A stretch of DNA of 64,000 bases from Hydrocarboniphaga effusa AP103 (GTDB lineage: Bacteria; Pseudomonadota; Gammaproteobacteria; Nevskiales; Nevskiaceae): contig NZ_AKGD01000001.1 of assembly GCF_000271305.1 (NCBI RefSeq), positions 1,984,001 through 2,048,000 on the forward strand. The letters are read 5' to 3'. A program made the position numbers and the translations under genes. This document shows positions 1-64,000 of this stretch, piece by piece. Below the pieces are notes generated by a model. The model was not told the origin of the DNA. It worked only from the letters and a program-made list of their open reading frames with translations, and did no database searches. Every line of letters begins with the position of its first letter. The stretch's first letter is position 1.

Positions 1-127
1 GCACGTCCCGCACGAGCTTGTATTGCTCGCCTTCCTTGAAAGCGGGAGTTTCCGCCAAGCCCGGCAAGCTCATCAGGGAAAGGCCGGCGAACACGCTGGC
101 GAGCAGCAGGCGCATGGAAAAACGCAT
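1..127 (-). CDS. dsbA: Thiol:disulfide interchange protein DsbA, N-terminal part (cut by window edge)
   Basis: Only the first 42 codons lie in the window; the rest runs off the left edge. The translation opens with MRFSMRLLLASVFAGLSL, a typical signal peptide ending near LPGLAE, followed by FKEGEQYKLVRDV, which resembles the start of mature DsbA proteins. DsbA is the periplasmic oxidase that introduces disulfide bonds; its CxxC motif would lie outside the window. The gene starts 35 bases after the cytochrome c4 stop on the same strand, and dsbA next to cytochrome c4 and engB is a familiar order in pseudomonads and xanthomonads. A second in-frame ATG at 115 could also start it. The call rests on context and a short N-terminus, so another thioredoxin-fold protein is possible. 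Confidence 0.7.
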   Translation of the reverse strand, partial: MRFSMRLLLASVFAGLSLMSLPGLAETPAFKEGEQYKLVRDV

Positions 128-162
128 GGATGAAGTCTCGATGAGGCCCCAACAGCCCGTTG

Positions 163-795
163 CTATTGGACGCCGGTGATGTAGGACGCCAGCGCCTGGA
201 TCTCGTCATCGGTGAGCTTGGACGCCACGGCGGCCATCATCTGACCGGTGGGACCGACCTTGCGTTCCCCGGCCCGGTAGGCCGTGAGCTGCTTGGCAGT
301 GTACTTGGCGTGCTGCGAGCCGATACGCGGATAACCAGCGGCCGGGTTGCCCGCGCCCTTGGGGCCATGGCAGCTGGCGCAGGCCGGAATGCCGCGAGCG
401 GCGTCACCGGCGCGGAACAGCGGCTCGGCCACGGCGACCGCGTCCTTGCTGCCGGCGGCGGGCGTGGATTTCTGCTGTGAGAAGTAGGCCGAGATGTCGG
501 CGATGTCGGCATCCGACAGCGGAGCGGCCTGTGCGGTCATCACCGGGTCCTTGCGCTCGCCCGACTTGAAGGCCTTGAGCTGGTGCGCAATGTAGTTGGA
601 ACCCTGGCCGGCCAGCTTGGGCCAATCCGGCATCGCGCTGTTACCGCCGGGTCCATGGCAGGCGACGCAAGCTGCGGCCTTGGTGGCGCCGGCGGTGGCA
701 TCTCCCTGGGTAAAGGGATCTTTGGATCCCGCTTCCTGGGCAGACGCCGAAGCAAATGGGGCGACGAGAACCAGCGCCATCAAAAGGCGTTTCAT
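163..795 (-). CDS. Dihaem cytochrome c4
   Basis: The protein is about 210 residues, with a signal peptide (MKRLLMALVLVAPFASASA) and two similar cytochrome c domains, each with one haem-binding CxxCH: CVACH in the first half and CASCH in the second. Two repeated class I domains of this size are the hallmark of periplasmic cytochrome c4, which passes electrons to terminal oxidases. The frame opens with a GTG at 804, but GGGAG at 805-809 touches that codon and is well spaced from the ATG at 795, so I chose 795. It precedes dsbA on the same strand and diverges from engB. Family identification is firm; the redox partner is inference. Confidence 0.92.
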   Translation of the reverse strand: MKRLLMALVLVAPFASASAQEAGSKDPFTQGDATAGATKAAACVACHGPGGNSAMPDWPKLAGQGSNYIAHQLKAFKSGERKDPVMTAQAAPLSDADIADISAYFSQQKSTPAAGSKDAVAVAEPLFRAGDAARGIPACASCHGPKGAGNPAAGYPRIGSQHAKYTAKQLTAYRAGERKVGPTGQMMAAVASKLTDDEIQALASYITGVQ

Positions 796-952
796 CAACA
801 GCACTCCCAGTAGGCAAACTCGGTAGGCAACGGTGGCGATCGTCCGGCATCTGACGTTGCCGGTGAAATCGCAGGCGGCGCTGGGCGTCGAGTAGCACGA
901 CGCAAGCTAACCGGATAATTTGGCGGCGTAATTCTACACTCCGACTTGCTCA

Positions 953-1588
953 ATGCAGAATCCCTTTTCCCAGGCTCAGTTCCTGCTCTCCTGCGCGCAG
1001 CTCACGCAGCTGCCCGACGACGAGCATCCCGAGGTCGCCTTCGCGGGTCGATCCAACTCCGGCAAATCGAGTGCCCTGAACGCCTTGTGCGGCCGCCATT
1101 CGCTCGCCCGGGTCAGTAAGACGCCCGGGCGTACCCAGCTCATCAACCTGTTCGGGATCAACGACGGCTCGCGTCTGGCCGACCTGCCGGGCTATGGCTA
1201 CGCCTCGGTTCCGAACCCGGTCCGTGCGAGCTGGGGCCGGCTGATCGGCGGCTACGTCGAGAAGCGCAGGAACCTGCGCGGACTGTTCCTGATCATGGAT
1301 TGCCGCCACCCGCTGACCGATTACGACAAGCAGATGCTGGCCTGGACGGTCAGCGCCGGCCGCGACTGCCACGTCCTGCTGACCAAGGCCGACAAGCTCG
1401 GCTACGGGGCGTCCAAGGCCACGCTGCTGGCGACCCGCAAGGGGCTCAAGGAACTCGGCAGCCAGGCGACGATCCAGCTGTTCTCGTCCAGCAGCCACCA
1501 GGGGCTCGACGAGGCGCGTGAACGTTTGCAGTCGATGCTCGACGGAGTGGTGCCGGGTGCGAGCGCGGTCGAAGCACCGGTCGCCTGA
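953..1588 (+). CDS. engB: Ribosome biogenesis GTPase EngB (YihA/YsxC)
   Basis: A 211-residue TRAFAC GTPase. Visible motifs are G1 GRSNSGKSS near residue 32, the KTPGRTQ switch region (G2), DLPGYGYA (G3), TKADK (G4) and a C-terminal SSSS-containing G5 region. EngB assists late assembly of the large ribosomal subunit. No Shine-Dalgarno is visible before the ATG, and a -10-like TACACT at 935-940 would put the transcript start only a few bases upstream, so the mRNA may be nearly leaderless (inference). As in Escherichia coli and Pseudomonas, engB sits beside polA with a small-RNA locus between them; here engB and polA converge. Confidence 0.95.
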   Translation: MQNPFSQAQFLLSCAQLTQLPDDEHPEVAFAGRSNSGKSSALNALCGRHSLARVSKTPGRTQLINLFGINDGSRLADLPGYGYASVPNPVRASWGRLIGGYVEKRRNLRGLFLIMDCRHPLTDYDKQMLAWTVSAGRDCHVLLTKADKLGYGASKATLLATRKGLKELGSQATIQLFSSSSHQGLDEARERLQSMLDGVVPGASAVEAPVA

Positions 1589-1680
1589 GCGCATCAGCGT
1601 ATGGGTTTTGGGATCAAACTGAACAATTGAGGCCCGCATCGGTCAATTGCCGAATATGGCCGGAGATTCAGAAGGATTCT

Positions 1681-1801
1681 GAAAAGAAAATGCCCCGTGA
1701 GCCGGGGGGAGACTCACGGGGCAACAAGCTCCGGCTTGGGGGATGCCGGACCCGCCCAGGGAGTAGAGGCGGGGAGCGTGAAAAGGGAGAGATTCACGCT
1801 C
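1681..1801 (-). ncRNA. Predicted small RNA with four C-rich hairpin loops (sX13/Spot 42-like locus)
   Basis: On the minus strand, three hairpins stand back to back: stem 1801-1793/1782-1774 (9 bp), stem 1773-1768/1756-1751 (6 bp) and stem 1750-1745/1735-1730 (6 bp). After a short linker comes an 11-bp terminator stem (1723-1713/1701-1691) followed by TTTTCTTTTC. The loops read TCTCTCCCTT, TCTACTCCCTG, ATCCCCCAA and TCTCCCCCCGG, so each presents UCCC, complementary to Shine-Dalgarno GGGA/GGAG. A weak promoter (TCTAAG at 1812-1807) places the start at the first stem, giving about 120 nt. Position beside polA matches Spot 42 (spf) in E. coli and ErsA in Pseudomonas; C-rich loops recall sX13 of Xanthomonas. 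Structure is read from the sequence; function is inference. Confidence 0.72.
1691..1723 (-). terminator. Rho-independent terminator of the small RNA (and possibly polA)
   Basis: A perfect 11-bp stem (TGCCCCGTGAG with CTCACGGGGCA) closes an 11-base loop and, on the minus strand, is followed by TTTTCTTTTC at 1690-1681. It ends the predicted small RNA and would also stop polA read-through from the right. Confidence 0.8.
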
Positions 1802-1806
1802 GCAGT

Positions 1807-1835
1807 CTTAGAGGACAGGCCTGATCGAAAGTTCA
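1807..1835 (-). promoter_or_regulatory. Candidate promoter of the small RNA
   Basis: Minus-strand TCTAAG (1812-1807) matches four of six -10 positions. The -35 region 17-18 bases upstream (TGAACT/GTGAAC near 1835) is weak. Its main support is that the predicted start falls on the first base of hairpin 1. Confidence 0.35.
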
Positions 1836-1850
1836 CGCCGGTTTCCCGTT

Positions 1851-1862
1851 TTTTCGCGAAAA
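1851..1862. promoter_or_regulatory. 12-bp perfect palindrome upstream of the small RNA promoter
   Basis: TTTTCGCGAAAA is perfectly symmetric and lies about 50-60 bases upstream of the predicted small RNA start, a usual place for an activator site. No regulator is identified. Confidence 0.3.
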
Positions 1863-1975
1863 CCGTAAGGGGTTTCGCGGCGCTTTCTTTAAATTGCTGA
1901 TTCGCTTGGTTTTCTTATTATTGTGTCGAGCGCCTGTCGAAGCTTCACGACCGACGAACGGTCGTACGAAGACCT

Positions 1976-4789
1976 TCAGCCGGTCGAGCGCGCATGCCCG
2001 TGCGGCTGATGCGCCTCGTCCCAGTTTCCAGCCAGGCCGAAGTCGGCCACCAGCGGAACCGCGAGCGGGGCGATTCGCACCATGTGGTCGGCGATGGTCT
2101 GCGCTTTCTCGCGCAGCAGGGCCTCGGGGCCTTCGAAGACCAGCTCGTCGTGCACCTGCATGATCATGCTGATCCCGGGCGCGTTGGCGTCCAGCCAGGC
2201 CTGCAGGTCGATCATCGCCTTCTTGATCAGGTCGGCCGCCGTGCCCTGCAGCGGGGCGTTGATCGCGGTGCGCTCGGCGTACTGGCGCAGGCCCTGGTTG
2301 CGGGCGTTGATGTTGGGCAGGTACAGCCGACGCCCGAACAGGGTCTCGACGTAGCCGCGCGAGCGCGCCGCCGAACGCGTGTCGTCCATGAACTGCTTGA
2401 CGCCCGGATAGCGGCCGAAGAAGCGCTCGATGTATTCGCCGGCCTCGTTGCGGCCGATGCCGAGCTGGCGCGCGAGTCCGAACGCCGACATGCCGTAGAT
2501 GAGCCCGAAGTTGATCGCCTTGGCGGCGCGGCGCTCGTCGCTGCCGACTTTTTCGAGCGGCAGGCCGAAGACTTCGGCGGCGGTGGCCTGGTGCACGTCG
2601 AGGTTCTGCCGGAACGCCTCCCGCAGGCGCTCGTCACCCGAGAAATGCGCCATCAGCCGCAGCTCGATCTGCGAATAGTCGACCGCGAGCAGCGTATTGC
2701 CGGGTTCGGCGATGAAGGCCTGGCGGATGCGCCGGCCTTCGGCCGTGCGGATCGGAATGTTCTGCAGGTTCGGCTCTTGCGACGACAGCCGGCCGGTGGC
2801 GGCCACCGCCTGGTGATAGCTCGTGTGGATGCGGCCAGTGCGCGGATTGATCGCCGCCGGCAGCTGCTCGGCGTAGGTGCTGCGCAGCTTCTGCATCGCC
2901 CGCCAGTCGAGGATCAGGCGCGGCAGCGGGTGCTGGGCCGCGAGCTGCTCGAGGGTGTCTTCGGCCGTCGACGGATCGCCCTTGGGCGTCTTGGCGAGCA
3001 CCGGCAGCTGGAATTTCTCGTAGAGCAGGGCCTGCAACTGCTTCGGCGAGCCGAGGTTGAATTCGCCCTCGGCGACGACGAAGGCCTGCGCCTGCAGCTC
3101 GTCCATGCGCTGCGCGAGCTCGGCGCTGATCTTGCGCAACAACGGCGCATCGACCTTCACGCCGCGACGCTCGATGCGCGCGAGCACCGGCACCAGCGGC
3201 ATTTCGATTTCGTGGAAGACCTTGGCGAGCACCGGCTCGGCCTCCAGCTTCGGATACAGCGTCTCGTGCAGGCGCAGCGTGATGTCGGCGTCCTCGGCCG
3301 AATACTCGGTGGCCTTGTCGAGCGCGACCTGGTTGAAGGTCAGCTGGTTCTTGCCCTTGCCGGCGACGTCGGCGAACTGGATCGTCTTGTGGCCGAGGTA
3401 CTTGTCGGCCAGGGTATCCATGTCGTGGCGATTGCCGGCCGCATCGAGCACGTAGCTTTCGAGCATGGTGTCGAAGCGCAGGTTGCGCACTTCGATGCCG
3501 TAGCGCGCGAGCACGTTGATGTCGTACTTGCCGTGCTGCGCGAGCTTGGGCTTGCTCTGGTCTTCGAGCAGCGGCTTCACGCGTGCGATGACGTGCTGCA
3601 GCGGCAGCTGCTCGGGCGCGCCGAGATAGTTATGCGCGAGCGGCACGTACCAGCCGCTGCCCGATTCGACCGAGAACGCCAGTCCGACGAGGCCGGCCTG
3701 GTTCGCATCGAGCGCATCGGTTTCGGTGTCGAAGCAGATCAAGCCGGCTCGTTCGAGACAGCCGATCATGCGATCGAGCTCGGCCTCGTCGACCACGCAG
3801 ATGGCGTCGGTCGGCTTGGACACGGTGCCGATGTCGGCCGCGTTCGCGCCGACCGCGGCGAGCGATTCGGGCGCCGCGCTTTCGAGTTCGGCGCCGGCCT
3901 CGGTCGCGGGTCCGGCCGCCGGCTTGCCACCTTCGAGCTCTTCGCGCCAGCGATGGAATTCGAGCTTGCGATACAGCGCGACGAGCTGCTCGACGTCGCG
4001 CTCGCCGGGCACGAGCTCATCGAGCTGCACGGGCAGCTCGACGTCGCAGATGATCGTCGCGAGCCGATGCGAGAGCGGCAGGATGTCGAGCGCCGCGCGC
4101 AGCTTTTCGCCGATCTTGCCGCCGATTTCGCCAGAGCGATCGCGTATCGCGTCGAGCGAGCCGAATTCGGTGAGCCACTTCGCCGCGGTCTTCGGGCCCA
4201 CACCCGGAACGCCCGGAATGTTATCGACGGTGTCGCCGACGAGCGCGAGGTAATCGATGATGCGCTCGGGCGGCACGCCGAACTTCTCGATCACGCCGGC
4301 GCGGTCCATGCGCCTGTTCTTCATCGTGTCGAGCAGGTGCACGTGCTCGTCGACGAGCTGCGCCATGTCCTTGTCGCTGGTGACGATCAGCACCGGCAGG
4401 CCACGCTCGCGGCCCTGTCTGGTCAGCGTGCCGATGACATCGTCGGCTTCCACGCCATCGACGACGAGCAACGGAAAACCGAGCGCCTTGATGACCGCGA
4501 CGACGTCCGGATACTGCGCCGAGAGTTCGGCCGGCGTTTCATCGCGATTGGCCTTGTAGTCGGCGTACAGCTCGTTGCGGAACACCGGGCCGCTCGGATC
4601 GAACACCACGCAGATGCGCTGCGGCTCGTATTCGCGGCACAGGCGCTTGAGCATGTTGACGATGCCGTAGACCGCGCCGGTCGGTTCGCCGCGCGAATTG
4701 CTCAGCGGCGGCAGCGCGTGGAAGGCGCGAAACAGCCAGCTCGAACCGTCGATCAGGATCAACGGATGCTCGGCGGCGGTCTCAGCCAT
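1976..4789 (-). CDS. polA: DNA polymerase I
   Basis: A 937-residue, three-domain Pol I. The 5' nuclease domain fills roughly residues 1-290 (VDGVEADD near 110). The 3'-5' exonuclease domain keeps all three metal motifs: DTETDAL, the Exo II KYD motif and YSAEDAD, so proofreading should be active. The polymerase domain shows motif A (VDYSQIELR), the O-helix (RRAAKAINFGLIYGMS) and motif C (QVHDELVFE). It replaces RNA primers and fills repair gaps. Its ATG overlaps the end of lysA by 8 bases, so the two are probably translationally coupled. A 7-bp inverted repeat at 1947-1965 follows the stop but lacks a T-run. Length is normal for the family. Confidence 0.97.
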   Translation of the reverse strand: MAETAAEHPLILIDGSSWLFRAFHALPPLSNSRGEPTGAVYGIVNMLKRLCREYEPQRICVVFDPSGPVFRNELYADYKANRDETPAELSAQYPDVVAVIKALGFPLLVVDGVEADDVIGTLTRQGRERGLPVLIVTSDKDMAQLVDEHVHLLDTMKNRRMDRAGVIEKFGVPPERIIDYLALVGDTVDNIPGVPGVGPKTAAKWLTEFGSLDAIRDRSGEIGGKIGEKLRAALDILPLSHRLATIICDVELPVQLDELVPGERDVEQLVALYRKLEFHRWREELEGGKPAAGPATEAGAELESAAPESLAAVGANAADIGTVSKPTDAICVVDEAELDRMIGCLERAGLICFDTETDALDANQAGLVGLAFSVESGSGWYVPLAHNYLGAPEQLPLQHVIARVKPLLEDQSKPKLAQHGKYDINVLARYGIEVRNLRFDTMLESYVLDAAGNRHDMDTLADKYLGHKTIQFADVAGKGKNQLTFNQVALDKATEYSAEDADITLRLHETLYPKLEAEPVLAKVFHEIEMPLVPVLARIERRGVKVDAPLLRKISAELAQRMDELQAQAFVVAEGEFNLGSPKQLQALLYEKFQLPVLAKTPKGDPSTAEDTLEQLAAQHPLPRLILDWRAMQKLRSTYAEQLPAAINPRTGRIHTSYHQAVAATGRLSSQEPNLQNIPIRTAEGRRIRQAFIAEPGNTLLAVDYSQIELRLMAHFSGDERLREAFRQNLDVHQATAAEVFGLPLEKVGSDERRAAKAINFGLIYGMSAFGLARQLGIGRNEAGEYIERFFGRYPGVKQFMDDTRSAARSRGYVETLFGRRLYLPNINARNQGLRQYAERTAINAPLQGTAADLIKKAMIDLQAWLDANAPGISMIMQVHDELVFEGPEALLREKAQTIADHMVRIAPLAVPLVADFGLAGNWDEAHQPHGHARSTG

Positions 4790-6041
4790 GTCGGCGTTCC
4801 AATAAGCGTTCGTTGCGGATCAGGTCGTCGAAGCTCTCGCGCGTGCGGATCAGGTGCACGCGATCGCCGTCGACCATGATCTCGGCCGCGCGGCCGCGCG
4901 TGTTGTAGTTCGAGCTCATGACGAAGCCGTAGGCGCCGGCGGTCTTCACCGCGAGCAGATCGCCGGCTTCGAGCGCGAGTTCGCGCTCCTTGCCGATCCA
5001 GTCGCCCGATTCGCAGACCGGGCCGACGAGGTCGTAATTCAGCGGCTTCGCACCCGATTTTTCACGTAGCGGCACGATGTCCATCCAGGCCTGATACAGC
5101 GCCGGACGCAGCAGATCGTTCATCGCCGCATCGATGACCGCGAAGTTCTTTTCTTCGGTCTGCTTGAGCAGCTCGACGCGCGTGAGCAGCACGCCGGCGG
5201 CGCCCGCGATCGCGCGGCCCGGCTCGGTGTGAACCGCCAGGCCGCGCCCCGCGAGCTTCGGCAGGATCGCCGCGGCCCAGCTCGCGGGTTCGAGCGGCTG
5301 TTCGTCGCGGTAGCGCACGCCGAGGCCGCCGCCGACGTCGATGTGTTCGAATTCGATACCGGCCTTCTCGAGCTTGTCGACGAGCGCGAGCACGCGATCG
5401 AGCGCATCGAGATACGGCGCCACATCGAGCAGCTGCGAGCCGATGTGGCTCGCGATGCCGACGATGCGCAGGCCGCCCATGTTCGCGGCTTCGCGATACA
5501 GGCGTTCGGCCGTGACCAGATCGACGCCGAACTTGTTCTGCTTGAGGCCGGTGGAAATGTACGGATGCGTCTTGGCATCGACGTCCGGGTTCACGCGCAG
5601 CGCGATGTCCGCTCGCTTGCCGAGCGAACGCGCGATCGTGTCGAGCTGACGCAGCTCGGCTTCGGATTCGACGTTGAAGCAGCCGATGCCGGTGTCGAGC
5701 GCGAAGCGCAGCTCGTCGGCGGTCTTGCCGACGCCCGAGAACACCACTTTGGTCGGGTCACCGCCGGCCTTGAGCACGCGGCGCAGTTCGCCGGCCGAGA
5801 CGATGTCGAAGCCGCTGCCCAGGCGCGCCAGCACCTGCAGCACTGCGACATTCGAATTCGCCTTGACCGCGTAGCAGACCTGATGCGGGATGCTGGCGAG
5901 CGCCTCGTCGAACGCGCGATATTGCTGCTCGAGCGCGGCGCGCGAATAGACATAAGTCGGCGTGCCATGCTGTTCGGCAATGCTCGAGAGCGGAACGTTC
6001 TCGGCGTAGAGCTCGCCGTTTTGATACTCGAAATGGGTCAC
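4782..6041 (-). CDS. lysA: Diaminopimelate decarboxylase
   Basis: A 419-residue fold-type III PLP enzyme that converts meso-diaminopimelate to lysine. The pyridoxal lysine lies in YAVKANSN near residue 60. The glycine-rich phosphate-binding stretch HIDVGGGLGVRY and the C-terminal GPVCESGDWIGKER and GAYGFVMSSNYN motifs are typical of LysA and distinguish it from ornithine or arginine decarboxylases. The start is a GTG, giving MTHFEYQNGELYAENV, the usual LysA beginning. It lies 20 bases after lptM and overlaps polA, so lptM-lysA-polA looks like one operon; lptM (yifL)-lysA adjacency is common in gammaproteobacteria. Confidence 0.96.
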   Translation of the reverse strand: MTHFEYQNGELYAENVPLSSIAEQHGTPTYVYSRAALEQQYRAFDEALASIPHQVCYAVKANSNVAVLQVLARLGSGFDIVSAGELRRVLKAGGDPTKVVFSGVGKTADELRFALDTGIGCFNVESEAELRQLDTIARSLGKRADIALRVNPDVDAKTHPYISTGLKQNKFGVDLVTAERLYREAANMGGLRIVGIASHIGSQLLDVAPYLDALDRVLALVDKLEKAGIEFEHIDVGGGLGVRYRDEQPLEPASWAAAILPKLAGRGLAVHTEPGRAIAGAAGVLLTRVELLKQTEEKNFAVIDAAMNDLLRPALYQAWMDIVPLREKSGAKPLNYDLVGPVCESGDWIGKERELALEAGDLLAVKTAGAYGFVMSSNYNTRGRAAEIMVDGDRVHLIRTRESFDDLIRNERLLERRHG

Positions 6042-6061
6042 GTTGTTTTGGCGGATGATCG

Positions 6062-6325
6062 TTAGGGCGTCGCTGGAGCGTCGGTTGTTGGGGTGTTGGC
6101 GGGCGTCGCTTCGTCGGTCGACGGTTCGGTCGAAGCAGGTTCCGGCTGCTGGGCGTTCGGCTTGCCTTGCACGCGTTCCTTGTTGCGCTGGCTCGGCGGC
6201 TTCTCGCTTTCGGGAACCTCGCCCGGCAGGTACAGCGGCCCGGTCTGGCCGCAGGCGCTCAGCACGGCGCAGAACGCGAGCAAAGGCATTGAACGGCGCG
6301 GAGCGAGGCGCGGGATAAAGCGCAT
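6062..6325 (-). CDS. lptM: Small outer-membrane lipoprotein of the LptM (YifL) family
   Basis: An 87-residue protein with a type II signal: LLAFCAVLSAC is a clear lipobox and is followed directly by GQTGPLYLPGE, the conserved signature of the family. The tail is low-complexity and rich in proline, threonine and alanine, as often seen here. LptM is known to help mature the LptDE lipopolysaccharide translocon; the same role here is by family. An internal ATG at residue 13 (MPLLAFCAV) would give a shorter signal peptide and is an alternative start. It heads the lptM-lysA-polA gene string. Confidence 0.85.
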   Translation of the reverse strand: MRFIPRLAPRRSMPLLAFCAVLSACGQTGPLYLPGEVPESEKPPSQRNKERVQGKPNAQQPEPASTEPSTDEATPANTPTTDAPATP

Positions 6326-6376
6326 ATTGTCAGCGGTGGTCTGGCGCGGGCCGCCAGTTTAGCCGTCCTTCAGTCC

Positions 6377-8269
6377 GTGGTCGTCGCCGCTGGGGTATGG
6401 GTGGGCTTGACAGGGATGTCGCAGGGGAACGTTCGCATCGTGAATCGCGGAATGACGGCGCTGGCAGCGGGTTTGGTCTGGTGGGCCGGGCAGGCGACGG
6501 CTGCACTGCAAGTTCGTGTCGAGATCGGCAAGGCAGAGGGTGGGCCGCTGCCGATGTCGGTGCGCGATCTGGTCGCGGGCTGCGTGCTCCATGCGACCGG
6601 GTCGGCGCTGCACTGCGACGATGCGGAGCTGTCGTTTCGTAGCGAGCCGGGCGGTGTGAGCCAACTTCAGGGCAGCGGCGTCTGGTCGCCGTCGAGTTGG
6701 GAAGCTCAACTCCTTCCATCGACCTTGCTGGGCGGTACTGTCGAAGGCCAGGCGCACTATCTCCGCGATAGCCGCGGTCGCGGTCAGGCCGATGCGAGCC
6801 TCAGGCTCGATGGCTTGAGCTATGAGGGCGCTTCGGGCCGCTATGCGACCGACAAGGGGTCCGTCGCCTTGGATGTTCTGGCCTTGCTCGACGGTGCGAT
6901 CGCGCGATTCGATGTGCGGCTGTCGTCTTCGGCCGGTCAGGCTTACGTCGAGCCCGTGTTCATCGATCTGGCTGCTCATCCGCTCGAGCTCTCGATCGAT
7001 GGCGTTTGGGATTCCAGCGCCCGGCTGCTACGAGATCTGAATCTGTCCGGCTCGCAGACAGATCTGATCGGCAACTTGAGTGCGCAGATCTCCGCCATAC
7101 GGGCCGCTGGGCCATTCCGCATCGAACAGGCTTCTTTGAACGCTCGGGATGTGCGGCTCGATGGGCTCGTCGCCGGCTATCTGGTGCCGTTTCTGGCCGG
7201 CACGCCCTGGGAGTCGATCAGTGCGTCCGGCTCGGCCGATCTGAAGTTCGCGGTCGCGCACAATGCCCCGGTGGCGGCCGATCTCGAATTGCGGTCCGCG
7301 ACCTTGAAGGCCGCTCAGCCGGCCAGCGCGATCGAGAATCTCGACGGCTCCGTGCACTGGGTCCGGGACGGCGACGCCGAGCCTTCTTCCTTGCGCTGGG
7401 ACGCTGCGAATTACGCGAGCTTGCCGCTGGGACCCGCAAGCCTGCGCTTCGAAGCCAGCAGGCTCGGGCTGCACCTGCTCGAGCCGATGCGCCAGCCGAT
7501 ACTCGACGGTGCACTCGTGGTGCAGCGCTTCGCACTCGCCGACGTCGGCAAGCCCTCGATGTCGGCTGATCTGGTCGCCGAGCTCGAACCGATCGAGCTC
7601 GGCGCGCTGTGCCGCGCGCTCGGCTGGCCCGAATTCGGCGGCCGGCTGTCGGGCCGTGTTCCGGGCGTGCAGCTGCGCGACGGCGAGCTGTCGCTCGACG
7701 GCGGGCTGGATGCGAAAGTCTTCGGTGGCGACGTACGCATCGGCAGCCTGCGCATGCCGGACGTGTTCGGCCGGCTGCGCAAGCTGCTCGCGGACGTGCA
7801 GCTGCGCAACCTCGATTTGCGCCAGCTCACGCAGGCGTTTTCGTTCGGGCGCATCGATGGGCACATCGACGGCGACGTGAGCGGCCTGCGCATGCTCGAC
7901 TGGCAGCCCGTGGCCTTCGACGCACGGCTCTACAGCTCACCGAACGATCCAGGTCGGCGGCGCATTTCGCAACGCGCGATCGACAATCTGTCTTCGCTCG
8001 GAGGCGGCCCGACCGGCCTGCTGTCCCGCGGCGCGCTGCGCTTTTTCGACGATTTCGGCTATCGGCGCATCGGCTGGAGCTGCAAGCTCGTCGACGGCGT
8101 CTGCCTCATGGACGGCATCGAGCCGACCGAGGACGGCGGATACGTGCTCGTCGAAGGCCGCTGGTTGCCGCGTATCGAGGTCGTCGGCTACGAGCGGCGG
8201 GTCGACTGGAACCGTTTCGTCGAGCAATTGCTCGCCGTCCGGCAGTCGCAAGGCGTCGAGATTCGCTAG
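6377..8269 (+). CDS. YdbH-like AsmA-superfamily intermembrane lipid-transport protein
   Basis: A protein of about 630 residues, largely short amphipathic beta-strands, with an N-terminal hydrophobic segment and a C-terminal region (FGGDVRIGSLRMPDVFGRL, then RRISQRAIDNLSSLGGG and the GALRFFDDFGY stretch) typical of the YdbH/AsmA-like clan. Family knowledge: YdbH, with TamB and YhdP, forms hydrophobic bridges for phospholipid movement between inner and outer membranes. The next gene carries a DUF1318 (YdbL) domain, the genetic partner of YdbH, which supports the call. It is shorter than enterobacterial YdbH (about 880). The start is uncertain: GTG at 6377, or ATG at 6416 or 6452; the last gives a plain signal sequence. 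Confidence 0.7.
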   Translation: MVVAAGVWVGLTGMSQGNVRIVNRGMTALAAGLVWWAGQATAALQVRVEIGKAEGGPLPMSVRDLVAGCVLHATGSALHCDDAELSFRSEPGGVSQLQGSGVWSPSSWEAQLLPSTLLGGTVEGQAHYLRDSRGRGQADASLRLDGLSYEGASGRYATDKGSVALDVLALLDGAIARFDVRLSSSAGQAYVEPVFIDLAAHPLELSIDGVWDSSARLLRDLNLSGSQTDLIGNLSAQISAIRAAGPFRIEQASLNARDVRLDGLVAGYLVPFLAGTPWESISASGSADLKFAVAHNAPVAADLELRSATLKAAQPASAIENLDGSVHWVRDGDAEPSSLRWDAANYASLPLGPASLRFEASRLGLHLLEPMRQPILDGALVVQRFALADVGKPSMSADLVAELEPIELGALCRALGWPEFGGRLSGRVPGVQLRDGELSLDGGLDAKVFGGDVRIGSLRMPDVFGRLRKLLADVQLRNLDLRQLTQAFSFGRIDGHIDGDVSGLRMLDWQPVAFDARLYSSPNDPGRRRISQRAIDNLSSLGGGPTGLLSRGALRFFDDFGYRRIGWSCKLVDGVCLMDGIEPTEDGGYVLVEGRWLPRIEVVGYERRVDWNRFVEQLLAVRQSQGVEIR

Positions 8270-8316
8270 AGGCTCGCCGGCATTGGGCCTCTTTAAGAAC
8301 CGATTCAGAGCTTGCC

Positions 8317-8322
8317 TATACT
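8317..8322 (+). promoter_or_regulatory. Candidate -10 box of the DUF1318 lipoprotein gene
   Basis: TATACT stands about 30 bases before the ATG at 8353. The matching -35 region is poor. It suggests the lipoprotein gene can be transcribed apart from the ydbH-like gene. Confidence 0.35.
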
Positions 8323-8352
8323 GTCGACAGACCGATCGCCAGGAGTCGCCCC

Positions 8353-8970
8353 ATGCGCCAGCCGTCCACGAGCCTCGTTTCCGCGGCCGCCGTCGTTGGG
8401 GTCGCCGCTCCGGCCGCCCTCATGAGTGCCTGTGTGACGATCAACGTCTACTTCCCGGCCGCCGAGGCGCAGAAGGCGGCCGACAAGATCATCGACGATG
8501 TCTGGGGCACCGGGGCGACGCCGCAACCCGCTGCCAGCGGCGATACCTCGCAGCTCGAATCGAAGCCGCTGTGGCTCGTGGCCGCCGACTTCGTGATGCC
8601 GGTTGCCGCAGCAGCCGAACCCAAGCTCGACGTCAGCTCGGCCGAGGTCAAGCGGCTGTCGGGGGCTATGGAGGCCCGTTTCCCGCAGCTCGAGCCGCTG
8701 CTCAATTCGGGCACGCTCGGACTCACGAACGACGGCTACATCGGCGTCCGCGATGCCGGTTCGGTGCCGCTCGCCGACCGTAATGCGGTGCGTTCGCTGG
8801 TCGCCAACGAAAACGCCGACCGCGCCTCGCTGTATCGCGAGATCGCGGTCGCCAACGGTCAGCCGCAGTGGGAAGCCCAGATCCGTTCGGCCTTCGCCGC
8901 GCGCTGGATCGCCCGCGCCAAGGGCGGCTGGTACTACCAGGACGCCAGCGGCGCCTGGTTACAGAAATAG
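8353..8970 (+). CDS. DUF1318 (YdbL-like) lipoprotein
   Basis: A 205-residue protein. The start is fixed by AGGAG at 8341-8345, seven bases before the ATG. The N-terminus is a lipoprotein signal ending LMSAC, followed by VTINVYFPAAEAQKAADKI. The C-terminal half (SGTLGLTNDGYIGVRDAG to GGWYYQDASGAWLQK) matches the DUF1318 pattern of YdbL, thought to be a chaperone for YdbH-YnbE. In E. coli, YdbL is not a lipoprotein and the separate small lipoprotein YnbE carries a strand like ITINMNVKI that pairs with YdbH. Here a lipobox and a TINVYF strand precede DUF1318 in one protein, so it may combine both roles (inference). It follows the ydbH-like gene by 83 bases. Confidence 0.75.
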   Translation: MRQPSTSLVSAAAVVGVAAPAALMSACVTINVYFPAAEAQKAADKIIDDVWGTGATPQPAASGDTSQLESKPLWLVAADFVMPVAAAAEPKLDVSSAEVKRLSGAMEARFPQLEPLLNSGTLGLTNDGYIGVRDAGSVPLADRNAVRSLVANENADRASLYREIAVANGQPQWEAQIRSAFAARWIARAKGGWYYQDASGAWLQK

Positions 8971-8987
8971 CCTTTTAAAACAAAGGT

Positions 8988-12471
<3,484 letters not shown>

Positions 12472-12479
12472 TGGATCGA

Positions 12480-13583
12480 TCAGAGCCGCATCGGCATGAT
12501 CACGTACTTGCTCGAGCGGTCCTCGGCTTCGTGCAGCAGGCCGCTGGACTCAGCGTTTTTCAGTTCGAGCGCGACCTGATCGGAATGCATGACGCCAAGC
12601 GCATCCATGAGGTAATTGACGTTGAAGCCGATTTCCATCGACGCTCCGCTGTAGCTGACCTCGACTTCTTCCTCGGCTTCTTCATGCTCCGGGTTATGCG
12701 TCTGCAGCTTCAGGGTTCCCTCTTCGAGCAGCAGGCGAACGCCGCGAAACTTCTCGTTCGACAGAATTGCGGTCCGGGCGAGCGCCTTGCGTAGCTGTTC
12801 GCGATCGGCCAGCACGTGCTTATCACCATTCTCGGGTATCACACGCTCATAATCCGGAAAACGCCCGTCGATGGTTTTGGTTGTCAGGCGCACGGTGTCG
12901 ATGTCGATCACGGCCTGGCCCGGTGACAGCACGAGCACCACTTCTTCCTCGGTGGCATCGAGCAGTCGGCTCAGTTCAATGATGGACTTGCGCGGCAGAA
13001 TCACTTGCTGCGCCGTGGTCACCCCGGTCTCGCGCTTGAGTTCGCTGAAAGCCAGGCGATGGCCATCGGTGGCCACCGCGCGCAAGCGTGTCGGCGCAAC
13101 ATCGAGCAGCAGCCCGTTTAGGTAATACCGAACGTCCTGCTGAGCCATCGCGAACTGCGTACGTTCAAGCAGTTGCTTGAGTTCGACTCGCTTGAGCCTG
13201 ACTTCACTGGCAGCGGCCGTCGCCGAGCCCATGCTCGGGAACTCGTCGGCCTTGAGGGTCGAGAGGGAGAACCGGCTCTTGCCCGACTTGAGCAGCACCT
13301 TATCGCCGCTTTGTTCGAGCGAGACCTCGGCGCCTTCGGGTAGGCCGCGGCAGATATCGAACAGTTTGCGGGCCGGGACCGTGGTCTTGCCCGGAGCCAG
13401 GTTCTGAACACGCGCCCGGCCGACGAGTTCCATTTCGAGGTCCGTACCGATCACGGTCAGAACGTCTTCGCTGACTTCGAGCAGGAAATTGGCCAGGACG
13501 GGTAAGGTCTGACGACGCTCCACCACACCGATGACCGACTGAAGCGCGCCCAGCAATTCGTTACGACCCACCTGGATTTTCAT
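12480..13583 (-). CDS. dnaN: DNA polymerase III beta subunit (sliding clamp)
   Basis: A 367-residue clamp monomer, the normal length. The opening MKIQVGRNELLGALQSVIGVVERRQTLPVLANFLLE and the ending SSKYVIMPMRL are diagnostic for DnaN; the C-terminal MPMRL is part of the peptide-binding pocket used by polymerases. It forms a dimeric ring around DNA for processive replication. It lies downstream of dnaA, separated by 251 bases that hold DnaA boxes, and upstream of recF. Confidence 0.98.
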   Translation of the reverse strand: MKIQVGRNELLGALQSVIGVVERRQTLPVLANFLLEVSEDVLTVIGTDLEMELVGRARVQNLAPGKTTVPARKLFDICRGLPEGAEVSLEQSGDKVLLKSGKSRFSLSTLKADEFPSMGSATAAASEVRLKRVELKQLLERTQFAMAQQDVRYYLNGLLLDVAPTRLRAVATDGHRLAFSELKRETGVTTAQQVILPRKSIIELSRLLDATEEEVVLVLSPGQAVIDIDTVRLTTKTIDGRFPDYERVIPENGDKHVLADREQLRKALARTAILSNEKFRGVRLLLEEGTLKLQTHNPEHEEAEEEVEVSYSGASMEIGFNVNYLMDALGVMHSDQVALELKNAESSGLLHEAEDRSSKYVIMPMRL

Positions 13584-13834
13584 GTCATTACCTAGCTTGG
13601 TACTTGTATCTCTAAATACTAGTTGTAGAGCAGGCTCTCGGCCGTGGACAAACTGGATTTATCTTGCGAGAACAGAAACTTAACGCTTGATTCAGAAACC
13701 GTAAAGCTCGGGGCAAGCCGACTGGTCAACTGTGGATAAGGAGTGAATCAAATCCATCCTCCATTTTCCACCAAGTTATCAACAGACTGGCGAACACGGC
13801 TGCGAACAACTTGATCAAGGGCCACGGCGCCCTC
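13584..13834. other. Probable chromosomal replication origin (oriC)
   Basis: This dnaA-dnaN spacer is AT-richer than its surroundings. It holds a perfect DnaA box (TTATCCACA, minus strand, 13739-13731), a one-mismatch box (TTATCAACA, 13776-13784) and a two-mismatch match (TTGTCCACG, minus strand, 13651-13643). Stretches around 13656-13700 and 13738-13785 could unwind. Genes diverge here: dnaA-gyrB leftward, rpmH-mnmE rightward. As I recall, Xanthomonas oriC maps to the same spacer. GC skew was not computed. Confidence 0.65.
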
Positions 13835-15157
13835 TCAAAAACTCAGCTGGCGCAACAGATTCTCGTAGTCCTCGCGTACCCGGCTGTCCTCTTCCTTGAG
13901 CTTTCCGATGGCTCTGCAGGCATGCAGCACCGTGGTGTGATCTTTCTCGAAAGCCGCCCCGATCTCGGGAAGACTGTGTTGAGTAAGCTCGCGCGACAGG
14001 CTCATCGCGATCTGTCGTGGCCGGGCCAGCGAGCGATTGCGCCGAGGTGAGCGCAGCTCCTTGAGCTGGATGTTGTAGTACTTGCTGACTGTTCCCATGA
14101 TGTTGTCGATGGTCACGAGCTTTTCGTAATGTGCGAGCATGTCGCGCAGCGTCTGGCGAGCGAATTCGATCGTGATCGGCACGCCCTGCAGGCGAACCGC
14201 CGCTGCCAGGCGCAGCAGCGCGCCTTCGAGCTCGCGCACGTTGGAACGAATGTTCTGCGCGACGAACTCTGCGACCTCATCCGGCAGCGCCAGACCGAAG
14301 CTCTCGGCCTTGGATTGCGCGATCGCCCAGCGCGTCTCCATGTCGGGCGGTTCCACCGATACGGTCAGACCCCAGCTGAAACGCGACTTGAGGCGGTCGT
14401 CGAGCCGGTCGAGCTCCTTCGGAAAGCGATCGCAGGTCAGCACGATCTGCTTGCGCCCGTCCATGAGCGTGTTGAAGGTGTGGAAGAACTCTTCCTGGTT
14501 GACGGCCTTGCCCGCGAAAAAGTGAATGTCGTCGATCAGCAGCGCATCCGCCGAGCGATAGAAGTTCTTGAATTCGTCGGTATTGTTGTGGCGCAGGGCG
14601 GAAACGAACTGGGTCACCCACTGCTCGGCGCCCACGTAGACGACTCGCGCCCTGGCCGAACGCGCGAGCAGCGCGTTGCCGATCGCATGCATCAGATGCG
14701 TCTTGCCGAGGCCCGAAGCCCCATAGATAAGCAAGGGGTTGTAGGCCACGCCGGGCGATTCGGAAACCTGCTGGCTGGCGGCCCTCGCCTGCGAATTGGA
14801 TTTGCCCTGGATGAAGCTGCCGAAGGTGTAGCGCGGATCGAGCTTGCCGTTCTGGGTCCAGCGCTCCGGTTCGACCGCGGTGGTCGGCGCTGCGCTGGTC
14901 GTCCGCGCCTCGTTGGCGGTACCGATCTCGACCGGCAGGTCGGCGCCGTCGCAGGCCAGCCAGGCGCGCTGGATGGCCCCGACGAACTCGGCGCGCACGC
15001 GTTCCATGACCATGCGATTCGGCGCGACGATGCTCAGGCGATCCGGCAACCGGCGAACCTGCAGCGGCCGGATCCAGGTGCTGACGTCCAGGGGACTCAG
15101 GTCGCCTTCGAGCCAGAGCACGCAGCGGTTCCAGGTCTCGATATCGCTCTGGTTCAT
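13835..15157 (-). CDS. dnaA: Chromosomal replication initiator protein DnaA
   Basis: A 440-residue initiator. Domain I opens MNQSDIETWNRCVLWLEGDL, which fixes the start at 15157 even though the frame stays open further upstream. The AAA+ domain has Walker A GASGLGKTHLMHAIGN, Walker B LLIDDIHFFAGK and the sensor region LTCDRFPKELDRLDDRLKSRFSWG. The C-terminal DnaA-box-binding helix-turn-helix contains RPRQIAMSLSRELTQHSLPEIG and the signature DHTTVLHACR. It binds oriC and melts the DNA unwinding element. It is divergent from rpmH and lies upstream of dnaN. Confidence 0.98.
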   Translation of the reverse strand: MNQSDIETWNRCVLWLEGDLSPLDVSTWIRPLQVRRLPDRLSIVAPNRMVMERVRAEFVGAIQRAWLACDGADLPVEIGTANEARTTSAAPTTAVEPERWTQNGKLDPRYTFGSFIQGKSNSQARAASQQVSESPGVAYNPLLIYGASGLGKTHLMHAIGNALLARSARARVVYVGAEQWVTQFVSALRHNNTDEFKNFYRSADALLIDDIHFFAGKAVNQEEFFHTFNTLMDGRKQIVLTCDRFPKELDRLDDRLKSRFSWGLTVSVEPPDMETRWAIAQSKAESFGLALPDEVAEFVAQNIRSNVRELEGALLRLAAAVRLQGVPITIEFARQTLRDMLAHYEKLVTIDNIMGTVSKYYNIQLKELRSPRRNRSLARPRQIAMSLSRELTQHSLPEIGAAFEKDHTTVLHACRAIGKLKEEDSRVREDYENLLRQLSF

Positions 15158-15315
15158 CGGGCGCACCGCCACGGTGTCGACAGCTTGGAATTGACGAACT
15201 GACTCACTAAAAACCGTCCTTGGAGAAAAGTCGGCCTCACACGCCAGGCTCGAGGGGCCGGCGCGAATCGGGACGACTGCGGATGGCCACACAGTCTATC
15301 GTCCCTTCGCCCAAG

Positions 15316-15324
15316 ATATCCACA
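15316..15324 (+). promoter_or_regulatory. Near-consensus DnaA box in the dnaA-rpmH spacer
   Basis: ATATCCACA differs from the TTATCCACA consensus at one base. In the spacer upstream of dnaA it could serve autoregulation or be an extra origin element. Confidence 0.45.
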
Positions 15325-15344
15325 GGCTGCCCGAGTTCCGGCGC

Positions 15345-15374
15345 TTGAACATTGTCCGCAGCTCCCGATACAAT
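15345..15374 (+). promoter_or_regulatory. rpmH operon promoter
   Basis: TTGAAC (15345-15350) and TACAAT (15369-15374) are separated by 18 bases and stand about 32 bases before the rpmH ATG. Both boxes are close to the sigma-70 consensus. Confidence 0.65.
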
Positions 15375-15406
15375 CCGCGCCCTTTTTTGTTGCCGATGAT
15401 CTAACA

Positions 15407-15544
15407 ATGAAACGCACCTACCAGCCGCACTCGCTGCGTCGTAAGCGCACGCATGGTTTCCGCGCCCGCATGGCGACCGTTGGTGGTCGCAAGGTTCTGG
15501 CCCGCCGTCGCGCCAAGGGCCGCGCCCGTCTGACGCCGGTCTGA
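15407..15544 (+). CDS. rpmH: 50S ribosomal protein L34
   Basis: A 45-residue, very basic protein. It begins [18 protein letters not shown] and ends [12 protein letters not shown], with [15 protein letters not shown] between, which is the invariant L34 pattern. It is part of the large ribosomal subunit. It sits divergently from dnaA and heads the rpmH-rnpA-yidD-yidC-mnmE string, an order kept across most bacteria. Confidence 0.97.
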
Positions 15545-15600
15545 GCCGCTTCGTCCGATCGGATCTCTTGCAGATCCTCATTGTTCGAGATTGTTGAGGC

Positions 15601-15960
15601 GTGGCGCGCTTTCCACGGCGCGCTCGCCTGCTTAAACCTGCTGAGTTCGAGCGGGTTTTCAAGAACGGCAGACGCGAGACGGTGACGAATTTCATCGCCG
15701 TCGCGGCCCTCTCCGACGAAGGGCCGAGGCTGGGCTTGGCGATTTCCCGCAAGCAGGCCGCGCTCGCCGTCGATCGCAATCGCATCAAGAGGCAGATTCG
15801 GGCGAGCTTCCGCGAAGCACAAGGTCGCCTGCCCGCATGCGATCTCGTCATCATGGCCAAACCCCAGGCCAAGAATCTCGATTCAGCCGCTGCGGTTGCG
15901 GATCTGAACAAGCTCTGGAATCGCGTCATTCAACGATGGTCCGCTTCCTCGTTGTCCTGA
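15601..15960 (+). CDS. rnpA: Ribonuclease P protein component
   Basis: A 119-residue basic protein that binds RNase P RNA and helps it cleave precursor tRNA leaders. The family signature is visible as [22 protein letters not shown], including the RNR motif, followed by IRASFREAQ. The start is a GTG at 15601 giving [20 protein letters not shown], which matches the usual FxRxxRLLKPxEFxxVF opening. Its 3' end overlaps yidD by 25 bases, as is common for this pair. Confidence 0.95.
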
Positions 15961-16181
15961 TCCGGCTGTACCAGAAGGGCATCAGCCGCTGGCTGCCGCC
16001 GCGTTGTCGGTTTTATCCGAGCTGTTCGCACTACGCGGCCCTCGCCCTGCAACAACACGGTTTCGCCAAGGGCGCTACGCTAGCGACCCGCAGAATCCTG
16101 CGTTGCCATCCCCTGAACCCTGGCGGGTACGATCCGGTGCCGAGCGCCCGGGGCGACCGGCCGAGCACCGAATCGCGCTGA
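15936..16181 (+). CDS. yidD: Membrane protein insertion efficiency factor YidD
   Basis: An 81-residue protein. After a short hydrophobic amphipathic start ([22 protein letters not shown]) come the conserved [11 protein letters not shown] motif with its two cysteines and [17 protein letters not shown]. This is the full YidD signature. It assists insertion of inner-membrane proteins together with YidC. I placed the start at the ATG at 15936, inside rnpA; the frame also runs further upstream, but that extension lacks family similarity. Confidence 0.95.
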
Positions 16182-16190
16182 CACTCGCCC

Positions 16191-17879
16191 ATGGAAAATC
16201 GTCGCTTCATCCTGCTCGCCGTCCTCGGCGTGCTGATGTTCTTCATCTATCAGGCCTGGCAGACCGAATACGGCGCCAAGAAGCCGATCGCGCCGCCCGA
16301 GACCGAAGCCACCGCTGCGACGCGCGCCGAAGTCGCGGTCACCGAAAGCGATGTTCCGACGCTGGCCCCCGAGGCGGCTCCGGGCGCCGCGACGCCGGCG
16401 GTGCCGGAGTCCGCACGCATCAAGGTGCAGACCGATCTGTTCGTCGGTGAGATCGCGCTGCGCGGCGGCGACCTGCGCCGGCTCGAACTGGTCGGGTATC
16501 CGGTTTCGAAGAAGCAGCCGGACCAGAACATTCCGCTGCTCAATGATCGCGAGGGCCATTTCTTCGTGCTGCAGAGCGGTATCGCCACCGCGAACAAGGC
16601 GCTCGGCAGCCACCTGGATTCCTTCAGTTCGCCACAGGCCGTCTACCAGATGGCCGAAGGCGCCGACACGCTCGAAGTGCCGCTCGAAAGCGTCGACGCG
16701 GCCGGCAACAAGGTCACCAAGATCTATCGCTTCCACCGCGGCAGCTACGAGTTCGAACTCGAGCAGAAGCTCGCTTCGGCAAGCGCGGTATCGGCCAGCG
16801 CCTATGTGCGCATGCAGCGCACCAATGTCGCGGCCGGCGAGGAGCCGCCATTCATCCACACCTTCATGGGCGTCGGCGTCTACGAGGCCAAGCCGGGCAC
16901 CGACAAGTTCCGTTTCAAGAAATTGCCGTTCAAGGATCTCGACGACGAGACCTACAGCGTCGAGCAGACCGGCGGCTGGGTAGCGATGCTGCAGCACTAT
17001 TTCGTCGCCGCGATCCTACCGGCCGAAGACGAGAAGCATCGCTTCGAGAGTAGGCCCGGCAAGGAAGGCTATGTCGCGCAGTACCTCGGTGCGAGCGCCC
17101 AGGTTCAGCCGGGCGCTGAGCAGAACTTTGTCACCAGGCTCTATGTCGGGCCGAAGCTGCAGGACTCGATCGGCAAGGCCGCCAAGGGCCTCGAATACAC
17201 GGTCGACTACGGCATTCTGACCGCGATTTCCGAGCCGCTGTTCAGCGTGATGCAGTGGTTCCACAAGTACACGGGCAACTGGGGCGTGGCGATCATCCTG
17301 CTGACGGTGCTCGTGAAGACGCTGTTCTATCCGCTCGCGGCCGCGCAGTACCGCTCGACCGCGAAGATGCGCAAGTTCGCGCCGCGTATCGCCGAGCTCA
17401 AGGAGCGTTACGCGGACGATCGCGAGCGCATGTCCAAGGCGATGATGGAGCTCTACAAGAAAGAGGGCTTCAATCCGCTGGCCGGCTGCTGGCCGCTGCT
17501 CGTGCAGATGCCGGTGTTCTTCGCGCTGTACTGGGTCTTCCTCGAAAGCGTCGAACTGCGCCAGGCCGACTTCGCGCTGTGGATCAACGACCTGACCTCG
17601 CCCGATCCGTTCTACGTGCTGCCGGTGATCTACGGCCTGTCGATGTTCTTCATGCAGAGGCTGTCGGGCCAGACCGCGACGATGGACCCGATGCAGCAGA
17701 AGGTCATGAACGTGATGCCGATCGCGATGGCCGGCTTCTTCGCCTTCTTCCCGGCCGGCCTGGTGCTGTACTGGTGCGTCTCGAACTGCATCAGCATCGC
17801 CCAGCAGTGGTACATCACGCGCAGGATCGAACGCGCCGACGCCGCCATCAAATCCGGCGCTGCCAAGCCGGCCAAGTAA
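16191..17879 (+). CDS. yidC: Membrane protein insertase YidC
   Basis: A 562-residue inner-membrane insertase. The N-terminal signal anchor (RRFILLAVLGVLMFFIYQAW) is followed by a periplasmic beta-sandwich domain to about residue 340. The conserved five-helix core begins at YGILTAISEPLFSVMQWFHKY and includes NWGVAIILLTVLVKTLFYPL, GCWPLLVQMPVFFALYWVF and FPAGLVLYWCVSN. It inserts small membrane proteins alone and larger ones with SecYEG. It follows yidD by 9 bases and precedes mnmE by 7, so co-transcription is likely. Confidence 0.98.
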   Translation: MENRRFILLAVLGVLMFFIYQAWQTEYGAKKPIAPPETEATAATRAEVAVTESDVPTLAPEAAPGAATPAVPESARIKVQTDLFVGEIALRGGDLRRLELVGYPVSKKQPDQNIPLLNDREGHFFVLQSGIATANKALGSHLDSFSSPQAVYQMAEGADTLEVPLESVDAAGNKVTKIYRFHRGSYEFELEQKLASASAVSASAYVRMQRTNVAAGEEPPFIHTFMGVGVYEAKPGTDKFRFKKLPFKDLDDETYSVEQTGGWVAMLQHYFVAAILPAEDEKHRFESRPGKEGYVAQYLGASAQVQPGAEQNFVTRLYVGPKLQDSIGKAAKGLEYTVDYGILTAISEPLFSVMQWFHKYTGNWGVAIILLTVLVKTLFYPLAAAQYRSTAKMRKFAPRIAELKERYADDRERMSKAMMELYKKEGFNPLAGCWPLLVQMPVFFALYWVFLESVELRQADFALWINDLTSPDPFYVLPVIYGLSMFFMQRLSGQTATMDPMQQKVMNVMPIAMAGFFAFFPAGLVLYWCVSNCISIAQQWYITRRIERADAAIKSGAAKPAK

Positions 17880-17886
17880 GGCCGAC

Positions 17887-19239
17887 GTGGCGACGGCCGA
17901 TACGATCGCGGCCATCGCCACGGCTCCGGGCCGCGGCGCGATCGGCCTGTTGCGCATCAGCGGGCCGATCGCGCTCGAAGTCGCAACATCGATCGCCGGC
18001 TCGCTGCCGCCGCCCAGGCAAGCCGGGCTGCGGACGTTTCGCGACCGCGACGGCGCCGCCATCGACCAGGGCCTGGTCCTGGTCTTTCCCGCCCCGCGCT
18101 CCTACACGGGCGAGCATCTGGTCGAGCTGCAGGGCCACGGTGGCGTCGTGCTGCTGCAGCTGCTGCTCGAAGCGGCGATCGCGGCCGGTGCGCGCATGGC
18201 CCGGCCCGGCGAATTTTCCGAACGCGCGTTCCTCAACGGCCGGCTCGACCTCGCCCAGGCCGAAGCGGTCGGCGATCTGATCGACGCGGCCTCGCGCCAG
18301 GCCGTGGTCGCGGCGCAGCGCTCGCTCGAAGGCGCGTTCTCCGAACGTGTCACCGCGCTGGCCGACGAGCTCATGGCCCTGCGCGCCTGGGTCGAAGGCG
18401 CGCTCGATTTCTCCGACGAGGACGTCGACTGGCTCGCCGACGACGGCCTGCGCACGCGGCTCGCGAACTGGAGCGATTCGCTCGACGCGCTGATCGCGCA
18501 GGTCGGCCAGGGCCGCCGATTGCGCGAGGGCCTCGTCGTCGCCATCGTCGGCCAGCCCAACGTCGGCAAGTCGACCCTGCTGAACCGGCTCGCGGGCGTC
18601 GAGGCGGCGATCGTCAGCGACCAGCCCGGCACCACACGCGACACCTTGCGCGAGCATCTGGTGCTCGAGGGCATGCCGATCACGATCGTCGACACCGCCG
18701 GCCTGCGCGAGACCGACGATCGTATCGAGCAGGAAGGCATCCGCCGCAGCTGGAGCGCGGTCGACAAGGCCGAGCTCGTGCTCTATCTCGTCGACGATCG
18801 GCACGACGAGCATCCGCAGGATCTCGAACTGCTCGCCAGACTGCCGGTCGACAGGCCGCGCATCGTCGTGCGCAACAAGTGCGATCTGGCGGATCGCAGC
18901 GCGCAGCGGCTCGATGCGGCATCGACCGGGATTCGCCTGAGCGCCGCGACCGGCGAAGGCATCGGCCTGCTGACCACCGCGATCCGCGAGTTCGCGGGCC
19001 TCGGTGCGGCCGACCAGCAGGGCAGCAGCTTCACCGCCCGCACGCGGCACGTGCTCGCGCTCGCCGAGACGCGCCGGCATCTCGAGGTGGCGATGCGCTC
19101 GCTCGCTGCGAGTTCGGCGGCCGAACTGATCGCCGAGGAACTGCGCCTGGCGCACGCGGCGCTCGGCGAAATCACCGGCCAGGTCACGAGCGAGGATCTG
19201 CTCGGCCGTATTTTCGCGAGCTTCTGCATCGGCAAATAG
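17887..19239 (+). CDS. mnmE: tRNA uridine-5-carboxymethylaminomethyl synthesis GTPase MnmE
   Basis: A 450-residue GTPase that, with MnmG, makes the cmnm5 modification at the wobble uridine of certain tRNAs. The N-terminal tetrahydrofolate-binding domain starts MATADTIAAIATAPGRGAIGLLRISG. The G domain, embedded in a helical domain, shows GQPNVGKSTLLN, DTAGLRETDD and NKCDL. The protein ends with FCIGK, the invariant C-terminal motif holding the functional cysteine. The start is a GTG at 17887. It ends the rpmH-mnmE string. Confidence 0.97.
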   Translation: MATADTIAAIATAPGRGAIGLLRISGPIALEVATSIAGSLPPPRQAGLRTFRDRDGAAIDQGLVLVFPAPRSYTGEHLVELQGHGGVVLLQLLLEAAIAAGARMARPGEFSERAFLNGRLDLAQAEAVGDLIDAASRQAVVAAQRSLEGAFSERVTALADELMALRAWVEGALDFSDEDVDWLADDGLRTRLANWSDSLDALIAQVGQGRRLREGLVVAIVGQPNVGKSTLLNRLAGVEAAIVSDQPGTTRDTLREHLVLEGMPITIVDTAGLRETDDRIEQEGIRRSWSAVDKAELVLYLVDDRHDEHPQDLELLARLPVDRPRIVVRNKCDLADRSAQRLDAASTGIRLSAATGEGIGLLTTAIREFAGLGAADQQGSSFTARTRHVLALAETRRHLEVAMRSLAASSAAELIAEELRLAHAALGEITGQVTSEDLLGRIFASFCIGK

Positions 19240-19317
19240 CTGCCGCGCATTCAGGTTTCGGTTATCCAGGCCTGTGATAAGACTCGCGCAAACGTCACCA
19301 AAAAAGAGGAGTGCGAC

Positions 19318-19728
19318 ATGAGTCGGGGAATCAAATTGCTGCTGGGCGGCGCGATGCTGTGCGGAATCGCGATGGCGAACACCGCTTGCGGCAAGAAGCA
19401 GGCTGAAGTCACGGTGCCCGAAGAAGGCCCTGCGCAGGTCGAGGAACAGGTGCCGAGCAAGCCCGAGGAAAAGGCCGCGTTCGATAAGCGCAAGGCCGCG
19501 TCGGCCTGCCGCGTGGCGATCCTGCAAAGCCTGCGTGATCCGTCCTCGGCCGAGTTCGTCGACGAGCTCGAAGCGACGACCGGAACCGTGGAAGAAAGTG
19601 GCGACTACCGCTTCAAGATCGGTGTGAAGGCCAAGAGCGACGCGGGCGTGGTGACGCGCCACTTCGACTGCAAGGCCCACCCCGAAACCAGCGGCTGGTC
19701 TATCGCCGAGCTGAAAGAAGGCGCCTGA
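19318..19728 (+). CDS. Hypothetical lipoprotein
   Basis: A 136-residue protein I do not recognise. It has a type II signal peptide (IKLLLGGAMLCGIAMANTAC lipobox region), a linker rich in glutamate, valine and proline, and then a small domain with two cysteines: SACRVAILQSLRDPSSAEF and HFDCKAHPETSGWSIAEL. The phrase RDPSSAEF resembles a motif common in small bacterial lipoproteins of unknown role. A GAGGAG-containing Shine-Dalgarno precedes the ATG. The 3' end overlaps the end of the convergent nucleotidyltransferase gene by 29 bases. Confidence 0.75.
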   Translation: MSRGIKLLLGGAMLCGIAMANTACGKKQAEVTVPEEGPAQVEEQVPSKPEEKAAFDKRKAASACRVAILQSLRDPSSAEFVDELEATTGTVEESGDYRFKIGVKAKSDAGVVTRHFDCKAHPETSGWSIAELKEGA

Positions 19729-20341
19729 GCCCGGGCCGGTGCAGATCGCGCCGGCGGTCGACATCGAAGTCGATGTCCCCACGAGTCTCGACGAGCCGAA
19801 GCTGCCCGGAGCGCTGCAGAATCAAACGCGCGCCCCGATCGCCTTCGAGCTCGTCGATGGCCGAAAAAATCGCGCGCGAGAGCAGTACCGGATTGCCGCG
19901 CTTGCCATCCGCGATCGGCTGCACCGCTTCGTCGCCGGGCCGCCAAGCGCCGATGAGCGCGTCGATCACGCTGTGACGCAAAGCTGGCATGTCGCCGAGC
20001 ACGACCAAAGCTCCGGCGCTCGACGCGGGCAAGCGGCGCAATCCCGTCTGCAGTGAACCCGACATGCCACGCCGATAGCGTGGATTGAAGGCCATGCGCA
20101 GCGGCGGCACACGCCGATGTCGACGCCGGTATTCGCGCAGGCTGCACTCGACCAACGCGCGCTCATGGCCGGTGACAATGATGATCGGTCGCGCGCTCGA
20201 CGCGCAGACCGCGTCGAGCGTCCACCAGAGCAAGGCTTGTCCGTGAACGCGGCTCAGCAGCTTGTTCGCGCGGCCGTAGCGTTTCGAGCGGCCGCCCGCC
20301 AGGATCACGCACCCGATCGTCGCGCTGCTGAGCAAGCTCAC
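19700..20341 (-). CDS. MocA-like nucleotidyltransferase (molybdenum cofactor cytidylyltransferase type)
   Basis: About 213 residues with the GT-A nucleotidyltransferase pattern. The nucleotide-binding loop IGCVILAGGRSKRYG is followed by NKLL, then VVLGDMPAL with the metal-binding aspartate, and GKRGNPVLLSRAIF. This pattern fits the MobA/MocA family; MocA attaches CMP to molybdopterin for xanthine-dehydrogenase-type enzymes. The frame is open far upstream, but similarity begins just after the xdhC-like stop, so I chose the GTG at 20341. Its position after a XdhC-like gene and a molybdenum hydroxylase supports cofactor maturation. Confidence 0.75.
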   Translation of the reverse strand: MSLLSSATIGCVILAGGRSKRYGRANKLLSRVHGQALLWWTLDAVCASSARPIIIVTGHERALVECSLREYRRRHRRVPPLRMAFNPRYRRGMSGSLQTGLRRLPASSAGALVVLGDMPALRHSVIDALIGAWRPGDEAVQPIADGKRGNPVLLSRAIFSAIDELEGDRGARLILQRSGQLRLVETRGDIDFDVDRRRDLHRPGLRRLLSARR

Positions 20342-20348
20342 CGAGCGA

Positions 20349-21359
20349 TCAGGCCGGCCGCTCGGCGATGACCTGTCCGAGTATCGAAAGCGCGATCTCC
20401 TGCGGCGTCTTCGCACCGATGTCGATGCCGGCCGGCGTGTGCAGGCGCGCCAGGGCGGCTTCATCGATGCCATCGGCGCGCAGGCGTTCGAGACGCAGCC
20501 GGGCCTTGCTGCGGCTGCCGAGCGCACCGACGCAGTAAGCGTCCGAGCGCAGTGCCCAGCTCAACAGCGTGTGATCGGCGTCGGCGTCGTGCGAGAGCGT
20601 GTAGACCGCGGTGCGCGCATCGAGCTGGATCGCGGCCAGCGAAGCTTCGAGCCGGCGGCGATCGTAGTGCAGCGGCGCCGGCAGATCGACCGGATACGAC
20701 TCGGGGCCACGCGGGCGCAGCAGCACGGTGTCGATGCCGAACATCGGCGCGAGCCGCAGCAAGGCGAGCACGATCGGATCGCCGCCGACGATGATCAAGC
20801 GCAGCGGCGGCTTGTGCAGCTGGCGATACAACTGCGGGTTTGTTTCGATTGCGACCGAAGCGTGGTCTTCGAGCTCATGAAAACGCGTGCCGCCGGGCTC
20901 GCAGTCGTTGATCGAAGTCACCGCTACCAGCGTGCGCCGTTCGTTGCGCGCGGCGCGCAAGGTCGAGACATAAGCCTGCGCATCGGCGACCGCACGCACG
21001 AGAATGCGAATGCGGCCTCCGCAGGACAACTGCACGTCGAGCACCGGCGAGCCGGCGCCGTAGTCGAGCACACGCGGTTTGCCGTCGGCGAGCACGGCCA
21101 GCGCTTCGGCCGCGACGGCCGCCTCGACGCAGCCGCCCGAGACGTAGCCCGCGCATTCGCCGTCGTCCGCGATCGCCATCTCCGAGCCGACCGGACGCGG
21201 CGACGAGCCGATCACGTCGATCAGCGTCGCGAGCGCGAAGCGCCGGCCCTGGTGCGTCCAGTGCTCGAGCGTGGGCAGCAGATCGTCGACGAGCGCGTAC
21301 GAAGGCCAGGCCGGCCAGCCGCCTTCGAACGTTTGGGTGATCGCCTCGCCTTCAGCCAT
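20349..21359 (-). CDS. XdhC/CoxI-family molybdenum hydroxylase maturation protein
   Basis: A 336-residue protein. The N-terminal XdhC domain shows ATLIDVIGSSPRPVGSEMAIADDG and GYVSGGCVEAAV. The C-terminal Rossmann-like domain shows LIIVGGDPIVLALLRLA and, near the end, VGALGSRSKARLRLERL followed by PAGIDIGAKTPQEIALSIL. XdhC proteins bind molybdopterin, help form its sulfurated version and insert it into xanthine-dehydrogenase-family enzymes. It starts 14 bases after the large hydroxylase subunit stops and is followed seven bases later by the MocA-like gene, so all are probably one operon serving the hydroxylase. Confidence 0.88.
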   Translation of the reverse strand: MAEGEAITQTFEGGWPAWPSYALVDDLLPTLEHWTHQGRRFALATLIDVIGSSPRPVGSEMAIADDGECAGYVSGGCVEAAVAAEALAVLADGKPRVLDYGAGSPVLDVQLSCGGRIRILVRAVADAQAYVSTLRAARNERRTLVAVTSINDCEPGGTRFHELEDHASVAIETNPQLYRQLHKPPLRLIIVGGDPIVLALLRLAPMFGIDTVLLRPRGPESYPVDLPAPLHYDRRRLEASLAAIQLDARTAVYTLSHDADADHTLLSWALRSDAYCVGALGSRSKARLRLERLRADGIDEAALARLHTPAGIDIGAKTPQEIALSILGQVIAERPA

Positions 21360-21373
21360 TCAAAGCTCGCGAC

Positions 21374-23602
21374 TCAAGCCGACTTGAACGTGTGGCGCGC
21401 AAACGGCAGCCGGCGCACGCGCTCGCCGGTGAGCTTGGCGAGCGCGTTCGCCACTGCGGGCGCGAGCGGCGGCACGCCGGGTTCGCCGACGCCGGTCGGG
21501 GCCTCCTGCGAGTTGACGATGTGCACGTCGACGACCGGCATGTCCTGGATCCGCAGCACCTTGTAGTCGTGGTAGTTGCTCTGCTTCACGGCGCCGTTCT
21601 CGATCTCGATCTCGCCATACAGCGCGGCCGCCAGGCCGAAGCCGACGCAGCCTTCCATCTGCGCCTTGATCTGATCCGGGTTCACCGGCACGCCGCAGTC
21701 GACGGCGACGGTCACGCGCTCGACGCGCGGCTGGCCGTCGGGCTTCAGGCTCACCTCGACGACTTGTGCCACGTAGGTGTTGAAAGAGAAATGCACGGCA
21801 ACGCCCTGTGCCTTGCCCTTGGGCATCTTCTTGCCCCAGCCGCCCTTGTCGGCCGCGAGCTTGAGCACGCCGGCCATGCGCGGCTGCTTCTCTAGCAGCG
21901 CCAGGCGATAGGCGACGGCGTCCTGCTTGGCGAGCGTGGCGGCCTCGTCGAGCAGGGTTTCCATCACGAAGGCCGTGTGCGTGTGCCCGACCGAGCGCCA
22001 CCAGAGCGGGCGCACGGCCTGCGTCGGCGAATGCAGCTCGACGCTCGGGCTGGGCAGCGCATACGGCGTCGGCCAGACGCCTTCGACCGAGGTTTCGTCG
22101 ACGCCATCCTTGATCAGCGAGGCCATCGGCGTGCCGGCCATGATCGACTGGCCGACGATGCTGTGCTGCCAGCCCGCGAGCTTGCCGTCCTTGGCCAGCC
22201 CGACCTTGACCGCGTGCACGTACTGCGGGCGATACAGGCCGCCGCGCATGTCGTCCTCGCGCGTCTGCTGCACACGCACGGGCACCTTGCCGCCCGGCAA
22301 TTTCGAAATCGCCTTGGCGACGTTCACCGCTTCGACGGTGAAATCGGACCAGCTGTTGGCGCGACGGCCGAAGCTGCCGCCCGACACCAGCGTGTTGAGC
22401 TTGACCTTCTCTGGCGGCAGGCCGGCGGCCTTGGCGGCGAATTGCTGGTCGAAGGTCGGGAACTGGTGGCCGCTCCAGGTTTCGACGATGCCGTCGTGCA
22501 GCCAGGCGACGCAGTTCATCGGCTCCATCGCCGCGTGCGCGAGGTACGGGAATTCGTAGACCGCCTCGATGGTATTGGCCGCGCCCTGAAGCTGCGCCGC
22601 GGTCTGCTCGGAGCGGTTGGCGCTCGCGCCTCCGCTTGCGCTGGCGAGCTTGCGGTAGTCGGCGAACATCGCCTCGGTGGACTTCGGGCCGGCGGCGCTC
22701 AAGTCCCAGTCGAGCTTGAGCGCCTTGCGGCCCTGCAACGCCGGCCACATGCCGGTGGCGACCACGGCGACGCCTTCGGGCACCTTCACGACGAACTTCA
22801 CGCCCTTGACCGCCTTGGCGGCGCTGTCGTCGACCGACTTGAGCTTGGCGCCGAAGGCCGGCGGACGCGCAATCACCGCGGTCAGCAGGCCCGGCAGCTT
22901 TACGTCGATCGTGTACTGGGCCTTGCCGGTGGACTTGGCGATCGAGTCGAGGCGCCGGGTCTGCTGCTTGCCGACGAGCACGAAGTTCTTCGGGTCCTTG
23001 AGCGGCACGTTCTTGGGCACCGGCAGCTTGGCGGCGGCGGCGGCCAGTTCGCCGAACTTGGCGCTCTGCCCGGCCGGGCCGCTGATCACGCCGCTGCTGA
23101 CCTTGATCTGCTCGGGCGCGACTTTCCATTTCTGTGCGGCGGCGCTCACGAGCATGGCCCGCGTGGTCGCTCCGGCTTCGCGCAGCTGCGGCCAGGAGTT
23201 GGCGATCGAAGTCGAGCCGCCGGTGCCCTGGGCGCCGAACGCGAGGTTCTTGTAGACCGGTGTGTTGGCCGGGGCGTATTCGATCTTCACGTTCGCCCAG
23301 TCGGCGTCGAGCTCCTCGGCGAGGATGGTCGCCAGGCCCGTGGTCGCGCCCTGGCCCATCTCGTGGTGCTTGATGACGAAGGTCACCGTCGAATCGGGGG
23401 CAATGTGGACGAAGGCGTTCGGCACGAACTCGGCGCCCGCCGGCGCGGCGCTCGCGGGTGCGACTAGCGGCAGCTGCAGGGCCAGCGCGAAGCCGGTCGC
23501 CGCGCCGCCCTTGAGGAAATCGCGCCGCTTGAGACCTTCGCGCTGGGGCGCCTCGGTGGCACCGATCGCGGCGCCGAGCTGACCGTCTTCGAAAATGCGC
23601 AT
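21374..23602 (-). CDS. Molybdopterin-binding large subunit of a Tat-exported xanthine dehydrogenase-family hydroxylase (IorB-like)
   Basis: A 742-residue protein of the isoquinoline 1-oxidoreductase beta-subunit type. A twin-arginine signal (KRRDFLKGGAATGFALALQ, near residues 26-44) predicts folded export to the periplasm. Molybdopterin-domain segments include KHHEMGQGATTGLATILAEEL, VSGGSFGRRANSW and QQTREDDMRGGLYRP. It would hydroxylate an N-heterocycle or aldehyde; the substrate cannot be told. It lies nine bases after its 2Fe-2S partner and before the XdhC- and MocA-like genes. No FAD subunit is nearby, as expected for Ior-type enzymes that pass electrons to cytochrome c. Confidence 0.88.
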   Translation of the reverse strand: MRIFEDGQLGAAIGATEAPQREGLKRRDFLKGGAATGFALALQLPLVAPASAAPAGAEFVPNAFVHIAPDSTVTFVIKHHEMGQGATTGLATILAEELDADWANVKIEYAPANTPVYKNLAFGAQGTGGSTSIANSWPQLREAGATTRAMLVSAAAQKWKVAPEQIKVSSGVISGPAGQSAKFGELAAAAAKLPVPKNVPLKDPKNFVLVGKQQTRRLDSIAKSTGKAQYTIDVKLPGLLTAVIARPPAFGAKLKSVDDSAAKAVKGVKFVVKVPEGVAVVATGMWPALQGRKALKLDWDLSAAGPKSTEAMFADYRKLASASGGASANRSEQTAAQLQGAANTIEAVYEFPYLAHAAMEPMNCVAWLHDGIVETWSGHQFPTFDQQFAAKAAGLPPEKVKLNTLVSGGSFGRRANSWSDFTVEAVNVAKAISKLPGGKVPVRVQQTREDDMRGGLYRPQYVHAVKVGLAKDGKLAGWQHSIVGQSIMAGTPMASLIKDGVDETSVEGVWPTPYALPSPSVELHSPTQAVRPLWWRSVGHTHTAFVMETLLDEAATLAKQDAVAYRLALLEKQPRMAGVLKLAADKGGWGKKMPKGKAQGVAVHFSFNTYVAQVVEVSLKPDGQPRVERVTVAVDCGVPVNPDQIKAQMEGCVGFGLAAALYGEIEIENGAVKQSNYHDYKVLRIQDMPVVDVHIVNSQEAPTGVGEPGVPPLAPAVANALAKLTGERVRRLPFARHTFKSA

Positions 23603-23611
23603 GGCCGGCTC

Positions 23612-24070
23612 CTAGGCTTTCAGCGTCGCCGCGGCCTGGTGAATCGCGGCGCGGATGCGGTGGTAAGTGGCGCAGCGGCAGATGTTGCCGGACAGGGCGT
23701 GGTTGATGTCTTCGTCGGTCGGCTTGGGCTTGGCCTCGAGCAGCGCGACGGCCGACATGATCTGGCCGGACTGGCAGTAGCCGCACTGCACCACGTCGAG
23801 ATCGATCCAGGCTTTCTGCACCGCCTTGGCGGCCGGCGAACTCAGGCCTTCGATCGTCGTCACCGAGCGGCCGCCGGCCATGTAGGCCGGAGCCGAGCAG
23901 GAGCGCATCGGCTTGCCGTCGACATGCACGGTGCAGGCCCCGCACTGGGCGACGCCGCAGCCGTACTTGGTGCCGGTGAGTCCGAGCTCGTCGCGAATCA
24001 CCCAGAGCAGCGGGGTGTAGGGGTCCGCATCGACTTCACGAACTTCGCCGTTGATCTTGATGTTCAGCAT
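23612..24070 (-). CDS. 2Fe-2S subunit of the molybdenum hydroxylase (IorA-like)
   Basis: A 152-residue protein with two 2Fe-2S clusters. The plant-ferredoxin-like cluster uses [20 protein letters not shown] and a later cysteine in MRSCSAP. The second, four-helix cluster uses QCGYCQSGQ and GNICRCATY. This is the standard small subunit that relays electrons from the molybdenum centre. The ATG at 24070 is preceded by AGGGA; the open frame extends further upstream without family similarity. It has no signal peptide of its own, so it is probably co-exported with the Tat-tagged large subunit (inference). Confidence 0.93.
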
Positions 24071-24350
24071 GGCTATCCCTTGGAACGCCGTTCCGGGTTG
24101 GCTGGGGAAGCTCTGCGCGGGCCATTGCGCACGCCTTCGCGTGGCACGCCTGGGCAAAGTGTTCCGTGAAGGCAGGGCCGGACGAGCCGGCGAATCGTGA
24201 GAATACCGAATGCCGATGACCGGACAAGGTCGAACGTCGGCTATGTTGGCTGCCACATAACGAGCAATTGGTCGCGAACCGTGCTTATCATCGCGCAAAA
24301 CCAGCCGTCCGTGCTGTCCGCCGGATCAGCCAGATAAAGGAGCTTGAACC

Positions 24351-24950
24351 ATGTTCGACCGGAACCGGATTGGGACGTCGCTGGGCCTGTTGATGGCCCT
24401 CGCGGTGGGCTCGGCGACGGCGGCAGAGCCGCTCAAGACGGCCGACAGCTTCAACAACATCACCGACACCAAGGCGCGCTCAGTGGCCCTGTTCACCGAG
24501 GCCGGCAAGGTGATCCAGCATCCGCGCTGCCTGAATTGCCATCCCAAGGGCGACAGCCCGACCCAGGGTGAGGATCTGCACCCGCATTCGCCGCTCGTCG
24601 TGCGCGGCCCGGACGGACACGGGGCGATCGGCATGCAGTGCACCACCTGCCATCAGCCCACCAACTTCGAGTCCTCGGGCGTGCCGGGCAATGTCGCCTG
24701 GCATCTCGCGCCCAAGGAAATGGCCTGGCAGGGCCGCTCGCTCGGGCAGATCTGCGAGCAGATCAAGGACGGCAAGCGCAACGGCGGCAAGTCGTTGCCC
24801 CAGATCGCCGACCACATGGCGAACGACGGCCTGGTCGGCTGGGGCTGGATGCCGGGCGGCAAGCGCGAGCCGGCGCCAGGCACGCAGGAGCAGTTCGGAG
24901 CGCTGATCCAGGCCTGGATCGATACCGGAGCGGTCTGCCCCAAAAGTTAA
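24351..24950 (+). CDS. Periplasmic dihaem c-type cytochrome, divergent from the molybdenum hydroxylase
   Basis: A 199-residue protein with a signal peptide ([15 protein letters not shown]) and two CxxCH haem sites, CLNCH near residue 62 and CTTCH near 100. It does not resemble cytochrome c4; the spacing and the [11 protein letters not shown] ending fit small cytochromes found with IorAB-type hydroxylases. An AGGAG stands before the ATG. It is transcribed away from the iorA-like gene across a 280-base spacer, and a role as electron acceptor for that enzyme is a reasonable inference. I saw no clear regulatory symmetry in the spacer. Confidence 0.75.
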
Positions 24951-24959
24951 ACTGAGGGA

Positions 24960-25373
24960 ATGACCACCGCTCCCAAACCCACCGGCCTCAAGCTCAGGAA
25001 GCAATCGCGCACGCTCGAGCTGCGCTACGCCGACGGCAGCATCCACGAACTGCCGCTCGAATACCTGCGCGTGTTCAGCCCTTCGGCCGAAGTCTGGGGC
25101 CACGGCCAGGCCGAGCCGAACCTGATCGGCGGCAAGCGCGAAGTGGGCGTCGATGCGATCGAGCCGGTCGGCCAATACGCGGTGCGCCTGCGCTTTTCCG
25201 ATGGCCACGACACCGGCCTGTTCTCCTGGCAGGTGCTGCACGATCTCGCGACGAACCACGCGCGCTACTGGGCCACGTACCTGCAGCGGCTCGCGGACAT
25301 GAACATGTCGCGCGACAGCGACATCGTTAAACTGGCCGCCCTACCCAAGATGCACAGACCGGCGAAACCGTAA
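24960..25373 (+). CDS. DUF971 (gamma-butyrobetaine hydroxylase N-terminal-like) protein
   Basis: A 137-residue cytosolic protein. [36 protein letters not shown] is the typical DUF971 start, and [21 protein letters not shown] its conserved centre. The domain also forms the N-terminus of gamma-butyrobetaine hydroxylase, but the oxygenase domain is absent. Its biochemical role is unknown to me. It lies two bases before the ubiE GTG, a neighbourhood seen in many beta- and gammaproteobacteria. Confidence 0.85.
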
Positions 25374-25375
25374 TC

Positions 25376-26143
25376 GTGAGCAGCGACCGCAGCGATCCGA
25401 ACAACACGACGCATTTCGGCTACGAGCAGGTGCCGGTCGCCGACAAGCAGCGCCGCGTGCGCGAGGTGTTCTCGTCGGTGGCGAGCCGCTACGACGTCAT
25501 GAACGATCTCATGTCGCTCGGCATCCATCGCGTCTGGAAGCGCTTCGTGATCGACCTCGCCGGCGTGCGTCCGGGCGAGCGCGTGCTCGACGTGGCCGGC
25601 GGAACCGGCGATCTGACGCGCGAATTCTCCAAGCTCGCCGGGCCGCAGGGCCAGGTGATCCTGTCGGACATCAACGCGGCCATGCTCGGCGAAGGCCGTC
25701 GCCGGCTCGCCGACAAGGGCATCGTCGGCTTGCCGGTGGTGCAGGCGAATGCGGAATGCCTGCCGTTCGCCGATGCGAGCTTCGATCTCGTGACGATCGG
25801 CTTCGGCCTGCGCAACGTGACGGACAAGGATGCGGCGCTGCGTTCGATGCGCCGCGTGCTCAAGCCGGGCGGCCGGCTCATCGTGCTCGAGTTCTCCAAG
25901 CCGCTCAATCCGGGCCTGGCCAAGGTCTACGACCAGTATTCGTTCAAGCTGCTGCCGCTGATGGGCAAGCTGGTCGCCAACGACGAGGCGAGCTATCGCT
26001 ACCTGGCCGAATCGATCCGCATGCATCCGGATCAGCAGACGCTCAAGGGCATGATGGAAAACGCGGGCCTCGAACGCTGCCAGGTCTACAACCTCACGGG
26101 CGGCATCGTCGCCGTGCATCGCGGTTTCAATCTCGCCGCATGA
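25376..26143 (+). CDS. ubiE: Ubiquinone/menaquinone biosynthesis C-methyltransferase UbiE
   Basis: A 255-residue SAM-dependent methyltransferase. The SAM-binding motif I is [15 protein letters not shown], preceded by [26 protein letters not shown], a UbiE signature. [30 protein letters not shown] is the second UbiE signature. It methylates the C2 ring position in quinone synthesis. The start is a GTG at 25376. It begins the ubiE-ubiJ-ubiB group, the usual gammaproteobacterial order. Confidence 0.96.
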
Positions 26144-26173
26144 GCTGCGGCGCACCCAAAGCGGCGCGCTGAG

Positions 26174-26788
26174 ATGGCGCCTTCGCTGGTCTGCGCCGGC
26201 CTCGAAGTCGCGCTCAACCGTTATCTGCAGATCGAGCCCGCCGCGCTCGAAGATTGCGCGCGCTTGAAGGACAGCAGCATCGAGCTGCATCTGTCGGGTT
26301 TCGAATGGCGCCTGTTCATCGAGTTCGATGCGCGCGGCGTGCGCGTGCTCAACGAACGCGCCGAACCCGCGAGTGTGCTCGTCAGCGGACCGCCGCCGGC
26401 GTTCGCCAAGCTCGCGATCAAGCGCGGACATGAAGGCGGAATCCCGGCCGGACTCGATGTGCAGGGCGAAGCCGAAGTGCTGCAGCGCTTTCGTCGCCTG
26501 CTCGGTCGCGTCGGTTTCGACATCGAGGAATGGATCGCGCCGTTCATCGGTGACGGCGCTGCGCATCGCGCCGCGCAAGGGCTCAAGTCGCTGCTCGGCT
26601 GGACGCGTCGCAGCACCGACACGCTCGCGCAGAACACTGCCGAATATCTGCGCGAGGAAACGCGCGATCTGGCACGCGGCGTCGACGTGGAAGAATGGAT
26701 GGACGATGTCGATCGCCTGCGCGAACGCATCGATCGCTTCGAGGCGCGAGTCGCGCAGCTGGAACGCAACAAGGCCAACAAGCCATGA
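26174..26788 (+). CDS. ubiJ: Ubiquinone biosynthesis accessory factor UbiJ
   Basis: A 204-residue protein with an SCP2 (sterol-carrier-like) domain in its first half (LHLSGFEWRLFIEFDARGVRVL) and a C-terminal helical part ending in a coiled coil (VDRLRERIDRFEARVAQLERNKANK). UbiJ with UbiK organises the aerobic ubiquinone-modifying enzymes and binds lipid intermediates. Its stop overlaps the ubiB start (ATGA), so translation is coupled. The position between ubiE and ubiB is the family's standard place. Confidence 0.92.
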   Translation: MAPSLVCAGLEVALNRYLQIEPAALEDCARLKDSSIELHLSGFEWRLFIEFDARGVRVLNERAEPASVLVSGPPPAFAKLAIKRGHEGGIPAGLDVQGEAEVLQRFRRLLGRVGFDIEEWIAPFIGDGAAHRAAQGLKSLLGWTRRSTDTLAQNTAEYLREETRDLARGVDVEEWMDDVDRLRERIDRFEARVAQLERNKANKP

Positions 26789-28410
26789 GCATCAAACGTC
26801 TGCAGCGAATGTGGACGATTCAACGCGTCGCGCGTCGCTACGCGCTCTACGAGTTCATCGGCAAACCGCCATCGAAGCCCGATCCGCGTCCGCGTGGTGA
26901 GCGCCTGCGTCTGGCGCTGCAAGAGCTCGGCCCGATTTTCGTCAAGCTCGGCCAGGCGTTGTCGACGCGGCCCGACGTGCTGCCGCCCGACATCGCGATC
27001 GAGCTTTCGCTATTGCAGGATCGCGTGCCGCCGTTCTCTGGCGACGAAGCCCGGCGCATCGTCGAACAAGCGCTCGGCAAACCGATCGACGAGCTGTTCA
27101 ACGAATTCGATTCCACGCCGCTCGCATCGGCGTCGATCGCGCAGGTGCATACCGCGCGCCTGAAGCCGACCGGGCCGAAGGATCCGGGCTTCGAAGTCAT
27201 CGTCAAGGTGCTGCGTCCGGGCATCGAGAAAACCATACACGACGACGTGCAGCTCATGTACCTGCTCGCCGATCTGGCCGAGCGCTTCAATGCCTCGGCG
27301 CGGCGCGTGCGTCCGCGTGCGATCGTCGCCGAGTACGAGAAGATCGTGTTCGACGAACTCGATCTGATGCGCGAGGCCGGCAACGCCGCGCAGCTGCGTC
27401 GCAACTGGCTCGGCTCCGAGCTGATCTATCACCCGGCGGTGTTCTTCGATTACACGCGCGCCAACGTGCTGGTGATGGAGCGCATTCGCGGCATCAGCAT
27501 TCGCGAACTCGATCGCCTGCGCGCCATGGGTGTCGATTTCAAGGTGCTCGGCGAGCGTGGTGTGGAGATCTTCTTCAAGCAGACTTTCCGCGACAATTTC
27601 TTCCACGCGGACATGCACCCGGGCAACATCTTCGTCGACGCGAGCAACGTCAAGAACCCGAGCTACATCGCGGTGGATTTCGGCATCGTCGGCCAGCTGT
27701 CGGTGCAGGACCAGCGCTATCTCGCCGAGAACCTGCTGGCCTTCTTCAATCGCGATTACCGGCGTGTGGCCGAGCTGCATCTCGAATCCGAGTGGGTGCC
27801 GAGCGAAACACGGCTCGAAGACTTCGAGGCGGCGATTCGCACCGTGTGCGAACCGATCTTCCAGAAGCCGCTCAGCGAAATTTCGTTCGGCGTGTTTCTG
27901 CTGCGCCTGTTCCAGGTGGCGCGTCGTTTCAACTATCAAGTGCAGCCGCAGCTCGTGTTGTTGCAGAAGACGCTGCTCAACATCGAAGGTCTCGGTCGCC
28001 AGCTGTATCCGGAGCTCGATCTCTGGAAGACCGCCAAGCCGATTCTCGAAGACTGGATGCGCAGCCGCATGGGCCCGTCGCGCTTCATCAGCCAGGCGCG
28101 TCGCGACATTCCGGCGCTCGCCGAATCGCTGCCGCTGCTCGTGCAGCAGCTCACGCGCAGCTTCGAGCGCGGCGAAGGCTTCGACGGACGCCTGCGGCAT
28201 TCGATCGACAAGCTGCGCGACGATCTGCGCCAGCAGCGCAGCAGTCAGCGTCGCACGCTGATCGGTGCGGCCTTGATCGTCTCGGCCGCGGTGCTCTGGG
28301 CCTTCGACGGCGTGCGTCCCGAGCTCGTCGCCGGTGCGCCGATCGCGAGCTGGGTGCTCGGTGCGATCGGCATCGCGCTGTGGTGGAAGAAGCCGCGCGA
28401 CAAACGCTGA
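26785..28410 (+). CDS. ubiB: UbiB atypical kinase-like protein for ubiquinone biosynthesis
   Basis: A 541-residue ABC1/ADCK3-family protein. The N-terminal KxGQ motif is visible in FVKLGQALSTRPDVLPPD. The alanine-rich nucleotide loop reads PLASASIAQVH. Catalytic-loop-like HADMHPGNIF and the metal-binding DFG in VDFGIVGQLS follow. The C-terminus carries two hydrophobic helices (LIGAALIVSAAVLWAF and WVLGAIGIALWW) that anchor it in the inner membrane. UbiB is needed for ubiquinone synthesis, perhaps by extracting lipid precursors. The ATG overlaps the ubiJ stop by four bases. Confidence 0.96.
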   Translation: MSIKRLQRMWTIQRVARRYALYEFIGKPPSKPDPRPRGERLRLALQELGPIFVKLGQALSTRPDVLPPDIAIELSLLQDRVPPFSGDEARRIVEQALGKPIDELFNEFDSTPLASASIAQVHTARLKPTGPKDPGFEVIVKVLRPGIEKTIHDDVQLMYLLADLAERFNASARRVRPRAIVAEYEKIVFDELDLMREAGNAAQLRRNWLGSELIYHPAVFFDYTRANVLVMERIRGISIRELDRLRAMGVDFKVLGERGVEIFFKQTFRDNFFHADMHPGNIFVDASNVKNPSYIAVDFGIVGQLSVQDQRYLAENLLAFFNRDYRRVAELHLESEWVPSETRLEDFEAAIRTVCEPIFQKPLSEISFGVFLLRLFQVARRFNYQVQPQLVLLQKTLLNIEGLGRQLYPELDLWKTAKPILEDWMRSRMGPSRFISQARRDIPALAESLPLLVQQLTRSFERGEGFDGRLRHSIDKLRDDLRQQRSSQRRTLIGAALIVSAAVLWAFDGVRPELVAGAPIASWVLGAIGIALWWKKPRDKR

Positions 28411-28493
28411 TTTCCCGAACGCTGATCGCCCGCGCGCCCTGCATGGAATAGATGAAGCCGCGTTGCCCAGCGCGATCGTCGATCGCACAAACG

Positions 28494-28520
28494 AAAAGAC
28501 CGGCTTCGAGCCGGTCTTTT
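28494..28520. terminator. Bidirectional rho-independent terminator between ubiB and the S41 protease
   Basis: AAAAGACCGGCT and AGCCGGTCTTTT form a perfect 12-bp stem around TCG. The A- and T-tracts at either end let it work in both directions for these convergent genes. Confidence 0.9.
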
Positions 28521-28537
28521 CGCAACACGCAACCGCC

Positions 28538-29881
28538 TTATTTCTGCATCAAGGCCTGGCTCACCGTGATGCCCTTGAGCAGGGTCAGCGCTTCGTAGAG
28601 CGAGTAGTCGTTCAGCGCGAGCTGGGCTTCGTCTTCCGCTACCTTCTTGGCCGCATCGACCGCAGCCTGATCGACGACCTTGGCCTTTTCGTTGACGAGG
28701 CTGCCCTTGAGATCGGCTTCCTTGATCGAATCGAACTGCGGCGCGTCGTCGTCCTTGGCCACCTTGAGCGGACGCACGACGACATCGGGGTCGATGCCTT
28801 CGGCCTGGATCGAGCGGCCCGACGGCGTGTAGTAGCGCGCGGTGGTGAGCTTGACCGCCGACTCGTCGGACAGGCGCATGATGGTCTGTACGCTGCCCTT
28901 GCCGAAGCTCTTGGTGCCGAGCAGGATCGCGCGCTTCTGGTCCTGCAGGGCGCCGGCGACGATTTCGGCCGCCGAGGCCGAGCCGCCGTTGATCAGCACC
29001 ACCACCGGCTTGCCGTCGAGCAGATCGCCCGGACGCGCGTTGAACTCGCGGTTCTCGCCGGCTTCGCGCGAGCGCACCGAGACGATGCCGCCGCTGTTGA
29101 GCAGCGCATCGGACACGCGGATCGCCTCGTCGAGCGCGCCGCCCGGGTTGTTGCGCAGGTCGAGCACGATGCCCTTGATCGGGTTCTTCGCGTCGGCGGC
29201 GAGCAGCTTCTTGAGCTCGTTCTCGAAGGATTCGCCGGTCTTCTGGTTGAAGCTGCTGATGCGCACGTAGCCGAACTGCGGCTCCAGCGTCTTGCTGCGC
29301 ACGCTGACGAGCTTGATGTTGTCGCGCTTGAGATCGAAGGTCATCGGGCCGGTCTGGCCTTCGCGCGCCACGGTCAACACCACCTTGGTGCCCGGCGTGC
29401 CCTTCATCTTGCTGACCGCGTCGGTCAGCGACAGGCCCTTCACCGGGGTATCGTCGATCTTGACGATGTAGTCGCCCGGTTTGATGCCGGCCTTGGCGGC
29501 GGGCGTGTCGTCGATCGGCGAGATCACGCGAACCAGGCCGTCCTGCATCTGAACCTCGATGCCGATGCCGCCGAATTCGCCCTTGATGCTGGTTTCGAAG
29601 CTCGAGAATTCCTCGCCGGCCAGATAGGCCGAATGCGGATCGAGGCCCGAGAGCATGCCGCGCAGGGCGTCATCGAGCAGTTTCTTGTCGTCGACCGGCT
29701 CGACGTAACCCTGTTTCACCATCTCCATGACGCGAACGAAGTTCTGCAAATCCTTGACCGGCAGGGCACCGGCTGCGGGGCTGGCGGTCTTCTCGGCGAG
29801 CACGCCGCTGGTGATGCTGGCGCAGGTACCGATCAGCACGCCGGCGGCGAGCGCCAGCGGAACACGAAGCCGGTTAGGCAT
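28538..29881 (-). CDS. C-terminal processing peptidase (S41 family, CtpA-like)
   Basis: A 447-residue periplasmic serine protease. It has a signal anchor ([25 protein letters not shown]), a PDZ domain ([20 protein letters not shown] and [17 protein letters not shown]) and the S41 catalytic core, with the serine in [15 protein letters not shown] and the lysine in [11 protein letters not shown]. Members of this size trim the C-termini of envelope proteins, including murein hydrolases. It converges on ubiB and diverges from the tetR gene. The tail is longer than the core needs and is helical and charged, as in many CtpA proteins. Confidence 0.92.
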
Positions 29882-30108
29882 GAAAACGCATACTCCAGAT
29901 TTCGGGGCCCGGTCTTGGGGACGTCATTTTCGGGCGATCAATTGAAAAGCGAGCGTAAACGCTCGCCGAACGACGATAGCACATAGACCTGTTCGTTCCG
30001 GCGCGGTTCAAAGTGGTTTCAGCAATGTGAATAGACCAACCCGTGTTTCGTCCCACGCGCCGTGGCCGATTGTCTCCATAGCGACTGAACCGTCCAGCGT
30101 ACTGACCC

Positions 30109-30153
30109 ATACTGCTCCGTATCGTTACACCATCGCCCAATACTGTCGCCGTA
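30109..30153 (+). promoter_or_regulatory. Imperfect direct repeats upstream of the TetR gene (possible operator)
   Basis: ATACTGCTCCGTA (30109-30121) and ATACTGTCGCCGTA (30140-30153) are near-copies starting 31 bases apart, about three helical turns, just before the tetR ATG at 30167. They could bind the regulator. The rest of the 285-base spacer holds only a 7-bp hairpin at 29949-29966. Confidence 0.25.
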
Positions 30154-30166
30154 CGGAGCTGATCCC

Positions 30167-30823
30167 ATGACCGAAGTCACGACCACCCCCAAATCCGCGA
30201 ATCGCGCCACGCTGACCGCCGCCAACTGGGCCGAAGCGGCGCTCGACGCCATCGCCGAGAACGGTATCGAGGCCGTTGCGGTCGAACCGCTGGCGCGCCG
30301 GCTCGGCGTGACCAAAGGCAGCTTCTACTGGCATTTCACGCACCGCGAGGCCCTGCTGCACGCCGCCCTCGAGCTGTGGGAGCGCCATGAAACCGCCGAT
30401 GCCATCGCACGCGCCGAAAGCGCGCCCGATGCGCGCGAGCGCATGCTCTCCCTGTTCCGCCAGCTGGCGAGCATGGACCGCCGCTCCGAGCGCGTGCTGC
30501 TCGCGCTGTCGGGCTCCGACAACGCCGCCGCGCGGGCCTGCGTGCAGCGCGTGACCGAGTGTTGGCGCGCCTACATCCAGGAAGGCTATCGCCTGCTCGG
30601 CTGCACCGAGGCCGAGGCCCGCTATTGGGCGACGCTCGCGCACTGCACGCACATCGGCACCGTGCGCATGCGCCGCGACAACCCGGACGCGCTGCCGACC
30701 GGCCCCGATTTCAACGACTACCTGCGCTTTCTGATCAAGACGCTGCTGCCGCGAGAGTTGCACGTCGACGGCCCGGGCTCGCTCAACGGCACGCATGCGC
30801 CGTCGGGCCAGGTTTCGGTCTGA
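30167..30823 (+). CDS. TetR/AcrR-family transcriptional regulator
   Basis: A 218-residue repressor-type protein. The N-terminal helix-turn-helix spans about residues 18-65 with AALDAIAENGIEAVAVEPLARRLGVTKGSFYWHFTHREALL, the classic TetR pattern. The C-terminal ligand-binding domain is variable and does not identify the effector. It lies 45 bases upstream of fadE on the same strand, so control of fatty-acid oxidation, with an acyl-CoA or fatty acid ligand, is plausible but inferred. It is not obviously PsrA. Confidence 0.88.
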   Translation: MTEVTTTPKSANRATLTAANWAEAALDAIAENGIEAVAVEPLARRLGVTKGSFYWHFTHREALLHAALELWERHETADAIARAESAPDARERMLSLFRQLASMDRRSERVLLALSGSDNAAARACVQRVTECWRAYIQEGYRLLGCTEAEARYWATLAHCTHIGTVRMRRDNPDALPTGPDFNDYLRFLIKTLLPRELHVDGPGSLNGTHAPSGQVSV

Positions 30824-30868
30824 GCGCAGGGAATCGACCCGGTTTTTTCCCTTCGTAAGGAGCATTCC

Positions 30869-33388
30869 ATGTCCTTCGTTATCGCTGTCGTAGCTGTCAT
30901 CGCCGTGGCCTGGGTTCTGGCCTTCGTCGGCGCTCCGCTGTGGTTGTGGACGGTGCTGTCTGCCTTGGCTTATGCGGCCGGGGTCGCGACCGGAAGTCTC
31001 GGTGCGATCGGCGCTGGCGTGCTCGGTGTTCCGCTCGCCGTGCTCGCGCTGCTCAACATCGTGCCGCTGCGCCGGGCGATCGTGACGCGACCGATCTTCG
31101 GCGCGTTCAAGAAAGTGCTTCCCGAGATGTCGTCCACCGAGCGCGAGGCGCTCGAGGCCGGCGATGTCTGGCTCGAGGCCGAAATGTTTCGCGGTCGGCC
31201 GGACTGGTCGCAGCTGCTGACCTTCAACTACACCAAGCTCACCGACGCCGAGCAGAGCTTCCTCGACAACGAGTGCGAAGAGCTCTGCAAGCTCGTCGAT
31301 GACTGGAAGGTGGAGTTCGAAGACAAGGATCTGCCGCCGGCCGCCTGGGCCTACATCAAGGAGAAGGGCTTCTTCTCCATGCTGATCAAGAAGGAATACG
31401 GTGGCCTTGGTTTTTCGGCCGCCGCGCAGTCCGCCGTGGTGACCAAGCTCGCCACGCGCAACATCTCGCTCGCGGTGACGGTGATGGTTCCGAACTCGCT
31501 CGGCCCGGGCGAGCTGCTGATGCACTACGGCACCGACGAGCAGAAGAAGAAGTGGCTGCCGGGCCTGGTCTCGGGCGAGGAGATTCCGTGCTTCGGCCTG
31601 ACCGGTCCCGAAGTCGGCTCCGACGCGACCGCGATGCCCGACTCGGGCGTGGTCTGCTATGGGGAGCACGAAGGCCAGCGCGTGCTCGGCATCAAGCTCA
31701 ACTTCTCGAAGCGCTACATCACGCTGGCCCCGGTGGCGACCGTGGTCGGACTGGCGTTCAACCTCAAGGACCCGCAGGGCCTGCTCGGCAAGCTCTTGAA
31801 TGGTGACGGGACCAAGAGCGATTACGGCATCACCTGCGCGCTGGTTCCGGCCAAGCACGAAGGCATCCAGATCGGTCGTCGCCACTTCCCGGGCGCGGCC
31901 TTCATGAACGGCCCGATCTTCGGCCGCGACGTCTTCATTCCGATCGACTGGGTCATCGGCGGCCCGGCGATGGCCGGCAAGGGCTGGCGCATGCTGGTCG
32001 AGTGCCTATCGGCCGGTCGCGGCATTTCGCTGCCGGCGCTGGCGACGGCCGGCGGTCAGGCCGCGTTCCGCATGACCGGCGCGTACAGCCGCGTGCGTCG
32101 CCAGTTCAAGATGGCGATCGGCAAGTTCGAAGGCGTGCAGGAAGCCACCGGCCGCATCGCCGGCAACGCCTACACGCTCGAGGCGATGCGCGTGCTGACC
32201 GCTTCGGCGGTCGATCACTGCGCGCCGTCGGTGGTGACCGCGATCGCCAAGTACCACATGACCGAGTTGCTGCGGAGATCGGTCACGGACGCGATGGACG
32301 TGCTGTCCGGCCGCGGTATCCAGCAGGGTCCGCGCAACCCGATCGCGACGGCCTACAAGGTGGTGCCGGTGGCGATCACGGTGGAAGGCGCGAACATTCT
32401 CACGCGCAACCTGATGATCTTCGGCCAGGGCGCGATCCGCTGCCACGAGTACGTGTTCCCGGAGATGGAAGCCGCGCGCGAGAACGATCTGGCGGCCTTC
32501 GACAAGCTGCTGTTCGGGCACGTGGGCTTCTCGATCAACCGCGGGGTGCGGGCCTTGACGCTGGGCCTGACGGGTTCGGCGCTCGCCAGGTCGCCGATGT
32601 CGGGTCCGATGGCGCCGTACTTCAAGCAGCTCGAACGCTTCTCGGCCGCGCTCGCGTTTTCGAGCGACGTGACCATGGGCGTGCTCGGCGGTGAGCTCAA
32701 GCGCAAGGAGCGCCTGTCGGCGCGCCTCGGCGACGTGCTCTCGCAGCTCTACATCGGCTGTGCGGTGATCAAGTTCTTCATCGAAAACGGCCAGAAGGCC
32801 GAGGAGCTCGATCACGCGCGCTGGGCGCTCGACAACTGCCTGTACGAAATAGCGAAGGCTTTCGAAGGCTTCTTCGACAACTTCCCGGCTCGCCCGATCG
32901 CCGCAGTGCTGCGACTGGCGGTATTCCCCCTCGGCAATCAATACAAGCCGGTGTCGGATCGCCTGAACCAGAAGCTGGCCGACGCCATGATGGAGCCGTC
33001 CGACTTGCGCGATCGCATGAGCCATCTGGTCTTCCGCAACGGCGGTGAGGGCGATGCAGTGGTCAAGCTCGAGCGTGCGTTCGAGCTGCTGCAGACCGCC
33101 GAAGCGCCGTATGCCAAGTTCTTCAAGGCGCTGTCGAAGGGCGAGTTTGCCGGTGGCGATACCGCTTCGCGGCTCCAGGAGGCGGTCGCTCGCGGCCTGC
33201 TGAACCCGCAGGAAGCCGCGCGGGTGGCCGAGTACGACGCCCTGCGCTATGAGGTGATCCTGACCGACGACTTCGCGCCCGAATACATCCAAGGCGACTT
33301 CAGCCAGGGTGATTCCGGCATCGGCGTCACCGAAGCCGAGCGCGCGAAGGTGCTCGAGTTCACCGGCGGTCGCAATCGCGTGGGCTGA
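30869..33388 (+). CDS. fadE: Acyl-CoA dehydrogenase FadE
   Basis: An 839-residue protein of the long FadE type. Two or three N-terminal hydrophobic helices (residues 1-70) precede the acyl-CoA dehydrogenase core, with EYGGLGFSAAAQSAVVTKLA, CFGLTGPEVGSDA and the C-terminal helical domain, followed by the extra DUF1974 region typical of enterobacterial FadE (815 residues). It catalyses the first step of beta-oxidation, reducing FAD. The ATG is preceded by AAGGAG. Downstream of a TetR gene and ended by a strong terminator, it is probably monocistronic or co-transcribed with tetR. Confidence 0.95.
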   Translation: MSFVIAVVAVIAVAWVLAFVGAPLWLWTVLSALAYAAGVATGSLGAIGAGVLGVPLAVLALLNIVPLRRAIVTRPIFGAFKKVLPEMSSTEREALEAGDVWLEAEMFRGRPDWSQLLTFNYTKLTDAEQSFLDNECEELCKLVDDWKVEFEDKDLPPAAWAYIKEKGFFSMLIKKEYGGLGFSAAAQSAVVTKLATRNISLAVTVMVPNSLGPGELLMHYGTDEQKKKWLPGLVSGEEIPCFGLTGPEVGSDATAMPDSGVVCYGEHEGQRVLGIKLNFSKRYITLAPVATVVGLAFNLKDPQGLLGKLLNGDGTKSDYGITCALVPAKHEGIQIGRRHFPGAAFMNGPIFGRDVFIPIDWVIGGPAMAGKGWRMLVECLSAGRGISLPALATAGGQAAFRMTGAYSRVRRQFKMAIGKFEGVQEATGRIAGNAYTLEAMRVLTASAVDHCAPSVVTAIAKYHMTELLRRSVTDAMDVLSGRGIQQGPRNPIATAYKVVPVAITVEGANILTRNLMIFGQGAIRCHEYVFPEMEAARENDLAAFDKLLFGHVGFSINRGVRALTLGLTGSALARSPMSGPMAPYFKQLERFSAALAFSSDVTMGVLGGELKRKERLSARLGDVLSQLYIGCAVIKFFIENGQKAEELDHARWALDNCLYEIAKAFEGFFDNFPARPIAAVLRLAVFPLGNQYKPVSDRLNQKLADAMMEPSDLRDRMSHLVFRNGGEGDAVVKLERAFELLQTAEAPYAKFFKALSKGEFAGGDTASRLQEAVARGLLNPQEAARVAEYDALRYEVILTDDFAPEYIQGDFSQGDSGIGVTEAERAKVLEFTGGRNRVG

Positions 33389-33411
33389 TCGGCCCGCGCG
33401 GTCCGTCATCC

Positions 33412-33438
33412 AAAAGGGCCGGAGTTTCCGGCCCTTTT
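33412..33438 (+). terminator. Rho-independent terminator of fadE
   Basis: AAAAGGGCCGGA and TCCGGCCCTTTT pair over 12 bp around GTT, 23 bases after the fadE stop, ending in a T-run on the plus strand. Confidence 0.9.
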
Positions 33439-33538
33439 CAATTCGGATCCTCATTCAGCTTCTAACACGCCCCGGCCCGTGCATGATCCCGTCCCGGGTT
33501 CTCGCCGATGGCCAAAGTCCGGTAGCCTAACGACCAAC

Positions 33539-34321
33539 ATGAACACTCGATCTCGCTGGCATTCGTGTCATCGCTGGCCTGCCCTGGCGGCCGGCTGCCT
33601 GAGTCTGCTGATGGCGATCCCGGCATCGGCGCTGTCGCCCGAGCTGCTGGTGTCAACGACCACGCAATACGAGGTCTATCGGGACAACAAGCAGCTCGGT
33701 GTCGGCAAGATCGAACTCAAGCCGGCCGGCACGCCGGATTGCTGGTCGTATAGCCAGGAAGCGTATCCGAGCGCCTGGCTGCGCTGGCTGTCGGGCGACA
33801 TCCTCGAACAGAGCCACGTCTGCGTCGTCGATGGTCAGCTGCGTCCGGTGGCCTACCGCTACAACCGCAGCGGCGTCGGCGCGAGCAAGGAGAACTTCTC
33901 GCTGCGGTTCGACTGGCCGAAAAAGGAAGTGGTCTACCAGAACGGCGACGTCAAGCCGCTGACAGACGGGATCGTCGATCGGCTGAGCATGCAACTGGTG
34001 CTGCGCGACTGGCTGCTCAGCGAGCAGGCCGCCACCGGCAAGGAGCCGATCGGCACCAAGGAAGTGAAGTTTGCCGACCGCAAGAAGATCGACAGCTACG
34101 TGTTCCAGATCAAGGCGCACGAAGAGGTGAAGACACCCGCCGGCACCTTCAAGACCACGCGTCTGGATCGCATCGACAACGACAAGCGCCGCGCGCAGTT
34201 CTGGCTGTCGCCCGACAACGGCTACATCGTCGTCAAGGCCGAGCAGCAGAAGGAGGACGATCCTCCGCTCAAGCTGCTGCTCAAGAAAATGCCGACCACG
34301 AGCCCGACGAACTCCAAGTAG
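33539..34321 (+). CDS. DUF3108-domain periplasmic protein
   Basis: A 260-residue exported protein. The ATG at 33539 gives a signal peptide (WPALAAGCLSLLMAIPASALS); a GTG 60 bases upstream would only add an unlikely charged extension. The mature part matches the DUF3108 pattern: an opening TTTQYEVYRDNKQLGVGKIEL, then YRYNRSGVGASKENFSLRFDWPKKEVVY, and the ending RRAQFWLSPDNGYIVVKAEQ. The fold is a beta-barrel-like sheet resembling lipid-binding LolA-type proteins; function is not established. It is separated from fadE by a terminator. Confidence 0.8.
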   Translation: MNTRSRWHSCHRWPALAAGCLSLLMAIPASALSPELLVSTTTQYEVYRDNKQLGVGKIELKPAGTPDCWSYSQEAYPSAWLRWLSGDILEQSHVCVVDGQLRPVAYRYNRSGVGASKENFSLRFDWPKKEVVYQNGDVKPLTDGIVDRLSMQLVLRDWLLSEQAATGKEPIGTKEVKFADRKKIDSYVFQIKAHEEVKTPAGTFKTTRLDRIDNDKRRAQFWLSPDNGYIVVKAEQQKEDDPPLKLLLKKMPTTSPTNSK

Positions 34322-34425
34322 GTTCGGCTGCCGTGGGCGGCGCCCGATAAGGAGCGTCGGGATCGGATCCAAGTGCGGAGATGCGCAGGCGGCGCCGCAG
34401 CCTGCGTCGGGAACTCGAGGCCAGC

Positions 34426-36072
34426 ATGGTGCACCACACACCCTTGATCGCCACCCTCTGCGCCGGCCTCGTGCTGGCGTTCATCCTCGGCTGGGTGGCG
34501 AGCCGCATCCGGCTGTCGCCGCTCGTGGGCTATCTGCTCGCGGGCATCATCATCGGCCCGTTCACGCCGGGCTACGTCGCCGACCAGGAACTGATTCCGC
34601 AGCTCGCCGAACTCGGCGTGATCCTGCTGATGTTCGGCGTCGGCCTGCATTTCTCGCTCGACGATCTACTGTCGGTCAAGCACATCGCCATTCCGGGTGC
34701 GCTCGCGCAGATCGCGGCCGCGACCGCGATGGGCGCGGTGATGGCCTGGCTGCTCGGCTGGGGCTGGGGCGCGGGCCTGGTGTTCGGACTGGCGCTATCG
34801 GTCGCGAGCACCGTGGTGCTGCTGCGCGCGCTCGAAGAGCGAAGGCTCGTCGAAACGCCGCGCGGCAAGATCGCGGTGGGCTGGCTGATCGTCGAGGACC
34901 TCGCGATGGTACTCGCGCTCGTGCTGCTGCCCGCGTTCGCGCATGGAACGCAGCAGGACGGCGGCAGCTTGCCGATCACCATCGCGATCACGCTCGGCAA
35001 GGTGGCGGCCTTCGTCGCCTTCATGCTGCTGGTCGGGCGGCGCGTGATTCCGGCGCTGCTCGAACGCGCGGCGCGCAGCGGATCGAAGGAATTGTTCACG
35101 CTGTCGGTGCTGTCGATCGCGCTCGGCGTAGCGTTCGGCTCGGCCATGCTGTTCGGCGTCTCGTTCGCGCTCGGCGCGTTCTTCGCCGGCATGGTGCTCA
35201 ACGAATCCGAGCTTTCGCACGATGCGGCGCGCGATTCGCTGCCGCTGCGCGATGCCTTCGCGGTGCTGTTCTTCGTCTCCGTCGGCATGCTGTTCGACCC
35301 GAGCATCCTCGTGCGCGAGCCGCTGCAGGTGCTGGCCACCTGCTTGATCATCGTCGCCGGCAAATCGCTGGCCGCGTTCGCGATCGTGCGCCTGTTCGGT
35401 CATCCGGCGACGGTCGCCAACACCATCGCCGTGAGCCTCGCGCAGATCGGCGAGTTCTCGTTCATCCTCGCGGCGATGGGCCTCGATCTGCAGCTCATCG
35501 AAAAGCCCGCGCAGGACTTGATCCTCGCCGGCGCGATCCTGTCGATCCTGCTCAATCCGCTGCTGTTCGTGCTGCTCGACCGGCGTGAGCAGAAGCTTGC
35601 GGTCGACCGGCCCAGGCCGATGGCGCCGCTGACCTGGCACAACCACATGGTGCTGATCGGCTTCGGCCGTGTCGGCTCGCTGATCGCCGACGGCCTGAAC
35701 GACAGTTCGCGCAACATCGTGGTGATCGAAACCCAGGACGTGCCGGCCGACAACGCGCGGGCGCGCGGCATTCCGGTGATCTACGGCAACGCGGTCGCGC
35801 CGGATCTGCTCAGCGCTGCGGGCATACAGCGCGCCGGCACCTTGCTGGTGGCCTCGCCGAACGTGCTCGAATCGGCGCGCATCATCAAGCTCGCACGCAA
35901 GCAGAAGCCCGACCTCTACATCATCGCGCGCGCGCATTCGGCGAGCGACGAGGCGTATCTGAAAAAGCGCGGCGCCAACGAAACCGTGATGGGCGAACGC
36001 GAGATCGCGCGTTGCATGGCCGCACTCGCGATGACCTCGCGAGTGCCGAGCCAAGCCGAAGACCTGACCTGA
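34426..36072 (+). CDS. ybaL: CPA2-family cation:proton antiporter with TrkA-N domain (YbaL-like)
   Basis: A 548-residue membrane protein. The opening MVHHTPLIATLCAGLVLAFILG and SPLVGYLLAGIIIGPFTPG closely resemble E. coli YbaL. About a dozen transmembrane helices fill residues 1-390, and a cytoplasmic RCK/TrkA-N Rossmann domain follows (HMVLIGFGRVGSLIADGL, residues about 405-530), likely sensing nucleotides. Members exchange K+ or Na+ for protons. The frame opens 45 bases earlier, but the arginine-rich extension looks artefactual, so I chose 34426. It converges on the aldehyde dehydrogenase gene with a four-base gap. Confidence 0.88.
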   Translation: MVHHTPLIATLCAGLVLAFILGWVASRIRLSPLVGYLLAGIIIGPFTPGYVADQELIPQLAELGVILLMFGVGLHFSLDDLLSVKHIAIPGALAQIAAATAMGAVMAWLLGWGWGAGLVFGLALSVASTVVLLRALEERRLVETPRGKIAVGWLIVEDLAMVLALVLLPAFAHGTQQDGGSLPITIAITLGKVAAFVAFMLLVGRRVIPALLERAARSGSKELFTLSVLSIALGVAFGSAMLFGVSFALGAFFAGMVLNESELSHDAARDSLPLRDAFAVLFFVSVGMLFDPSILVREPLQVLATCLIIVAGKSLAAFAIVRLFGHPATVANTIAVSLAQIGEFSFILAAMGLDLQLIEKPAQDLILAGAILSILLNPLLFVLLDRREQKLAVDRPRPMAPLTWHNHMVLIGFGRVGSLIADGLNDSSRNIVVIETQDVPADNARARGIPVIYGNAVAPDLLSAAGIQRAGTLLVASPNVLESARIIKLARKQKPDLYIIARAHSASDEAYLKKRGANETVMGEREIARCMAALAMTSRVPSQAEDLT

Positions 36073-36076
36073 GTCG

Positions 36077-37543
36077 TTAGACCAGCTTCATCAACAGCTC
36101 GCCGACCTTGCGCGTGAAATTCGTATACGGCGGATAGAACAGCGAAGCGAGCTGATAGCGATTGCGCACGATCGCGCGCTCGTGCGTAAACGCCTTGAAG
36201 CCGTAGAGGCCGTGCGCGTTGCCGATGCCCGAGTTGTTGACGCCACCGAACGGCAGCCGACCGTGCACGAACTGCACGACCGAATGATTGATGCAGGTTC
36301 CGCCGGCGCTCGTGCGCTGCAGCACCGAGCGGATCGTCGGCTCGTCCTTGCTCCAGATGTACAGCGCGAGCGGCTTGGGCTGCGCGTTGATCTCGGCGAT
36401 CACCGAGTCGAGTTTCGTATACCCCACGATCGGCAGCAGTGGCCCGAAGATCTCCTCGCTCATGATGCGGGCCTCGGGCGGAATGTTGGTCAGCAACGTG
36501 GGCGCGACGAAGCATTCGCTCTGCTCGACACTGCCGCCGCTCAGCACGAGCGCACCGCGCTGCGTGGCGTCTTCGAGCAAGCCGGCCACACGCTGCGTGT
36601 GGCGCTGGTTCACCACGCGGGCGAGATACGGCGAACTCATCTGCGCCTGCGCGGTTTCGCCGTACGAGCTCGCGAGCACTTCGCGGCAATGGCGGACGAA
36701 TTCGTCCTTCACGCTCTCGTGCACGAACACGTGATCGGGCGCGATGCAGGTCTGCCCGTTGTTGGTGTACTTGCCCCACAGGATGTTGCGCGCGGCGGCC
36801 TTGAGATCGGCGCTCGCATCAACGATGGTCGGCGACTTGCCGCCGAGTTCGAGCGTCACGCTCGTCAGGTGCTTGGCCGCGGCGGCCATGACGACTTTGC
36901 CGATCGCCGGGCTGCCGGTGAAGAAGATGTGATCGAACGGCAGTTCGAGCAGCGCGGTGGCGACGCTCGCATCGCCATCGAAGATCGCGACTTCGTCCTC
37001 GGAGAACAGCTCGCGCACGAGCTTGACCATCACCGCAGTCAAATGCGGCGTCATTTCCGACGGCTTGAGGATCACCGTGTTGCCGGCCGCGATCGCGGAA
37101 ACCAGCGGGCCGAACGTGAGGTTCACCGGGTAATTCCACGGCGACATGATCAGGCAGCGGCCCTTGGGTTCGTGCTGCACCCAGGCCTGGGTGCCGAACA
37201 TCATCATCGTCGGCGCCACGCGCTGCGGCTTCATCCAGCGCTTCAAGTGACGCAGCGCATCGTTGGCTTCGGCAACCACGGGCAGGATTTCGGTCAGGTC
37301 GACTTCGGCCGCGGGCTTCCTGAAATCACGCATGCCGGCTTCGTAGAACGCCGGCCGTGCATCGAGCACGGCCTGCTTGAGCCGGCGGATCTTCGAGGCG
37401 CGTTCCTCGCGCGTGGAGCTGCGCAGCCTCAGCGCGGTCTCGCGCTGGCGTTCGAATACGCGCTGGATGGACCGTGCGGTTTCGCTGGCATTCGCATCGG
37501 CCTGCGAGCCGGGCAGATACGATACGTTGGCATTGCTGGTCAT
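36077..37543 (-). CDS. Aldehyde dehydrogenase of the coniferyl/fatty aldehyde class
   Basis: A 488-residue NAD(P)-dependent aldehyde dehydrogenase. The cofactor and active-site motifs are SPWNYPVNLTFGPLVSAIAAGN, FTGSPAIGKVVMAAAAKHL, the general-base glutamate in VTLELGGKSPTIV and the catalytic cysteine in NNGQTCIAPDH. The compact length and a C-terminal hydrophobic stretch fit class 3-like enzymes that oxidise fatty or aromatic aldehydes. Its promoter region carries the same 19-bp element as alkB, so oxidation of alkane-derived aldehydes is a good inference. It is divergent from the sensor kinase gene. Confidence 0.9.
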   Translation of the reverse strand: MTSNANVSYLPGSQADANASETARSIQRVFERQRETALRLRSSTREERASKIRRLKQAVLDARPAFYEAGMRDFRKPAAEVDLTEILPVVAEANDALRHLKRWMKPQRVAPTMMMFGTQAWVQHEPKGRCLIMSPWNYPVNLTFGPLVSAIAAGNTVILKPSEMTPHLTAVMVKLVRELFSEDEVAIFDGDASVATALLELPFDHIFFTGSPAIGKVVMAAAAKHLTSVTLELGGKSPTIVDASADLKAAARNILWGKYTNNGQTCIAPDHVFVHESVKDEFVRHCREVLASSYGETAQAQMSSPYLARVVNQRHTQRVAGLLEDATQRGALVLSGGSVEQSECFVAPTLLTNIPPEARIMSEEIFGPLLPIVGYTKLDSVIAEINAQPKPLALYIWSKDEPTIRSVLQRTSAGGTCINHSVVQFVHGRLPFGGVNNSGIGNAHGLYGFKAFTHERAIVRNRYQLASLFYPPYTNFTRKVGELLMKLV

Positions 37544-37555
37544 GGTGACTCCGCG

Positions 37556-37574
37556 TAATCGAACGATCGGTCAA
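37556..37574 (-). promoter_or_regulatory. Operator-like element shared with the alkB promoter
   Basis: On the minus strand this reads TTGACCGATCGTTCGATTA; the alkB copy differs at only two positions. It lies between the predicted -10 and the aldehyde dehydrogenase ATG (13 bases from the start codon), where a bound protein would block transcription. Confidence 0.6.
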
Positions 37575-37586
37575 CAAGGAGCCATG

Positions 37587-37615
37587 AGTATAAATGCTCT
37601 ATGCAGCCGGGTCTG
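37587..37615 (-). promoter_or_regulatory. Candidate promoter of the aldehyde dehydrogenase gene
   Basis: Minus-strand TATACT (37592-37587) is a good -10, with CAGACC (37615-37610) 17 bases upstream as a moderate -35. Confidence 0.5.
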
Positions 37616-37646
37616 CTGTTGCGTCGCATGATGCCGATAACCCTCG

Positions 37647-40508
37647 ATGCCCCGCTGCAGGACACCGGCGTTGAACACGGCGGATTTCCGAAAACCCGAA
37701 CGATCCGCGAAATCGGATGCCTGGCCCCGGTGGGTCGCCGCTGGATTGCTTGCGCTCGCGCTATCGACGGCTGCGAGCTGGACGCTGTTGCAGCAATACA
37801 GCTCGCGCGCACTGAGCCACGGACTCGATCGCAGCCTGGCCGATGCGGTCGACAGGGTGGTGGCGTCGGTGGAAGCGCGCGGGGCGCTCGCGGCGACGAT
37901 CGCCGATCGTCCCGAGATGCACTTGCTGCTGCGCGAGCTCGCCGATCGGCCGGACGATCCCGCGCTGCGCGCTCGCCTGCGAAACGAACTGCGACGGTTC
38001 TCCGCCCACGGCTTCGGCGCGATCGAACTGCTGGCCGCCGACGGCCGACCGCTCGCGGCGATCGGCGAACTCGACCGGCAGCCGAGGCCGAGCTTGCCGG
38101 TGCTGAGCCCGTACGACATGGCGCTGCGCTGGACGCCGGAGTCGATCGTGCTGCGCTTTCGTCAGCGCATCGGCGACGAGCGCGGGCCGCTCGCCGAACT
38201 GGTCGCCGACCAGCCGCTGTCGCGCCTGCGTGCTGTCGCCGAGAACGAACCCTGGCTGCAGTTGTGCCGGCCGGTCGATGGCGATCTCGAATGTTTGCCC
38301 GACCGCGACGGCCATACGCTGCAGCGCATTCCGTCTTCGCAGCTGCCGGCGCAACTGCGCCGGCAGCTGGCTTCCGAGCGCGCGCTCCCGGAAGGCGATC
38401 CGGCTTTGGTGTCCGGCCATGTCGCGTACGAGCCGATCGCCGAACTCGGCCTGGTGGCGGCGCTCGATATCGATCGCGTGGCGCGCTATGCCCCGCTGCG
38501 CAACGCGTTTCAGGTCTCGGTGCTGGGACTGATCCTGATGATGGGCGGCGGCGGCTGGCTGTTGCGCCGCCAGCTCGAGCCGCTGTCGAGCCGGCTGCTC
38601 GCCGCGCAGGCCTACGCTACCGACAAAGCCGCGGAACTGCGCAGCTGCGAAGCCTTGCTGCGTGTCATCTACGAAGAGGCGCCGCACGGCATCGCCCTGC
38701 TCGATACGGACAGGCGCATCGTCATGGCCAATGCGCGGGCGGCGCAGCTGTTCGGCTATCCGTCGCTGGTCGGGATGCACGCGGAACAGTTGCGTCCCGT
38801 CGAAGAGCGTATGCAACGCGCACGCCTGCTCGATCGCGCTTTCGGCCTTCACGAGCCTGATCAGCGTCCGGCCACGTATTCGGTCAACGGACTGTGCCGA
38901 GACGGCCGTGTGATCCCGCTCGATGTGGTGCCCAGCCCGATCGAACTCGATGGCCGGCGCATGATCATGATGATGGTCAGCGACGTCACCGAGCGCCGCA
39001 GAGCGGAGCTGTCGCTGCGCGAATCCGAGCAGCGTTTCCGCAACACCATGGAGCACGCGCCGATCGGCATGGCGCTGATCGCGCTGAGCGGTCACTGGCT
39101 CGAGGTGAATGCGGCGGTCTGTTCGATGACCGGCTATAGCGCGCAGGAGCTGCGCCGGCTGCGTTTCCAGGACATCACGCATCGCGACGATCTGGTCGCC
39201 GATCTCGATCAGCTGTCGCAGCTCGTCGAAGGCCGCATCAGCAGTTACCAGCTGGAGAAGCGCTACATCCATCGCCAAGGCCACGTGATCTGGGCCCTGC
39301 TCGCGGTGTCGCTGGTGCGCGATGCAGACGGAAAGCCGCTGCATTTCATCGAGCAGATCAAGGATGCCGACGAGCGCTTGCGCTTGCGCTCGGCGCTGGC
39401 GATGCAATCGGCCATCGTCGATTCGGCGCATGCCTCGATCATCGGCGTCGACGCCAACGGGCTTATCGTCAGTTTCAACAAGGCGGCGCAGCGGCTGCTC
39501 GGCTATCGCGAGGAAGAGGTGGTCGGCCGCATGCGCGCGGAGGCTTTGCACGACGAGCAGGAGATGATGGCGCACGCCGCCAGTCTCACCGAGCGCTTCG
39601 GTCGTCGCGTCGACTCAGGTTTCGACGCGCTGACGGCTTATCTGCGTGTGCACGACGCCGATCATCGCGAATGGCTTTACGTGCGCAAGGACGGCGCGCG
39701 GGTGCCGGTGCTGCTGTCGTCGACGGCCCTGTACGACGACAACGGACGCATCACCGGCTTTCTCGGCATCGCCAGCGACATCAGCCAGCAGAAGCGCAAC
39801 GAGAGCGAACTCAAGGCCGCGCTCGAAGAAAAGGAGACCCTGCTGCGCGAGGTCTATCACCGCGTGAAGAACAACCTGCAGGTGGTCGGCAGCCTGTTCA
39901 GTCTGCAATTGCGCTCGCTGCCACCGGGCCCGGCGCACGCGGCGCTCGCCGATGCGGCCGACCGCGTGCGCACGATGGCGCTGCTGCACGAAAAGCTCTA
40001 TCGCTCACCGACGCTGTCGGCGATCGACCTCGACGATTACTTCGGCGATCTGCTGCATCGCATCGCGGTGTCGAGCGGCGCGGCGGAGCGCGGCATCGAC
40101 GTGCAGAGCCATTGCGTGCGCCTGCAGATCGGGCTCGACACTGCGGTTCCGCTGGGGCTGATCGCCAACGAGCTGGTCGGCAACGCGCTCAAGCATGCGT
40201 TTCCCAACGCTCGCAGCGGCCGTGTCCGGCTGCGGGTGGAGATCGATGGCGACAGCATCGTGTTGACCGTCGATGACGACGGCGTCGGTCTTCCGGCGGA
40301 CGGGCGGCACCTCTCGTCGGCTTCGCTGGGGCTGGTGCTCGTGCGATCCCTATCGTCCCAACTGGATGCGGACTTCACGCTCGAATCGGGCGCTGGAACG
40401 CGGGCCAGGCTACGGCTATCGCGATCACGGGGATCGATCGCGCCCGAAACGGACTTCGGAGCTTCGCACCGAAAAAAGGGCCCGGCTTCGGGTGCAGGAG
40501 AGCAGTAG
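37647..40508 (+). CDS. Membrane PAS sensor histidine kinase (HisKA_2 type)
   Basis: A 953-residue sensor. Two membrane segments (about residues 28-50 and 290-310) bracket a periplasmic sensing domain. Three PAS domains follow (starting near 340, 465 and 590), each ending in motifs such as DVTERRRAELSLRESEQRFR. The transmitter starts LLREVYHRVKNNLQVVGSLF, with the phospho-accepting histidine in the HRVKNN motif typical of HisKA_2 kinases, then an HATPase with NELVGNALKHAF and DDDGVGLP. It has no receiver domain; its stop codon abuts the start of the next gene, whose receiver is the likely target. The signal sensed is unknown. Confidence 0.9.
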   Translation: MPRCRTPALNTADFRKPERSAKSDAWPRWVAAGLLALALSTAASWTLLQQYSSRALSHGLDRSLADAVDRVVASVEARGALAATIADRPEMHLLLRELADRPDDPALRARLRNELRRFSAHGFGAIELLAADGRPLAAIGELDRQPRPSLPVLSPYDMALRWTPESIVLRFRQRIGDERGPLAELVADQPLSRLRAVAENEPWLQLCRPVDGDLECLPDRDGHTLQRIPSSQLPAQLRRQLASERALPEGDPALVSGHVAYEPIAELGLVAALDIDRVARYAPLRNAFQVSVLGLILMMGGGGWLLRRQLEPLSSRLLAAQAYATDKAAELRSCEALLRVIYEEAPHGIALLDTDRRIVMANARAAQLFGYPSLVGMHAEQLRPVEERMQRARLLDRAFGLHEPDQRPATYSVNGLCRDGRVIPLDVVPSPIELDGRRMIMMMVSDVTERRRAELSLRESEQRFRNTMEHAPIGMALIALSGHWLEVNAAVCSMTGYSAQELRRLRFQDITHRDDLVADLDQLSQLVEGRISSYQLEKRYIHRQGHVIWALLAVSLVRDADGKPLHFIEQIKDADERLRLRSALAMQSAIVDSAHASIIGVDANGLIVSFNKAAQRLLGYREEEVVGRMRAEALHDEQEMMAHAASLTERFGRRVDSGFDALTAYLRVHDADHREWLYVRKDGARVPVLLSSTALYDDNGRITGFLGIASDISQQKRNESELKAALEEKETLLREVYHRVKNNLQVVGSLFSLQLRSLPPGPAHAALADAADRVRTMALLHEKLYRSPTLSAIDLDDYFGDLLHRIAVSSGAAERGIDVQSHCVRLQIGLDTAVPLGLIANELVGNALKHAFPNARSGRVRLRVEIDGDSIVLTVDDDGVGLPADGRHLSSASLGLVLVRSLSSQLDADFTLESGAGTRARLRLSRSRGSIAPETDFGASHRKKGPASGAGEQ

Positions 40509-42932
40509 ATGGCAGCAGTCTTGATCGTCGAAGACGAAGCGATCGTCGCGCTCGACTTGTCGAACCAGATCCAGGATCTGGGCCACAAGGTGGTCGGCAT
40601 CGCCGACAACGCCGATGCGGCCGTGCGCCTGGCCACGCAGCACCGCCCCGACGTGGTACTCATGGACGTGGTGATCAAGGGCGACCGCGATGGCATCGAA
40701 GCCGCCAGGCCGATCCAGAACGAGCTCGGCATTCCGGTCATTTTCCTCACCGCGTTCAGCGATACGCAGACGGTCGACCGGGCCACGCAGGTCGGGCCCT
40801 TCGGCTATCTCAACAAGCCATTCCAGATTCGCGAGCTGCGCGCCGCGATCCAGCTCGCGGTCTACAAAGGCCAGATGGAAGCGGGTCTGCGCGAATCCGA
40901 GCAGTGGTTCGCCTCGGCGCTGCGCTGCGTCGGTGACGGCGTGGTGGCGAGCGACGAGGACGGCAGCGTGCGCTTCATGAATCCGGCCGCCGAACGCATC
41001 ACCGGCTGGACGCTCGCCGAGGCGGTCGGCAAGCCGGTGAGCCAGATCCTGTGTTTCGCGAGCTTCGACATGGAGCCTTCGCGGCCGGGCAACGAGCCGG
41101 CCTCGCGCGAGTTCGGCAGCGTCATGGTGACGCGCAGCGGGCGCACCATCCGCACCGACGAATCGTCGGCGCCGATCCACGATCGCTGGGGCCGCGAGCT
41201 CGGCCGGGTCACCGCGTTCCGCGACGTTTCCGAGCGCATCCGCACCGAGCAATCCCTGCGCGAATCCGAGCAGCGCTTCCGCAGCGCCTTCGATCACGCG
41301 CCGACCGGGATGGCGCTGGTGGCGCTCGACGGCAAGCTCGAGCAGGTCAACAAGGCTTTTTGCGAACTGCTCGGCTACGACGCGCGCAAGCTGCTGTCGA
41401 CGACGCAGGAGCGGCTGTCGCATCCCGAGGATCGATCGCTGGAGCGCCAGCACCTGCATCGGCTGTTCGGCTCGGGCCTGTCGTCGATCCAGTTCGAAAA
41501 ACGCTATCGGCGCGCCGACGGCAGCACCATCTGGGGCCTGGTCTCGGTGTCGCTGCTGCGCCAGTGGGAACGGCCTTGGCGCTATCTGTATCAGGTCAGC
41601 GATCTGACCGAACGCCGCCGCGTCGAAGCCGAACTCGCGCGGCTCGCGCATCAGGACAGCCTCACCGGGCTGGCGAATCGCGCGGGCCTGAGCCAGGAAG
41701 CAGAGCGCTTGATCACGCTTGCCGGCCGCAGCCGGGCGCCGCAGCAGATCGGCGTGATCTACATGGATCTCGATCGCTTCAAGCAAGTGAACGACACGCT
41801 CGGCCACGAAGTCGGCGATCGATTGCTGCAGGTGGTCGCCGATCGCTTGCGCACCTCGGTGCGCGAGGGTGACTGCGTCGCCCGCCTGGGCGGCGATGAA
41901 TTCGTGCTGCTGCTGCCTGAGGTGCACGGCGAGGCCGATGTCGCGGCCATCGCCGAGAAGCTGCGCCAGCAGGTGCAGCAGCCGATCGCGTTCGAGGACA
42001 ACGCGCTGCTGGTCACCACCAGCATGGGCGTGAGCCTGTTCCCGCGCGACGGTGGCGATCTGACCACGCTGCTGCGCTGCGCGGACAGCGCGCTCTACGA
42101 AGCCAAGGCCGAAGGCCGCGACAGCGTGCAGATGTTCCACCACGACATGCTCGCGCGCCTGCAGGAGCGCTTCGCGGTCGAGCGCGGTCTTCGCGGCGCG
42201 GCCGAGCGCGGCGAGCTGAGCCTGCACTACCAGGCGGTGATGTCGATCGGCGGCGAGCAGCCGGTGGCGGCCGAGGCGCTGCTACGCTGGCAGCATCCGG
42301 AGCGCGGACTGCTGAGTCCGGCGGCATTCTTCGATATCGCCGAAGACAGCGGCCTGAGCCTGGGCATCGGCAGCTGGGTGGTTCGCCGCGCCTGCCAGGA
42401 TGCCATGGCCTGGCCCGAGATCGGCGGACGGGCGCTCGCGGTCTGCGTGAACCTGTCCTCGCGCCAGTTCCGGTCGTCGCAACTCGTCGGCGAAGTGGCC
42501 AGTGCCTTGCGCGAAAGCGGCTTGCCGCCGCATCGGCTCTGGCTCGAGATCGGCGAGAAGCAGCTGCAGGTCAGCTCCGGACAGAGCCTTGCGGTGCTCA
42601 CTGCCCTCAAGTCGCTCGGCGTGCAGATCGTCATCGACGACTTCGGCACCGGCTATTCCTCGCTCGCGTATCTCAAGCGCTTCGCCCCGATGACGCTGAA
42701 GATCGATCGCAGCGTGGTCAGCGGCATCGTCGACGATCCGGACGACGCGGCGATCGTGCGCGCGGTCATCGGCATCGCGCGCAGCCTCAAGGTCGGGGTG
42801 GTCGCCAAGGGCGTCGAGACCGCGGCCCAGCGCGATCTGCTCGAAAGCGAAGGCTGTGCCGGAGGCCAGGGCTGGCTCTATGCGCCGACGCGCTCGGCCG
42901 CCGATTTCAGCGAGTGGCTGCGCCTGCACTGA
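40509..42932 (+). CDS. Response regulator with REC-PAS-PAS-GGDEF-EAL (cyclic-di-GMP turnover)
   Basis: An 807-residue protein. The receiver (residues 1-120) has VEDEAIVALD, the phospho-acceptor in VVLMDVV and the conserved lysine in YLNKPF. Two PAS domains follow (about 125-375). The GGDEF domain has an intact GGDEF at 461-465 and an intact inhibitory RxxD site (REGD, 452-455), so it should make c-di-GMP with feedback control. The EAL domain keeps EAL (589-591), NLSSRQF and DDFGTGYSS, but the usual AEGVET motif reads AKGVET (lysine 767), which may weaken hydrolysis. It starts immediately after the kinase stop, with AGGAG inside the kinase end. Confidence 0.92.
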   Translation: MAAVLIVEDEAIVALDLSNQIQDLGHKVVGIADNADAAVRLATQHRPDVVLMDVVIKGDRDGIEAARPIQNELGIPVIFLTAFSDTQTVDRATQVGPFGYLNKPFQIRELRAAIQLAVYKGQMEAGLRESEQWFASALRCVGDGVVASDEDGSVRFMNPAAERITGWTLAEAVGKPVSQILCFASFDMEPSRPGNEPASREFGSVMVTRSGRTIRTDESSAPIHDRWGRELGRVTAFRDVSERIRTEQSLRESEQRFRSAFDHAPTGMALVALDGKLEQVNKAFCELLGYDARKLLSTTQERLSHPEDRSLERQHLHRLFGSGLSSIQFEKRYRRADGSTIWGLVSVSLLRQWERPWRYLYQVSDLTERRRVEAELARLAHQDSLTGLANRAGLSQEAERLITLAGRSRAPQQIGVIYMDLDRFKQVNDTLGHEVGDRLLQVVADRLRTSVREGDCVARLGGDEFVLLLPEVHGEADVAAIAEKLRQQVQQPIAFEDNALLVTTSMGVSLFPRDGGDLTTLLRCADSALYEAKAEGRDSVQMFHHDMLARLQERFAVERGLRGAAERGELSLHYQAVMSIGGEQPVAAEALLRWQHPERGLLSPAAFFDIAEDSGLSLGIGSWVVRRACQDAMAWPEIGGRALAVCVNLSSRQFRSSQLVGEVASALRESGLPPHRLWLEIGEKQLQVSSGQSLAVLTALKSLGVQIVIDDFGTGYSSLAYLKRFAPMTLKIDRSVVSGIVDDPDDAAIVRAVIGIARSLKVGVVAKGVETAAQRDLLESEGCAGGQGWLYAPTRSAADFSEWLRLH

Positions 42933-42955
42933 TCGCGCGGCCCCGCCTGTGGGTG

Positions 42956-43019
42956 CCCGTAGGCGGGTCTGCCGATCGGTAGTGTGCTTTGAACGGCCAT
43001 TGTCGGCCTCGCCTACGGG
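42956..43019. repeat. 10-bp inverted repeat in the spacer before the wax ester synthase gene
   Basis: CCCGTAGGCG (42956-42965) and CGCCTACGGG (43010-43019) are perfect inverted copies 44 bases apart. They could fold into a long-loop hairpin, bind a dimeric protein, or be a degraded intergenic repeat. Confidence 0.45.
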
Positions 43020-43065
43020 TGCTATGTAGCTGCGCCCGGCTCCCGCTGCCGGAGCTATAACGACA

Positions 43066-44481
43066 ATGGAGAAGCGCATGGCGAGGCAGATGAATCCGCT
43101 GGACGCGTCGTGGCTGTTCGTGGATTCGGCGCGCACGCCGATGCAGGTGGGCGTGCTCGCCATCTTCTCGCTGCCCGACGACGCCGGGTCCGATTTCATC
43201 AAGAACCTGTTCGCGCACCTGCGCAAGCCATCGGGCTTCGCGGCGCCGTTCAACCTGAAGCTGCGCGGCTCGCGCCTGTTGCCGGGTGCGCACCGCCTGA
43301 TCCCGGCCTGGATCGAGGAAACCCGCATCGATCTCGATTACCACCTGCGCCATTCGGCCTTGCCGCAGCCCGGTGGTGAACGCGAACTCGGCGTGCTGAT
43401 CTCGCGCCTGCATTCGTATCCGCTCGATTTTTCCAAGCCGCTGTGGGAATGCCACATCATCGAAGGGCTCGAGAACGATCGTTTCGCGCTGTACATGAAG
43501 ATGCACCACTCGCTCGTCGATGGCGTCGGCGGCATGCGCATGCTGAGCCGCCTGCTGTCGGCCGACCCGAACGTGGTCGATCTGCCGCCGCCATGGGCTT
43601 CGGGCTCGGGTGAAAAAAGTCATGCGGGCAAGTCCGCTGGCGCGAACTGGCAGCAGCTGATCGAACAGGCCAGGCGTCAGGCGCAATTCGTGCCGAGCCT
43701 GGCGAAGGCGATCGGCGAGACCTGGAAGGAATCGCTGCAGCATCGCCACCCGGAACTCGGCTCGCCGTTCCGCGCGCCGCTGTCGCTGCTCAACGGCAAG
43801 ATCGGAGCGCAGCGCCGCTTCGCCACGCAGCACTACGATCTCGCGCGTATCCGCGCGCTCGCCAAGCGTGCCAAGGGCACCGTCAACGACGTATTCCTGT
43901 GCCTGTGCGCAGGCGCGCTGCGGCGTTATCTCGAAGAGCTCGGCGTGCTGCCCGACGAGCCGCTGACTGCGGGCCTGCCAGTGTCGGTGCGGGCGAACGA
44001 CGACGTCGGCAGCGGCAATGCGATCAGCTTCATCATTGCCAACCTGCACACGCACATCGCCGATCCGCTCGAGCGCCTTGCCGCCATTCGCAAGAGCACG
44101 CAGCTGGCCAAGCAGCGTTTCCAGAACCTGCCGCGCGAGGCCATCAACAGCTACACCTCGTTGTTCATGGCGCCATTCATGCTGCAGCTGCTCAGCGGGC
44201 TCGGCGGAATCACGCGGCCGATGTTCAACCTCACCATCTCCAACGTCCCGGGCCCGGATTCGATCCGCTATTTCAACGGCGCGAAGATGGAGCAGATGTA
44301 TCCGGTTTCGCTGCTCGCGCACGGACAGGCGCTCAACATCACCGTGTTCAGTTACGCCGGGCAATTCAACGTCGGCTACACCGGTTGCCGCGACACCCTG
44401 CCGCACGTGCAGCGCCTGTCGGTCTATACGGGCGAGGCGCTCGAAGAGCTCGAAACCCTGCTCGGCGCTGCGGGCAGCTAA
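43066..44481 (+). CDS. Wax ester synthase/diacylglycerol acyltransferase (WS/DGAT)
   Basis: A 471-residue bifunctional acyltransferase that makes wax esters from fatty alcohols and acyl-CoA, or triacylglycerol from diacylglycerol. The catalytic HHxxxDG motif is HHSLVDG at residues 147-153. The N-terminal MNPLDASWLFVDSARTPMQVG and the C-terminal NLTISNVPGP are also family signatures, the latter near the PLW and ND motifs. Length is normal. An upstream M in the same frame at 43066 is used; MARQMNPLD five codons later is an alternative. It agrees with a storage-lipid lifestyle together with alkB, fadE and the aldehyde dehydrogenase in this window. Confidence 0.92.
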   Translation: MEKRMARQMNPLDASWLFVDSARTPMQVGVLAIFSLPDDAGSDFIKNLFAHLRKPSGFAAPFNLKLRGSRLLPGAHRLIPAWIEETRIDLDYHLRHSALPQPGGERELGVLISRLHSYPLDFSKPLWECHIIEGLENDRFALYMKMHHSLVDGVGGMRMLSRLLSADPNVVDLPPPWASGSGEKSHAGKSAGANWQQLIEQARRQAQFVPSLAKAIGETWKESLQHRHPELGSPFRAPLSLLNGKIGAQRRFATQHYDLARIRALAKRAKGTVNDVFLCLCAGALRRYLEELGVLPDEPLTAGLPVSVRANDDVGSGNAISFIIANLHTHIADPLERLAAIRKSTQLAKQRFQNLPREAINSYTSLFMAPFMLQLLSGLGGITRPMFNLTISNVPGPDSIRYFNGAKMEQMYPVSLLAHGQALNITVFSYAGQFNVGYTGCRDTLPHVQRLSVYTGEALEELETLLGAAGS

Positions 44482-44500
44482 ATTTTTGAAACGCTACGCT

Positions 44501-44524
44501 GAACTGTGATTCAACTCACAGTTC
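44501..44524 (+). terminator. Possible terminator hairpin after the wax ester synthase gene
   Basis: GAACTGTGA and TCACAGTTC form a 9-bp stem around TTCAAC, 19 bases after the stop. No T-run follows, so it may only protect the mRNA end. Confidence 0.35.
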
Positions 44525-44660
44525 GGTCTTCGGCTCCCATTGTCCGTCAGCCCTCGTAAAGGCAATTTCTTCTCCGGGGATTGTTCCGGGGGGAACGTCA
44601 CATGGCGCTGCCGCTGCTGGACGGTCGCGAGCACGACGATGGCAATCGGGGTTTGCCGTC

Positions 44661-45764
44661 GTGAGCGATCGAAAGCCGAAATCGCCATTGATCGGGGGTC
44701 GTACCGCTGCGTTGTTGCTGGCCTTGGCCCCGCTCGCAACCGGGGTTTATCAGGAAGGCCAGCAGCAGCGCCAGCGTTACGCCGAGCGCGAGCTGGCGCG
44801 TAAAGAGGCCGAGGACCGGCGGCTCGCGAGCGAAGCCGACGTCGACACCAAGACCGCCGACGCCTTGCAGCAGGTGCTGCTGCTGAACGGCGATCGCTTC
44901 TGCTCCCGCATCGATCTCGCCGCCTCGCTGCTCAAGACGCAAACGGTCTCCAAGCGCACGCGCACCGTGCTGATCGCCGCCCTGCAGCTGGCCGATCCGG
45001 CGAGCAAGCAGCCGATGGTCTGCGAGTGCATACGCGAAGGTTCCGAGCAGTGGCTGGACGATTTCATCGCCAAGTTGCCGGACGACAGGCGCGACAGCCT
45101 CAGCGAGCTCAACAAGCTCGCGCGCGGAGCCGAGAGCCGCTGCGATGTCGAGGCCGGCGCGGCGTCCGGGCCGGCTGTCGACACCCTCGAGCAGCGGATC
45201 GCCAGCCTGACGAGCGAACGCGACGCGCTGCGGCAGCAGCTGATGCTGCATCCGTCGCCCGCGACTTCGCCATCGCCGGTACTCGCCCCACCGCCGCCGT
45301 CACCACCACCACCACCACCACCACCACCACCACCACCACCACCACCACCACCACCACCACCACCACCGCCGCCGTCACCGCCACCCGCTTGCGTGATCGC
45401 AAGCCCGGGTGATCGTCCACGCATCCGCGTCTTCATCCAGGTTCCGAACGCTAGTGCGCTGGCCGCCGCCACGCCGTTGCGCGAGGCGCTCAACGCGCAG
45501 GGCCAGTTCAAATCTCCGCAGATCGAAACCGTCGGCGAAAGCCGCTCGCCGGCGCAGTTGCAGGTTCGCTACACCTACCCGGCCGACGAGTCGGCGGCGC
45601 AGCTCGTCATCGATGCCTTGAAGGATCAGCCCGGCTGCGGCGGCAACGGGCTGGAGATCAAGCGTGTCTACATGAGCCGCTTCCAGGGCACGACCGACAA
45701 GGGCGTGATCGAAGTCTGGTGGCCGAGGTCCGCCATCGCCGACCATCAGGAGCCACCGGCATGA
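44661..45764 (+). CDS. Membrane-anchored protein with a 24-proline tract (unknown function)
   Basis: A 367-residue protein I do not recognise. A hydrophobic anchor (TAALLLALAPLATGVY, about residues 14-30) is followed by a charged helical stretch likely to form a coiled coil, a region with cysteines (residues 80-160), another coiled coil (VDTLEQRIASLTSERDALRQQ), then a polyproline rod: prolines 215-238 between two serines. The C-terminal domain (RIRVFIQVPNASALAAATPLR to GVIEVWWPRS) resembles small alpha/beta domains such as the LytR C-terminal type, only loosely. The start is a GTG. Its stop overlaps the next gene by four bases. A periplasm-spanning spacer role is inference. Confidence 0.75.
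   Translation: MSDRKPKSPLIGGRTAALLLALAPLATGVYQEGQQQRQRYAERELARKEAEDRRLASEADVDTKTADALQQVLLLNGDRFCSRIDLAASLLKTQTVSKRTRTVLIAALQLADPASKQPMVCECIREGSEQWLDDFIAKLPDDRRDSLSELNKLARGAESRCDVEAGAASGPAVDTLEQRIASLTSERDALRQQLMLHPSPATSPSPVLAPPPPSPPPPPPPPPPPPPPPPPPPPPPPPSPPPACVIASPGDRPRIRVFIQVPNASALAAATPLREALNAQGQFKSPQIETVGESRSPAQLQVRYTYPADESAAQLVIDALKDQPGCGGNGLEIKRVYMSRFQGTTDKGVIEVWWPRSAIADHQEPPA
45303..45374 (+). repeat. Trinucleotide tandem repeat (CCA)21(CCG)3 encoding polyproline
   Basis: Twenty-one consecutive CCA codons followed by three CCG codons, flanked on both sides by CCG-CCG-CCG-TCA-type blocks. Slippage would change protein length in steps of one proline without a frameshift. Confidence 0.95.
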
Positions 45765-46714
45765 TTCTTCAGCTGCTCAATGTGCTGATCGGCCTCACGC
45801 TGGTCTACGTGATCTTCAGCAGCATCGCCTCGGCGTTGTTCGATGCGGTCGAGATCATCGTCAAGCGGCGCGGCAAGCTGCTCGCTAGGGGCATCACCGA
45901 AATCCTGCGGCGCTTGTCCGATAACGTGGACGCCGACGTCGAGCGCTTCTACGAACACGAGCTCATCAACAGCCTGTTCGATGGAAACTTCGGGAAAAAC
46001 AGCCGCAAGCTGCCTTCGTACATCCCGCCGCTGCGCTTCGCACGCGCCGTGCTCATGCTCGCGGAGACCACGCTGGCGCAGGACGCGTCGGCGACGGGCC
46101 CGTTTGTGCGGCTCAGGGCCTATGCCGAGCGCCTGGTCGGACAGCGCGCGCTCGCGCCCGGCGAGACGCTCGTCGCCGCGATGGAAGCCGAGTTGGTCGA
46201 TCACTTCAACACCTCGATGGATCGCGTCTCGGGCTGGTTCGCGCGCTATGCGCGTGGCGTGTTGCTCGTCATCGGCCTGGTGCTCGCGTTCGCGGCCAAC
46301 GTGGACACGCTGCAGATCGTGCGCAGCCTGTCGATGGACCCGCTGCTCGCCGAGCGCATCGCCGACAGCGCGGCGACGTATGTGGACCGGCGCACCGACA
46401 GCGTGGACGTCGCCGATGACGGCGCGCTCGACCAGCAGATCGCCATCATCAACAAGAACCGCGAGATCGCCGAATCGCTCGGCTTGCCGCTGGGCTGGCT
46501 CGAAGGCGAGTTCGCCCGCAACTTCGGTGGCGGTGCGAAAGCCGACGACGTCATCAAGAAAGTCATCGGCCTGCTGCTAACCGGCTTCGCACTGTCGTTC
46601 GGGGCGACGTTCTGGTTCGACCTGCTCAGCAAGCTCGTCGACCTGCGCGCGAGCCTCAAGCCCAAGGACGAAGACCTCAAGGTCGAGAAGGACAGCGCGA
46701 AGGAGGCTGCATGA
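45761..46714 (+). CDS. Three-helix inner-membrane protein of unknown function
   Basis: A 317-residue protein. An N-terminal hydrophobic helix (ILQLLNVLIGLTLVYVIFSSIASALF), a middle one (YARGVLLVIGLVLAFAANV, near 165-185) and a C-terminal one (VIGLLLTGFALSFGATFWFDLL, near 265-290) are separated by charged helical domains. The last segment ends in a basic/acidic tail. I recognise the type as an uncharacterised membrane protein found scattered in bacteria, without a known function. The start codon overlaps the previous stop (ATGA) and its own stop overlaps the GH19 gene start (ATGA), so three genes are coupled. Confidence 0.8.
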   Translation: MILQLLNVLIGLTLVYVIFSSIASALFDAVEIIVKRRGKLLARGITEILRRLSDNVDADVERFYEHELINSLFDGNFGKNSRKLPSYIPPLRFARAVLMLAETTLAQDASATGPFVRLRAYAERLVGQRALAPGETLVAAMEAELVDHFNTSMDRVSGWFARYARGVLLVIGLVLAFAANVDTLQIVRSLSMDPLLAERIADSAATYVDRRTDSVDVADDGALDQQIAIINKNREIAESLGLPLGWLEGEFARNFGGGAKADDVIKKVIGLLLTGFALSFGATFWFDLLSKLVDLRASLKPKDEDLKVEKDSAKEAA

Positions 46715-47385
46715 TCACGCAAGCGCAGTTATCGAAAATCCTGCCGAACAATCGTGAAACCGCCGAGTGGACGCCGGTGCTCAATCAGACGATGGAGGAG
46801 TTCGACATCGTCCGGAATCTGGATCGCATCGCCGCGTTCGTCGCGCAGATTGCGCACGAATCCGCCGAGCTCACGCGCGTTCGTGAGAGCCTCAAATACA
46901 CGAAGGCCGAGACCATCTGCAGAACCTGGCCGAAGCGCTTCCCGACGCCGGCCGATGCCGAGCCCTACGTGTCGACCACGGGCGTGGCCAATGGCCGCGA
47001 TCGCGCGCTGGCCAATCGCGTCTACAACGGCAAGCTCGGCAATGTGCCAGGCAGCGACGACGGCTGGACGTTCCGGGGCCGCGGGCTGATCCAGATCACG
47101 GGCCGTTCCAATTACCGCGAAGTCGGCGAAGCGCTGGGCTTGCCGGGCCTGGAACAGCAGCCGGAGCTGCTCGAGCAAAAGACCCAGGCTGCGCGATCGG
47201 CCGGTTACTTCTGGAAGTCGCGCGGGCTCAATGCGCTGGCCGACGATTTCAGCGACGACAACGACGACGCCGATTTCGAAAAGATCACCATTGCGATCAA
47301 TGGTGCAACCAAAGGGCTCGCCGAGCGGCGCGCGTACTGGATAAAGGCCCGTCAAACCCTGGGCCTGAGCGTCATCAGAAGCTGA
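46711..47385 (+). CDS. GH19 (chitinase/endolysin-type) glycoside hydrolase without signal peptide
   Basis: A 224-residue lysozyme-like hydrolase. The catalytic glutamate lies in AAFVAQIAHESAEL (E50), and RGRGLIQITGRSNYR (about 122-136) is the second GH19 signature. The short, single-domain form resembles phage endolysins, which cut peptidoglycan, rather than secreted chitinases. There is no signal peptide, so it would need help to reach the cell wall; its coupling to two membrane-associated genes could provide this (inference). No other phage genes are near. Its 3' end overlaps the convergent HisN-like gene by 11 bases. Confidence 0.88.
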   Translation: MITQAQLSKILPNNRETAEWTPVLNQTMEEFDIVRNLDRIAAFVAQIAHESAELTRVRESLKYTKAETICRTWPKRFPTPADAEPYVSTTGVANGRDRALANRVYNGKLGNVPGSDDGWTFRGRGLIQITGRSNYREVGEALGLPGLEQQPELLEQKTQAARSAGYFWKSRGLNALADDFSDDNDDADFEKITIAINGATKGLAERRAYWIKARQTLGLSVIRS

Positions 47386-48157
47386 TCGCGTCCTTGATCG
47401 GGCCGTATAGCGCCGGCACCGTGGCGAGCACGCTCGTCGTCGCCAGGCCCACGGGCTCGCCGCGCAGGTCGGTGAACACCGCGCCGGCCTCGCGCAGGAT
47501 CACGGTCAGCGCGGCGATGTCGAGAATGTTCACGTCGGACTCGACGACGGCGTCGATGCGTCCGCTCGCGAGCAGGTGGTAGTGCAGAAAATCGCCGTAG
47601 CCGCGAATGCGGTGCAGGCGCGGGATCAGCGCGCCGAGGCGCGACCAGGCTTCGGGCTGGCGCGCCAGGCTCGCGAGATTGCCGGTCGACAGCGTGGTTT
47701 TTTCGATCGCGCTCGTCGACGAGACGGCGAGGCGCTGGCCGTCGAGCCAGGCGCCCTGGCCTTTTTCGGCGTGCAGGGTTTCGCCGCGACCGTCGTTCCA
47801 GCACGGGGCGCTCGACACGCCGAGGATCAGCTCGCCCTTGTGCATCAGCGCGATCTGCACCGAGAACATCGGATAGCCGCGCACGAAGCTCTTGGTGCCG
47901 TCGATCGGATCGACCAGCCAGAGATAGTCCGAATCGTTGTTGCTGCGCCCGGTCTCTTCGCCGAAGAAGCCGTGATCGGGAAAGCGCGACTGCAGCACGC
48001 CCTTGATGGTCTTCTCGGCGGCGACGTCGACTTCGGTGACCGGGCTCGCGTCGGCCTTGTACTCGACCGAGAAATTGCCGCGGTAGGCGCGGCGTATCAG
48101 ATCGCTGGCGGCATCGGCGGCGGCGAGTGCGGCGTCGAGAAACGGACTGGTGGTCAT
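47375..48157 (-). CDS. Inositol monophosphatase-family phosphatase (HisN-like histidinol-phosphatase)
   Basis: A 260-residue Mg2+-dependent phosphatase. The metal-binding motifs are GFFGEETG (glutamate), WLVDPIDGTKSFVRGYP and DVNILDIAALTVILREAGA. The form GTKSFVRGxP and the length fit the HisN branch that dephosphorylates histidinol phosphate, but inositol or other sugar phosphates remain possible because the family is promiscuous. It is divergent from the riboswitch-btuB unit. No other histidine genes lie nearby. Confidence 0.85.
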   Translation of the reverse strand: MTTSPFLDAALAAADAASDLIRRAYRGNFSVEYKADASPVTEVDVAAEKTIKGVLQSRFPDHGFFGEETGRSNNDSDYLWLVDPIDGTKSFVRGYPMFSVQIALMHKGELILGVSSAPCWNDGRGETLHAEKGQGAWLDGQRLAVSSTSAIEKTTLSTGNLASLARQPEAWSRLGALIPRLHRIRGYGDFLHYHLLASGRIDAVVESDVNILDIAALTVILREAGAVFTDLRGEPVGLATTSVLATVPALYGPIKDAISF

Positions 48158-48282
48158 GGCGGCAGGCGGACGGTGCGATCGGGAAACGGGCGCGAATCAT
48201 AACGCGCGTGGCAAAGCCGCCCGCCCACGGCGAGCGCTTCTGCCAGCAGACAGCCGGCGGCCGCAGTCCGTAGAATCCGCGC

Positions 48283-48450
48283 CGCAGGTGCCCGCGGGCC
48301 AGTCGGCTCAAGGGTTAAACGGGAAGTTCGTGCACAAGCGAACGCTGCCCCCGCAACGGTAATTGGGAAGCCTCGGCGACACGCCACTGGATGCAGCGCA
48401 TCCGGGAAGGTGCCGAAGGCCATGCCCATGAGCCCGGAGACCGGCCTGCG
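48283..48450 (+). promoter_or_regulatory. Cobalamin (B12) riboswitch
   Basis: The closing stem P1 is visible as CGCAGG (48283-48288) with CCTGCG (48445-48450). Inside are the conserved core parts: GGTGCCCGC, a GGGAAG box, CTGCCCCCGCAACGGTAATT, the B12 box GCCACTG (48383-48389), a second GGGAAGG and AGCCCGGAGACCGG. It precedes btuB; binding of adenosylcobalamin should switch btuB off. A CAGCCG/CGGCTG hairpin at 48457-48470 may be part of the expression platform. The 125 bases before it show nothing else clear. Confidence 0.95.
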
Positions 48451-48522
48451 ATATGTCAGCCGACCGGCTGGCTCACCCACTATTGCGGCTCGCGGGGACG
48501 CGGGGCCGTAGGAGAAGCATCC

Positions 48523-50334
48523 GTGAAGTTTTCGATTCAGCCCCTGCTGCTGGGCAGCGCTGTGCTCGTGCCCGCCGTGTCTTCCGCGCAGAGCGATGCG
48601 CTGGTGCAGCTCGCGCCGGTCGTGGTGACCGCCACCGGCAACCCCACACCCGCGAGCGAGGTGCTCGCGCCGCTGCTGGTGATTTCGCGCGACGAGATCG
48701 AGCGGTCGCAGGCCGGCGATCTGGCCGAGCTGCTGCGCTTCTACGCCGGCATCGAGCTCGGCCGCAACGGCGGCCCGGGCCAGGCCACGTCGGTGTTCAT
48801 CCGCGGCGGCGAATCGAACCACACGCTCGTGCTGATCGATGGCGTGCGCGTGAATCCGGCCACGTCGGGCGGCGCGGCGCTGCAGAACATCGCGCCCGAT
48901 TCGATCGAGCGCATCGAGATCGTCAAAGGTCCGCGCGCGACGCTGTACGGCTCGGACGCGATCGGCGGCGTCATCAACGTGATCACGCGTGCAGCAGACG
49001 CCAGCGGCAGCTCGCTCGATGCGAGCCTGCGCGGCGGCAGCTTCAACACCTTCGACGGCAGCGTGCGCGGCGCCTATGCGGGCGAACGCGGCAGCGCGAG
49101 CCTGCAGGTGCAGCACCAGAACACCGATGGCTTTCCGGCGCTGCGCGGCTTCGACCAGGACACCGGCTACGAGCGCACCAGCGTGAATGCCGACGGCAGC
49201 CTCAAGCTCGGAGCGGCCACCATCGGCGCGCATCTGTGGGACGCGCGCGGCGACGTCGAGTATTACGGCTACGACGACAACTTCAATCGCGCCGTGGTCT
49301 CGCAGGACTATCGCAACCAGGTCGCGGCGCTCGATGCCACGCTGCCGCTCGCCGAGAACCTGTCGGCCACGATCGCGGCCAATCGCGCGCAGGATCGCAT
49401 CGAACAGAAGCAGAGCGCGGATTTCGTCGAGACCGTACGCAGCGGCGTCAACGCGGCGCTGGTCTGGTCGCTCGGCGAGGCGCAGCGCATCACCGGCGGC
49501 GCGGGCTTCGTGCACGAGAAGGTGGAGGCGCTGAGCTTCGGCAGCCCGATCGACCAGGGTCGCGACATCACCACGCTGCGCCTGCAGGACGAGCTGCGCT
49601 ACGGCCGCCACAGCGCGGTGATCGCGGGCAGCTACAGCGACTATCAGGGCTTCGGCAGCCGCTTCGACGGCACCCTCGACTACGGCTTCGACCTGACGTC
49701 GTCGACGCGCCTCGTCGCCTCGGCCGCGACCGGCTTTCGCGCACCCGATGCCACCGACCGCTACGGCTTCGGCGGCAATCCCGATCTCGATCCCGAGAAG
49801 GCGCGCAACTACGAGCTCGGCCTGCAGCAGAAGCTCGGCGAGAACCAGCGCGTCGATCTGCGCGTGTTCCGCAGCGATGTCGACGACCTGATCAACACGG
49901 TCTGCGATGCCGACTTCAACTGCACGGCGGTCAACGTCGAAAAATACCGCAACGAAGGTGTTGAACTGACCTATACGCTGGCGTGGCAGCAGTGGTCGGC
50001 GACCCTGACCGGTCTGGTCCAGGATCCCGAGGATCGCGGCACCGGCGAGCAGCTGCTGCGCCGCGCCAAGCAGACCGCGGGCCTCAAGCTGAGCCGTCGC
50101 CTGGGCATCTTCGACGCGGGCGTCGATGTCATCGGCAGCGCCAAGCGCGAGGATTTCGGCGGCGTCGAACTCGGCGGCTACACCTTGTTCAACCTGACGG
50201 GCGGTGTGCGCCTGGGCGAGCATGCGAATCTGCGCCTGCGCGTCGAGAACCTGTTCGACAAGGATTATCAGACCGCCGCCGGCTACGATCAGCCCGAGCG
50301 TAGCTACTATGCGACGCTGACTTTCCACTACTGA
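48523..50334 (+). CDS. btuB: TonB-dependent vitamin B12 receptor BtuB
   Basis: A 603-residue outer-membrane receptor. The start is a GTG at 48523 with AGGAG at 48510-48514; this gives a signal peptide ending VSSAQS. The TonB-box region PVVVTATGNP is followed by the plug domain (FIRGGESNHTLVLIDGVRVN and GPRATLYGSDAIGGVINVIT), the BtuB-like signatures, and a 22-strand barrel ending in RSYYATLTFHY with a terminal aromatic residue. It imports cobalamins using energy from TonB. The riboswitch upstream and the corrinoid adenosyltransferase downstream make the B12 assignment strong. Confidence 0.94.
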   Translation: MKFSIQPLLLGSAVLVPAVSSAQSDALVQLAPVVVTATGNPTPASEVLAPLLVISRDEIERSQAGDLAELLRFYAGIELGRNGGPGQATSVFIRGGESNHTLVLIDGVRVNPATSGGAALQNIAPDSIERIEIVKGPRATLYGSDAIGGVINVITRAADASGSSLDASLRGGSFNTFDGSVRGAYAGERGSASLQVQHQNTDGFPALRGFDQDTGYERTSVNADGSLKLGAATIGAHLWDARGDVEYYGYDDNFNRAVVSQDYRNQVAALDATLPLAENLSATIAANRAQDRIEQKQSADFVETVRSGVNAALVWSLGEAQRITGGAGFVHEKVEALSFGSPIDQGRDITTLRLQDELRYGRHSAVIAGSYSDYQGFGSRFDGTLDYGFDLTSSTRLVASAATGFRAPDATDRYGFGGNPDLDPEKARNYELGLQQKLGENQRVDLRVFRSDVDDLINTVCDADFNCTAVNVEKYRNEGVELTYTLAWQQWSATLTGLVQDPEDRGTGEQLLRRAKQTAGLKLSRRLGIFDAGVDVIGSAKREDFGGVELGGYTLFNLTGGVRLGEHANLRLRVENLFDKDYQTAAGYDQPERSYYATLTFHY

Positions 50335-50359
50335 CGCAGGCTTGGCAGGAGATCACCGG

Positions 50360-50905
50360 ATGGGCCACCGACTCAGCAAAATCGTCACGCGCACCGGCGA
50401 CCAGGGCAGCACCGGTCTCGCCACCGGCGACCGCATCCCCAAGTTCGACGCGCGCATGCAGGCGATCGGCGAGACCGACGAGCTCAATTCGGTGATCGGC
50501 GTGCTGCTCACGCACGCGCTGCCCGAGGCGGTGCGCAGCACGCTGTCGCGCGCGCAGCACACGCTGTTCAACCTCGGCGGCGAGCTGTCGATGCCCGGCA
50601 CGGTGTTCGTCAAGGAAGACGATATCGTTCGGCTCGAAGAGGCTGTGGAAGCGCTCAACGAATCGCTGCCGCCGCTCAAGGAATTCGTGCTGCCGGGCGG
50701 CAATCCACCGGCCGCGGCCTGCCATGTGGCGCGTGCGGTCACGCGCCGCGTCGAGCGGCGCCTGTGGGAGCTCAACGAGCGCGAGCCGCTCAACCCCTTC
50801 ACGCCGCGCTATGCCAATCGCCTGTCCGACTATCTGTTCGTCGCCGCCCGCACGCTCGCGCGCCTGGACGGCGGGCAGGAAGTGACCTGGAACAAGCAGG
50901 CCTGA
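50360..50905 (+). CDS. pduO: Corrinoid (cob(I)alamin) adenosyltransferase, PduO type
   Basis: A 181-residue enzyme that adds the adenosyl group from ATP to cob(I)alamin. The N-terminal ATP-binding signature KIVTRTGDQGSTGLATGDR and the central GGELS and FVLPGGNPPAAACHVARAVTRRVER motifs are those of PduO/MmaB-type enzymes, not of CobA/BtuR. The ATG at 50360 has AGGAG eight bases upstream. It follows btuB by 25 bases, so both should be under the riboswitch. It probably converts scavenged cobalamin to coenzyme B12. Confidence 0.93.
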   Translation: MGHRLSKIVTRTGDQGSTGLATGDRIPKFDARMQAIGETDELNSVIGVLLTHALPEAVRSTLSRAQHTLFNLGGELSMPGTVFVKEDDIVRLEEAVEALNESLPPLKEFVLPGGNPPAAACHVARAVTRRVERRLWELNEREPLNPFTPRYANRLSDYLFVAARTLARLDGGQEVTWNKQA

Positions 50906-50933
50906 GCGGCTTAGCCCCGCGCGCAGCCAAAAC

Positions 50934-50968
50934 AAAAGGCCGGGGCGAATGCATCGCCCCGGCCTTTT
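50934..50968. terminator. Bidirectional terminator between pduO and metK
   Basis: AAAAGGCCGGGGCGA pairs with TCGCCCCGGCCTTTT over 15 bp around ATGCA, serving both convergent transcripts. Confidence 0.93.
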
Positions 50969-50989
50969 CGTTTGCAGCGTCGTGAAGCT

Positions 50990-52207
<1,218 letters not shown>

Positions 52208-52293
52208 CAAACGCTCCAAGACGGGAACAGCGGGAAAGTGAAAACCACGGGGTCGATTGGAATCCGCGCATACGGATGCACGGATGGGGGCGC

Positions 52294-52299
52294 ATTGTA
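52294..52299 (-). promoter_or_regulatory. Candidate -10 box of metK
   Basis: Minus-strand TACAAT, 86 bases before the metK ATG. The -35 region is poor, and the long leader has no recognised riboswitch. Confidence 0.35.
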
Positions 52300-52431
52300 G
52301 CGACAGCGATCCCCCACCGATATAGAGAAGCGGTTTCGCATGACGAGGCCGTGACGGGCGTAGCGGACCGCGATCTTTCTACAGGATTCCGACCTGTAAT
52401 CCACGGCCGAAATCCCCCGCTCGCGGCGAGC

Positions 52432-52920
52432 TCAGCCAGGGCGCACGAAGGCCGCCAGCGACCCGGCGTGTCGCGGATAGTCGGCGTGCAGGGTTTCGAG
52501 CGTCAGGAACTCGTGATCGGTGTAGTCGAAGCCGGGCGTGACCACTTCGGACACCAGCGCGTGATCGGCAGGCTCATGCAGCACGCTGGCCTTCCAGACG
52601 CCGCCCGGCACGTGCAGGAACAGCTGCTGGTTGGGCGCCAACCCGAGCGTCACGCGGCGCACCGAGCCGTCGGCTTCGAGCAGCCAGTAATCCACCGGCC
52701 CACCGCTTTGCAGGTAGTGCAGGATGTCCGATCGGTTGCGATGGAAGCGACCGACCGGCGAGCGCCGGTCGAGCAGGTAATGGATCGAAGTCGCCGCCGC
52801 GCGTGGTCCGGCGGGCGTGTCGACGAGGCGCGCGTCGGTGTGGATGCGGGCGAACCAGCCGCCTTCCGGATGCGGCGCCAGCCCGAGCCGCGCGATCCAG
52901 TCTGCGGCGGCCGGGTTCAT
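52432..52920 (-). CDS. Cupin protein of the DUF985 family
   Basis: A 162-residue single-domain cupin. The DUF985 signature is visible at the start (LGLAPHPEGGWFARIHT) and in AATSIHYLLDRRSPVGRFHRNRSDILHYLQSG and LFLHVPGGVWKASV. Relatives (YML079w-like) are uncharacterised. It begins 10 bases after the ppnP stop, so it is the last gene of the alkB-rubredoxin-ppnP string. Function is unknown. Confidence 0.82.
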   Translation of the reverse strand: MNPAAADWIARLGLAPHPEGGWFARIHTDARLVDTPAGPRAAATSIHYLLDRRSPVGRFHRNRSDILHYLQSGGPVDYWLLEADGSVRRVTLGLAPNQQLFLHVPGGVWKASVLHEPADHALVSEVVTPGFDYTDHEFLTLETLHADYPRHAGSLAAFVRPG

Positions 52921-52930
52921 GCGAGCGGCT

Positions 52931-53245
52931 TCAGCCGAAGTGGCAGACGTAATGGACGGCGTCGAGCGCTTCGATGTCGAAGCCCGAGTTGCCCGGCACG
53001 CTGAACGACTGGCCGCCTTCGTAATCCTTCCACTCGGTGCTGCCGTCGAGCTTGACGCGGCAGCGGCCGCCGACGAGCTCCATGATCTCGGGCGCCGCGG
53101 TGCCGAAGTGCAGGGTCGACGGCAGGATCACGCCGACCGACTTGCGCGTGCCGTCGGCCAGCAGGATCGTGTGGCTCACGCACTTGCCGTCGAAATAGAC
53201 GTTGGCCTTGGTCAGCACCGAGACCTGATCGAATTGGGCGGTCAT
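52931..53245 (-). CDS. ppnP: Pyrimidine/purine nucleoside phosphorylase PpnP (DUF1255)
   Basis: A 104-residue small cupin. [38 protein letters not shown] and the ending [25 protein letters not shown] match PpnP (YaiE). The E. coli enzyme (94 residues) phosphorolyses a range of nucleosides. Its ATG shares a base with the rubredoxin stop (TGATG), so translation is coupled to the alkane-oxidation genes, an unexpected partner for nucleoside salvage. Confidence 0.88.
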
Positions 53246-53412
53246 CAGTCCGCTTCCACCATGATGAAGTCGGACTTGCCCACACCACAGTCCGGGCAGG
53301 TCCAGTCTTCGGGAATGTCTTCCCACTTCGTGCCGGCCGGAATGCCTTCCATCGGCAGGCCCTTGGCTTCGTCGTACTCGAAATCGCAGACCAGACAGCG
53401 CCACTTCTTCAT
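53245..53412 (-). CDS. Rubredoxin (alkane hydroxylase electron carrier)
   Basis: A 55-residue iron protein. [20 protein letters not shown] and [16 protein letters not shown] supply the two CxxC pairs that hold a single iron. The [15 protein letters not shown] middle is typical for rubredoxins that give electrons to AlkB. It follows alkB by 61 bases on the same strand. The open frame extends upstream, but only this part is rubredoxin. A rubredoxin reductase is not in the window. Confidence 0.95.
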
Positions 53413-53473
53413 ATGCGGAACGTTCGGATAAACAATCAGGTGTCGGGGACCCCGCCGGTCGGCGGGGCCGCAA

Positions 53474-54676
53474 TTATGCCTGACTTGTCTGAGTAGAAAC
53501 CCCGGTGTCGACCTTTGCGTCGAGCGCCGATCCGTAGCGGGCCAGCACGCGTTCGCGCAGCCGCGGCTGGATGTTGGCCCGGCGCATGTCACCCTTGTAG
53601 TGCGCGACGACCTTGCGATCCATCACGCGAAACCACAGCGGCGGAAGGTAGGCGAGCAGGATCATCGAGGCGTAGCCGGACGGCAACTGCGGGGCTTCGT
53701 CGAAATGGCGCAGGGCCTGATACGGCCGCGTCGGGTTGGCGTGGTGATCCGAGTGCCGCTGCAGGTGATACAGGAACAGGTTGGTCACCACGTGATTGCT
53801 GTTCCAGGAATGCTCGGGCCGGCAACGCTCGTAGCTGCCGTCTTCGCGCTGGCTGCGGCGCAGTCCGTAGTGTTCGAGGTAGTTCACGACTTCGAGCAGG
53901 CTGCCGCCGTAAGCCGCCTGCAGCAGCATGAACGGCAGCGCCGCCCAGCCGAGCCAGATCGTCATCGCACCGAAGATCACGGCCGAGATCGCCCAGCTCT
54001 GCAGGTTGTCGTTGCTCCAGTGCCAGACCGGCTTGCCCTGGCGCTCGAGCCGGCGCTTCTCGATGCGCCAGGCCGAGGCGACCGACCCGGCGACGCAGCG
54101 CGGCAGGAACTCCCAGAAGGTCTCGCCGAAGCGGGCCGAAGCCGGGTCTTCCGGCGTCGCCACGCGCACGTGATGGCCGCGATTGTGCTCGACGTAGAAG
54201 TGGCCGTAGACCACCGGGGCGAGGGCGATCTTGGCGAGCCAGCGGTCGACCGGGTCGGTGGCGTGGCCGAGTTCGTGGGCGATGTTGATGGCGCCGCCCG
54301 AGACGCCGCCGACCGTCAGCAGCAGGCCGAGCCATTCGTACCAGGCCAGGTCGTGCGTCACGGCCAGATAGGTGCCCCAGACGAAGCTCAGGTACTGCAC
54401 CGGCACGGCGAGGTAGATCGCCCAGCGGTACCAGCGCTCGCGCGACAGGCTCGCGACGCGCTCCTCGGGCGGATTCTCGGTATCAGTGCCGACGAGCCAG
54501 TCGAGCGCCGGGATCACCGCGTAGACGAGCACCGGGCCGGCCCACCAGAACACCCCCCAGCCGGTCAGCGCATAGCCGGTGAACGCGTAGATCGGCAAGC
54601 CGACGATGATCACGCCGAGCAGCCAGAGCGCGCGCTTGTTGTCCTTCCATTCCATTGCCGAAGCCGGGACCGACAT
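53474..54676 (-). CDS. alkB: Alkane 1-monooxygenase AlkB
   Basis: A 400-residue integral-membrane non-haem diiron enzyme that hydroxylates the terminal carbon of n-alkanes. The eight-histidine boxes are present: HELGH (134-138), HNRGHH (164-169), LQRHSDHH (about 300) and the extra NYLEHYGL. Six hydrophobic helices are visible. GGAGGAG is seven bases before the ATG at 54676; the in-frame ATG at 54691 lies at the Shine-Dalgarno itself and is not used. It leads the alkB-rubredoxin-ppnP-DUF985 string and has a promoter with an operator-like element. Confidence 0.96.
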
Positions 54677-54698
54677 GGGTTCTCCTCCCATCCGTTAT

Positions 54699-54717
54699 TA
54701 ATAAAACGATCGGTCAA
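54699..54717 (-). promoter_or_regulatory. Operator-like element in the alkB promoter
   Basis: On the minus strand this reads TTGACCGATCGTTTTATTA, matching the aldehyde dehydrogenase copy (37574-37556) at 17 of 19 positions. It overlaps the predicted transcription start, as a repressor site would. Confidence 0.6.
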
Positions 54718-54718
54718 T

Positions 54719-54748
54719 AAATTAATTGCTGGGATCGCACGCGGTCAA
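54719..54748 (-). promoter_or_regulatory. Candidate alkB promoter
   Basis: Minus-strand TTGACC (54748-54743) and TAATTT (54724-54719) with an 18-base spacer. The predicted start falls inside the operator-like element. Confidence 0.5.
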
Positions 54749-54852
54749 GATGCGAGCCGCCGAACGGTTCATGTGCTCTCGGAGCGAAGCTGTACGCGCT
54801 ATGGATCGATTGCATGCGAACCTAGCGGCGAGCCCGCCCCGCCGCCCGCCCG

Positions 54853-55245
54853 ATGACTTATTCCGAACTGAGCCTGATCCACCTGACGACGGTCGTCCCG
54901 GCGTTCGCGCTCGGCAGCTGGCTCATGCTGCGGCCCAAGGGCACGCCGCCGCATCGGGCGCTCGGCAAGGCTTATCTGTTGCTGATGTTCGCGACCGGCT
55001 GGCTCACGCTGCTGATGCCGGCCCTGCTTGGGCCCAAGCTGATGAACCACTTCGGGCTGATCCACCTGTTCAGCCTGCTCGCGATCGTCGCTCCGCCGCG
55101 GGCGCTCTTCGCGGCCCGGCGCGGTGACATCGCCACCCACCGGCGCGCGATGATCGGGCTCTACGTCGGTGGGCTGCTGATCGCCGGCTTCTTCGCGTTC
55201 GCGGTGCCGGGACGCCTGCTGCACCGGCTGCTGTTCGGCAATTGA
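54853..55245 (+). CDS. DUF2306 four-helix membrane protein
   Basis: A 130-residue membrane protein with four hydrophobic helices, beginning LSLIHLTTVVPAFALGSWLMLRPKGTPPHRALGKAYLL. The HRxLGKAY phrase and the later HRRAMIGLYVGGLLIAG are the DUF2306 pattern, with conserved histidines between helices that could bind a cofactor. Role is unknown. It stands alone, divergent from alkB and convergent with hemY. Confidence 0.8.
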   Translation: MTYSELSLIHLTTVVPAFALGSWLMLRPKGTPPHRALGKAYLLLMFATGWLTLLMPALLGPKLMNHFGLIHLFSLLAIVAPPRALFAARRGDIATHRRAMIGLYVGGLLIAGFFAFAVPGRLLHRLLFGN

Positions 55246-55262
55246 GCGCGCTGTCTCGTAGG

Positions 55263-55290
55263 GTGGGTTGGGCCAAGAGCCGTAACCCAC
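55263..55290. repeat. Intergenic palindromic repeat of the GTGGGTT...AACCCAC type
   Basis: GTAGGGTGGGTT with AACCCAC across 14 bases is a widely scattered proteobacterial intergenic palindrome. It lies between the convergent DUF2306 and hemY genes and may act as a transcription end. Confidence 0.6.
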
Positions 55291-55302
55291 AGGTCACCCC
55301 GA

Positions 55303-56487
55303 CTACGGAGTCGCGAGCTCCAGCCCGAGCCGGTAATAGCGCGCGGCCTCCTCCGGGTTCTGCGTCTGCTCGCAGAGCCGCGCGAGTTCGCGATAGGCGG
55401 CCGGCGTCGGCTTGAGCCGGGCCGCCGCTTCGAGATAGCTGCGCGCCTTGCCCCAGAGCTTGTTCTGCAGGCAGGCGCGGCCGGCGGTGACCAGCAGCTC
55501 TTCGCGCTCGCCGTACTCGCCGAGCCACTGCTCGATCGCGGCGAGGCGCGACAGCCCGTCGCTGCCGAGCAGCTCGCCGTAGAGCCGCACGAGTTCGCCG
55601 TCCCAATCGGCCTTGAGCGCCTCGCCGATCAGCGAGGCGGCTTCGGCGTCGGCATTGAGCCGGTGCAGGGCGCAGGCATAACGGCGGCGCAGGACCGGAT
55701 CGCGCCGCTGCGTGCCGCCGGCTGCATCCCAGAGCGATTTGAGCTGGTCGAGCTTGCCGTCGGCCTCGATGCGTTCGATCAGCGCGAGCATGGCCTGGCG
55801 CAGCAGGGCTTCGCGGCGCTCGGCCGGCATCGCCTCGATCTTGTCGGTCTCGACGAGCAGGCCGCGCAGCGCCTCCCAGTCCTGCAGGCCGAGGAAGGCC
55901 TGGGCGAGCAGTTCGACGGCGTAGCCGCTCTTGGCGTCGCGCTCGCGGAGCAGCAGCGCGGTTTCGCGCGCCTGGGCGAATTCGCCGCGTTCGAGCTGCA
56001 GTTCGGCCTGCGTGATCAGCACCGCGAGGTCGTGCGAGGGCTCGGCCTGCGCCGCGAGCTGCAGGTAATGATCGCGACGATCCGCCGCCCCGAGCTTCTG
56101 CGCGGCGCGCGCGGCGCCGAGATAGTTGAGCTGGGCCGAGCGATGATCCGAAGCGCGCCGCACGAGGTCGATTTCGGCACGCTTCCAGTTGCCTTCCATG
56201 AGCCGGCGCAGCCCGGCCTCGAAGCTGTCGCGCGCCTTGTCGCGGCGGCGGCGGTCGAAGACGTTGCGCAGGGTCGTCGGCAGGCGGATCACGGCGGCGA
56301 GCAGGCGCAAGCCGTAAACCAGCGCGAACAGCGCGAGCGCCATGCTCAGGAACAGCCCGAGCAGCGAAGTCTCCAGCACCCAGGGCCCGTAATTGAGCAG
56401 CACGTAACCGGCGTCGCCGCGCAGCGCCCAGGCGCCGGCGGCACCGGCGGCGAGCACGATCAGGATCAGCAGCCAGGCGCGGATCAT
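55303..56487 (-). CDS. hemY: HemY-like membrane protein with tetratricopeptide repeats
   Basis: A 394-residue protein. Two N-terminal hydrophobic helices (LLILIVLAAGAAGAWAL and ETSLLGLFLSMALALFALVYGL) form the HemY-N domain, and the rest is a helical TPR region. Despite the name it is not protoporphyrinogen oxidase; the role is unclear, though it is usually encoded after hemD and hemX. It starts seven bases after the hemDX stop and ends the clpP-hemC-hemDX-hemY string. Confidence 0.9.
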   Translation of the reverse strand: MIRAWLLILIVLAAGAAGAWALRGDAGYVLLNYGPWVLETSLLGLFLSMALALFALVYGLRLLAAVIRLPTTLRNVFDRRRRDKARDSFEAGLRRLMEGNWKRAEIDLVRRASDHRSAQLNYLGAARAAQKLGAADRRDHYLQLAAQAEPSHDLAVLITQAELQLERGEFAQARETALLLRERDAKSGYAVELLAQAFLGLQDWEALRGLLVETDKIEAMPAERREALLRQAMLALIERIEADGKLDQLKSLWDAAGGTQRRDPVLRRRYACALHRLNADAEAASLIGEALKADWDGELVRLYGELLGSDGLSRLAAIEQWLGEYGEREELLVTAGRACLQNKLWGKARSYLEAAARLKPTPAAYRELARLCEQTQNPEEAARYYRLGLELATP

Positions 56488-56494
56488 GCGGCGC

Positions 56495-58396
56495 TCACTC
56501 GCGGCTGCCGCTTTGCGGCGAGGACTGGTCGAGCGCCTGCCGCAGCAGGGTCAGCGAACCGGTGATGTCCGGCGGCGGGGCCGACAGTTCGAGCGGTTGC
56601 AGGCGCTCGATCTCGGCGAGCGCCGCGATCACGCCGGGGTCTTCGGCGCGGAAGTAGCGGCGCAGCCAGTCGGCCGCCGAGCGCGTCGATTCGCGGAACG
56701 ACGCGGTGTTGCCGCGCAGCAATGCGACGCGCGCCGATTCGAGCTTGAGGATCAGTACGTGCACGAGCACCGCCTCGTCCTCGGCCGGCAGCAGGCGCAG
56801 GGTCGCGGAGTTGTCGTCGCGGCGAACCAGGAACAGGCTCGACACCGCCTCTCGCACCGCGCTCCAGATGCGCTGGGTCCAGTGCTGGTCGGGGCTCTCG
56901 ATCGCGCTGCGGCGCGTGCTGCCGCCGAACTGCTTCGGGGCGACGCGGGCGCGCAGCGGAAGGTTCTCGGCGCGGTCGATCAGGCTCGACAGGGTCAGCG
57001 AGGCCGAGGTCAGGTCCGGGCGCGGCAGCGCCTGCAGGCGCGTGCGCTCCTCGGCGATCGCTTCGCGTACGCGGAACAGGCGCGGATCGTTGATCTGGCC
57101 CAGGCGTTCGTCCGCGAGCTGCAGGGCGACGAGCGCCGACTTGATGTCGTGTTCGAGCAGCAGGCGATCGTTGGCGAGCAGCAGCAGTTGCTCGACCGAG
57201 GCCATCGCGAAACGCGTGCGGCCGCCCTGCAGCTCGTCGCTGATGCGGCCCATGAGCTTTTCGGAATTCTCGATGCGGCCCTGCAGGCCGGCGACATCGG
57301 TGCTCTCGCGTTGCAGCACGCGGGCGAGGTCGGACTGGCGGGTCGACAGCTGCTCGGTGGTGCTTTCGAGTTCGGTAGCCTGGCGCGACAGCGTGCGCAG
57401 CGCATGCTCGTGGGCTTGCGCGAGGCTCAGCTGGTTCTGGCGCAAGTCCCAGAACAGCCAGCCGCCGTAGCCGAGCGCCCCGGCCAGCACCAGCACGAGG
57501 AACCAGGCGATCACCGCGCCGGCGCGGCTCGGACGCTGGCTGGCAGGCGGAGGCGGAGCCGCGCGCTCGGCCGTCAATGACGGGCTCGGCGTCGGCCCGG
57601 CGGGAGGGGGAGTCGGAGTGTCGGTCATGGTGTTGGCTTTGGATTCGGCCTCACGCCAGCTGAGCAGACGGCGAACGATGGCCTCGTCGCTGACGGTCTC
57701 GGGCACCAGCGGCGCGGCGAAGCCGAGCTCCCGGGCTTTGTCTTGGACCCGCGTGCTCGGCACCACCAGCGTACGACCGAGCAGCGAGGCATGCGAAACG
57801 GGTGGCGTCAGCGCCCACAGGCGATCAAGCGCTTCGCCGCTCGTGAGCACGACCGCGTCGGCCAGCTCGACCTCGGCGATCACGCGCTCCATCTCGTGTT
57901 CGACCGCCCGCCGCCGGTACAGCGGCAGGGTCTCGACCGCCGCCCCGCGCGCTTCGAGCGTGGTCTGCAGCAGGTCGCGGCCGTCTTCGCCCGTGACGAT
58001 CAGCAAGCGCCGGCCCGTCACGGACGCGAGTTCGGGGCGATCGAGCAGCGCTTCGCTCGAACTGCCGGCTTCGGGAGCGATCACCACCTGGCCGCGCTGG
58101 AGCGCCTCGAGCGCGGACGCCGTCGCCGCACCGACCGCGTAGCTCGTCGGCCACGGACCGGCGTGCAGCTCGGCCGCGATGCGGACCGCGTTGGTGCTAG
58201 TGAAGATCCAGCCGTCGCAGGCCTGCGCCTCGGCGAGCCGCTGCGCGTGCAGCGCGGCTTCGCCGGTCGGCTCGATCGCGAACAGCGGCAGTCGCGCGGC
58301 TTCGGCACCTTCGGCTTCGAGGCGCTGGCACAGGCCGTCGGCCTGGTGCGCCGGACGCGTCACCAGAACCCGCAGCCCGCGCAGCGCCCGATTCAT
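56495..58396 (-). CDS. HemD-HemX fusion: uroporphyrinogen-III synthase joined to membrane protein HemX
   Basis: A 633-residue single frame. Residues 1-255 are uroporphyrinogen-III synthase (RVLVTRPAHQADGLCQRLEAEG, FTSTNAVRIAAE, VVLTSGEALDRL), which closes the tetrapyrrole ring. A proline-rich linker follows, then one membrane helix (AVIAWFLVLVLAGALGYGGWLFW) and a long periplasmic coiled-coil domain typical of HemX. An internal ATG at 57628 has no Shine-Dalgarno, so a true fusion is likely. I chose the ATG at 58396; the longer frame adds no family sequence. Such fusions are known in some gammaproteobacteria. Confidence 0.88.
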   Translation of the reverse strand: MNRALRGLRVLVTRPAHQADGLCQRLEAEGAEAARLPLFAIEPTGEAALHAQRLAEAQACDGWIFTSTNAVRIAAELHAGPWPTSYAVGAATASALEALQRGQVVIAPEAGSSSEALLDRPELASVTGRRLLIVTGEDGRDLLQTTLEARGAAVETLPLYRRRAVEHEMERVIAEVELADAVVLTSGEALDRLWALTPPVSHASLLGRTLVVPSTRVQDKARELGFAAPLVPETVSDEAIVRRLLSWREAESKANTMTDTPTPPPAGPTPSPSLTAERAAPPPPASQRPSRAGAVIAWFLVLVLAGALGYGGWLFWDLRQNQLSLAQAHEHALRTLSRQATELESTTEQLSTRQSDLARVLQRESTDVAGLQGRIENSEKLMGRISDELQGGRTRFAMASVEQLLLLANDRLLLEHDIKSALVALQLADERLGQINDPRLFRVREAIAEERTRLQALPRPDLTSASLTLSSLIDRAENLPLRARVAPKQFGGSTRRSAIESPDQHWTQRIWSAVREAVSSLFLVRRDDNSATLRLLPAEDEAVLVHVLILKLESARVALLRGNTASFRESTRSAADWLRRYFRAEDPGVIAALAEIERLQPLELSAPPPDITGSLTLLRQALDQSSPQSGSRE

Positions 58397-58406
58397 GCGA
58401 CGACGC

Positions 58407-59336
58407 TCATGCGATGACGCCCAGGCCCTGCAGGATCGCGCGCGCGCCGGCGTCGAGCAGGCGTTCGGCCAGCGTGTTGCCGAGCGCGGCGGCATCGCTC
58501 GCCGGGCCGCGAATCTCATCGCGCACCATGCGGCTCGAAGCCGGATCGCCGACCACGGCCTTCAGATGCAGCTGGCCATCGGCGATGCGCGCATGCCCGG
58601 CGACCGGCACCTGGCAGGCGCCGCCGAGACGGGCGTTGAGCGCGCGTTCGGCGGTGAGCCGCTGCGTGGTCAGCGCATCGTGCAGACGGTCGAGCGTGGC
58701 GCGCGTGGCGGTGTCGGCAGTGCGGCATTCGATGCCGACGATGCCCTGGCCGATCGCGGGCACGAAGGCATCGACGTCCAGCGCCTCGCGAATGCGCTCG
58801 TGCAGGCCGAGCCGGATCAGTCCGGCGGCGGCGAGCAGGATGGCGTCGTACTGGCCTTCGTCGAGCTTGCGCAGGCGCGTGCCGACGTTGCCGCGCAGTG
58901 GCGAAATCGCAAGGTCCGGGCGCAGGGCCCGCAGCTGGGTCTGGCGGCGCAGGCTCGAGGTGCCTACGTGCGCGCCCTGCGGCAGCTCGGCGAGCGAGCC
59001 GTAGGTGTTCGAGACGAAGGCGTCGCGCGGATCCTCGCCGGCCAGGAAGGCCGACAGGCAGAGGCCGTCCGGCTGCTGCGCCGGCACGTCCTTCATCGAA
59101 TGCACGGCGATGTCGGCGCGGCCCTCGAGCATCGCCTGCTCGAGTTCCTTGACGAACAGGCCCTTGCCGCCGATCGCCGACAGCGGGCTGCCGAGCAGCT
59201 GGTCGCCCTGGGTGGTCATCGGCACGAGTTCCACCGACAGGCCCTCGCCGAGCGCGAGCAGGCGGTCGCGCACGTGGTAGGCCTGCCACAGCGCGAGCGG
59301 AGACTCGCGCGTGGCAATGCGGATCAGGCCGGGCAC
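58407..59336 (-). CDS. hemC: Porphobilinogen deaminase (hydroxymethylbilane synthase)
   Basis: A 309-residue enzyme that links four porphobilinogens into hydroxymethylbilane. The opening [45 protein letters not shown] and the dipyrromethane-cofactor cysteine in [13 protein letters not shown] are all present. The start is a GTG at 59336, three bases after the clpP stop, so translation is probably coupled. hemDX follows 10 bases later. Confidence 0.96.
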
Positions 59337-59339
59337 GCC

Positions 59340-59942
59340 TTAAACAACTTCGGAAGCGCTGGAGATGACCTTGCCGACCAGGCCGTAGGCCTTGGCTTCC
59401 TCGGCGCTCATCCAGTGATCGCGCTCGGTGTCGGCGGCGATGCGCTCGACCGGCTGGCCGGTCTCCTTGGCGTAGATCTCGTTGAGGCGCTGGCGCATGC
59501 GCACGATTTCCTTGGCCGCGATCGCGATGTCGCTGGCCGTGCCGCCCATGCCACCGGAGGGCTGGTGCAGCAGAAAGCGCGTGTTGGTCAGTGCGAAACG
59601 GTTCTCGGGCTTGGCGGCCGAGTAGATCAGCGAGCCGGCGCTGGCGCACCAGCCGGTGCCGACCATTTTGATCTCCGGTTTCACGAACTTGATCATGTCG
59701 TAGATCGTGTCGCCGGATTCGACGTGGCCGCCCTGGCTGTTGATGAAGATGGTGATCGGGTCCAGCGACTCGGATTGCATCGCGAGCAGGCGGCTGGTCA
59801 CGGCTTCGGCGAGCTTCTGGTTGATGCCGCCGTAGATCAGGATCGTGCGCGCCTTGAACAGTCTTTCCTCAAGGCTGTTGGGACGCTTGGGGGTCACGGC
59901 GTCGGCCTTCTCGTCGTCGGCGGCGGTGAACGGGTCCAGCAT
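59340..59942 (-). CDS. ClpP-like ATP-dependent protease subunit
   Basis: A 200-residue ClpP-fold serine peptidase. The catalytic serine lies in GWCASAGSLIYSAA, the histidine in FLLHQPSGG and the aspartate in AADTERDHWMSAEEAKAYGLV, so the triad seems complete. The opening is longer and less typical than canonical ClpP (FKARTILIYGGINQKLAEAV), resembling the second ClpP of pseudomonads. It needs an AAA+ partner, not encoded here. It sits between algR and hemC, where Pseudomonas has no gene, and its stop is three bases before hemC. Confidence 0.85.
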   Translation of the reverse strand: MLDPFTAADDEKADAVTPKRPNSLEERLFKARTILIYGGINQKLAEAVTSRLLAMQSESLDPITIFINSQGGHVESGDTIYDMIKFVKPEIKMVGTGWCASAGSLIYSAAKPENRFALTNTRFLLHQPSGGMGGTASDIAIAAKEIVRMRQRLNEIYAKETGQPVERIAADTERDHWMSAEEAKAYGLVGKVISSASEVV

Positions 59943-60054
59943 GAGCAGCTCCTTGGTTGGTCGCGCCCGCCACCGGTCGGCGGGCGAAGAGCGCTCAGTT
60001 TAGGCAAGTCGGGGGAATGGTGGCGGAATGGCGGTTGCCACGGTCTTGCCGGTC

Positions 60055-60182
60055 CCCTCTCCCACTTGTGGGAGAGGGTGGTCCGGAGGACCGGGAGAGG
60101 GGTTGGCTGGAAAGTGCGCGCACTGATCGGGCGAGCCCTCTCTCCCCGCTACGCGGGACTCTCTCCCGCCAGCGGGAGAGAG
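60055..60182. repeat. Composite CTCTCCC/GGGAGAG intergenic repeat
   Basis: Two perfect 11-bp hairpins (CCCTCTCCCAC/GTGGGAGAGGG at 60055-60078 and CTCTCTCCCGC/GCGGGAGAGAG at 60159-60182) bracket related palindromic pieces. This is a common mobile intergenic repeat type. It lies between algR and clpP and may end the algZR transcript. Confidence 0.75.
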
Positions 60183-60192
60183 GAAAAAGCCC

Positions 60193-60939
60193 TCAGGATT
60201 CGGTCAAAAACCGCCGAACCTCCGCCAGCCTGCGGCGCGAAACCGGCAACGGCTTGGCCGCGTGCTTCATGCGCAGCCAGTGGTGCTGCTCGCCGGTGCG
60301 CTCGCGTTCGAGGCTGGCGATGAAGCGCGTCGCCACCAGCGCCTTGCGGTGGATGCGCAGGAACCACGGGGCGAAATCCTCCTCGAGCGTCTTGAGCGAT
60401 TCCTCGATGAGCACCTCGCCGTGCAGGTGGCAGACGGTGGTGTATTTCTGGTCGGCGAGGAAATAGACGATGTCCTCGGCCGGGATGCGCACCAGGCCTT
60501 CGCGCGTGGTGGCCAGTACGAACTCGCGCTTGGGGCGCTCGTTGCTGACGGCGGAGGCCGTCGCCGGCGACTTGTGCGCGCGGGTCGGACGACGCGCACG
60601 CAGCAGCGCCTCCTTGAGCTTTTCGACGCGGATCGGCTTGAGCAGGTAGGCGTCGGCGTTGGCATCGAAGGCCGACAGCGCGTGCTCGGAGTAGGCGGTC
60701 GTGAAGATGATCGCCGGCGGCGGATCGTATTCGGCGAGCTGGCGCGCGACCTGCAGGCCGTCGACACCGCCCATGCGGATGTCGAGCAGCACGAGGTCGG
60801 GCTCTTCGTTGTCGACGACTTCGAGTGCGGTTTCGCCGTCGCCGGCTTCACCGACGATCTCGTAACCCGGGAATTCGGACAGCAATCGGCGCAGGCGCTC
60901 GCGCGCCAGCGGTTCGTCGTCCACGATCACCACTCTCAT
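60193..60939 (-). CDS. algR: LytTR-family response regulator AlgR
   Basis: A 248-residue regulator. The receiver domain (1-120) has VDDEPLARERL, the phospho-aspartate in LVLLDIRMGG and the lysine in YLLKPI. The C-terminal LytTR DNA-binding domain spans about 145-245 (VLATTREGLVRIPAEDIVYF and the HRKALVATRFIASLERE region). In Pseudomonas AlgR controls twitching motility, biofilm and virulence genes, but targets here are unknown. It follows algZ by 67 bases. Confidence 0.92.
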   Translation of the reverse strand: MRVVIVDDEPLARERLRRLLSEFPGYEIVGEAGDGETALEVVDNEEPDLVLLDIRMGGVDGLQVARQLAEYDPPPAIIFTTAYSEHALSAFDANADAYLLKPIRVEKLKEALLRARRPTRAHKSPATASAVSNERPKREFVLATTREGLVRIPAEDIVYFLADQKYTTVCHLHGEVLIEESLKTLEEDFAPWFLRIHRKALVATRFIASLERERTGEQHHWLRMKHAAKPLPVSRRRLAEVRRFLTES

Positions 60940-61006
60940 CGTCTGGCTCCCTTCGGTGCGCTCATCCTGTCGATGCCGAGCCGGCGCGGGGACGATGACA
61001 CGGCGC

Positions 61007-62068
61007 TTACAGCGGCAATCTCAATCTTGCCTTGTAAAGCCCGTCTTCGATGCCCAGCTCCAGCTTGCCCCTCTCACCGTAAATGAGGCTGAGACGGCTC
61101 GCAATATTATCGACCGCGACCTGATTGCCGCTGTGCGCTTGGCCGCTGGCAGCCGACTCGTCCTGCGGGGCAAGCGGGTTGGTCACCTCGATCGCGAGCG
61201 TGCCGGCGTCCTTGTACGCACGGACCTGGATGGTGCCGCCGTCCTTGCGCTTGGAGACGCCGTGGTGCACCGCGTTCTCCACCAGCGGCTGGATGATCAG
61301 CGACGGAACCGGTTTCTCGAGCAGCTCCTCGGCGACGTCCCACTCCACCTGCAGGCGCTCGTCGAGCCGGGCCTTTTCGATACGCAGATAGGCGTTGCAG
61401 ATGCTGATCTCGTCGACCAGCGGGGCCATCTGGCCGGGCTTTTCGAGGCTCGCACGGAACACGTCGGCCAAATCTTCGACCAGGCCCTCGGCGTCGTTGG
61501 GGCGCACGCTGATCAGCGCGGCGAGGCTGTTGAGCGCGTTGAACAGGAAGTGCGGGCGGATGCGCGCGTTGAGCGCCTGATAGCGGCTTTCCGATTCGGC
61601 ACGTACCTGCTCGCGCCACTGGTGCCGCGTCCAGAAGTAGCGCAGCAGCAGCAGCGCGACGATGGCCGCGATGCCCGAATGCCGCAGCATGAACCAGAGC
61701 CGCGGCTCGTTGGGGTCGAGCACGCCCCAGCGCGGGTTGGTGCCGATGATCCAGGCCAGGTTCGACAGCAGCATCACCGCGAGCACCAGCGAAGCCCAGC
61801 AGACGAAGAACACTAGGCCCGGCCGGGCGATGGTCAAAAAGCGGCGCATCCAGCACAACAGCGCGGCTCCGCACAGGCCGATCCATTGCATGTAGAGCGA
61901 CAGCAGCACGAGTTTCTGCAGGATGCCGCCGGTGCGGATCGGGCCGGCCAGCGTGAAGCACAGGGCGACGAGTTCCATGGCCAAGGCCAGCGACAGCGCC
62001 ACCGGCACCGTGCAGAAGTTGGGAATCAGGCGAATGCGCGTCGCCGGATTGGTCTTGACCTGGAGCAT
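61007..62068 (-). CDS. algZ: LytS-family sensor histidine kinase AlgZ/FimS
   Basis: A 353-residue membrane kinase. Four N-terminal hydrophobic helices (about residues 17-130) precede a His_kinase domain with the phospho-accepting region [18 protein letters not shown] and an HATPase with [14 protein letters not shown]. The HFLFN and NxxxHG forms define the LytS/AlgZ type. It phosphorylates AlgR. Divergent from argH, the same arrangement as in Pseudomonas (argH-algZ-algR-hemC-hemD). Confidence 0.92.
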
Positions 62069-62175
62069 GGGCAGCCGATGGATCGACAGGGAATTCGACA
62101 GGGCCGAATTGTAGGCATGGCGGCGGCATTTGCGTCCGCCCCCGAAGCCGGCCGGGGATGCCGCTGGTCGGAGGC

Positions 62176-62181
62176 TATAAT
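62176..62181 (+). promoter_or_regulatory. argH promoter -10 box
   Basis: A consensus TATAAT. It puts the transcript start near 62188, after the first in-frame ATG (62158), which excludes that codon and supports 62215. The -35 is weak. Confidence 0.6.
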
Positions 62182-62214
62182 TCCGCCCCTTTTGCTCCCA
62201 CGCCCGACCCGCCG

Positions 62215-63612
62215 ATGAAGTCCGCCTCGCCCGACGCCAAGAACCCCATGTGGAGCGGCCGCTTCTCGGAATCGACCTCCGAGCTCGTCGCCGCCTTCAG
62301 CGAATCGGTCAGCTACGATGCGCGGCTCTATCGCCAGGACATCGCCGGCAGCCAGGCGCACGCGCGCATGCTCGCCAAGGTGGGCGTGATCTCGCAGTCC
62401 GATGCGGACGTCATCGTCGACGGCCTGGACCGCGTGCTCGGCGAAATCGAAAGCGGCGCCTTTACGTGGAAGACCGCGCTCGAAGACGTGCACATGAACA
62501 TCGAGGCGCGGCTGACCGAGCTGGTCGGCGACGCCGGCAAGCGCCTGCACACGGGCCGCAGCCGCAACGACCAGGTCGCCACCGACATCCGTCTCTACGT
62601 GCGCGACAGCATCGACGTGCTGCTGCAGCTGCTCGATACGCTCGCCGAGGGCCTGCTCGGGCTTGCGGAGCAGGAAGCCGACAGCATCATGCCGGGCTTC
62701 ACCCATCTGCAGATCGCCCAGCCGGTGACCTTCGGCCACCACATGCTGGCCTGGCGCGAACAGGTGCTGCGCGATCGCTCGCGACTCGTCGACTGCCGCA
62801 AGCGCCTGAACCTGCTGCCGCTCGGCTCGGCCGCGCTCGCGGGCACGGTGTACCCGCTCGATCGTCACTACGTGGCGCAGCAGCTCGGCTTCGACGGCGT
62901 CACCGAGAATTCGCTCGACGCGGTCTCCGATCGCGACTTCGCCATCGAATTCTGCGCCGCGGCCAGCCTGATCCTGGTTCACCTGTCGCGCTGGAGCGAG
63001 GAACTCATCATCTGGTCGACGCCGATGTTCGGCTTCGTCGCCCTGCCCGATCGCTTCTGCACCGGCAGCTCGATCATGCCGCAGAAGAAGAACCCCGACG
63101 TGCCCGAGCTCGTGCGCGGCAAGACCGGCCGCGTGATCGGCGATCTGAACGCCCTGCTGGTGCTCATGAAGGGCCAGCCGCTCGCCTACAACCGCGACAA
63201 CCAGGAGGACAAGGAGCCGCTGTTCGACGCGATCGACACGGTCACGATGTGCCTGCGCGTCTACGCCGACATGGTTCCGCACATCGTCTGCAAGCGCGAA
63301 GCCTGTCGCGCGGCCGCGGCCAAGGGCTTCTCGACCGCGACCGACCTGGCCGACTATCTCGCCCGCAGGGGGCTGCCGTTCCGCGATGCGCACCACGTCG
63401 TCGGCGCGGTGGTCGGCCTTGCGGCACAGCGGGACTGCGACATCGCCGAGCTGTCGCTCGAAACCCTGCAAGGTTTCTCGCCCATCATCGAAGCCGACGT
63501 CTACGGGCACATCACGCTCGAAGCCTCGGTCTCCGCCCGCAAGACCTACGGTGGCACCGCGCCCGACCAGGTGCGCGCCGCCATCGCCCGAGCCAGGAGT
63601 GCAAAGCCGTGA
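62215..63612 (+). CDS. argH: Argininosuccinate lyase
   Basis: A 465-residue enzyme of the fumarase/aspartase superfamily that splits argininosuccinate into arginine and fumarate. Visible motifs are MWSGRFSE at the start, [14 protein letters not shown], the HLQIAQP region and the flexible-loop signature [12 protein letters not shown] with the catalytic serine. I placed the start at 62215 because a TATAAT box at 62176 lies within the longer open frame. The stop overlaps the start of the next gene (GTGA). Confidence 0.97.
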
Positions 63613-64000
63613 GCCGCGCCAGCGCCAACGTCGTCCTCGTCACCGGCGCCAGCGCCGGCTTCGGTTCCGCCATCGCCCGCCGCTTCGCCGAGGACGGTGC
63701 GCGCGTGGTGCTCGCGGCGCGCCGGCTCGATCGCATCGAAGCGCTGGCCGCCGAGATCGGCGAACGGGCGCACGCCATCGAGCTCGACGTGCGCAATCGC
63801 GCGGCGGTGGAATTCGAGATCGCCAACCTGCCGCCGGACTTCGCGGGCATCGACGTGCTGGTCAACAACGCCGGCCTCGCGCTCGGCCTCGAACCTGCGC
63901 ACCAAGCCTCGCTCGACGATTGGGAAACCATGGTCGACACCAACGTGAAGGGCCTCATGACGGTCACGCGCGCGGTGCTGCCGGGCATGGTCGAGCGCGG
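63609..64000 (+). CDS. Short-chain dehydrogenase/reductase, N-terminal part (cut by window edge)
   Basis: About 130 codons of a classical SDR. The nucleotide-binding motif is [19 protein letters not shown], with an arginine-rich stretch after the second strand ([15 protein letters not shown]) that favours [19 protein letters not shown] and the following NVKGLM are the usual NNAG and N-containing motifs. The pattern fits the YdfG branch, which reduces serine or 3-hydroxy acids, but the catalytic YxxxK lies outside the window. The GTG start overlaps the argH stop by four bases. Confidence 0.85.

Follow-up and report, generated by a model that had tools for sequence, protein, structure and literature searches.

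What is encoded in the spacer between polA and engB (yihA) of Hydrocarboniphaga effusa AP103, and what would such an element act on? An initial annotation of the 64,000-nucleotide stretch of DNA analyzed here (the window) had described a small RNA on the minus strand with four hairpins, three of them abutting, UCCC in every loop and a full terminator after the last stem. Direct reading and folding of minus-strand positions 1801-1681 confirm this description: four hairpins and a T tract lie in the spacer, hairpins 1, 2 and 3 abut with 0 bases between them, a six-base linker (1729-1724) precedes hairpin 4, UCCC is present in all four loops, and hairpin 4 together with the T tract is called by a terminator scan. 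The features of the locus, with the evidence for each in brackets, are:

953..1588, plus strand: engB (yihA), the neighbour convergent with the sRNA gene
1681..1690, minus strand: terminator tail TTTTCTTTTC (terminator scan, sequence read)
1691..1723, minus strand: hairpin 4, loop UCCCCCC, the stem of the intrinsic terminator (folding, covariation, terminator scan)
1730..1750, minus strand: hairpin 3, loop AUCCCCCAA (folding, covariation)
1751..1773, minus strand: hairpin 2, ACUCCCU in its loop, which is better conserved in the family than any other (folding, covariation)
1774..1801, minus strand: hairpin 1, loop UCUCUCCCUU (folding, arm swapping)
1808..1812, minus strand: -10 element TCTAA, 16 bases past the -35 element; predicted RNA start at about 1801-1803
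1829..1834, minus strand: -35 element GAACTT of a predicted AlgU/sigma-E-type promoter
1976..4789, minus strand: polA, with the sRNA gene downstream on the same strand

The minimum free energy of the fold is -62.7 kcal/mol, against -35.6 kcal/mol (sd 3.3) in shuffles (z -8.3; 0 of 200 shuffles are as good). No ORF of at least 80 aa overlaps 1681-1801; stops interrupt two of the three reading frames of the RNA, and the third stays open for 41 codons. The host lies outside the Xanthomonadaceae, as had been suspected: the window EngB is 82-84% identical to the EngB of three Hydrocarboniphaga genomes, and the family is Nevskiaceae. Hydrocarboniphaga daqingensis is a named isolate that carries the locus (L034). 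Elsewhere in the window, a gene for a cytochrome c (Pfam Cytochrom_C; two CxxCH motifs; 163-804, minus strand) diverges from engB, and a cobalamin riboswitch (RF00174, 105.9 bits) lies at 48269-48463 on the plus strand. The stated contamination of the window genome is 8.28, and on its contig 1 pattern matches recur at an exact 203,532-base offset (for example 15942/219474, 106350/309882 and 70769/274301), so that the assembly seems to contain a long stretch duplicated in direct orientation close to where contig 1 begins.

Conservation and linkage to polA

Conservation was followed with a covariance model, R1, that derives from 21 sequences of the family; RNAalifold returned a consensus for hairpins 2-4 only, and R1 therefore treats hairpin 1 as sequence. 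Of the 57 stretches that flank engB in the family, 52 contain R1 matches, 72 in all, in agreement with the proposal that the spacer holds a conserved sRNA-like gene. The five stretches that lack a match are L081, L096, L099, L106 and L111; three genomes with a negative engB flank (G014, G007 and G018) have a match to the Rfam family anti-hemB (RF02837) adjoining polA elsewhere, and for the negative genomes G073 and G066 the search covered the engB-flanking stretch alone. On folding, 69 of 71 distinct R1 matches form exactly four hairpins; the other two are L101:892, which is cut by a contig end, and L083:641, a weak match of 18 bits that we take as spurious.

The spacer alignment, which had been suggested as a check for compensatory changes, reveals them: across hairpins 2-4, 98.4% of cells are paired (86.7% in shuffles) and 244 cells carry changes on both sides of the stem, versus 63 in shuffles. 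Because MAFFT misaligned hairpin 1, an arm-swap test was applied to it, using the 36 non-redundant copies (<85% identity) that also served for the loop counts. The arms of hairpin 1 pair better with their own partner than with a swapped one in 36/36 copies (-11.2 versus -6.2 kcal/mol), and own arms likewise win in 35/36 copies for hairpin 2 and in 36/36 for hairpin 4; for hairpin 3, whose stem hardly varies, arm swapping gives no support, own arms being better in only 15/36. The loops, for their part, keep their C-rich character, with CUCCC retained in loop 1 of 30/36 and loop 2 of 34/36 copies, and CCCC in loop 3 of 33/36 and loop 4 of 34/36; the C-rich loop 4 is lost in L105 and L098, and the C-rich loop 3 in L128. 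The element is conserved as an RNA whose stems covary and whose loops stay C-rich. Thirteen family loci carry tandem arrays of 2-4 full sRNA copies, the arrays of L126 (genome G050; four copies), L130 (G041; four) and L090 (G008; three) having an AlgU-type box before each copy.

Of 69 family copies, 65 have polA within reach, and every one of these lies downstream of it in the same orientation (the remaining four come from L101, L127 and L133). Fifteen family copies stand close to polA with engB 2-7 kb distant; the sRNA gene follows polA rather than engB. These same 15 copies bear on the idea that the element is a cis-antisense regulator of engB, for which the convergent arrangement in the window would speak; with engB at such distances and polA still near, we find that idea scarcely credible.

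The linkage extends to the class, for which the sample comprised 80 loci, those most like the query EngB among the places listed for 233 genomes with EngB. At E <= 0.1, R1 matches 31 of the 34 stretches that contain polA versus 11 of the 46 that do not, and of 32 R1 matches in polA-containing loci 28 are on the polA strand and 4 on the opposite one. What gives the polA address its interest is that a single RNA model finds a match at nearly all of these polA-containing class loci, mostly with an AlgU-type box. At one class locus (L215, 851-1291, plus strand), a match to the cspA thermoregulator (RF01766, 79.9 bits, cutoff 78) lies slightly upstream of the sRNA.

Promoter motif and candidate sigma factor

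Upstream of hairpin 1 stands the motif GAACTT-N16-TCTAA (1834-1808, minus strand), which ends six bases ahead of the hairpin and resembles the AlgU consensus GAACTT-N16/17-TCtgA given in PMC3819740 and PMC10651043. Over its nine fixed positions, 45 of 69 family copies show 0 mismatches, 14 show 1 and 10 show 2, a count made against the published consensus only, shuffles not being part of the comparison. On an 11-point box score, to which a TCATA variant of the -10 element was added after class sequences had been inspected, 68/69 family copies, which are related by descent, reach at least 9 (shuffles 4.9%) and 59/69 reach at least 10 (shuffles 0.5%); among class copies, 33/43 reach at least 9 (shuffles 6.5%), 24/43 reach at least 10 (shuffles 0.5%) and 10/43 stay below 9. 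Scoring covered 69 of the 72 family matches (L114 and L101:892, at contig ends, and L083:641 were left out) and 43 of the 45 class matches, without the two weakest, L219 and L241; at the L241 locus (also handled as L309) no box is visible.

A predicted promoter of its own bears on the possibility that the element is merely the 3' untranslated end of polA with its terminator, kept for mRNA stability and devoid of a role in trans. The arrangement would allow this, the element lying downstream of polA on the same strand and ending in a terminator, but the promoter motif stands between polA and hairpin 1 in all but one of the scored family copies, the C-rich loops remain constant while the stems change, and the tandem copies each have a box that a terminator would not need; we hold this explanation to be very improbable.

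Which sigma factor would read the motif? No sigma-70 promoter was found in 1560-2000. Across the genome, GAACTT-N15-17-TCTAA occurs once, versus twice for the reversed control, and the TCNRA form 24 times versus 23, with no enrichment; nor is there an AlgU-type box in the 600 bases upstream of rpoE. Because the pattern is not enriched genome-wide and is absent upstream of rpoE, the case for sigma-E is based on the positional conservation of the box and on the comparison with ErsA, a Pseudomonas small RNA of the polA-engB spacer that is discussed below. The box fits the AlgU/sigma-E consensus, and envelope damage would likely switch the sRNA on. The genome encodes RpoE and Hfq, and has eight RpoE-like matches in all, a number that, together with the missing box at rpoE, leaves room for a variant in which the RNA works through its loops in the way we propose below and the promoter is read by a different ECF sigma factor, much as an Acinetobacter sRNA is driven by its own ECF factor SigAb according to PMC12153292. 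Against this variant, which we regard as improbable, a single one of the eight matches clears the equivalog threshold for RpoE, and the box agrees with the AlgU consensus.

Candidate targets and proposed mechanism

The CUCCCU of loops 1 and 2 is complementary to AGGGAG, which bears out the initial suggestion that the loops match G-rich ribosome-binding sites. The genome has 114 occurrences of AGGGAG-N4-10-ATG versus 41 of the reversed pattern, as may be the case for any string resembling a Shine-Dalgarno sequence. From these 114 places, 90 led to 85 distinct ORFs, and removal of 23 under 60 aa left 62, a set that may include ORFs that are not genuine genes. The Pfam families most frequent in this set, four in number, are TonB plug (5), OMP beta-barrel (4), DUF1302 (3) and OmpA (3). 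Counted as proteins, 13 of the 62 belong to outer-membrane families (TonB plug, OMP beta-barrel/OmpA, DUF1302 and DUF3034), the two DUF families being ones that we take to be outer-membrane proteins. In a control of 112 genes, 3-6 fall in the same families, as judged from the 25 commonest families listed (Fisher p 0.0001-0.004); this control, drawn from the window and from loci picked for other reasons, is unmatched to the AGGGAG set in Shine-Dalgarno strength and expression, and retains 112 of 125 gene calls after short and edge calls and the single window gene with AGGGAG were dropped. Starts resembling signal peptides, scored by a home-made rule, occur in 27/62 AGGGAG ORFs versus 29/112 control genes (p 0.019). 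The outer-membrane excess among AGGGAG ORFs is suggestive, though no proof, of the predicted targeting of outer-membrane proteins. In one control locus (L178), rpoD-like sigma-70 domains (1591-2790, minus strand) lie beside a small outer-membrane beta-barrel gene (134-826, plus strand).

Three observations go beyond the initial annotation: the AlgU/sigma-E-type box, the outer-membrane bias of AGGGAG sites and the tandem copies in relatives. With the observed structure and compensatory changes, the C-rich loops, the linkage to polA and the presence of rpoE and hfq genes, the first two suggest an explanation that we consider on balance probable, namely that the four-hairpin sRNA gene beside polA is transcribed by RpoE and represses outer-membrane protein synthesis through CUCCCU loops acting on AGGGAG ribosome-binding sites. 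Envelope damage would free RpoE, which would then transcribe the sRNA; loops 1 and 2, and perhaps 3 and 4, would base-pair with G-rich ribosome-binding sites on mRNAs for outer-membrane proteins and block their translation, relieving the envelope. We infer from sequence both that the RNA exists and that RpoE produces it, as well as the pairing with those messages and the resulting repression. Precedents are the sRNAs ErsA and sX13, described below. Hfq, on which the initial annotation had the regulator depend, may contribute: ErsA needs it, but sX13 acts without it. If this mechanism is true, it offers a testable answer to how non-enteric bacteria curb outer-membrane proteins under envelope stress.

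The target set also admits a broader function. AGGGAG sites stand ahead of sdhC, fixP and a cytochrome c gene, and the regulon may be wider because these genes share the site. The RNA could accordingly be imagined as a general anti-Shine-Dalgarno regulator of metabolism and respiration, with a breadth like that of sX13, for which outer-membrane genes would be a part of the targets and envelope stress one cue; 49 of the 62 AGGGAG ORFs lie outside the counted outer-membrane families, and the targets reported for ErsA in PMC8575079 and PMC5819304 include algC, amrZ and anr. We consider this the less likely function, since the top four Pfam families of the AGGGAG set are all outer-membrane, at a level well above that of the control. 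The hfq gene, which is a target in the case of sX13 and may be one here, has no AGGGAG in its Shine-Dalgarno region, but its leader contains GGGA 26-29 and GGGG 41-44 bases before the ATG.

Relation to known small RNAs

Among curated families, anti-hemB (RF02837) comes closest, and matches 1684..1775 on the minus strand over the whole model (1-81) with 54.2 bits, above the gathering score of 49.5. The neighbours at this locus are polA and engB; hemB is neither adjacent nor antisense to the element. Among relatives searched, 9/41 exceed the RF02837 cutoff. In the class, 124 of 274 genomes match at E <= 0.001 and 14 exceed the cutoff; single weak RF02837 matches mean little without their locus, because 3/14 control genomes match at the same threshold. 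The anti-hemB RNA, also called Burkholderia RNA 7 or ncS04, has the same CUCCCUG hairpin as the window RNA, and differs in that the Rfam model has three hairpins and the window RNA four, and in that the AlgU-type box of the window is absent by eye from L138, the best anti-hemB-scoring class locus. For ncS04, PMC5688073 reports binding to Hfq and no significant change across seven tested conditions; further literature on anti-hemB and ncS04 is found in PMC3521395, and PMC6234868 is also among the sources consulted.

The initial annotation had looked to the Spot 42, ErsA and sX13 models. Neither of the first two finds a match in the spacer at E <= 5. Spot 42, an sRNA of the polA locus known for its part in carbon metabolism (PMC3771888), is absent from the eight Rfam matches at E <= 5. 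ErsA (Pseudomon-1, RF01719) is likewise missing from that list, and has no match in the window genome at E <= 0.001. As described in PMC8575079, ErsA lies in the polA-engB spacer, consists of three stem-loops plus an unstructured U-rich segment and needs Hfq; according to PMC7565897 its expression is sigma-22-dependent and it acts as a repressor of the porin gene oprD. What the window RNA would share with it is the polA-engB address and the conserved, predicted AlgU/sigma-22-type promoter. The only class locus that exceeds the ErsA cutoff, L307, follows polA and has a box GAACTT-N17-TCATA; R1 has no match at the genuine ErsA locus at E <= 1. Pseudomon-1 matches occur in 10 genomes (one over cutoff), with polA upstream on the same strand at 8/10 places, and R1 hits the same place in nine, the exception being the one above cutoff.

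With sX13 of the Xanthomonadaceae the window RNA shares the C-rich loops and the position downstream of polA, but the sX13 model (RF02232) scores 28.5 bits against a cutoff of 50, and membership is rejected on that score. PMC3771888 describes sX13 as lying downstream of polA, with three stem-loops, an unstructured 5' end and Hfq-independent action, its C-rich loops repressing through G-rich sites near starts. R1 hits the two genuine sX13 loci with 32.8 and 34.9 bits, and of the 12 genomes with sX13 matches (two over cutoff) R1 falls at the same place in nine, including both genuine ones; polA is upstream at 6/12 sX13-match places. No AlgU-type box is seen by eye at the genuine loci, L317 and L318. 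Window matches to 6C, ar14 and RydC are all below their own cutoffs.

MicA and RybB are sigma-E sRNAs of enterobacteria. The predicted logic is the same, from an envelope-stress sigma factor through an sRNA to fewer outer-membrane proteins (PMC12153292 cites sigma-E sRNAs with this effect), whereas the window RNA is predicted to pair through hairpin loops, unlike MicA and RybB; in sequence and locus the comparison is that of the Rfam scan alone.

A full-text literature search, covering mainly papers outside subscription journals and few preprints, found no published link of anti-hemB with ErsA or sX13, and no description of a polA-linked four-hairpin RNA in Nevskiaceae. Rfam shows no clan for anti-hemB, sX13 and Pseudomon-1; that matches to models kept apart there fall on the same RNA is itself of interest and says more than single weak matches do. 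As read from its sequence, the window RNA is an anti-hemB-like body with a fourth hairpin, an ErsA-like putative promoter box and the address of ErsA and sX13. The likenesses may reflect a common ancestor or C-rich hairpins that converged at a single address: R1 does not match genuine ErsA, and no AlgU-type box is visible by eye at genuine sX13 or at the best anti-hemB locus. More tentatively, and as something we would call conceivable rather than probable, anti-hemB, sX13 and ErsA may descend from one ancient polA-linked sRNA of the Gammaproteobacteria sensu lato, whose ancestral promoter was of sigma-E type and which outside the enterics would do the work of MicA and RybB through anti-Shine-Dalgarno loops, tandem copies raising the dosage. 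At one locus from the taxonomic order to which the window belongs (genome G029, L308/L319), tandem copies match anti-hemB, sX13, ar14, ar7 and Pseudomon-1, all below cutoff.
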